Below are positions 1 through 30,975 of a stretch of DNA of 30,975 bases, in pieces. Location of the stretch: IMG/VR virus record IMGVR_UViG_3300020474_000065, positions 1 to 30,975 of that record. One strand, written 5' to 3'. Below the pieces are notes generated by a model. It had not been told where the DNA came from and ran no database searches. It saw only the letters and a list, made by a program, of their open reading frames with translations. The position numbers and the translations under genes were made by a program. This DNA comes from a virus. Position 1 is the first letter of the stretch. Each line of letters starts with the position of its first letter.

Positions 1-98
1 CTATTAACTACAATAAATAACTAAGTATTCTTTTATATAAATATTCTTATGTATTACAATAAAAGAGTCGATTACCTCATAATTGATAACAGGTTGAT

Positions 99-139
99 AA
101 GAGAGGCCGCGTTTTCCACAAAGCCTCTTTTATCTTTTG
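99..139 (+). terminator. Terminator of the upstream (off-window) unit
   Basis: AAGAGAGGC (99-107) pairs with GCCTCTTTT (123-131), nine pairs including one G-U, around a 15-nt loop, and is followed by a T-rich run. It lies just before the promoter of the first gene and probably ends transcription entering from the left. The first 98 bases hold no gene that I can see. Confidence 0.6.
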
Positions 140-141
140 AT

Positions 142-170
142 TTGACTTTAACATAAAAGTATGGCATACT
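142..170 (+). promoter_or_regulatory. Promoter of the first operon
   Basis: TTGACT (142-147), a 17-base spacer ending in TATGG, then CATACT (165-170). The same arrangement occurs at 2085-2113 and, on the minus strand, at 13817-13845. The expected start of transcription is near 177, followed by the ribosome-binding site GAGGT (185-189) and ATG at 195. Confidence 0.8.
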
Positions 171-194
171 GAATATATAGAAATGAGGTAAATA

Positions 195-908
195 ATGACT
201 GATGATGGTAATCCATATTCAGAACTTCAACCTATACAAGCAAATATAGAAGATATTAAAAGTCCTATAGAGCAAGTAAAGGAAGAAGGCAATATAGGTA
301 TAGATTGGGACGAATGGATAGAATGCGTTCAATTTATGGCTATTAGATATACAAGTGGTACAGATACACCTAGTTCTTGGGGAGAAGTAAAACTCAGAGC
401 AATGTATCAAGACTTACAATACTTTACCTATAAAGATGTTCAAGAGGCAATAATTAAGCTACACAGCGAGGGTAGAAACTTTGCGCCAAACAGTTCAAAC
501 ATTATAGGTATGTTAAATAAACTAAATAAGAATCAAGTGATGTCTTCATCTCAAGCAGAGAGATTGTCTAAAGGACAATACAGTGAATGTAAAGGTGGAG
601 CAGAACATCAATGGGCAGATTGGGGATGGTTCTTTGATGAACAAGGCTATCCAATATTTTTAGAAGTATGTTGTGCAACAGCAGGACCTAATATGCCAAC
701 TTGTTTAGCAGAAAGACCAAAGACAACTCCTAGTGCAACTAATCTTAGTATGCACCCCGGATTTCATATGACTAAAGAGCGATTTGTAGATAGTATGAAA
801 AAGTTAAAACTTTCTGATAACAAACAAAACGAATTATTAGAATATAGAAATAAACTTCTTACAGATAATGAAGTTGAAAAGTTAGGATTAAATTATGAGA
901 AGAGATGA
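195..908 (+). CDS. Unknown protein, possibly helicase-loader/replication-accessory-like
   Basis: 237 aa. GAGGT lies five bases before the ATG. The region around residues 38-110 is helical and acidic: a Trp-rich start, then V-x-x-A-I-I-K-L-H and R-N-F-A-P-N-S-S-N-I-I-G. This spacing recalls the N-terminal domain of phage helicase loaders and inhibitors such as SPP1 G39P, where a helix is followed by F-P-P-S and another helix. Residues about 128-175 form a separate Trp/Cys/His block (C-x-G-G, H-Q-W-A, W-G-W-F, then CC and a further Cys) that could bind a metal. The gene heads an operon and overlaps the next start by 14 bases. The loader reading is inference from pattern only; no helicase or primase is in view to support it. 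Confidence 0.45.
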   Translation: MTDDGNPYSELQPIQANIEDIKSPIEQVKEEGNIGIDWDEWIECVQFMAIRYTSGTDTPSSWGEVKLRAMYQDLQYFTYKDVQEAIIKLHSEGRNFAPNSSNIIGMLNKLNKNQVMSSSQAERLSKGQYSECKGGAEHQWADWGWFFDEQGYPIFLEVCCATAGPNMPTCLAERPKTTPSATNLSMHPGFHMTKERFVDSMKKLKLSDNKQNELLEYRNKLLTDNEVEKLGLNYEKR

Positions 909-996
909 AGAGATTTTGAATAGAAGAGCTAAAAGAGTTGCTAAGTCTAAAAAGAAAGGCAACATTGGTAGGAAGAGAGGAGTGTTCCCAATATGA
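895..996 (+). CDS. Small basic protein (33 aa)
   Basis: A 33-aa ORF overlapping both neighbours: its ATG lies 14 bases inside the preceding gene and its stop shares ATGA with the next start. It is rich in Lys and Arg, with N-R-R-A-K-R-V-A-K-S-K-K-K-G. It resembles the 32-aa protein at 3397 (N-R-A-Q-R-R-A-K-K-S-K-K-G), so the two may be paralogues. Such tiny basic proteins are common in phage small-gene operons and could bind nucleic acid, but no function is known. The tight packing supports it being real. Confidence 0.6.
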   Translation: MRRDEEILNRRAKRVAKSKKKGNIGRKRGVFPI

Positions 997-1661
997 TAAG
1001 TGATTTTATAGAAGATAATATATCTGAAGATAAAGCAGGGCCTATGTTCTATGCTTTAATGTTTTACAATGATGTTCGGATTCAAGAATATGAAAAGAAT
1101 GCAATATCTGTTTTGCGTGATAATTTACGATGGATGACAGATACTTCTTCTGCAGAAAAAGATAATGAAATTTGTTCACAATCTATTTTTGCTTTTATGG
1201 AACTTTGTATGGCTGAGTTAATGTATCAAGGAGTAAAAGACATTAAAAAGAAAGAACTGATAAGAAACGCTGATGCTGTATCTACTCTTAAAAATAAAAA
1301 GTATCGTAGATTAAACAGTAGAGATAAAAGACAAGCTGTTAAGTGGTGTCTTTGGAATTACGAAGATGAAGTACTAGCTATGTCTGCAAGTGTAAAAAGA
1401 ATAGTTGGTGGTTGTTTATCTTTCTTAGCAGAGAAAAGTGTTGATGGTGGTTCAACTTTGTTTAAAAAAGATATAGATGATATGTTTTTAGATGCTAAAT
1501 CTAAAATTTATGACCAAGGACTACCAAGTGCTATTGGAGATGAAGACGAAGAAAGATTTGATACAGAAGAAGAACAAAGTATAACTTTAGATTTAATTTC
1601 TAAAGCTATGTATTCAGATGATTATGTAGAAACAGTAATTGACTTCTGTTTTGATTCTTAA
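993..1661 (+). CDS. Unknown protein (222 aa)
   Basis: 222 aa, start overlapping the previous stop (ATGA), so probably translationally coupled. The protein looks soluble and largely helical. Residues about 110-135 are basic (K-K-Y-R-R-L-N-S-R-D-K-R-Q-A-V-K-W) and the C-terminal quarter is acidic (G-D-E-D-E-E-R-F-D-T-E-E-E). I see no catalytic motif or metal-binding cluster and cannot assign a family. It ends the first operon and is followed by the structured intergenic region. Confidence 0.75.
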   Translation: MISDFIEDNISEDKAGPMFYALMFYNDVRIQEYEKNAISVLRDNLRWMTDTSSAEKDNEICSQSIFAFMELCMAELMYQGVKDIKKKELIRNADAVSTLKNKKYRRLNSRDKRQAVKWCLWNYEDEVLAMSASVKRIVGGCLSFLAEKSVDGGSTLFKKDIDDMFLDAKSKIYDQGLPSAIGDEDEERFDTEEEQSITLDLISKAMYSDDYVETVIDFCFDS

Positions 1662-1711
1662 TATAATTAATCTTGCTTGACTTTACTAGCAATAGTAATT
1701 TCAGCGGGACA

Positions 1712-2046
1712 GCCTTGTGGTAAACGATACGATGGGAAGGTATTGGTTTGGACACTTGTACACTGACATTAGGGAGCGATACCCTACACAAGGCCTAGGG
1801 AACCGGAAGTATAACTAAATATTGTATGATATTGTAATACTAAATGTAGTGATTAAGTATAAGTTATAAATAGGTTCCCTTAAGTTTGCCATCCCAATTA
1901 TTTAAATAATGACTATGTAAATATCTACTATGGGGTGGTAAAAACGACGAGCAATTGAGAGGGTATAATTATTAGGTCGGTGATTATTTAGAAATAAATA
2001 ATCCTTTGCCGATACCCTCCCATCGTCGGCTCTCTAAGGAGAGCCG
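1712..2046 (+). ncRNA. Candidate large structured RNA in a 480-bp gene-free region
   Basis: No ORF fits 1662-2144, yet it is full of helices. 1712-1719/1787-1794 (GCCTTGTG/CACAAGGC). 1739-1745/1777-1783. 1797-1804/1873-1880 (AGGGAACC/GGTTCCCT) enclosing 1810-1816/1862-1868. 1888-1896/1931-1939 (nine pairs, two G-U) enclosing the palindrome 1897-1910. 1945-1949/2024-2028 enclosing 1959-1965/2013-2019, 1977-1980/2009-2012 and a nine-pair hairpin 1982-2003 with a GAAA tetraloop. 2027-2034/2039-2046 (eight pairs, loop TAAG). In addition 1729-1737 (ACGATGGGA) is complementary to 2018-2026, which would make a long-range pseudoknot. The strand is assumed from the flanking genes. A possible -35 (TTGACT, 1677-1682) has no good -10, so the RNA may instead be the processed 3' end of the first operon. 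The last hairpin lacks an adjacent T-run. I do not recognise the family. Confidence 0.55.
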
Positions 2047-2084
2047 TATCTAAAATGACTTTACAAAATTTTTTTATTTTTGGC

Positions 2085-2113
2085 TTGACAAATTAAATTT
2101 TGTATGGCATACT
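2085..2113 (+). promoter_or_regulatory. Promoter of the small-gene operon
   Basis: TTGACA (2085-2090), a 17-base spacer ending in TATGG, then CATACT (2108-2113). The -10 and the bases after it are nearly identical to the promoter at 142-170. The first gene starts at 2145 behind a purine-rich site (AGGGGAG, 2130-2136). Confidence 0.85.
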
Positions 2114-2144
2114 AAATATATAGTTAAAAAAGGGGAGAAAACCA

Positions 2145-2387
2145 ATGAAACCAATTACTAAAGACGCTATGGAAAAATTATATGACGAAACAGGCATATA
2201 CCAATGGCACACTACTGATAGAAAAGTAGATAAACCATCTATGGGTGTAGATATTATTTTTGCTCCATATACAGATGTAGAGAAAGCAATTGATGAAATT
2301 AATAAAGTATTAGAAAATTCCGGATTAAGTTACAAAATGGATACTTGGACTTTACCTCATCAAGATAATTTTATGGGAGATGAATAA
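2145..2387 (+). CDS. Unknown small protein (80 aa)
   Basis: 80 aa, first gene of the second operon, with AGGGGAG eight bases before its ATG. It looks like a compact alpha/beta domain: an amphipathic helix near residues 46-60 (D-V-E-K-A-I-D-E-I-N-K-V-L) and a hydrophobic strand before it (G-V-D-I-I-F-A). No catalytic or metal-binding motif is visible and I do not recognise it. Its TAA shares a base with the next ATG, so translation is probably coupled. Confidence 0.7.
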   Translation: MKPITKDAMEKLYDETGIYQWHTTDRKVDKPSMGVDIIFAPYTDVEKAIDEINKVLENSGLSYKMDTWTLPHQDNFMGDE

Positions 2388-2572
2388 TGAGTAAAACATT
2401 TTGGAGTGATGATGCTGTACAAAACCATCCTTATAAAGGTGGTATGTATGTTCGTTCTGATTTAGGAAAAGCATTTACTGAATGGACTAAAAGAGGAATA
2501 AGTATTGTCGGTGTAGTTATAGATGATTCTAATGAAGTTGAGTTCATCATTGAAGTAAAAGAAGAAGAATGA
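2387..2572 (+). CDS. Unknown small protein (61 aa)
   Basis: 61 aa. The start overlaps the preceding stop (TAATG) and the stop overlaps the next start (ATGA). It has a hydrophobic strand (I-S-I-V-G-V-V-I) at residues 38-45 and ends in Glu-Glu-Glu, encoded by the GAAGAAGAATGA junction that recurs in this operon. No family recognised. Confidence 0.7.
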   Translation: MSKTFWSDDAVQNHPYKGGMYVRSDLGKAFTEWTKRGISIVGVVIDDSNEVEFIIEVKEEE

Positions 2573-2661
2573 TTGAATACGAATTTTGGTATGACGACAA
2601 AGGCAGAGTTGTAGGTAAAGTACCTCTTGTTGACGTTGTCGGATTAGATGAAGAAGAATGA
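2569..2661 (+). CDS. Unknown mini-protein (30 aa)
   Basis: 30 aa, ATGA overlap with both neighbours. Composition is acidic and aromatic (M-I-E-Y-E-F-W-Y-D-D), and it ends in Glu-Glu-Glu at a second GAAGAAGAATGA junction. Support comes from the unbroken coupling of the operon rather than from a recognised domain. Confidence 0.55.
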   Translation: MIEYEFWYDDKGRVVGKVPLVDVVGLDEEE

Positions 2662-2768
2662 TAGATATATATAATTTTGAATTACCAACTTGTGCAATTT
2701 GCTTAGAGTCAAAAGAATTACCAATAAACAGTATCTTTTGTATTGATTGTGAATCGGAGAAGTTGTAA
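2658..2768 (+). CDS. Zinc-ribbon-like mini-protein (36 aa)
   Basis: 36 aa, ATGA overlap upstream and TAATG overlap downstream. It has two Cys pairs, C12-x2-C15 and C28-x2-C31, separated by 12 residues. This is the layout of a minimal zinc ribbon. A nucleic-acid or protein contact role is plausible but not shown. Confidence 0.65.
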   Translation: MIDIYNFELPTCAICLESKELPINSIFCIDCESEKL

Positions 2769-2914
2769 TGGGTGGAGTATTATTATGTTCTAAGTGTGAT
2801 GTGCGTTGGCATTCACACGATGGTACAGGTTCTTATGTTAATGATGAACATTACTGTGAAAACTGTACTCAAGAAATAGAAGCTCATTGGTTATTGAAAA
2901 GCGAGGATAAATGA
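2768..2914 (+). CDS. Zinc-finger-like mini-protein (48 aa)
   Basis: 48 aa, start in a TAATG overlap and stop in an ATGA overlap. C7-x2-C10 and C30-x2-C33 with His15 and His17 between them suggest a zinc-binding knuckle. The C-terminal part is helical. It is the second Cys-pair protein in a row, so this operon seems to carry a small set of zinc mini-proteins. Function unknown. Confidence 0.65.
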   Translation: MGGVLLCSKCDVRWHSHDGTGSYVNDEHYCENCTQEIEAHWLLKSEDK

Positions 2915-3042
2915 AAATATACGATATGAATACCGGAAAAGAAACTACAACTACTCCCGAGGAGTTTATGGAACATATAGCTCCCGAAATTGAGAAGTGG
3001 AAAGAGTTACAAGAAAAGTTAGCGAGGTATGAAGAAGAATGA
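2911..3042 (+). CDS. Unknown mini-protein (43 aa)
   Basis: 43 aa, overlapped at both ends by ATGA. The C-terminal half is a predicted charged helix (E-I-E-K-W-K-E-L-Q-E-K-L-A-R-Y) that could form a coiled coil, ending in Glu-Glu-Glu at another GAAGAAGAATGA junction. No family recognised. Confidence 0.6.
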   Translation: MKIYDMNTGKETTTTPEEFMEHIAPEIEKWKELQEKLARYEEE

Positions 3043-3191
3043 ATTTAAATAAGCATACAGTATTTGTAATAGGTAAGCTTACTTACACAACAGATACAGA
3101 AGAAAGAGCATTAGAGCTTGCAGAAAATGATATGAAATACATACACCCTAAATTTAATTTAGAAATTAGTGGAACTAAGGAGGAAGAATGA
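3039..3191 (+). CDS. Unknown mini-protein (50 aa)
   Basis: 50 aa, ATGA overlap upstream. It has a strand-helix pattern (T-V-F-V-I-G-K-L, then E-E-R-A-L-E-L-A). The 3' end carries AAGGAGG (3177-3183), a consensus ribosome-binding site for the next gene, inside the codons that encode Thr-Lys-Glu-Glu-Glu. Confidence 0.6.
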   Translation: MNLNKHTVFVIGKLTYTTDTEERALELAENDMKYIHPKFNLEISGTKEEE

Positions 3192-3313
3192 AAGATAATC
3201 CATTTGATGGACCAAGTATAGAAATTGGTTCTGATAAATTTAAAGAAATGATTATGCAACTTATGATTAATAAACATAATGATGCTGATGAAGATTTTGA
3301 TTTAAATGCGTAA
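3188..3313 (+). CDS. Unknown mini-protein (41 aa)
   Basis: 41 aa. AAGGAGG ends four bases before the ATG, the best ribosome-binding site in the operon. The central part is Met-rich (F-K-E-M-I-M-Q-L-M-I) and the C-terminus is acidic. No family recognised. Confidence 0.6.
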   Translation: MKDNPFDGPSIEIGSDKFKEMIMQLMINKHNDADEDFDLNA

Positions 3314-3422
3314 AAGATATAGAAAAGAACAGCACGAGTGGAGTCGTGAAATAAATTGGAATCACAATTTACCTGTTTATGGTGAGGGGAGCAAAGATGA
3401 ACAGAGCACAAAGAAGAGCTAA
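3306..3422 (+). CDS. Possible basic mini-protein (38 aa)
   Basis: 38 aa, starting eight bases inside the previous gene and running 26 bases into the next one. It begins M-R-K-R-Y-R-K-E-Q and contains three Trp/Tyr residues in a short span. No clear ribosome-binding site precedes it, and the 26-base overlap is longer than elsewhere in the operon, so it is less certain than its neighbours. Confidence 0.4.
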   Translation: MRKRYRKEQHEWSREINWNHNLPVYGEGSKDEQSTKKS

Positions 3423-3495
3423 GAAATCTAAAAAAGGTACTAAGTATCGTGGTTTAAGTAAGAGACAAGTTCTTACGCCCGATTCTTGGAGATAG
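3397..3495 (+). CDS. Small basic protein (32 aa), related to the one at 895
   Basis: 32 aa, preceded by GAGGGGAG (3385-3392). It begins M-N-R-A-Q-R-R-A-K-K-S-K-K-G, a start seen in many tiny phage proteins. It resembles the 33-aa protein of the first operon. Likely nucleic-acid-binding by charge only. Confidence 0.6.
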   Translation: MNRAQRRAKKSKKGTKYRGLSKRQVLTPDSWR

Positions 3496-3503
3496 GAGAA
3501 AAT

Positions 3504-3881
3504 ATGACTGAAGATTATAAAAGAGGCCTAGGCAAAACATATGAAAAAGTTCAAATGATAAAGAACTGTGCAGATATGTTAAGTGTTGGTTGGGCTATTA
3601 ATACAGAGACAAAAAGAAGAGAAGTAGTTTTACTTTTAAAACACGAAAGTGGAGCAATTACTCCTTTAGCAAGTCTTTGGACAGCAGAAGATTTTAATTT
3701 AAGAGAGTACGACGAAAAAGACTCTCTAATACTCGAAAGAGTATTTAATCTATATCAAGCTGAAGACAATAGAGAAAGCTTTGATGAATTAAATGACGGA
3801 TACCATCCTAAAGATAGAACTTATGATGATATGTGGAAATTTATCGACGGTGCTAGAGAAGCAGTCGAAGATATAGAATAG
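3504..3881 (+). CDS. Unknown protein (125 aa)
   Basis: 125 aa from ATG 3504, chosen because TAGGAG lies about five bases upstream. A TTG at 3486 in the same frame would add six residues but has no ribosome-binding site and lies inside the previous gene. The protein appears to be a single alpha/beta domain: strands near V-G-W-A-I-N-T and R-E-V-V-L-L-L, then an acidic helical half. No catalytic motif is visible. It is the last gene of the operon and is followed by a folded element. Confidence 0.7.
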   Translation: MTEDYKRGLGKTYEKVQMIKNCADMLSVGWAINTETKRREVVLLLKHESGAITPLASLWTAEDFNLREYDEKDSLILERVFNLYQAEDNRESFDELNDGYHPKDRTYDDMWKFIDGAREAVEDIE

Positions 3882-3888
3882 ACAGTTT

Positions 3889-3979
3889 CAGACTACTTGT
3901 AGAAAACTGATACGTTTTACAGCTCCCCTGTTGTAGTATTAGCTATCAAGTAGTCTGTAAGTATCTATTCGTGAGAATG
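3889..3979 (+). ncRNA. Candidate folded RNA: four-way junction plus GNRA hairpin
   Basis: CAGACTACTTG (3889-3899) pairs perfectly over 11 bases with 3947-3957. Inside lie three hairpins: AAAAC/GTTTT (3903-3907/3914-3918), ACAG/CTGT (3919-3922/3928-3931) and GTAG/CTAT (3933-3936/3943-3946, one G-U). Only TAG (3900-3902) and one T (3932) stay unpaired at the junction, so helices could stack directly. A fifth hairpin with a GTGA loop follows (3966-3979). There is no T-loop consensus, so it is not an ordinary tRNA. It sits between two genes and could be a leader element of the gene at 4004, the processed end of the operon, or a small RNA. Confidence 0.5.
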
Positions 3980-4003
3980 AATAACTAGTTGAAAGGTGCA
4001 GAA

Positions 4004-4708
4004 ATGCCTAATCAAAATAACAATAGAATAGATACTGAAAGTCAATATGACTTTCAAACAGACAAATGTGCTGTTCGTAAATGCAAATGGGTTTCCCAAA
4101 AGCCAAACGACGAAGGTGCTTTAGACTTGATTACACAAGGTGGTTATGGTGACTTTATGGATTACTATGACAGTGACCCTGTGTATTTTCGTTTATGTCA
4201 CAAACACGCACATCGATTTTCAAGTTGGTTAAACAACCCTAATGTTTTACCAAGACACAACGGACACGCCCACAATGGTAGTGAACCGGGTTTTTGGTAT
4301 GGACATATTGGTTGGGACCAATACACTTGGTTGTCTTACTTAAATAACTTTTTGTTTCATCTCTTAAAGGAGAACATAAAGGTAGCAGTTAATGTTTTTA
4401 AAAGACAATTAGAACATCACATTACTTGGAACCGACAGGATATTAATGACAGGTCTACTCCCGTCATTAAAAAAGATTTTATCTTTAAACTGTTTTTTCA
4501 AAGTAAAGCCTACAAAGGTTTTGTTAATGCAAAACGTAGGCAAATTTATGTTATGTATCATAATTGGATTAAAAGCACCTACCGAAATCATATATCTCTA
4601 GATAGAGAAATATGGCAAAAAGTCATTAATGGTGAATTGTCTGATATAGATTTAGAAATAATGGCTCATATCACTGATGCCAATAGGTCTAGTTCCGAAG
4701 AAGAATAA
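4004..4708 (+). CDS. Unknown Cys/His-rich protein (234 aa)
   Basis: 234 aa from ATG 4004, with AAAGGTG (3992-3998) five bases upstream. A TTG at 3989 would add five residues but lacks a site. Residues about 22-70 hold C-A-V-R-K-C and, later, L-C-H-K-H-A-H, a possible C-x4-C ... C-x-H-x-H zinc site. The segment around 83-105 is rich in His, Gly and Trp, and the C-terminal half is basic and helical. It lies directly before the large terminase, where a small terminase subunit is often found. However I see no N-terminal HTH and no TerS signature, so I leave it unassigned. A strong terminator follows. Confidence 0.65.
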   Translation: MPNQNNNRIDTESQYDFQTDKCAVRKCKWVSQKPNDEGALDLITQGGYGDFMDYYDSDPVYFRLCHKHAHRFSSWLNNPNVLPRHNGHAHNGSEPGFWYGHIGWDQYTWLSYLNNFLFHLLKENIKVAVNVFKRQLEHHITWNRQDINDRSTPVIKKDFIFKLFFQSKAYKGFVNAKRRQIYVMYHNWIKSTYRNHISLDREIWQKVINGELSDIDLEIMAHITDANRSSSEEE

Positions 4709-4709
4709 A

Positions 4710-4738
4710 ACAGCCTCCTAGAAATAGGAGGTTTTCTT
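4710..4738 (+). terminator. Rho-independent terminator before the terminase gene
   Basis: CCTCCTA (4714-4720) and TAGGAGG (4725-4731) form a seven-pair stem closed by a GAAA tetraloop and followed by TTTTCTT. It ends the unit containing the gene at 4004. It runs straight into the -10 of the next unit. Confidence 0.85.
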
Positions 4739-4743
4739 CGTTA

Positions 4744-4758
4744 TATAATACAAGTATG
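4744..4758 (+). promoter_or_regulatory. Perfect -10 box placed for a leaderless terminase mRNA
   Basis: TATAAT (4744-4749) is followed by six bases and then ATG (4756). Transcription would be expected to start at or next to the A of the ATG. No ribosome-binding site precedes the ATG; the nearest AGGAGG (4726-4731) is inside the terminator stem and too far away. No -35 is evident. The same arrangement occurs at 15028-15043. Confidence 0.6.
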
Positions 4759-6015
4759 CCTAGAGACATACTAGAAAACACTCAAAGTGTTCGAGAACAA
4801 GAATTTATACTAGAGTTTCCCTCATTACATAAAGCACAACAAACCGTTAGAGATGACCCTGCTCGTTGGAAAATACTATGTGCAGGTCGTCGTTTTGGAA
4901 AATCTAGACTTGGTGTACAGCTTTGTTTAGAAGAAGCTCTTAAAGGTGGTCGTGTTTGGTGGGTTGCACCTACTTTTGCGATAGCTAGAGTTGGTTGGAG
5001 AGATGTTGTTGCTGCTGCTCAAGAGTTTCCACCCGAAGCTGGAGTAGATATTAGAATTGGTGATATGGAAGTAAAATTTCCCGGAGGTGGTTCTATATCT
5101 GTTAAATCTGCTGATAATCCTCAAAGACTTCGTGGTGAAGGCCTTAACTTCCTTGTTATGGATGAGGCCGCTTTCGTAAGAGAAGAAACTTGGACAGAAG
5201 TACTAAGGCCTACTCTTACTGAAAATAAAGGTTCTGCATTATTTATATCAACCCCTATAGGAATGGACAATTGGTTTTATCATCTGTGGGAAAAAGCACA
5301 CACAGCTGATGATTGGGCTAGATTTCAATATCCAACAGTAGCTAATCCAATAATAGACCCTGCCGAAGTAGAATCTGCAAGAGAAGACTTAGGAGAATTA
5401 GTATTTGCTCAAGAGTATCTTGCAGAATTTATTTCTGAAGGCGCACAAATGTTTAGAAGCCATTGGTTTAATTATTACAAGTTAGGTGTAGGAACTATTT
5501 GGTGTGAAGGTGAAAAATTTGACATCAATACAGATTTAGTAAAATTTGCAACAGTTGACTTAGCTGCTTCTACTAAAGAGTCTGCTGACTATACAGTCAT
5601 TTCAGTATTTGGATATCATATGCAATCTGACAGATTATTTATGTTAGATATGATTAGAGATAGATTTGAAGCACCCGATATCGTTCCACAAATTAAAAGA
5701 GCAGTTGGAATACATAATTTAGAATGGGTAGGAATTGAAAAAACCGGTTATCAGTTAGCTATAGTTCAGTTTGCTAGAAGAGATGGATTAAGAATTAAAG
5801 AACTAAGGGCCGATAAAGACAAGCGGTCACGAGCACTACCTTTGTCTGCTAAGATGGAAAGAGGACTTGTATATTTTCCTAAAGATGAAGACTGGGTTGG
5901 AGAAGTTGAAAGAGAACTTCTTACTTTCCCTGTCGGAGTTCACGATGATATCGTGGATACTTTAGCCTATGCTTGTCTGAGTAGCGGAACTAAAAGAAAA
6001 TGGGAAGCATTTTAA
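4756..6015 (+). CDS. terL: Terminase large subunit
   Basis: 419 aa. This is the ATP-driven motor and nuclease that packages phage DNA into the prohead. The ATPase domain shows Walker A A-G-R-R-F-G-K-S (43-50), Walker B F-L-V-M-D-E (132-137) and the coupling motif S-T-P (165-167). The C-terminal RNase H-like nuclease shows three acidic positions: D268 in F-A-T-V-D-L-A, E328 in G-I-E-K-T-G, and D397/D398 in H-D-D-I-V-D. Length is typical. The ATG has no ribosome-binding site and lies just after a TATAAT, suggesting a leaderless mRNA. The portal gene follows with no gap. No small terminase subunit was recognised in the window. Confidence 0.95.
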   Translation: MPRDILENTQSVREQEFILEFPSLHKAQQTVRDDPARWKILCAGRRFGKSRLGVQLCLEEALKGGRVWWVAPTFAIARVGWRDVVAAAQEFPPEAGVDIRIGDMEVKFPGGGSISVKSADNPQRLRGEGLNFLVMDEAAFVREETWTEVLRPTLTENKGSALFISTPIGMDNWFYHLWEKAHTADDWARFQYPTVANPIIDPAEVESAREDLGELVFAQEYLAEFISEGAQMFRSHWFNYYKLGVGTIWCEGEKFDINTDLVKFATVDLAASTKESADYTVISVFGYHMQSDRLFMLDMIRDRFEAPDIVPQIKRAVGIHNLEWVGIEKTGYQLAIVQFARRDGLRIKELRADKDKRSRALPLSAKMERGLVYFPKDEDWVGEVERELLTFPVGVHDDIVDTLAYACLSSGTKRKWEAF

Positions 6016-8508
6016 ATGGCTGACAATAAAAGTTTTTATAGAAGAGCTGTAGATTATTTACAGAGACCACCACAAAGAACAGAATTAAAAAGAGGACCAC
6101 TTGACAAATACGAACAAGTACAAGGTTCTGTATGGGGTTACAACACTCAATCTGGTTATTTTCCAGATAAGCTTATTGAAGAAATGGGAGATGGATTAGG
6201 AAACTCTGCAGTAGTATCTTGTTTAAATGTTTTATCAACATCTTTTGCAGAACCACAATTAAAAGTTTACAAAAAAAACGAACAAGGTAAATTAGAACAA
6301 ACTTCTCATCCTTTAGAAATATTATTACAAAGGCCAAATGAGTTTATATCTGGTTCAATTCTTTCACACTATATAATCACTTCTTTATCAGCACACGGTG
6401 ATGCTTTTTTAATGAAAGTTAAAGATGGTCAAAATAATGTAGTTCAATTAGTACCTCTTATGCCTAGTTATGTAAAAGTAAGAGGAAATAGTAGAGAACT
6501 TATTACACATTATGAATATCACGCAGTTCAAAAAGGAGCTGACTTTATAGAAATACCAAGAGAAAATGTAGTACACATTAGACAAGGTATGGACCCAGAC
6601 GACCACAGAAGAGGATTTTCACCACTTCGCTCAGTTATGAGAGAATTGGCTGGAGACGAAGCGGCAGGACAATTTGCTGTTGCTTTGCTACACAATATGG
6701 CTGTACCCGGAGTTATCTTAAGTCCAAAAGATGATTCTATGGGTGGGCCTACAAGAGAAGAAGCAGAGGGAATAGCACAATCTTTTAAATCTAAATTTGC
6801 TGGAGCAAATAGAGGAGCACCTATGATTATGACAGGTGCAATGGATGTAGATGTTGTTTCCTTTACACCGGAACAATTAAACTTAACTGCTTTAAGAAGA
6901 CTTCCGGAAGAAAGAGTTTCTGCTGTTTTAGGTGTCCCAGCCATTTTAGCTGGTCTTGGAGCTGGTTTAGATGCAGCAACATACAACAACACTAGAGAAT
7001 TAAGAGAGTTTTTTACTGAACAAAAAATGATACCTTTATGGTCATCAGTTGCAGATGAATTAACACATCAACTTTTACATAAAGATTTTGAAAGTGACGA
7101 TTACAATTATTTTTGTGCTTACGACCTAGACCAAGTAAGAGCATTATCAGAAGACAAGAAAGAACAAGTCCTAACAATGAATTCCGGCGTACAGGGAGGT
7201 TTTGTTTCTATATCAGAAGCAAGACAAGCATTAGGTTTAGAGGTTGATGAATCTCACGAGATTTATCTTAGACCTTTGAATATGATAGCTGTGCCAGAAG
7301 GAGAGACTGGGATTATGAACTCTATTGAAGAGGAGCCCGCCCCTGTGGCACAGCAGTCATCAGAAGAAGATGACGATGAAAAGGCAACTTTGAATACTAC
7401 TAGATTTCAACCAGAGGTTAGAAGAAGCAAAAGAAGAATAGGCAAAAGGAAGTCTGTTATAATTGATACAAGTATGGAATTTAAAGCTTCTGAACAAAAT
7501 AATATAGAACTATCTGCTGAAGAAGAAAAAGCAGCTATTTCTGCTAAAGTTAAAAAAGCATTACAAAAGAAAGTTAAAGACCACAATGCAGGAAGTTCAA
7601 AATATAAAGTCACTTATGGAAAATTGGCAACTATATTCAGACGAGGTGTTGGAGCTTATAGAACAAACCCAGCTTCAGTTCGAGGCAATGTCGCATCAGC
7701 TACTCAGTGGGGATTAGCCCGTGTCAATGCTTGGTTAAAAGGCCTTAAAGGTTCTTTTCCAAGAAAACCATTTGATTTAGATTTATTACCTGCAGGACAT
7801 CCTCAAAAGAAAAAACCAAAGAAGTCAAAAGCATCTTCAGTTAAAGTTGGAGATACAGTTTCTTGGTCAATTAATAAAGACCCAGACCCACCATCAACAG
7901 TTCACGGTGTAGTTACTTCTATAAATAGTGAAAAGAAAGAAGCAACTATGTCTGTTTGGGCAATTATGGAAAATGGTGACCATAAGAAAACAGATAGAAA
8001 AGTTACAATGCCTTTTGGTAAACTATCAAAGATTAAAGATTTTAGAAAAGAAGCTAAAGCTAAAAAAGATAAACCAACTAACTTTCCTTCTTCCGGTGAT
8101 AATCAAAAACTTAGCTTAAGCAACTCTAAGTTCAAACAGTTTCCAGATAAAAGATATGTAGATAATTTGAAAGAAAATTATCCAAGCATTTGGAGAAGAG
8201 CGGGTACCGGTGGTAATCCTCCTACTTCGTTTACTGGAAATGATGCCTACAGAAACTGGACGAAATATAAAGCTGGAGACAGAAGTACTTCTGTTTTATC
8301 TTGGGTTAAAAGAAGAGAAAGCTTTATGGCTCGTCATCAAGGAAATACTAGACTAAACGGAATAATCGCAGTTATGAAATGGGGCGGTGTGACTAAGTCT
8401 GGAGTTAGTACTATGAAGAAAATAGTTAATGAGCAAAAAAAGAAAGAAGATGCTCGTAAAAAAAAGGCTAACGAAATCTTGTCTCACAAGGACGATTTGA
8501 CAAGTTAA
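6016..8508 (+). CDS. Portal protein with long C-terminal extension
   Basis: 830 aa, about twice the usual portal length. Residues 1 to about 430 match an HK97-type portal: S-A-H-G-D-A-F-L, the Q-G-M-D-P-D-D-H-R-R-G-F-S-P-L segment, A-V-P-G-V-I-L-S, and R-R-L-P-E-E-R-V-S-A-V-L-G-V-P. The rest holds three further parts. (a) About 528-578, with F-R-R-G-V-G-A-Y and W-G-L-A-R-V-N-A-W-L, is a helical segment of a type I associate with other phage structural proteins. (b) About 608-675, starting V-K-V-G-D-T-V-S-W, looks like a small SH3/Tudor-like beta barrel. (c) About 711-808, with Y-P-S-I-W, A-Y-R-N-W-T, W-V-K-R-R-E and V-M-K-W-G, resembles another phage add-on domain. Lys-rich linkers separate them. 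The portal forms the dodecameric ring at the packaging vertex. The function of the extension is unknown. Confidence 0.9.
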   Translation: MADNKSFYRRAVDYLQRPPQRTELKRGPLDKYEQVQGSVWGYNTQSGYFPDKLIEEMGDGLGNSAVVSCLNVLSTSFAEPQLKVYKKNEQGKLEQTSHPLEILLQRPNEFISGSILSHYIITSLSAHGDAFLMKVKDGQNNVVQLVPLMPSYVKVRGNSRELITHYEYHAVQKGADFIEIPRENVVHIRQGMDPDDHRRGFSPLRSVMRELAGDEAAGQFAVALLHNMAVPGVILSPKDDSMGGPTREEAEGIAQSFKSKFAGANRGAPMIMTGAMDVDVVSFTPEQLNLTALRRLPEERVSAVLGVPAILAGLGAGLDAATYNNTRELREFFTEQKMIPLWSSVADELTHQLLHKDFESDDYNYFCAYDLDQVRALSEDKKEQVLTMNSGVQGGFVSISEARQALGLEVDESHEIYLRPLNMIAVPEGETGIMNSIEEEPAPVAQQSSEEDDDEKATLNTTRFQPEVRRSKRRIGKRKSVIIDTSMEFKASEQNNIELSAEEEKAAISAKVKKALQKKVKDHNAGSSKYKVTYGKLATIFRRGVGAYRTNPASVRGNVASATQWGLARVNAWLKGLKGSFPRKPFDLDLLPAGHPQKKKPKKSKASSVKVGDTVSWSINKDPDPPSTVHGVVTSINSEKKEATMSVWAIMENGDHKKTDRKVTMPFGKLSKIKDFRKEAKAKKDKPTNFPSSGDNQKLSLSNSKFKQFPDKRYVDNLKENYPSIWRRAGTGGNPPTSFTGNDAYRNWTKYKAGDRSTSVLSWVKRRESFMARHQGNTRLNGIIAVMKWGGVTKSGVSTMKKIVNEQKKKEDARKKKANEILSHKDDLTS

Positions 8509-8545
8509 AATAGTTAATAGTATCGAAAGGTATAAGAGTAGGTAG

Positions 8546-9856
8546 ATGAAAGATAAATTTAATAAGTCTATTGAGTTTAAAACAATAGATGAAGAAAAAG
8601 GACAAGTTGAGGCAGTTTTCTCTGTTTACAACACACTAGACACAGACGGCGATGTTGTAGTTCCCGGAGCAATTAAATCCGGTTTTAAAGACAATCAAGT
8701 TCCAATGGTTTTCGCACACAAATGGGACCAACCAATTGGAAAAGGTACAATTGAAACAGACGACAACAAAGCTACATTTAAAGGTACATTTTTTATGGGC
8801 ACTGAAGCCGGTAAAGAAGCATACAATCTTGCAAAAGAAATGGGCGATTTACAAGAATGGTCTTTTGGTTTTAGAATCAATGATTATGAAGTAGCACCAT
8901 TTGCTAAAGATGGACAAGACGAAGTTGATGTTAGATATCTTAAAGAATTAGAAGTGTTTGAAGTTTCACCAGTACTAGTTGGTGCAAATAGAGAAACCTA
9001 CACATTAGCAATTAAATCTGGAGAAGATTCAATTTACGAATCAAACTCAAACGAAAAAGCAGCCAATGATGAAGACATCTTTGATAATGAAGAAGATGCT
9101 AAAAAAAGAGCAGAACAATTAGGTTGTGCAGGATTTCATACTCACGAAGTCGATGGCAAAGAAGTATTTATGCCTTGTTCTTCTCACGAAGTTTATGAAG
9201 ATACAATTGCTAAACAAGAAAAAGATTTATCTGAAGATGATAAAAAAGAAAAGTCTTGCGATTATGGCGAGACAGGTAAGTGCGCTAAAGAAGGCGAAAA
9301 ATCATCTGAGGAAGACATAAAAGTTTCAGAAGAAGAAAATTCCAGCTTGCAAGGAGTAACTTTTTCAGAAGAGGTGAAGGATGTGCTTGCTGCATTGGAT
9401 AGCCTTATAGTACGTGCAAAAGCAATCGCTATATTGCGCGAAAAAGATGGAAGGACATTATCGGTGAAAGCTAGTTCTGCTCTAAGAGCAGTACAAGATG
9501 ACCTTAATGATGCGTGGAACGAAATTGATACAATTATCGATGAAAATATAGAAATTCCAGATGCTGAAGCTGACGCTGAAGTTGAAACTGCTGTTGAAGA
9601 AGTTGCAACTGAGGAAGTTACAGAAGAAGCTATATCTGATGAAGTTTCAGAAGAGGTTTCAGAAGAAACATCAGAAGAAGCTGAAACAGAAGTTGAAATC
9701 GAAGTTTCAGAAGAAATTGTAGAAAACGCTGAAGAAGATGATGAAGAAGACGTTGAACTAGAAGTAGTTGACGAAGAATTTGAAGCATTATTTACTGAAG
9801 CACAGCAAACGCTCACAGAGGCCACTTTACTCGAATTAGACGACGAAGAAGTATAA
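8546..9856 (+). CDS. HK97-type prohead protease with acidic scaffold-like C-terminus
   Basis: 436 aa. Residues 1 to about 155 are a Ser protease of the HK97 prohead family (S78): catalytic His58 in F-A-H-K-W, Ser106 in E-W-S-F-G-F, and the conserved L-E-V-F-E-V-S-P-V-L-V-G-A-N. Residues about 170-215 form a Cys/His module, G-C-A-G-F-H-T-H ... M-P-C-S-S-H, seen as an add-on in other phage proteins. From about 275 on there is a helical and then extremely acidic tail (runs of E-E-V-S-E-E). No separate scaffolding gene lies between portal and capsid, so the tail may act as a fused scaffold that is cut away on maturation. That is inference. The spacing of the ribosome-binding site is loose (AGTAGG near 8537). 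Confidence 0.9.
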   Translation: MKDKFNKSIEFKTIDEEKGQVEAVFSVYNTLDTDGDVVVPGAIKSGFKDNQVPMVFAHKWDQPIGKGTIETDDNKATFKGTFFMGTEAGKEAYNLAKEMGDLQEWSFGFRINDYEVAPFAKDGQDEVDVRYLKELEVFEVSPVLVGANRETYTLAIKSGEDSIYESNSNEKAANDEDIFDNEEDAKKRAEQLGCAGFHTHEVDGKEVFMPCSSHEVYEDTIAKQEKDLSEDDKKEKSCDYGETGKCAKEGEKSSEEDIKVSEEENSSLQGVTFSEEVKDVLAALDSLIVRAKAIAILREKDGRTLSVKASSALRAVQDDLNDAWNEIDTIIDENIEIPDAEADAEVETAVEEVATEEVTEEAISDEVSEEVSEETSEEAETEVEIEVSEEIVENAEEDDEEDVELEVVDEEFEALFTEAQQTLTEATLLELDDEEV

Positions 9857-9880
9857 GCAATTTATTTGGAGAATTTTATA

Positions 9881-11113
9881 ATGTCAAATTATAACGAAAC
9901 ACTTCAAAAAAAGAGGGCTGAGTTAAAAGAAGTCTTTGATAATCCAGCAGAAGACGGTAAGTATTCCGCTGAGCAAAAAAATGCTATCAATGGACTTAAT
10001 ACTGAGCTTGCTGAGTTAGTAGACCAAGCAAATACAGCAAAAGCCAAAGCTAAAAACGAAAAAGCTATGGAAGAAGCAGTTTTTGCAGCTGAAGAAACAG
10101 ATAGTGCACCTAAAACAATTGGTGAATCATTTGTTAACACTGATGCTTACAAAGGATATCAAGAATCCGGAAGTAAAGGTCTTGACTCAACAGTTAAGTT
10201 CTCACCAATGGGCTATAAAGCTACATTAGGTGCAGGTTTATCTCAGAACTTCCCTCCAGAAGTGTTAAGACAACCGGGAATCTTAGAGTCCGCTCTTAGA
10301 GACCCAGACGCAGTGATTGGTCTTTTTGACCAAATCGAAACTGACCAAAACTCCTTTGCATATATGGAAGAAACAACATTCACAAACGCTGCTGCAGAAG
10401 CAGCTGAAGAGGCAACAACTGCTGAAGCTACATTAGACTTCACAGAAAAAACAGCATCAATTAGAAAAATTGGTGTTTTCTTGCCAGTGACTGAAGAACT
10501 TCTTGCAGATGTAAACGGAATTCAAGGTTATGTGAACTCAAGACTTGGAACAATGATGAAGCTAAGACTTGACGGACAAATTATGGATGGTAATGGTAGT
10601 GCTCCTAACTTAGGCGGATTATTAAACACATCTGGAATTAACTCATTTGCATATGGGTCATATTCCGGTGAACTCGCTAGATTAGGACAAATCTATCAAG
10701 CTATTACAGAAATTAGAAAAGATGCATTTGTAGAACCAGATGCAATAATTATGCACCCATCAGATTGGTACGACATCGTAACATCAGTTACTGATATCGC
10801 TACTACTACATCTGGTGCTGCTTCCAAGAACCCATTATTTATGGTTGCTGGTGGCTTTGGTGCAGATGTAGCCCCAAGACTTTGGGGTCTTCCAGTCGTT
10901 ACAACTTCTGCAGTTAATGCAGGAACACAAATGGTTGGTAGATTTGGTGGCGGCGAAGCTGCTCATCTTGTGATGCGACAAGGAATTGACCTTGCTGTAT
11001 CTGACTCACATAGTGACTTTTTCCTTAAAGGAAAATTAGCTATTAGAGCAACAATGAGAGTAGGTCTCGTAGTCTATAGACCAACTGCATTCTGTAAACT
11101 AACACAGATGTAA
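9881..11113 (+). CDS. Major capsid protein (HK97 fold)
   Basis: 410 aa from ATG 9881, with TTGGAGA (9866-9872) as its ribosome-binding site. An in-frame TTG at 9866 is part of that site and is not used here as the start. Residues 1 to about 75 form a charged helical segment like the HK97 delta domain, normally removed by the prohead protease. From about 85 on the sequence follows HK97 major capsid proteins: F-P-P-E-V-L-R-Q-P-G-I-L, I-R-K-I-G-V-F-L-P-V-T-E-E-L-L, a G-N-G-S glycine loop, I-I-M-H-P-S-D-W-Y, G-L-P-V-V-T-T, and a C-terminal R-A-T-M-R-V-G. It is placed directly after the protease, as usual, and is followed by two hairpins. Confidence 0.93.
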   Translation: MSNYNETLQKKRAELKEVFDNPAEDGKYSAEQKNAINGLNTELAELVDQANTAKAKAKNEKAMEEAVFAAEETDSAPKTIGESFVNTDAYKGYQESGSKGLDSTVKFSPMGYKATLGAGLSQNFPPEVLRQPGILESALRDPDAVIGLFDQIETDQNSFAYMEETTFTNAAAEAAEEATTAEATLDFTEKTASIRKIGVFLPVTEELLADVNGIQGYVNSRLGTMMKLRLDGQIMDGNGSAPNLGGLLNTSGINSFAYGSYSGELARLGQIYQAITEIRKDAFVEPDAIIMHPSDWYDIVTSVTDIATTTSGAASKNPLFMVAGGFGADVAPRLWGLPVVTTSAVNAGTQMVGRFGGGEAAHLVMRQGIDLAVSDSHSDFFLKGKLAIRATMRVGLVVYRPTAFCKLTQM

Positions 11114-11116
11114 TAA

Positions 11117-11164
11117 CATTTGTTTTAATAACAAATAGTAATGGGGGATTAAGTTCCCCCATTA
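11117..11164 (+). other. Two tandem hairpins after the capsid gene
   Basis: ATTTGTT/AACAAAT (11117-11123/11129-11135), then an 11-pair stem from 11137-11147 (GTAATGGGGGA) to 11154-11164 with a six-base loop. No T-run follows on the plus strand, so it is not a standard terminator. It may protect the 3' end of the capsid mRNA or reduce expression of the genes behind it. Confidence 0.6.
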
Positions 11165-11190
11165 CAAATAATAAAAAGGAAAAATTTTAA

Positions 11191-11430
11191 ATGAGTGAAT
11201 TTGTAAAAGTAGAGAAAGACATCTGGAAGCTTAAAGATGGTTCTTTATGGGAAGGCAATGTAAATGAATGCCCAGAAGGTAACCCAGATAATATTGCCCA
11301 CGCCGGTAAGGAGTATCAAGAAGATTATTTGAAACTTCACGGTTGGGGTAAGAAAAAAGCTGCTCCTAAAAAAGCTGCAGCTAAAAAAGCTCCAGAAACC
11401 AAAGCACAAAAACCAGCTGAAGACAAGTAG
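11191..11430 (+). CDS. Small protein with Lys/Ala-rich H1-like tail
   Basis: 79 aa. Residues 1 to about 52 are a compact domain (D-I-W-K-L-K-D-G-S-L-W-E-G, then H-A-G-K-E-Y-Q). Residues about 53-79 form a tail of K-K-A-A-P-K-K-A-A-A-K-K-A-P repeats, like the tails of histone H1 or bacterial HU-tail proteins. AAGGA lies about 11 bases before the ATG. It sits directly behind the capsid gene. A role as a capsid-associated or DNA-contacting protein is possible but not shown. Confidence 0.7.
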   Translation: MSEFVKVEKDIWKLKDGSLWEGNVNECPEGNPDNIAHAGKEYQEDYLKLHGWGKKKAAPKKAAAKKAPETKAQKPAEDK

Positions 11431-11440
11431 GTCATAACCA

Positions 11441-12127
11441 ATGGCACTAAGTTCGGTTTCAGATGTAAAAAGTGTTATTGGTGTTGATATGTCATCAACC
11501 GACGAAACGGCAGTAACTAATATATTTATACCCGCAGCAGATGCTGCAATAAAAAATTATGTTGGTTATGAATTAGAATACAACGCCTCAATTGTAGATA
11601 CTTTTGATGGCAACAGCCAAGAAGAACTTTATACTAGTGTAGCCCCTATTGTTTCAGTAACATCAGTTGTTGAAGATGCTGTAACACTTACTGAGGGAAA
11701 TCAAGAACATTATGTTGTTTATAAATCTCAAGGTAAGATTAGAAAAACAGGTATGAAACAATTTTCAAGTATAAGATTGCAAAATATAGTTGTAACTTAT
11801 AAAGCAGGATATTCAGATTCAGAAGGAACTGCTGAAGACATACCTAAAGATATAAAAGTTATTAGTGCTAGAGCTGCAGGAAAATTATTTATAGCAGCTG
11901 CTTCTTTAGGTTCTCAACAAAGCACAGGAGACGTATCAACTCACGCTGCAGATAAAACAGCAGATTCACAATTTCAATTAGTTAAAAATGAAAGATTAGG
12001 CGATTATTCAGCTACTTATGAATCAGTAGTTGATTTAATGGACCAAGAATTTCTTACAAATCAAGATAAATCAGTTTTAAGTAAATATAAAAGACAGTAC
12101 TTCACATCGGCATCAATTCTCGACTAG
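11441..12127 (+). CDS. Head-tail connector (HK97 gp6-like)
   Basis: 228 aa. The N-terminal half looks like the adaptor family that docks under the portal: V-S-D-V-K-S-V-I-G-V at the start, F-I-P-A-A-D-A-A-I-K-N-Y-V-G, a beta region, and V-V-T-Y-K-A-G-Y before D-I-P-K-D-I-K-V-I-S-A-R-A-A. The last third is longer than in HK97 gp6. Position after the capsid agrees. The assignment rests on pattern and synteny. Confidence 0.75.
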   Translation: MALSSVSDVKSVIGVDMSSTDETAVTNIFIPAADAAIKNYVGYELEYNASIVDTFDGNSQEELYTSVAPIVSVTSVVEDAVTLTEGNQEHYVVYKSQGKIRKTGMKQFSSIRLQNIVVTYKAGYSDSEGTAEDIPKDIKVISARAAGKLFIAAASLGSQQSTGDVSTHAADKTADSQFQLVKNERLGDYSATYESVVDLMDQEFLTNQDKSVLSKYKRQYFTSASILD

Positions 12128-12137
12128 AATATAAAAT

Positions 12138-12344
12138 ATGGATATAGAATTTAATAAAGCACAAAGAAAAGCTTTCTTGATGGGTATAGACTTTCCAGTC
12201 TTTGCAGAAGCTGTTATTGAACAAATGAACAGTTTAAGAATGCAAAAAGTTAACTTAGTTCAAGATATGGACAATGTAGTTAACGCTTATATGGCTGTTT
12301 GTAAAAAATACCCTATAAAAGAAAAGAAGTCAAAGAAAAAATAA
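12138..12344 (+). CDS. Unknown small helical protein (68 aa)
   Basis: 68 aa, mostly helical with a Lys-rich C-terminus (K-E-K-K-S-K-K-K). No ribosome-binding site is visible before its ATG. It lies between the connector and the FmdB-like gene with gaps of 10 and 3 bases, which supports it being real. No family recognised. Confidence 0.65.
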   Translation: MDIEFNKAQRKAFLMGIDFPVFAEAVIEQMNSLRMQKVNLVQDMDNVVNAYMAVCKKYPIKEKKSKKK

Positions 12345-12347
12345 ATT

Positions 12348-12587
12348 GTGGCTAGATATGACTACAAGTGTTCTAAATGTGAACATAAGTTTGAAGTAAC
12401 GCACTCTATACACGAAGACCCAAAGATTAAATGTGAAAAATGTAAAGCATTATCTATTAGACAAATACCTACTAGGGTTAATTTATATGGAACTGTTGGT
12501 GTTGATTGGAATACTGACCCTTCTAAAGTTTCTCAATCAATGAGAGATAAAGCTAAAAAAGCAGCTAAACGTAAGCAATCTTTTTAA
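12348..12587 (+). CDS. FmdB-like zinc-ribbon protein
   Basis: 79 aa from GTG 12348. The N-terminus Y-D-Y-K-C-S-K-C-E-H-K-F-E, with C8-x2-C11 and C29-x2-C32, is the FmdB/CxxC zinc-ribbon pattern that phages often carry among head-tail genes. The rest is basic. The start has no clear ribosome-binding site. Its 3' end overlaps the convergent minus-strand gene by 23 bases (12565-12587). Confidence 0.8.
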   Translation: MARYDYKCSKCEHKFEVTHSIHEDPKIKCEKCKALSIRQIPTRVNLYGTVGVDWNTDPSKVSQSMRDKAKKAAKRKQSF

Positions 12588-12870
12588 TAGAATATAAAGT
12601 ATATTTTAGAGTAATTTCTTCGCCTTGTTTTATATCTTTTAAAAAATATAAATATTTAAATCTTTGAATATCAACTAATTTTGCATTAGGTTCTTCACTA
12701 TGATTAATAAATCCACCAAGAGGAGTTCTATACAATTGATTAGTTACTGCATCCGTAATATGAGTTATTCCTGCACAAACACCTTTTTCAATATTCTTTA
12801 CAGCAAACAATCCATATCCTTCTATGTTTGATTCTTTTACACTTAAGTAATCGGGTAACGGTCTATACAT
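12565..12870 (-). CDS. Minimal SET-domain protein (putative protein lysine methyltransferase)
   Basis: 101 aa. Three SET signatures appear in the right order: G-Y-G-L-F-A (18-23, with the cofactor-binding G-x-G), F-I-N-H-S-E-E-P-N (54-62, the N-H-S-x-x-P-N core), and G-E-E-I-T-L-K-Y (83-90, with Tyr90 at the expected catalytic Tyr). SET enzymes move a methyl group from S-adenosylmethionine to lysine side chains of proteins. Length is below the usual 120-130 residues and the insert between motifs I and II is short, as in the small algal-virus enzyme vSET. It is last in a five-gene minus-strand group that includes the lysin, so it may be made late. The substrate is unknown. Confidence 0.8.
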   Translation of the reverse strand: MYRPLPDYLSVKESNIEGYGLFAVKNIEKGVCAGITHITDAVTNQLYRTPLGGFINHSEEPNAKLVDIQRFKYLYFLKDIKQGEEITLKYTLYSIKKIAYV

Positions 12871-13064
12871 TAGTTAGGCTGTTTCCAACCTCTTATTCTT
12901 CCTTGTTTTGCAGGAGCGTGTAAAAAACATTTATCTGCAGGATTGTATTTACTTAATGTAGTTTTACAATCTTCTGTACTGCACAATCTATTATTTTCAT
13001 ATTCTTTAGTTTTTCTAGAAGCATCATATTTACTTCTACCTGTTACATATACTGAATTACTCAT
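12870..13064 (-). CDS. Small Cys/His protein (64 aa)
   Basis: 64 aa. C28-x4-C33 and C46-x2-H49 flank T-T-L-S-K-Y-N-P-A-D. The pattern C-x4-C-x-T-x-L-S-x-Y-N ... C-x2-H is one I associate with small zinc-binding proteins and regulators of actinobacteria and their phages. It ends next to the SET gene start (shared base at 12870) and begins eight bases inside the preceding gene. A DNA-binding role is possible. Confidence 0.65.
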   Translation of the reverse strand: MSNSVYVTGRSKYDASRKTKEYENNRLCSTEDCKTTLSKYNPADKCFLHAPAKQGRIRGWKQPN

Positions 13065-13257
13065 TTTCTTCTCTTTTCTTCAATGCTTCTAATTGTTCAT
13101 CAGACATAAACCACTCAGCAGGAAAAGAATGATTTTTTTGTTCTATTTCCCATTCTTTTGTGTCTGCATAATAATCTAAGCGAATACATATCCAATCTGC
13201 TATTTTGCCAATAACTTTACTTGTGCTTCGAGCCACTCCCATTAAAAATATTTCCAT
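13057..13257 (-). CDS. Unknown small protein (66 aa)
   Basis: 66 aa, ATG at 13257 sharing bases with the lysin stop (TAATG on the minus strand), so probably coupled to it. It contains W-I-C-I-R-L-D-Y-Y-A-D-T-K-E-W-E-I-E and a charged C-terminus. An internal Met at residue 6 is a possible alternative start. No family recognised. Confidence 0.6.
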   Translation of the reverse strand: MEIFLMGVARSTSKVIGKIADWICIRLDYYADTKEWEIEQKNHSFPAEWFMSDEQLEALKKREENE

Positions 13258-13796
13258 TATTCATTTCTCCATTTCTTATTCCATTTATCTACATCTTCCC
13301 AACACCACTTACTAGAGTTCCAATCTCTCCACTGTGTTCTTTTATAGATATCTTCTGCAAGAATACTTGCAAATAGTATGTTGTAATAAGGCGTATATTG
13401 AACTTGTGTTTGTTCAAATCCAATATCGTGAGGATAAGTTTTATTTTCTAAATAAGGCCTACCCCAACGCATAATTACCCATTCATCCCACATCGGCAAA
13501 TCGTAGCTTTCTGCTACCCAATTCCAAGTCCAAGATACAAATTGCATAACACCTGTATCACCATTGTCTAATCTATGAGCAGTAGATTTACCTCTTGATT
13601 CACACCAACCAATTCTTACTGCTGTATCTATATTTTCATAATCAAAAAATTCAACATACAAGTGTGAATATTGCAACATTTTATAAGGTACATTTTGTTG
13701 ACATTCAATATATTGATTTATTTGTTGATTTTCTGATAGATTAGGCGCATCTGGCGTACCAAATGTTGCCAAAAAAAGCATACAACTAGCTATCAT
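13257..13796 (-). CDS. Secreted lytic-transglycosylase-like lysin
   Basis: 179 aa. The N-terminus is hydrophobic (M-I-A-S-C-M-L-F-L-A-T-F-G), as in a short signal sequence, but without the usual leading Lys/Arg. The domain at about 55-110 shows W-C-E-S-R-G (64-69, candidate catalytic Glu66) and N-G-D-T-G-V-M-Q-F (78-86), the core of the soluble lytic transglycosylase/Rpf fold that cuts peptidoglycan. The rest is very rich in Trp and Tyr. The start is uncertain: a seven-codon ORF begins at 13809 in another frame and overlaps this ATG. It is driven by the minus-strand promoter at 13817-13845. No holin was recognised beside it. Confidence 0.75.
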   Translation of the reverse strand: MIASCMLFLATFGTPDAPNLSENQQINQYIECQQNVPYKMLQYSHLYVEFFDYENIDTAVRIGWCESRGKSTAHRLDNGDTGVMQFVSWTWNWVAESYDLPMWDEWVIMRWGRPYLENKTYPHDIGFEQTQVQYTPYYNILFASILAEDIYKRTQWRDWNSSKWCWEDVDKWNKKWRNE

Positions 13797-13816
13797 TATT
13801 TTCTTTCATAACATTT

Positions 13817-13845
13817 ATAATGCCATAAAATTAGCTAAAAGTCAA
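13817..13845 (-). promoter_or_regulatory. Promoter of the lysin/SET group
   Basis: On the minus strand: TTGACT (13845-13840), a 17-base spacer ending in TATGG, then CATTAT (13822-13817). It is the same class as the promoters at 142 and 2085. It lies just downstream of the stop of the gene ending at 13849, so that gene forms a separate first unit. Confidence 0.8.
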
Positions 13846-13848
13846 GAA

Positions 13849-14076
13849 TTAATCTAATTTTTTTTGGATTGCTTCTTGAATTGCTTCTTTTTCGGAGTTA
13901 CCAGTTACAGCAGTAACATATTCGTTAACAAAACGACCGTATTGGTCTTGTATTAACTTAAATATCTCTGCTTCCCAACAGTTGGCATACTTATTCCAAC
14001 CGAGATATATGGTTCTATCTCCTATTTTATAGATTTTTTGCATCTCATCTAGTGCAATAATTTCTACTTCAGCCAA
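13849..14076 (-). CDS. Unknown small protein (75 aa), TTG start
   Basis: 75 aa from TTG 14076, chosen because a perfect AGGAGG (14087-14082) lies five bases before it. The sequence looks like a small beta-rich domain followed by a helix (S-E-K-E-A-I-Q-E-A-I-Q-K-K-L). Residues about 15-40 hold I-Y-K-I-G-D-R-T-I-Y-L-G-W and C-W-E-A-E-I. No family recognised. It has its own extended -10 promoter upstream. Confidence 0.65.
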   Translation of the reverse strand: MAEVEIIALDEMQKIYKIGDRTIYLGWNKYANCWEAEIFKLIQDQYGRFVNEYVTAVTGNSEKEAIQEAIQKKLD

Positions 14077-14102
14077 AAAGGCCTCCTTTGCTACACATCA
14101 TT

Positions 14103-14111
14103 AGTATAGCA
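14103..14111 (-). promoter_or_regulatory. Extended -10 promoter, minus strand
   Basis: On the minus strand TGC precedes TATACT (14108-14103), an extended -10 element without a good -35. It is divergent from the promoter at 14147-14175, so both share about 70 bp. It would drive the gene at 14076-13849. Confidence 0.55.
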
Positions 14112-14146
14112 GGTTTTGACTAAATAAGAAAAAAAAGTAAAAAAAC

Positions 14147-14175
14147 TTGACAAATTAAGGCAGGTGTGTCATTAT
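14147..14175 (+). promoter_or_regulatory. Promoter of the HTH gene
   Basis: TTGACA (14147-14152), 17 bases, CATTAT (14170-14175). The -35 and the six bases after it (AATTAA) are identical to the promoter at 2085. The spacer ends in TGTGT rather than TATGG. AGGAGG (14191-14196) and GTG 14201 follow. Confidence 0.75.
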
Positions 14176-14200
14176 TATAGTATGTATAAAAGGAGGAAAT

Positions 14201-14974
14201 GTGGAAACAACTAATAAAGTTACCACTACAACGCCCAATTTAGAACAAGCAGAGTTCTTATTCAAAAGGTTCCCCAATAAACCTTTAAGAGAATGGGCAC
14301 AAGATTGGGGTGTATCCCACGAACAAGTAAGAATTATGAAAATTAGATTAGGAATTCCTACAAGTAGAAAAGTGGAATACTCAGAAGAAATTACTAAACC
14401 AGTAGTAGATTACATAGCAGAAGGTAAAGGTACTGTGAATACACCTAGAACATTCAAATCCTTACCTTTTGGTAAAACTACTTTTTTGAATTGGATGGCT
14501 GAATATCCGGAGTTGACAGAATCTATTGTTAATGCTCAAAATGAAGCAAGACACAATAAGTTAAACCCAACTCACAAGAGATGTTCTCAAACAGGAGAAA
14601 TGTTACCTGTATCTGAATTCTATGCCGATAGTAATACTTTAGATGGATACTCAAGTAGAAGTAAAGAAGCTGTAAAAGCTAATGCAAAGAAATATTATGG
14701 ACTTAGAAATGTTGAAGAACCAACAGTAGAAGAAAAAGTTTGTCCAGCAGTTTCTGATTTAGGACCTTTACCAGCATCTTACTTTGGATTAAGTAGCAAA
14801 CACTCAACAGGACTGCAAACTTACTGTAAAGAATTTCAAAAACAATATCAGAAATTCTTAAATATGGATGGTGCTAATCAAGGTGACGCATATGATGCAG
14901 CTAAAGAACCAACATATGAATATTTTGCTAAGCAAGGATACAGCCGTATTACTCGTATTGATGCTACAACTTAA
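14201..14974 (+). CDS. HTH protein with two degenerate zinc-motif repeats
   Basis: 257 aa from GTG 14201, four bases after a perfect AGGAGG. Residues about 20-52 look like a helix-turn-helix (L-R-E-W-A-Q-D-W-G-V-S-H-E-Q-V-R-I-M-K). A second HTH-like stretch follows around 65-105 (F-G-K-T-T-F-L-N-W-M). The C-terminal half has two related blocks: K-R-C-S-Q-T-G-E-M-L-P-V-S-E-F-Y with L-D-G-Y, then K-V-C-P-A-V-S-D-L-G-P-L-P-A-S-Y-F with S-T-G-L-Q. These resemble the C-x2-C ... P-x-S-x-F ... D-G zinc motif of phage HNH/endonuclease VII-like proteins, but most Cys are lost. It probably binds DNA. It has its own promoter and terminator, so it is an independent unit; a regulator is the simplest reading. 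Confidence 0.7.
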   Translation: METTNKVTTTTPNLEQAEFLFKRFPNKPLREWAQDWGVSHEQVRIMKIRLGIPTSRKVEYSEEITKPVVDYIAEGKGTVNTPRTFKSLPFGKTTFLNWMAEYPELTESIVNAQNEARHNKLNPTHKRCSQTGEMLPVSEFYADSNTLDGYSSRSKEAVKANAKKYYGLRNVEEPTVEEKVCPAVSDLGPLPASYFGLSSKHSTGLQTYCKEFQKQYQKFLNMDGANQGDAYDAAKEPTYEYFAKQGYSRITRIDATT

Positions 14975-14990
14975 TATTTAAGTAAAACCT

Positions 14991-15022
14991 AAAAAAGCCC
15001 CTCCAAAGTGAGGGGTTTTTTT
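14991..15022 (+). terminator. Rho-independent terminator after the HTH gene
   Basis: CCCCTC (14998-15003) and GAGGGG (15010-15015) form a six-pair stem with a six-base loop, preceded by an A-run and followed by seven Ts (15016-15022). It leads straight into the -10 of the next unit. Confidence 0.88.
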
Positions 15023-15024
15023 GT

Positions 15025-15043
15025 TGGTATAATAAATGGTATG
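15025..15043 (+). promoter_or_regulatory. Extended -10 promoter placed for a leaderless mRNA
   Basis: TGG then TATAAT (15028-15033), seven bases, ATG (15041). No ribosome-binding site lies in the gap. Terminator, TATAAT and ATGCCTA follow each other as they do before the terminase gene. Confidence 0.65.
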
Positions 15044-15385
15044 CCTAAACTACCAACATCGTTACTAAACGAAAGCATTACAATTCAATCATTAAGTGGT
15101 TCTTCTGTAGATGACAGAGGGCTATCAACTGCAACTTGGTCTGATTCAGCAACAAATGTAGAAGCAAGAATTATGGATTCCGGTGGGGTATCAGAAGTAG
15201 ATGCTGACAACAGAACGGAACAAGTAGTAGAATTTAGAATATATGTTCCATCCGGAACAACAGTTTCATTAGACGACAGAGTTAGCTATGAAAGTAAATT
15301 TTACAATATTAAAAATATAAAAAATATTAAAGATAGATTTGGTAACACTTTTTATAAAGAGTTAGTTATGGATTCCGGATACTAA
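15041..15385 (+). CDS. Head closure / head-tail adaptor protein
   Basis: 114 aa from ATG 15041. A GTG at 15008 in frame lies inside the terminator stem and upstream of the promoter, so it is not used. The sequence fits the phage head-tail joining family: I-T-I-Q near the start, D-D-R-G-L-S-T-A-T-W, A-R-I-M-D, V-V-E-F-R-I-Y-V-P-S-G, D-D-R-V-S-Y, and K-D-R-F-G-N-T-F-Y-K-E-L at the end. It would close the connector below the portal before tail joining. It is the first gene of the tail operon. Confidence 0.8.
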   Translation: MPKLPTSLLNESITIQSLSGSSVDDRGLSTATWSDSATNVEARIMDSGGVSEVDADNRTEQVVEFRIYVPSGTTVSLDDRVSYESKFYNIKNIKNIKDRFGNTFYKELVMDSGY

Positions 15386-16371
15386 TGGCACAAGGTAGAT
15401 TAAAAATGAAAAATCTTTCTTTGCGAAGTTTTAAACAAGTAAAAGATGGTTTTGCCGGAAGTAAACGTTATAACTTTAATAAAATAAAAAATTTAAAAGA
15501 TTTAAGAACTTTTTTTTATGAGTACTCTCTTTTTATTGGTGACTTATCTTCAATTCCGGGTATGCCTAATTTTAGTACAGCAAATAATATCCGACATTTA
15601 TTTTTAAAGTCTGGGCGTATTATGGGAGACGTTAACTCTCTTATGGGTACAGCGCAAAAAATGATGGATGGTTTTCAAATGTCAGATTTAGAAACTGCTG
15701 GTGAGCGTGCATTTCGTCGTGTTGGAGGTAGAGCTACCGGTAAAGTAATGATGAAAATTCCGGGAAGTAATCCTTTAGCTCGTGCTGCTAGGTCTGGTAT
15801 AGGAGCTAATATGCAAAAAGAATTTGATAGTTTTACAAAAAAAGCTTTTAGGTCAACTGGATTAGCAGCTAAACCAGCTGTTAGAGTTTACGGTACAACA
15901 CGTGTATCTAGCTTATATGACCATAGTGGAATTCATAAAATTTTGGAACTAGTTACTGAAGACATTGCTAGACAAGCTTATGTACTTACACCTGTTAAAA
16001 CTGGAAGATTAAGAGGTACTTTGCATCCTTCTTTTGTTGATACAAAAGTAAAAGGTGGTCACATAAGAAGAGGAAGAGTATCTATTGGTGAGGGACTAGA
16101 TTACGCTTTAAAAATTGAGTTTGGTAGTGGTAGTGGATTCGATGTTGGTGTTGGTGCTATAAAACAAAAATACTTTCCAGTTACCCCTAAAGCAGTTCAA
16201 TATTTAAGAGGAGCTAAAGAAAACCGTAGAGCTGTAACAAATGGTAAAGGCGCTATGTTAAGAAGAGGCGCTGCAAAAGCAGCAGCAAGATTTAAAGCTT
16301 CTGGTTTAGGTACTTTTAAAAGATATGACATAGAAGAAGTTATTAAAGATATGACCGGAAAGGTTAAATAA
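15385..16371 (+). CDS. HK97 gp10-like neck/tail-completion protein, long form
   Basis: 328 aa, TAATG overlap with the previous stop. The C-terminal part carries the gp10-like core: A-Y-V-L-T-P-V-K-T-G-R-L-R-G at about 198-211, then R-V-S-I-G-E-G-L-D-Y-A and I-E-F-G-S-G. The family is usually 120-180 aa. The first 170 residues or so are basic, Met- and Gly-rich, and not recognised. It acts at the head-tail joint. Confidence 0.78.
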   Translation: MAQGRLKMKNLSLRSFKQVKDGFAGSKRYNFNKIKNLKDLRTFFYEYSLFIGDLSSIPGMPNFSTANNIRHLFLKSGRIMGDVNSLMGTAQKMMDGFQMSDLETAGERAFRRVGGRATGKVMMKIPGSNPLARAARSGIGANMQKEFDSFTKKAFRSTGLAAKPAVRVYGTTRVSSLYDHSGIHKILELVTEDIARQAYVLTPVKTGRLRGTLHPSFVDTKVKGGHIRRGRVSIGEGLDYALKIEFGSGSGFDVGVGAIKQKYFPVTPKAVQYLRGAKENRRAVTNGKGAMLRRGAAKAAARFKASGLGTFKRYDIEEVIKDMTGKVK

Positions 16372-16823
16372 TGACACAACAATTACCAGACGCAGAGATA
16401 TTATTTAGAACTTGGGCATTAAGTAGAAGCCCTATTACTAGCTTAGTTAGCACAAGAATAGCAACAAGACTTCCTTCTAGTGGAACACTACCTTTTTTAG
16501 TTTATTCAATGTTAGGTGGAGCTCCTTTAGGAGGAGAATCTCTAATTTATGAAGCAACAATGTTTATTGATGCTTACGCAGGAAAATATGCTTCTTCTGG
16601 TACTAAAGGACAGCCGGATTTTGCAGGTGCTTTTAATTTAGCAAATACAGTTGTAGAAGAAACTTTTGATTATGGACCTACCAAATTGACCTCTACAGGT
16701 GGTGAGTCTGGAGTTATACACGGGTTCTATAGCCAAAGTGGTCCTGCAAGAATCGAAGAACCCGACCTCGGTTTGGCCCGCTATAATATAGAAGTAGTAA
16801 TGGTATATGGAGCAAATTCATAA
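16371..16823 (+). CDS. Probable tail terminator / tail completion protein
   Basis: 150 aa, TAATG overlaps at both ends. The start D-A-E-I-L-F-R-T-W-A-L, the R-I-A-T-R-L-P ... L-P-F-L-V-Y-S pattern, the strand Y-E-A-T-M-F-I-D-A-Y-A, and a C-terminal Y-N-I-E-V-V-M-V-Y fit the small tail-terminator family that caps the tail tube. Position between the gp10-like gene and the tube gene agrees. Sequence similarity alone is weak. Confidence 0.65.
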   Translation: MTQQLPDAEILFRTWALSRSPITSLVSTRIATRLPSSGTLPFLVYSMLGGAPLGGESLIYEATMFIDAYAGKYASSGTKGQPDFAGAFNLANTVVEETFDYGPTKLTSTGGESGVIHGFYSQSGPARIEEPDLGLARYNIEVVMVYGANS

Positions 16824-17104
16824 TGAAAAATGTTAAATTGAATCCTTTTATTAGAGTTTTCGATTCTATTAGAGACGAAAAGCTCGATATTATCTTTAAT
16901 GGTAAAGAATGGGTAGAAGTAAAAGAATCTGATTGGAACAGACTAAAACAAAGTCAAACCAAGCAAGGTGAAATACTAATACCTACATTCGTTACTGAAG
17001 GAGAAGGTATGGGAGAAGTTAAGGGTATTTCTGATGTTAAAGAAGAAATATCTAGCGATGAGGAATGGTTCGGTACTGACGAAGTAGTAGAAGAAGAAGA
17101 GTGA
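16823..17104 (+). CDS. Unknown acidic protein (93 aa)
   Basis: 93 aa, TAATG overlap upstream. Residues 1 to about 45 form a small domain (F-I-R-V-F-D-S-I-R-D-E-K-L-D-I-I-F-N-G-K-E-W); the C-terminal half is acidic and ends in five Glu. It lies just before the tail tube gene. No family recognised. Confidence 0.65.
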   Translation: MKNVKLNPFIRVFDSIRDEKLDIIFNGKEWVEVKESDWNRLKQSQTKQGEILIPTFVTEGEGMGEVKGISDVKEEISSDEEWFGTDEVVEEEE

Positions 17105-17137
17105 CAAACTCTTTATAACCATAGGTAGGTAAATAAA

Positions 17138-17743
17138 ATGGCACAAAGTATTACAGAAGTTCTTTTGGGAACTGGTAGTCTTTTTACAGCTCTGGAGTCT
17201 GACTTGAATGGTGGAAGCCCAAACGTGGTATTCCCATCCAATACAAGTGTTACCCCAGTAAATACATACTGGACCAATATAGGATATTCCGAAAGTGGAT
17301 TTTCATTAGAATATGATAAAACATTTGAAGATGTAACAGTAGCAGAAGAGATTGACCCTATTAAGACAATCAAAACTGCTCAAGAAGTGAGAATCACAGG
17401 AGAGCTTGCTCAAGCTTCCCTTGCTAACTTAAAGCTAGCAATGGCTGGTGGAACAATTTCTACCGATTCTCCAGCATCCGGATATTCAACATTAGTTCCT
17501 CCAACAACTGACTCTTTCTTAGAGTATGGTTTGTTGTTAAGAGTTAACGCTCCGGGTACTGATGAAGCAGGTACAGGTAAATTAAGGGACATTCACGTCC
17601 CTAGAGCAGTCAATGTGGGTGCATTTTCAATGACACACGCAAAGGCACCACAAAAGGTAACAATTACTGTTGAATATAAAGTATTGAAGCCAAATAGTGA
17701 TGCTCCGTTCGCAAATATATTTAAAATTATTGACACAGTTTAA
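17138..17743 (+). CDS. Major tail tube protein
   Basis: 201 aa, after a G-rich leader with TAGGTAGGT. The pattern is that of siphovirus tube proteins: T-E-V-L-L-G-T-G-S-L-F, an early W-T-N-I-G-Y-S-E-S-G-F, V-A-E-E-I-D-P-I, V-R-I-T-G-E-L-A-Q-A-S-L, and a C-terminal K-V-T-I-T-V-E-Y-K-V-L strand. Location directly before the tail chaperones and the tape measure is the standard order. A TTAATTAATTAATTAAT repeat lies in the gap behind it. Confidence 0.85.
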   Translation: MAQSITEVLLGTGSLFTALESDLNGGSPNVVFPSNTSVTPVNTYWTNIGYSESGFSLEYDKTFEDVTVAEEIDPIKTIKTAQEVRITGELAQASLANLKLAMAGGTISTDSPASGYSTLVPPTTDSFLEYGLLLRVNAPGTDEAGTGKLRDIHVPRAVNVGAFSMTHAKAPQKVTITVEYKVLKPNSDAPFANIFKIIDTV

Positions 17744-17775
17744 TAATTAATTAATTAATACGTAGGAGGTATTGG

Positions 17776-18120
17776 ATGTCAGAATTTAAAGATTTTGATG
17801 AAGCCTTGGCAGAGGATGCCGAAGTAAAGATTACTTTCAAGGTAGGGGGCAGGAACTACGAAGCTCCTACATCCCTACCAGCGAAAGTAGTACTAGCACA
17901 GTTAAAACTGTCAAATGATAGTGGTGGCATAGACCAAAAGAATATTGGTGAATGGTTAGCAGCCGTAATGGGTGAAGAACAATTCGACCAAATGTTAAAT
18001 GATGGAATAAGTTGGATACAGCTAGAAAAAGTTTTGGTCTTCTTATTGGTTCAATATGGAATAATTCCAGACCCAGAAGAAGTACCAGAAGAAGGGGGAG
18101 AAGAAGAAGACCCAAAATAA
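17776..18120 (+). CDS. Tail assembly chaperone, short (gpG-like) product
   Basis: 114 aa from ATG 17776, with TAGGAGGT (17763-17770) upstream. It begins with an acidic stretch, has a beta/alpha domain (V-K-I-T-F-K-V-G-G-R-N-Y-E-A-P) and ends in an acidic tail. The last two sense codons are CCA AAA, part of the slippery heptamer, followed by TAA. It corresponds to lambda gpG: it binds the tape measure during tail assembly and is not in the finished virion. Confidence 0.85.
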   Translation: MSEFKDFDEALAEDAEVKITFKVGGRNYEAPTSLPAKVVLAQLKLSNDSGGIDQKNIGEWLAAVMGEEQFDQMLNDGISWIQLEKVLVFLLVQYGIIPDPEEVPEEGGEEEDPK

Positions 18121-18392
18121 ACTTATCTTGGGACGATGTCTTAAGTAGGTGGTCTTCTGTAGAATCTGATTTTTTAAGATTTTACAAACTTGAACCCTTA
18201 AATATTAGCTGGAGATTATTTAAAAATCTCTTATTCAGTTTAGTTTCAGAAGAGTCTTCATTTTACGCCCCTTATTTAGCTGAGCAAATGAAAGAAATTA
18301 GGGATGAAGCAGAAAACAATCGTAACGAAAAACCAAAAGTTCAAATATCTTTGGCTGAAGCTATGCAAGATTTAGGTGTAACTGATGACTAA
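17776..18392 (+). CDS. Tail assembly chaperone, -1 frameshift (gpGT-like) product
   Basis: A -1 shift on CCCAAAA at 18111-18117 carries ribosomes past the TAA at 18118-18120 into a frame open to 18392. The fusion is 205 aa: 114 from the zero frame and 91 more, beginning I-N-L-S-W-D-D-V. The T part has no good start of its own and is W/F/L-rich helical, as in other T domains. It overlaps the tape measure start (18385). The arrangement is that of lambda G/GT and is conserved in long-tailed phages. Confidence 0.85.
18094..18117 (+). promoter_or_regulatory. Programmed -1 frameshift site with upstream SD-like stimulator
   Basis: CCCAAAA (18111-18117) fits X-XXY-YYZ with the zero frame reading C-CCA-AAA and the stop following at once. 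GGGGGAG (18094-18100) lies ten bases before it, a spacing like the Shine-Dalgarno-type stimulator of the dnaX site. Downstream, ACTTA (18121-18125) can pair with TAAGT (18142-18146) around an inner GAC/GTC, a weak stem. Confidence 0.85.
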
Positions 18393-21300
18393 TATAGGTG
18401 GTGCTCATTTAGAGGTAGATGCCGACGTATCTAAAGCAGAAGGTCAAGCTAAAGCTGGTACGCTAAAAATTGGTGCAGTCTTATCTAAAGCATTTTCTGG
18501 TATTTCTGGAATGATAAATGCTGCTGGTATAGGTATGTTAGCCGGTATCAGCATTTCTTTAGTTGCAGGTACTAGAGCAGCTGTGGAGTTTGAAGATGCT
18601 TTTGCTATGGTTAAGAAAACTATGGCAGATGTCGACAGTCCAGAAGTTTTTGAAAAAATTGCAGACGATTTAAAAGCCTTAGCAACTCAAATACCCGTAA
18701 GAGCTTCTGAATTAGCAGGATTAGGTTCTGTCGCTGGTCAGTTAGGTGTTGGAGCAAATGATGTTTCAAAATTCGTAGAAGTTACTGGTAAATTAGGTGT
18801 TGCTACCAATATGACTGGTGAACAAGCTGCAACTTCATTAGCAAGATTTCTTAATGTAACAAATCAAACAACCGACTCTGTTGGTAAATTTGCTTCTATT
18901 CTTGTACAGTTAGGCAACAACGTAGCAGCACAGGAATCTGAAATTATATTACTAGCACAAAACTTTGGTGCTATTGGTACCGTTGCAGGTTTGTCAGCTA
19001 CAGATATTCTTGCTTTTTCTGCTGCTATGAGGGAAACAGGTCAGCAAGCATCCGCAGGTTCTACTGCTTTAGGTAAATTATTTACAATAATGGCAGACGC
19101 TGGTAAATCTGGTGGTAGTGCTATCTTTGATTTCGCACAAGTTGCTGGAATGGAGATGGGTTCATTCGCAGAGTTAGTAGAGACAGATATAGCAAAAGCA
19201 GCACAAGCATTCTTAGCTGGATTAGACAAGATGAATAAATCGGGTCAAGCGTTGACTCCGACATTACAAAAATTAGGTCTAAACCAAGTAAGAACTGCAA
19301 GAGCTGTTCTTTCATTAGCTAATAACCAAGAAGGCCTTAACGAGGCACTAGCTTTAGCTAGAAAAGAAGCTATTGAACAAAATGCTTTAAATGAAGAAGC
19401 AGCAACAAGATTCGAAACCGTATCTCAAAAAGTTGCACAATTTAAAGCAATCACAAATGTAGCATCGTCCGAAATCGGTGAAATCTTTTTACCTGTTATA
19501 AGTAAACTTATGGATTTCTTTATCACATTAGCAAAAGGTTTAGTGGGTCTTGTTAGAGGCTTTAAAGAATTAGGCACAACTATGAAACTTTTAGTCACTA
19601 CAGGTATGATTGGCACAATTGTCAAAATGTTTATGAATATGAAAAATTTATTTGTAACAATAACAGGAAATCTTGCACCAAAATTAAGTGGTTTTTTTAC
19701 TGGTTTTAAAGGTATAGCAAGTAAACTTTTAGGTCCTTTAAAACTATTAACGGGTGCTGTTGGTGCAGTTATTGCCGCTTTTGTAGGTTTATTTAAATTA
19801 GGTCAAAAACAAGAAGAATTTGATGCCTTCAATCAAGGTATAGACGGAATTGTATCCAGTATGAAAGAGCTTGACTCTATGGAGGGTGGAATAGCTGGTA
19901 ACTTTAGTGATGAAATTATGAAAGGTTTTATTGAGGGAGTGCCGGATGGATATAAAGAAGGTGTTAGAAAAGCAATAGCTGATGGTTCTATAACTGAAGC
20001 AACAGCTTTAGCAGCTTTTGAAATAGGTGATGTTATGGGTGAAGGTATTTCCAACTCACTAAGAAATGTTTTAGGGGTAGGAGAAATTTTTGATGGCAAT
20101 CAACTAACAGAATTAAGTAGTGCTTTAGAAGCTATGGACCTAGAAGGTGGTGTAGATAAATTTGGAATTATTTATGAACTAGCTGAAGATTTACAAACAG
20201 AGCTAAAAAAAGGTGCTCACGCTAATCAAGACACTGTAGATTCACTAGAATCACAGCTTGCTATATTAACGCAAATAACTGGTGCTAGTGGTGAACTTGA
20301 AACTAATCAAGAAAAAATGGTTCGACTCATTAGAGAAGAAGTAGGAGAGCTTGCATTTCAAGAAGGCTTTATGCAAAAAATGCTTGAAACGGAACAAGGT
20401 AGACTATCCGTAGCAAAGGGACTAGTTGGTTCAAGCACAGAACTAAAAGACCTATTAGTAGAGATGGGGCTAATAGATATATCAGACCCAATAACCGATG
20501 CTTTTTCACAGTTGGAAAAAGATGTTAATAACTTTTTGCAATTAGTTGAAGACATTACAAGACCTCAAGACTTAGTCTTTGATGTTGAGATGGCAGAGTT
20601 TGATGTTGCAGACGCACATAAAGAACATAACGAATTACATAAAGAAGCTAAAGACTTACATCAAGAAGAAATAGACCTAGCAGCTGAGTTAGCAAAAATT
20701 CAAGCTGCTGATGCTATGACTCAAGAAGAAAAGCTTGAGCAACAAGAATTACTTAATGACGCATTAGAGTTGGAGAACGAACACAAAACTCAAGCAGTAA
20801 TGACTTTGCAAGAGCAAAGAAAACAACAAGATTTAATTAACGAGGCTTTAGATATAGAAGATAGACTTCGTAGAGGACTTGCTTTAAGTGCTAATGACCA
20901 ACTACAAAGAGAAAAACTTCGTAAAGATAGAAGAAGAGTTGAACTAGCAGTACAGCAAGGTTCACTTGAATTTGGTGACTTAGAGTTAGCTGCAATAGAT
21001 GAGAATATAAAAGCTATTGAAGATAAAGCTGTTACACAGCAAGATGCAGATATAGCTAGAGAAAAAGCTGGAGCAGTATTTCAAAAAGCAGAAGCTCGTC
21101 GAGAAAAAGAAATTGCTCAAATTGAAAAAATGCGTAACGATGCTGCAGAAATTGCATTTGATGCTCAGATTAGAAAAAACAATGAAATTGAAGCTATTGA
21201 AAAACGTAGAATTGAAATTAATGAAAGATTGCTAGAGCTACCAAGAGAAATTAAAGAAGCTCACATAGATATACACGATGCACAGATGGATTTAATTACA

Positions 21301-21849
21301 GCAAATGGCAACTTACTTTTAAGTTTTAGAGATTTAAGAAGTGTTGTTGTGGAAGACGCAATGGCAATGGCAGAAGCATTAGGTATGCCTTTAAATGTTT
21401 TAGATGGAATTATGACTTTGTTTAATCACGCAAAAGTTGAATCAGTGCCAAAAATTAATCAGAGATTAGATGATATAGACCCGGCGTTGTCAGCTCAGCT
21501 TGCTGGAATATCATACTCAAACACAAGAATGGATGAAAGAAGAAAACAATACCATTTATTTAAACAATTTGAATTTGCAAACAAACACATTGGTGGTGCT
21601 GTAAAGCCTTCTGGAACTTATATGGTTGGTGAGATGGGACCAGAAATATTAAAAATGAATCCATCTGGTGGTGGTTTTATTAATAGATTAGGTCAAGGTA
21701 GTAACGCTGGTATGTCTCAAAACAATGTAGTTAATGTCAACGTAACAGGATTACCTACTGACCCTATAGCTTCAAGAAGAATTGCACAAAATATTCAAAG
21801 AGAATTAAATAAACTTTCTAAAGACGGAAGAAGTGGAAGTGTTAGATAA
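18385..21849 (+). CDS. Tail tape measure protein
   Basis: 1154 aa. It sets tail length and is packed inside the tube. Residues about 20-65 are Gly/Ala-rich and hydrophobic. Residues about 70-300 match the phage tape-measure core (F-E-D-A-F-A-M-V-K-K-T, A-G-L-G-S-V-A-G-Q-L-G-V, F-A-S-I-L-V-Q-L-G, S-A-A-M-R-E-T-G-Q-Q-A-S-A-G). Two hydrophobic stretches lie near 395-470. Residues about 750-985 are charged coiled coil. The end has the typical G-G-A-V-K-P-S-G-T-Y-M-V-G-E-M-G-P-E segment. At about 1.5 angstrom per residue it would give a tail near 170 nm (a rule of thumb). The start overlaps the frameshifted chaperone by eight bases. Confidence 0.93.
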   Translation: MTNIGGAHLEVDADVSKAEGQAKAGTLKIGAVLSKAFSGISGMINAAGIGMLAGISISLVAGTRAAVEFEDAFAMVKKTMADVDSPEVFEKIADDLKALATQIPVRASELAGLGSVAGQLGVGANDVSKFVEVTGKLGVATNMTGEQAATSLARFLNVTNQTTDSVGKFASILVQLGNNVAAQESEIILLAQNFGAIGTVAGLSATDILAFSAAMRETGQQASAGSTALGKLFTIMADAGKSGGSAIFDFAQVAGMEMGSFAELVETDIAKAAQAFLAGLDKMNKSGQALTPTLQKLGLNQVRTARAVLSLANNQEGLNEALALARKEAIEQNALNEEAATRFETVSQKVAQFKAITNVASSEIGEIFLPVISKLMDFFITLAKGLVGLVRGFKELGTTMKLLVTTGMIGTIVKMFMNMKNLFVTITGNLAPKLSGFFTGFKGIASKLLGPLKLLTGAVGAVIAAFVGLFKLGQKQEEFDAFNQGIDGIVSSMKELDSMEGGIAGNFSDEIMKGFIEGVPDGYKEGVRKAIADGSITEATALAAFEIGDVMGEGISNSLRNVLGVGEIFDGNQLTELSSALEAMDLEGGVDKFGIIYELAEDLQTELKKGAHANQDTVDSLESQLAILTQITGASGELETNQEKMVRLIREEVGELAFQEGFMQKMLETEQGRLSVAKGLVGSSTELKDLLVEMGLIDISDPITDAFSQLEKDVNNFLQLVEDITRPQDLVFDVEMAEFDVADAHKEHNELHKEAKDLHQEEIDLAAELAKIQAADAMTQEEKLEQQELLNDALELENEHKTQAVMTLQEQRKQQDLINEALDIEDRLRRGLALSANDQLQREKLRKDRRRVELAVQQGSLEFGDLELAAIDENIKAIEDKAVTQQDADIAREKAGAVFQKAEARREKEIAQIEKMRNDAAEIAFDAQIRKNNEIEAIEKRRIEINERLLELPREIKEAHIDIHDAQMDLITANGNLLLSFRDLRSVVVEDAMAMAEALGMPLNVLDGIMTLFNHAKVESVPKINQRLDDIDPALSAQLAGISYSNTRMDERRKQYHLFKQFEFANKHIGGAVKPSGTYMVGEMGPEILKMNPSGGGFINRLGQGSNAGMSQNNVVNVNVTGLPTDPIASRRIAQNIQRELNKLSKDGRSGSVR

Positions 21850-22354
21850 AATAAAAGATAATTTAGGTTTAATAGCTACAGCAATAGCTCTAATGGGTTC
21901 TGTTGGAGCAGGACTATCAACTGCTGCTGATATTGTTAACACACTTCAAGGCATTGATGAAAGAATGAATGATATTGAAGTTAACTTTGAACAGCTAAAA
22001 CAAGACACAATGGTTTCAAATGATATTGCAGTTCTTTATGAAAAAATTTATGCTTTAGAGCAAGTTGCACAAGATACTGATAGATTCAATGAGCAAATGG
22101 CTTATATTTCTGCTGAAATAGAAAATCAACGAGAACAACTATACAATTTAAAAATTGAAACAGAACAAGCTTTAGCAGAAAGCGGTATGGATTTATCCAA
22201 TAAAAAATTATTAGAACAGTGGGAATGGTCTGATGCACAAGCTCAAATTATAAGAATAGATACTATCTTACAACAGGTACAACAAGACCTTTGGAATTTA
22301 GATAGTTTAGACACAAGGATAGCTTATTTGGAAGCTAACTTACACGGTCACTAA
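21833..22354 (+). CDS. Unknown protein with one membrane segment and coiled coil
   Basis: 173 aa from GTG 21833; a second GTG at 21839 would shorten it by two residues. The GGAAG-type site lies inside the end of the tape measure gene. Residues about 10-33 are hydrophobic (L-G-L-I-A-T-A-I-A-L-M-G-S-V-G-A-G-L), then heptad-like helices run from about 40 to 170. It could be an inner tail component, a spanin- or holin-like membrane protein, or a membrane-anchored accessory factor. The sequence does not decide between these. Confidence 0.6.
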   Translation: MEVLDKIKDNLGLIATAIALMGSVGAGLSTAADIVNTLQGIDERMNDIEVNFEQLKQDTMVSNDIAVLYEKIYALEQVAQDTDRFNEQMAYISAEIENQREQLYNLKIETEQALAESGMDLSNKKLLEQWEWSDAQAQIIRIDTILQQVQQDLWNLDSLDTRIAYLEANLHGH

Positions 22355-22435
22355 ATGATTTATGCACACGCTAACTTTCACATTCACAAATCTACCCACG
22401 ATAATGAATATGTAGAATGGGAAGAGGAAGAATGA
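22355..22435 (+). CDS. Possible His-rich mini-protein (26 aa)
   Basis: 26 aa, ATG immediately after the previous stop and ATGA overlap with the next gene. It has five His in 15 residues (H-A-N-F-H-I-H, T-H) and ends in four Glu, at the junction GAGGAAGAATGA that also occurs in the small-gene operon. It is too short to judge by codon pattern; the coupling is the only support. Confidence 0.45.
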   Translation: MIYAHANFHIHKSTHDNEYVEWEEEE

Positions 22436-22554
22436 TTGATAATAAACAAGATGAAATTCTTAAACCTTGTCAATCAGATTTTAAATGTGGAAATTATTTT
22501 TATCACAGCCAATACAGATACTGCGAAATATGCAGAGCTAAGGATTATTGCTAA
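22432..22554 (+). CDS. Cys-rich mini-protein (40 aa)
   Basis: 40 aa between ATGA and TAATG overlaps. Cys at 13, 19, 31, 34 and 40 (C-x5-C ... C-x2-C-x5-C) suggest a zinc-binding fold. It lies among tail genes, where small Cys proteins are uncommon. Function unknown. Confidence 0.55.
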   Translation: MIDNKQDEILKPCQSDFKCGNYFYHSQYRYCEICRAKDYC

Positions 22555-23810
22555 TGGCTAATACAATAACAATAGGTAGAATGACATTTACCTCTCCAGC
22601 AAGTTTTGATTTGTCTTCAGTGCCTAATAATCAAAGAAACTCAATGGATAGAACTGCTTCAATGAGTGGTAGGTTTGTTGCAGATTCAGTAACTGCAGCT
22701 AAATTGCTAAGAGATGAATTAGTTTCAATGGGTAATTCTAACTTGCTTTTACCTCTTACTTATACAGGTGATACAACTTTTGAAGGATATTGTAAGTTAC
22801 AAAATGTATCAATCAATCATACAAAACTAGCTACTGGTGTATTGGATTATTCAATAACAATACTTATACAAGGTAGAACATCCGAGATGTTATTTGAAAG
22901 TAATATGTCTGGTGCTTTACTAACAAACTCACATAGCTTAACAACATCGAATACAACTTATGGCCCTTTTCACGCATTGCCAGTAAATGGTTATAGCTAC
23001 AATCACGACAATGCTCCTGTTGCAGTAACAAGAGCAACAGAAGATGGTAATGTAACATTATTTTACAAAGATACTCTTAGAGACAAAGCAGCTCAGTGGT
23101 TAGTTGAACCAACTAATTATTACAAAGGTGCTTGTAAAATTTATATCAATAACACATTAAGAACAGGATATTTAGCACCAAACTACCCTACAGGAGTTCT
23201 TTTATCAAACGGGATAATAAGACTTACTTCTGGCTCTGTATCTGATGAATCAAGATTTACTTTAGAATTCTATGATAATGGCTCTTGGACTAGTTCAAGA
23301 GAAATATCATTTAATGCCGGTTCTTCTACTACTGACTGGAACCTATGGAAAACAGCTCAAATTATAAGGAATGAACCACAAGAATGTGTTGTAAGATTTA
23401 CTTCATATTCTTCTGATGATAATGGTGATGGGCGACTTACAATCGATGCCACCGTAAAAAGAGGAGCTCATCACATATCATTCGTAGCAAATCAAGGGCC
23501 TACATCTAATAGAGCAGCAGCATCAAGAATTAATTTACAAGTAACGGAAAATGGAGGAACGTTTTCTAACAGTACAGGATATATGGTTGAAGGAAGTGCT
23601 GATACTTCTGGACAGAAATTAATAGTTGGAAGTCCACAAGGATACACAGCAGACACAACTAATAAGTTGATACACATATCAACTGCACAGTTTAAAACTT
23701 TTGTTGGATATGTTTACGGAACATCTCCTGCAAATCACGATACAGCAAACGCTGTAAGAGACCAATATCTAGAAAGTATATACGAAAACGTTCGTTTAGT
23801 GAGGGCATAA
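22554..23810 (+). CDS. Probable distal tail / minor tail protein
   Basis: 418 aa from ATG 22554 (TAATG overlap with the preceding mini-gene). A TTG at 22548 is not favoured. The N-terminal 115 residues, with F-T-S-P-A-S-F-D-L, R-D-E-L-V-S-M-G and L-D-Y-S-I-T-I-L-I-Q-G-R, resemble the tail-tube-like ring domain of distal tail proteins. The rest is beta-rich with Asn/Ser/Thr loops and may carry a carbohydrate-binding-like domain. It would form the ring joining the tube to the tip. Confidence 0.65.
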   Translation: MANTITIGRMTFTSPASFDLSSVPNNQRNSMDRTASMSGRFVADSVTAAKLLRDELVSMGNSNLLLPLTYTGDTTFEGYCKLQNVSINHTKLATGVLDYSITILIQGRTSEMLFESNMSGALLTNSHSLTTSNTTYGPFHALPVNGYSYNHDNAPVAVTRATEDGNVTLFYKDTLRDKAAQWLVEPTNYYKGACKIYINNTLRTGYLAPNYPTGVLLSNGIIRLTSGSVSDESRFTLEFYDNGSWTSSREISFNAGSSTTDWNLWKTAQIIRNEPQECVVRFTSYSSDDNGDGRLTIDATVKRGAHHISFVANQGPTSNRAAASRINLQVTENGGTFSNSTGYMVEGSADTSGQKLIVGSPQGYTADTTNKLIHISTAQFKTFVGYVYGTSPANHDTANAVRDQYLESIYENVRLVRA

Positions 23811-26800
23811 ATGGCAGTTACAGAAAGGCTAATGGGAGCTGGTAACTTTAGTGTAACTTTCTCTCAAGAGCAGACACCAACAGCGATAATAGAAGCTATT
23901 AAAGAATGGGGACATATTGTAATAACTCCTCAAGAAGTAGATATAGATACCCTTTCTGATAGTGGAATTTTATCAGCTGCAAGATACACAGGAATAATTT
24001 TAAACAGAACCCTAGAAGAAGGAAGTGTTTCAATTAATGGGCAAGGCCTTGAACTGTATATGGGTGACGGCCAAGCAAAAGGTATGGTTATTGCTGAATC
24101 AAACAATGTTGGTAAAGTCAGAACTTATACTGGAACAACTTTAGCTGAAACTTTATTTAACTCGACTGCTCAAACTAATAAACCTTTAGGAATAATGAGA
24201 GATGAAGCTGGTAATTCTCAAGCAATAACTCAAGGTACAATTACAAATCCTGCAGGGACATATACAGGTAGTCACTTTGTTGAAACGGCCTTATCTGCAC
24301 TTAAATTTGTTTGTGAAATATTAAATGTTGAATATAAATTAAATGCAAACGGTACATTAGATGCTGGCCCTTCTGCAAACTTATTTGAAGGAGTTGGAAC
24401 TAGCCAACCTAATAGTATTATTGTAAAAACTGCTTATGGACAAGACCCAGAATTTGAAGGTGTAGTACCTCAAGGTTTAAGAACTGAATTTGACGCAACA
24501 GACTGGGTATCAAGAGTAGATTTTACAGGCGAAGTAGGTTTTTTTGATACTGCTACAGATGTCGCTGGAGAAGCAAACTTAGGTACAAATCCATATAAAG
24601 ATTTGCACGGCAATGCTCTAAAAAGAGTCGGCTTAATTCAAGAACCAGATGTACCAGAAGCAAACTTAAATACAAGAGCAACAACATTACTAAATGAATT
24701 ATCAAGAGTTAAAAAAGTTCTTAACTTAGACCTAGAACAATATGAAGTAACTGGAGATATGAAAGTTGGAGATTTCATATATGCTTTTGACCCAGATGTT
24801 GGATTTAAAGATACAGCAGCTGATGCAGCAGCAGAATCAAGAAGTTTATATGAAATTACATTTAGGGGACAAACTATAACTCCAGTTAAAATAAGAGTTT
24901 TAGGAATTACCTTTCCAATCACAAGTGGTATGGGTTGCTACTTCAGAGATAAAGATGGCAACTATACAGACTTAACACAATACGTACAGTACGAAACTGG
25001 AGCAGCACAAATAGAACTAGGTGACTTGATAAGAACTATAGGTGATGATTTAAGATTTAGTGAGTTCTCGTTATCTAGAAGTACAGCAGGTGCTTTTTCT
25101 ATTCCAAACCTACCAGCTACTCCAACATTACAAGCAGGTACTTATTTAAATGCTACTGGTGTATCCAGTGGTTTTATAAGGGTTACTGTTGCTAGGCCAA
25201 CTAATTTAGACGGCTCACAAATAACAGACGGTAGCCATTATAAAGTCAGATATAAAAAAACAACTGATAGTGAATATTCATATCAAAATTTTCCTTACAC
25301 AGGTGCAAGCTCAGAAAGCTTACTTATACAAGATATGACAGTAGGTATCACTTACGATGTAGGTGTTGCTGTTGTAGATAAATCTGGATTTAAGGCAATG
25401 TCTGCATATGACGGCTCCGGTTCAGACCTCTACACTAATAGTTCTTCTGTCAATGCTAACTTTGCAACAAACGCAAGAGTTGAAATAGAAAAAGATGGTC
25501 AAGCTCCCTCAAAACCAAAGACTGCTACATCAATAGCTACAGGACCATTAAAAGTTCAAATTACCCATCATCTTGGAAAAGATGGAACAGATGGTAGTGG
25601 TAATCCTTTTGGTAATTTTACTCTTGAAGGTGACTTAGATTACTTAGCAGTTCACGCAGTAACTCAGTCTGGTAACAGTGCTAACTTTACAGTATCTGCT
25701 TCAAATAAAATTGGTGAGATAAGAGTAACAGCAGGTAACTTATTGCAGTCAATACCATTAGTAGGTAGTGCAGATTTAGCTGATTCTTCTGGACATTATT
25801 TTAGATTTGTAGCTGTAGATAAATCTGGTAACGCTTCTAATCCTTCTGATGGTCAAACAGGAACAGCAAGTCTTATAGAAGAAACCCATATAAAAGATGC
25901 AACAATAACAGATGTAAAAATTGGAACTGCACAAATTACTGGTGCAAAGATAGCTAACGCTACAATTACAGATGCAAACATTGGAAGTTTAAATGCAGAT
26001 AAAATAAATGCTGGTTCTATTGACGCATCTCAAATAGCAGTTACAAATCTAAGTGCATCAAATATTGCTTCTGGAACATTATCAGCAAACCTTATATCTG
26101 GCGGTTCAATATCAGCTAACTTGATTTCTGGTGGTACTTTATCTGGAAATGTTATATCTGGGGGAACTATAGAAGGTACAACTATTAATGCAGGTAACTT
26201 AACAATATCTGGTAAGTTTGGATTTAGCGACTTAGATATTGATTCAAATGATTTAATAAACACAATAGCTGAAAATGCAATACTTACAAAAATATCTGAT
26301 GGTTCAATTGACCAAGCAAAATTAGGAACATTAACAGTAGGTAATGCCAATGTAACTGGTCAATTAGATTTCAATAAATTATCCATTGATTCAACAGATA
26401 TAATTTCCACAATAGCTGACGAAGCAATTGCAAATGCAAAAATAGCAAGTGGTATAGATGCAAGTAAATTAGATGGTTTTACTCAATCAACAACAAGCTT
26501 GGTTCAAATAAATGCATCAAACGGTTTATCTATTCTTAGCGGACCGTTAGCAATGAACAATAACGGTATTGATAATGCAAATGACATTGAACTAAATAAT
26601 GGTAGTTCTTTTAATTCAAGTGGTAATTTATTAGCAACTGGTTATGTATCAACAAATAGTTCTACATCAAGATTAGAAATGAACAACTCTTTTGTATATT
26701 TAAAACCCGGAAACAGCTTTGGTTTGAATATAGGTACAAGTAATTCAACAGTATATTCAAACTTTAGACCTAACTCTAACGGAAGTAAAGACTTAGGTGC

Positions 26801-27263
26801 TAGCTCCTTAAGATGGAATACAGTACATAGAATATCAGAATCTTCGACATCCGATGAAAGATTAAAAGATAATATTGTAGATTTAACACAAGGTTTAGAT
26901 TTTATAAATGTATTAGAACCAAAAGAATTTACTTGGAAATCTATATCTTTAGGTTTTGAATGTGATACTTGTGGAGAAATGTACTCAACAGATGATGAAT
27001 GTACAAGTCAAATTATGGACGAAGACAAAGATTTAGTAGATTGTGATGGAACATTAAGTGAAATATTTACAGAAGATACAGGGCAAAAGGTTTTTGGTTT
27101 TATAGCTCAAGATATGTTAGAACACTTACCTAATTCTACTGACTATCAATTATTGTCTCATAATGAAGATGATGAATATTTATATTCTCAAGAAAATTTA
27201 GTTGCACCTTTAGTAAAAGCAGTTCAAGAACTCTCAGCGAGAGTAGAAGCGTTAGAAGGATAA
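23811..27263 (+). CDS. Tail tip/fibre protein with FN3 and S74 chaperone domains
   Basis: 1150 aa. Residues 1 to about 430 look like a tail-hub protein. Two fibronectin-III-like domains follow (about 433-545 and 563-683, e.g. Y-K-V-R-Y-K-K and F-R-F-V-A-V-D-K-S-G-N). Residues about 690-850 form repeated beta turns (A-N-A-T-I-T-D-A-N-I-G, A-N-L-I-S-G-G) typical of trimeric fibres. The C-terminus is an S74 intramolecular chaperone: S1014-D-E-R-L-K-D-N-I is the self-cleavage signature, with F-G-F-I-A-Q-D later. This chaperone drives trimer folding and is then released. Unusually it has an insert with Cys at 1051, 1054, 1064 and 1078. The protein probably contacts the host. Confidence 0.85.
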   Translation: MAVTERLMGAGNFSVTFSQEQTPTAIIEAIKEWGHIVITPQEVDIDTLSDSGILSAARYTGIILNRTLEEGSVSINGQGLELYMGDGQAKGMVIAESNNVGKVRTYTGTTLAETLFNSTAQTNKPLGIMRDEAGNSQAITQGTITNPAGTYTGSHFVETALSALKFVCEILNVEYKLNANGTLDAGPSANLFEGVGTSQPNSIIVKTAYGQDPEFEGVVPQGLRTEFDATDWVSRVDFTGEVGFFDTATDVAGEANLGTNPYKDLHGNALKRVGLIQEPDVPEANLNTRATTLLNELSRVKKVLNLDLEQYEVTGDMKVGDFIYAFDPDVGFKDTAADAAAESRSLYEITFRGQTITPVKIRVLGITFPITSGMGCYFRDKDGNYTDLTQYVQYETGAAQIELGDLIRTIGDDLRFSEFSLSRSTAGAFSIPNLPATPTLQAGTYLNATGVSSGFIRVTVARPTNLDGSQITDGSHYKVRYKKTTDSEYSYQNFPYTGASSESLLIQDMTVGITYDVGVAVVDKSGFKAMSAYDGSGSDLYTNSSSVNANFATNARVEIEKDGQAPSKPKTATSIATGPLKVQITHHLGKDGTDGSGNPFGNFTLEGDLDYLAVHAVTQSGNSANFTVSASNKIGEIRVTAGNLLQSIPLVGSADLADSSGHYFRFVAVDKSGNASNPSDGQTGTASLIEETHIKDATITDVKIGTAQITGAKIANATITDANIGSLNADKINAGSIDASQIAVTNLSASNIASGTLSANLISGGSISANLISGGTLSGNVISGGTIEGTTINAGNLTISGKFGFSDLDIDSNDLINTIAENAILTKISDGSIDQAKLGTLTVGNANVTGQLDFNKLSIDSTDIISTIADEAIANAKIASGIDASKLDGFTQSTTSLVQINASNGLSILSGPLAMNNNGIDNANDIELNNGSSFNSSGNLLATGYVSTNSSTSRLEMNNSFVYLKPGNSFGLNIGTSNSTVYSNFRPNSNGSKDLGASSLRWNTVHRISESSTSDERLKDNIVDLTQGLDFINVLEPKEFTWKSISLGFECDTCGEMYSTDDECTSQIMDEDKDLVDCDGTLSEIFTEDTGQKVFGFIAQDMLEHLPNSTDYQLLSHNEDDEYLYSQENLVAPLVKAVQELSARVEALEG

Positions 27264-27264
27264 T

Positions 27265-28503
27265 ATGGCTGACATAATTAATGAAGGTGACTCCAAGGTA
27301 GAGGTAATAGATTCTGGTTCAGCAGTTGATGCACAGATTACTGCAGTTTTAAATAATGTTGAACGAGCAGATATTACTTCGACACTTATAAGTTTTTACA
27401 ATCCATCTGACCAAATAGAAACTGGTAACGCAACAGATAATAACTCTGGTGCAGCAACTACATTTAACGGTTTACAAGTTAATGATGCAACTATAAGAGT
27501 ACAATCTGGTGCTTCTTCTGGTTCTGTACCATTAAGTAACTTATATATAGATGGTAAATCTATTATTTCAGATAAAACTTTATCTATAGGTACAACTGGA
27601 CAAAAAGAATTACATTTAGGTACCAACAGTACTTCTAGGTTTAAAATTACTGAAAGTGGTTATGTTGATTTTACAAAAATGGAAATCAACGGTCAACAAG
27701 GTACAGCTGGACAATACATTAGAAATACTGGTAACGGTGGTATTGAATGGGCAACTTTAGATAGTAGAAATGCATTTGGGTCAATAAGTATTGGTGGCTC
27801 AACAATAGCAGCATCTTCTGTAGGTGACTCTTTCTCTATAGCTGCTGGAAACAATGTAAGTTTAGGTGTAAGTGGTACAACATTAACAATTAGTGCTACT
27901 CAACCAGATGTTTTTAAAAACATAGCAGTATCCGGTCAATCAAGTATTGCCGCTGATTCAAGTACAGATACTTTAACTATAGCTGCAGGTACTGGAATCC
28001 AAATAACTACCGATGCTTCTTCGGATACAATGACTATAACAAATACAGTTACAGCACAATCTGCAGCAGATGCAGTATTCAAGACAATAGCTACTTCTGG
28101 GCAAGCCAGTGTTATTGCAGATTCAGCAACAGATACACTTACACTTGGAGCTGGAGATGGTATAGAGATTGTTACAAACGACAGTTCTTCACAAATAGAT
28201 TTTAGAAACGAAGCATTAGAAAGATTATCCAAAGAAGGGTTCTTAGTTTATACACAAGCAAATGGAACGGCCTTAAAAATGCCACTTAAAAACTTTTTTG
28301 TTAATCAATCTACTACAGCAGCAGTAAATGGCGGCGGTTCTGTAGTAGGCCAATCTACACGAGCTTTAAGGATGCTAAAATCAGATGGTAGCACATTTAA
28401 ATTTATGATAATGCCAGCAAATTCCAACGGAGAAAGCTTGGTATTTACCTACACTAAAGCGAACGGGTCAACAGTGACAAAAGACATAACAATGGCGGCT
28501 TAA
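27265..28503 (+). CDS. Tail fibre / receptor-binding-like protein
   Basis: 412 aa, AAGGA before the ATG. Beta-rich, low in Cys, full of S/T/G/A/N, as in trimeric fibre shafts. Two related blocks lie at about 216-262 and 272-317: V-F-K-N-I-A-V-S-G-Q-S-S-I-A-A-D-S and V-F-K-T-I-A-T-S-G-Q-A-S-V-I-A-D-S. The C-terminal 80 residues are more globular. It lies directly behind the tip protein. Confidence 0.7.
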   Translation: MADIINEGDSKVEVIDSGSAVDAQITAVLNNVERADITSTLISFYNPSDQIETGNATDNNSGAATTFNGLQVNDATIRVQSGASSGSVPLSNLYIDGKSIISDKTLSIGTTGQKELHLGTNSTSRFKITESGYVDFTKMEINGQQGTAGQYIRNTGNGGIEWATLDSRNAFGSISIGGSTIAASSVGDSFSIAAGNNVSLGVSGTTLTISATQPDVFKNIAVSGQSSIAADSSTDTLTIAAGTGIQITTDASSDTMTITNTVTAQSAADAVFKTIATSGQASVIADSATDTLTLGAGDGIEIVTNDSSSQIDFRNEALERLSKEGFLVYTQANGTALKMPLKNFFVNQSTTAAVNGGGSVVGQSTRALRMLKSDGSTFKFMIMPANSNGESLVFTYTKANGSTVTKDITMAA

Positions 28504-28504
28504 T

Positions 28505-30975
28505 ATGGCAGTAAAAACACCAGTTAGAGGTGAATTTAACGGCTCCGGTGACTTAACTGGTTTAGCTGAATTTCAAGCATCTGATTTTGTAGGTATAGAT
28601 GATGGTGGTACTGGTGCTATAACAGCTTCTGGTGCAAGAAGTGCATTAGGCCTTGCTATAGGTTCTGATGTACAAGCTTTTGATGCACAATTAACAGACA
28701 TATCTGGTTTAACTCCTACAGATGCGCATTTTATTGTAGGTGATGGTTCTAATTTTGTAACTGAAACAGGGAATACAGCTAGAGCATCTTTAGGATTATC
28801 GACTTCAGACTCACCAAGTTTTAACAATTTAACAATAACTGGCAATCTAACAGTAACTGGTACTCAAACAATATTACAAACTGAAACTTTAACAGTTGAT
28901 GATAATGTAATAGTTCTTAATTCAAATGCTACAGGTAGTGCAAGTGCAGATGCTGGTATTGAAATTGAAAGAGGTGACGATACTAATGTTTCCTTATTAT
29001 GGGATGAAACAAATAATAGATGGACCACAGGTTCTAATAATTTTGTAGCTTCTACTTTTATAGGTGCCTTAACAGGTAATGTAACTGGAAATGTTAATGG
29101 TAATGTAACAGGAAACATAACTGGTACAGTAAATGCTTCTTCTGTATTGGCAAGTGGTGTAACAGCTACTACTCAAAGTGCTAGTGATAATAGTACTAAG
29201 GTAGCTACTACAGCGTATGTTGATGCTCAAGTTGCAACAGAAGATACATTAGCTGAAATGAACGATACAACAATATCTTCATTAGTTGCAAATCAATTAT
29301 TACAATACAATGGTTCAGCTTGGGTAAATGTAACATTAACTACTTCTGGTGTAACAGAAGGTAGTAATCTTTACTACACAGATGCAAGAGCTGATGCAAG
29401 AATAACAAATGCCATAAAAGACGAAGACAATATGGCTTCAGATAGCGCTACTCACATACCTTCTCAACAGTCTGTAAAAGCTTATGTAGATTCTCAAATA
29501 GCAACAGAAGACACAATAGCTGAATTAAATGATACAAATATAACCTCTCCAGCTGATGGAGCTTTACTTTTTTATGACACTGGTACCTCAATGTGGATTG
29601 ACAATGTTGTATCTGGAGATATAACAATTGCAGATACTGGAGTTGCTACAATTGCTTCTGGAGCAGTAGACAATGATATGCTTTCTGGTTCTATAGCAAA
29701 TGCAAAACTAGCAAATTCAAGTATGACTATAGGTGGTGTAACACTAACTCTTGGTGGTACAGATGCTACACCAGCATTTGATTTATCAGACGGTACAAAT
29801 TATCCAACATCTTCATTGACTGGAACAATAACAAATGCACAATTAGCTGGTTCGATAGCTAATGCAAAACTATCTAATAGTACTGTATCTTACGGTGGAG
29901 TATCATTAGCGTTAGGTGCTTCTGATGCAACACCAGCTTTTGATTTGTCAGATGCTACTAGCTACCCAACATCATCTTTAACAGGAACAATTACAAATGC
30001 TCAACTTGCTGGTTCAATAGCAAACGCAAAATTAGCTAACAGCTCTATAACAGTAACAGATGGTTCTAACTCTACTGCGACAGCACTAGGTGGAACTATT
30101 ACATTTTCTGGAACATCTAATGAAGTGGAAGTTGCAGAAAGTTCTGGCACAGTAACAATAGGATTACCTAATAATGTAACTGTAGGAAATAACTTAATAG
30201 TATCGGGTAATTTAACAGTATCTGGAACTCAGACAGTATTAAATACAGAAACTTTAACTGTTGATGATAATTTAATAGTTTTAAATAACAATGAATCTGG
30301 TACCCCATCGCAGGATGCTGGTATAGAAGTTGAAAGAGGAACTTCTACAAATGTAAGTTTTATATGGGATGAGTCTGAAGATAAATGGTCAGTAGGTTCT
30401 GGTACTTTACTCGCAGCAACTTTTGAAGGTAATTTAACTGGAAATGTAACAGGTAATGTTTCTGGAAGTTCTGGCTCTACAACAGGTAATGCTGCAACAG
30501 CTACAGCTTTAGCAACTGCAAGAAATATAGGCGGAGTATCTTTTGATGGCACAGCTGATATAAACTTGCCGGGAGTTAACACTGCTGGTACTCAAAACAC
30601 AAGCGGTAGTGCAGCTACATTAACAACAGCTAGAACAATTGCAGGTGTTTCATTTGATGGTAGTGCTGATATAACAATAGCTTCTACTGATTTATCAGAT
30701 ACAGCAAGCATAATTTTAACTACAAATACTAAAACTCTTACAAATAAAACTATAGATTTAACAGACAATACAGTAACAGGTACACTCGCAGAATTTAATA
30801 CAGCAGTATCTGATGCAACACTTGTAGATTTAGCTGCATCACAAACACTTACTAATAAAACTATTAACTTAGAAAACAATACAGTAATTGTTGAATATGC
30901 AGTAACTGCAGCTGGTGGTAAGTTTGTAATAGATGGACAATCACAAGCAACAATATCATTTAGACCGGGTGTTGT
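28505..30975 (+). CDS. Large tail fibre protein, partial (runs off the window)
   Basis: ATG 28505, open to the window end, 823 residues visible. The composition is that of a long fibre: N-V-T-G-N-V-N-G-N-V-T-G, T-L-T-N-K-T-I and S-G-V-T-E-G-S-N-L-Y-Y-T-D-A-R-A-type motifs common in fibres of marine phages. A module of about 85 residues occurs twice (nt 28841-29094 and 30206-30460). The A-N-A-K-L and G-T-I-T-N-A-Q-L-A-G-S-I blocks repeat as well. Its C-terminus, where receptor binding would lie, is outside the window. Confidence 0.8.
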   Translation, partial: MAVKTPVRGEFNGSGDLTGLAEFQASDFVGIDDGGTGAITASGARSALGLAIGSDVQAFDAQLTDISGLTPTDAHFIVGDGSNFVTETGNTARASLGLSTSDSPSFNNLTITGNLTVTGTQTILQTETLTVDDNVIVLNSNATGSASADAGIEIERGDDTNVSLLWDETNNRWTTGSNNFVASTFIGALTGNVTGNVNGNVTGNITGTVNASSVLASGVTATTQSASDNSTKVATTAYVDAQVATEDTLAEMNDTTISSLVANQLLQYNGSAWVNVTLTTSGVTEGSNLYYTDARADARITNAIKDEDNMASDSATHIPSQQSVKAYVDSQIATEDTIAELNDTNITSPADGALLFYDTGTSMWIDNVVSGDITIADTGVATIASGAVDNDMLSGSIANAKLANSSMTIGGVTLTLGGTDATPAFDLSDGTNYPTSSLTGTITNAQLAGSIANAKLSNSTVSYGGVSLALGASDATPAFDLSDATSYPTSSLTGTITNAQLAGSIANAKLANSSITVTDGSNSTATALGGTITFSGTSNEVEVAESSGTVTIGLPNNVTVGNNLIVSGNLTVSGTQTVLNTETLTVDDNLIVLNNNESGTPSQDAGIEVERGTSTNVSFIWDESEDKWSVGSGTLLAATFEGNLTGNVTGNVSGSSGSTTGNAATATALATARNIGGVSFDGTADINLPGVNTAGTQNTSGSAATLTTARTIAGVSFDGSADITIASTDLSDTASIILTTNTKTLTNKTIDLTDNTVTGTLAEFNTAVSDATLVDLAASQTLTNKTINLENNTVIVEYAVTAAGGKFVIDGQSQATISFRPGV
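28841..29094 (+). repeat. Fibre module, copy 1
   Basis: Encodes L-T-V-T-G-T-Q-T-I-L-Q-T-E-T-L-T-V-D-D-N and on through D-A-G-I-E-I-E-R-G, L-W-D-E and A-L-T-G-N-V-T-G-N-V. Copy 2 lies at 30206-30460. Confidence 0.8.
30206..30460 (+). repeat. Fibre module, copy 2
   Basis: Encodes L-T-V-S-G-T-Q-T-V-L-N-T-E-T-L-T-V-D-D-N, D-A-G-I-E-V-E-R-G, I-W-D-E and N-L-T-G-N-V-T-G-N-V. It is collinear with copy 1 but diverged at the DNA level, so it is an old duplication or a structural repeat kept by selection. Confidence 0.8.

Follow-up and report, generated by a model that had tools for sequence, protein, structure and literature searches.

Between two gene blocks of an uncultured tailed marine phage lies an interval that an earlier note described as devoid of genes and occupied by one large structured RNA, which raises the question of whether such an RNA exists, how it is organized and how it might act. 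The window, that is the whole stretch of DNA analysed (IMG/VR virus record IMGVR_UViG_3300020474_000065, 30,975 bases), codes for TerL (4756-6015) and carries portal and capsid genes. Positions 1662-2144 are flanked by ORFs 993-1661 and 2145-2387, with no plus-strand ORF of at least 60 amino acids between them. The longest plus-strand open frame of the interval has 39 codons, so the stretch is without a gene as described, and no hidden ORF was found in its plus-strand frames. A protein scan with the 222-residue neighbour gave no relatives. The plus strand of 1662-2144 folds with -141.6 kcal/mol compared with -104.2 +/- 6.1 for dinucleotide shuffles (z -6.15, none of 100 shuffles being as good), and the minus strand folds more weakly (z -4.39). 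The helices listed in the earlier note were found in place, including the GAAA-capped nine-pair hairpin (1982-1990/1995-2003) and the two outer helices around it (1976-1981/2008-2013 and 1959-1966/2012-2019). The higher local GC content is a weak effect (36.3% versus 30-32% in the flanking genes and 35.1% in the window).

About 50 further contigs from marine phages have a homologue of the element upstream of TerL. A TerL scan identified 33 relatives, and blastn with the element had hits in most of the relatives with contigs extending into the region. The 20-mer CCGATACCCTCCCATCGTCG is found in 34 viral-contig stretches. In phages with TerL identities of only 61-68%, a covariance model of the 3' core (R1), whose E-values are rough, detected weaker hits (E 4e-6 to 0.03) at the corresponding position upstream of TerL; none of the loci searched had a strong match elsewhere. 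The RNA invariably lies on the side of TerL, at 0.1 to 3 kb before the gene, and immediately precedes it in loci L107 and L108. Nucleotide search of isolated phages yielded AT-rich chance matches only. In bacterial genomes the TerL scan found no host and the 20-mer scan no copy (0 genome contigs). Note that TATAAT or TATACT followed by exactly 6 nt and ATG is seen at the TerL start of L107, L108 and L109 and at the gene after the RNA in L042 and L049. These starts read as apparent leaderless mRNAs, for which reason an actinobacterial host was considered.

Selection at the RNA level was assessed with an alignment of 15 full-length homologues (A5), on which RNAalifold was run without guidance. 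The consensus has 50 pairs, 15 of them with both-sided changes that keep pairing. Paired cells amount to 97.6% (88.0% in shuffles), cells with both-sided changes to 75 (28.0 +/- 3.6) and the covariation score to 0.319 (0.138); none of 500 shuffles reached the values of A5, in tests that are inflated by the relatedness of the sequences. Pairing drops to 42-50% when the partner is slid by 1-3 columns. Two further helices, the acceptor-like one and the one that closes 1888-1939, are obscured by MAFFT gaps and were examined strand by strand. With strands picked by eye, both-sided changes are found in 6 of 8 and 8 of 10 pairs, respectively; a shuffle test without strand picking supports both helices, the lineages being related and the combined p-values only indicative. 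At the level of sequence comparison, these homologues and compensatory changes well above shuffles show that 1662-2144 codes for an RNA whose secondary structure is conserved and covaries. No Rfam family was matched at the gathering threshold, and permissive thresholds gave nothing usable. The structured RNA outside Rfam is thus supported by Rfam, homologue and covariation tests, while the description as one large RNA proved incomplete: the group-wide part is a small two-hairpin RNA and the large 5' part is lineage-specific. Judged from these comparisons, the locus is a previously uncatalogued structured RNA family of modular organization, in which a small RNA is built into a longer RNA (Table 1).

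Table 1. Features of the RNA locus (window coordinates, except for the last line) with their sequence motifs and support.
Feature	Position	Strand	Remarks
Upstream promoter TTGACT-N17-TATAAT, predicted	1639..1667	+	11/12 consensus matches, 17-nt spacer
5' hairpin CUUGC/GCGGG around UUACUAGCAAUAGUAA, then GGGACAG motif	1672..1708	+	predicted fold
tRNA-like acceptor/T-arm module	1712..1794	+	
Acceptor GCCUUGUG/CACAAGGC	1712-1719/1787-1794	+	both-sided changes in 6/8 pairs, five lineages (by eye)
Loop TACGATGGGAAGGTAT, complement of the C-rich linker	1728..1743	+	duplex -20.8 kcal/mol, z -3.6 vs shuffles
T-stem UAGGG/CCCUA	1770-1774/1782-1786	+	both-sided changes in 2/5 pairs, five lineages (by eye)
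7-nt T-loop AGCGAUA	1775-1781	+	
Branched domain closed by AGGGAACC/GGUUCCCU	1797..1880 (1797-1804/1873-1880)	+	
Inner stem AUAACU/AGUUAU of the branched domain and conserved ACUAAAUGUAGUG	within 1797..1880	+	
Hairpin domain closed by GCCAUCCC/GGGGUGGU, inner AUUAUUUAAAUAAU hairpin	1888..1939	+	
Helix CGACGA/UCGUCG	1945-1950/2023-2028	+	MFE and consensus fold
Helix GAGGGUAU/AUACCCUC	1959-1966/2012-2019	+	MFE and consensus fold
Internal -10 box TATAAT	1964..1969	+	6 nt upstream of G1976
Universal small RNA	1976..2046	+	33 distinct variants, one three-part fold, identical linker
Small-RNA 5' hairpin	1976-2013	+	
Small-RNA linker CCCUCCCAUC, 10 nt	2015-2024	+	unpaired
Small-RNA 3' tetraloop hairpin CGGCUCUC-UAAG-GAGAGCCG	2027-2046	+	
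Promoter TTGACA-N17-CATACT of the downstream gene block, predicted	2085..2113	+	10/12 consensus matches
Second sister-clade element	L089 3058-3404; L106 5262-5604; also L090, L098, L091, L093, L084, L103		

The universal RNA is 75-85 nt long across the phage group. All 33 variants are predicted to fold into a hairpin, the unpaired identical CCCUCCCAUC and a second hairpin, and the unit has 28 covariation cells versus 8.3 in shuffles. The -10 hexamer that precedes it reads TATAAT in 27, TACAAT in 4, TATACT in 3 and TAGACT in 2 of 36 distinct loci, spaced from GUCGG by 6 nt in 26 of them and by 7-9 nt in the remainder. It matches the consensus at 5 or 6 of 6 positions in 34 of the 36 loci, whereas ~6% of random positions reach at least 5/6 in range. 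An extended -10 (TGn before the hexamer) is found in 9 of the 36; TTGAAA can be read 18 nt upstream of the hexamer in L107 and L108, and most members have no obvious -35 box for this internal promoter. L015 retains TATAAT though the overlapping stem is shifted. We infer that the small unit is transcribed separately from the internal promoter, with its start at G1976. In a sister clade (TerL 66-68% identical) the RNA is ~85 nt long and directly follows the preceding ORF, in the order TGnTATAAT or TGGTACAAT, 6 nt, GUCGGCU-hairpin-AGCUGAC, UGCCCUCCCAUCAAC, 3' hairpin. The latter, 11 pairs followed by U8, is an intrinsic terminator and the upstream pairing is absent, so that the unit stands alone in this clade; because it ends in a terminator there, it is probably an independent small RNA. 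The window's lineage has no U-run right after the 3' hairpin, which leaves a discrete 3' end uncertain.

The small unit follows ~300 nt of structured RNA in five lineages, the window's among them, and is the 3' end of a long RNA of ~375 nt in the window's lineage. L031, L036, L042, L015 and the whole sister clade carry the small core only; the large 5' extension belongs to particular lineages and is replaced or absent elsewhere. The promoter predicted at the 5' edge of the long form is a feature of the window's own clade, as is the equivalent of the 5' hairpin. It lies within the 3' end of ORF 993-1661 with a predicted start near 1674, and TTGACT-N17-TA(T/A)AAT equivalents are readable in L004, L006, L010 and L034. 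Window positions 159-180 and 2101-2123 share a near-identical -10 region, GTATGGCATACT(A/G)AATATATAG (95% over 22 bases), a likeness that may reflect one promoter type shared by two gene-block starts in the phage.

The tRNA-like module consists of a 7-8-bp acceptor-like stem stacked on a 5-bp T-stem, with loops AGCGAUA, UGCGAUA, UUCAAAU or UGCAAAU across lineages. The acceptor complementarity gave p 0.002-0.08 per lineage in a shuffle test, and the T-stem is also within the computed A5 consensus. L037 has the canonical T-loop UUCAAAU and a weak, sub-threshold Rfam tmRNA T-arm match; L067 seemingly has two tandem modules, as read from the sequence. The helix closing the branched domain is 100% paired in 15 homologues, with both-sided changes in 3 of 8 pairs. 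Its ACUAAAUGUAGUG motif is restricted to this locus among viral contigs and a U-run follows the domain in most relatives. For 1888-1939, 10 of the 13 sequences tested have stronger complementarity than shuffles (p<0.05). L016 has additional inserted sequence (4600-4720) that separates the hairpin domain from the core; it contains a second CACGACGAGC and a GGACAG motif, which suggests a local module duplication. The helices of 1945-2028 would enclose the 3' core and mask the C-rich linker; they are nearly invariant, without covariation support, and absent in the sister clade.

CCCUCCCAUC is the sole long invariant unpaired segment of the RNA and includes the anti-Shine-Dalgarno core CCUCC, which suggests pairing with G-rich ribosome-binding sites. 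The RNA probably works by base-pairing through this stretch, which could alternatively bind a protein or the ribosome. In the mechanism that we propose, the small RNA would be transcribed from TATAAT 1964-1969 with its start at G1976, and CCCUCCCAUC would pair with G-rich RNA, most likely GGGAG or GGAGG ribosome-binding sites of host or phage messages, to repress or shift their translation. The second promoter (1639-1667) would make the ~375-nt form with the acceptor/T-arm module, in which the linker would be covered by 1945-1966 or by the loop 1728-1743. With two promoters, the long form may thus be the 'off' state and the short form the 'on' state; alternatively, one transcript may act as a sponge for the other. 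We consider the chances evenly balanced that linker pairing, a small RNA from an internal promoter and a long form from a second promoter are together the whole explanation.

Scanning of the phage genomes for linker targets found no conserved site besides the RNA's own upstream loop. The best target sites vary between phages and lie away from start codons; with no conserved phage mRNA target, the targets, if any, are probably in the host. The loop 1728-1743 is the best plus-strand linker-complementary site in the 31-kb record. It extends the exact complement between 1729-1737 and 2018-2026 that had been taken for a nine-base pseudoknot: the complementarity is real but lineage-specific. Linker-complementary loops of differing sequence are present in the long form (GAUGGGAAGGUAU, and GUGGGAGGG and GAUGGGAGG in other lineages; p 0-0.03, upstream region), and the L038/L039, L037 and L052 lineages lack a significant loop of this kind. 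No significant pairing was found between the linker and the large RNA of the sister clade (p 0.09-0.28). The switching suggested in the earlier note is therefore retained in part: 1945-1966 and 1728-1743 are both possible partners of the linker, but only some lineages have analogous alternatives, and the CGATACCCT repeat (1777-1785 and 2010-2018) is present but unconserved in relatives, its first copy being T-loop/T-stem sequence that is different in other lineages.

The closest functional analogy is with bacterial small RNAs that have a C-rich seed, such as the actinobacterial 6C RNA and the staphylococcal UCCC-motif RNAs. Two hairpins are common to both, as is an accessible C-rich stretch fit for pairing with G-rich ribosome-binding sites, here a conserved seed predicted unpaired in all variants. 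The -10 box is found in 36 of 36 loci, and a terminator is clear in the sister clade, with none found in the window. Their C-rich stretch is in loops whereas here it is between hairpins, and the present RNA is phage-encoded and has no Rfam match. Among large RNAs, GOLLD assembles into a 14-mer cage. It is a phage-borne, non-coding RNA with a conserved 3' part and a less conserved 5' part, with tRNA-type modules in its 5'/linker part (PMC12286853). The 3' core described here is likewise in all members, with a variable or absent 5' part. The long form has ~375 nt and a conserved core of 75-85 nt, while GOLLD often exceeds 800 nt and lies near tRNA genes, none of which was found nearby by ARAGORN. 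The GOLLD covariance model had no match at the gathering score in the window and ten relatives, nor at E<=10 in 1600-2200. ROOL, also a large phage RNA of unknown function, had no covariance-model match and no shared architecture was recognised, in agreement with the earlier note, which recognised neither class. ARAGORN found 0 tmRNA or tRNA genes and Rfam none in the window, so that the module is tRNA-like and not a tRNA. It resembles these RNAs in its stacked acceptor and T-stem, its 7-nt loop and the L037 T-loop, and differs in having no anticodon arm, tag ORF or CCA end, the window T-loop AGCGAUA being non-canonical. No group I intron was matched in Rfam. Literature on terminase-linked RNA motifs, C-rich phage small RNAs and tRNA-like phage RNAs revealed nothing matching.

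The same data can be read as a single large ornate RNA in the style of GOLLD and ROOL, the ~375-nt transcript being one folded, perhaps oligomeric, particle of which the conserved 3' core and the variable 5' region are parts and TATAAT a structural bulge. Covarying domains do form a continuous series over 1712-2046, one of them (1888-1939) lying beyond the terminator-like stem, and GOLLD (PMC12286853) shows a similar combination of a conserved 3' part, a variable 5' part and an embedded tRNA-like module. This reading is doubtful nonetheless: several lineages and the entire sister clade carry just the small core, TATAAT is kept although the overlapping pairing is altered or lost, and the Rfam GOLLD and ROOL models are unmatched. 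A leader or boundary element acting in cis on the TerL-side block, by control of transcription (attenuation, antitermination) or translation, agrees with the invariable TerL-side position and the terminator-like stems. It is unlikely in view of the separate promoter predicted after the RNA in the window (2085-2113), of the TATAAT-N6-ATG read for TerL itself downstream of the RNA in L107/L108 and of the terminator that closes the sister-clade RNA. Tolerance of G-U wobble in the helices, better folding of the plus strand, RNA-type tetraloops (GAAA, UUCG) and the promoter/terminator arrangement make it very improbable that the inverted repeats act as DNA in packaging or replication, even if they are long, perfect and near terminase genes.

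For the small RNA nested in a longer transcript, a broader proposal can be made, which we hold to be less likely than not. The locus would represent a new class of large ornate phage RNA in a widespread marine phage group. The longer transcript with the tRNA-like module would hold off a universal small RNA that has a promoter of its own, forming a two-promoter switch or an RNA-RNA partnership at a gene-block boundary, and an unrelated large RNA would occupy the neighbouring position in the sister clade. To our knowledge, few phage RNA families outside Rfam have been proven by covariation, and large phage RNAs (GOLLD, ROOL) are still without a function. The present family offers a small, invariant and easily mutated working part, CCCUCCCAUC; its minimal form is clear and long forms occur naturally, which brings the function of such RNAs within reach of testing. 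Metatranscriptomes can be searched for expression and hosts with the covariance model and alignments.

Related phages carry further elements nearby. In the sister clade, the small RNA is separated from the TerL block by a second, different conserved non-coding element of ~350 nt, closed by AACAAUUAAAU/AUUUAAUUGUU. Both-sided changes are found in 19 of its 88 predicted pairs, many from L084 alone; it has no Rfam match, its folding energy is no better than that of shuffles, and its motif is found in 17 viral stretches. L049 (4563-4642) and, similarly, L042 (4605-4680) have a tRNA/tmRNA-like domain, GGGGCTG...GGTTCGACTCCCTCCAGCTCCACCA. In L049 it has G3:U70 and an encoded CCA, whereas an extended hairpin replaces the anticodon arm and the body of a tmRNA is missing; it scores 48.6 bits (E 6e-16) with Rfam tmRNA and could be charged with alanine. 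L049 also has a 114-residue ORF (3369-3713) ending in TCGCGDSFS, like A-type iron-sulfur carrier proteins as read from its sequence, which is a possible auxiliary gene.
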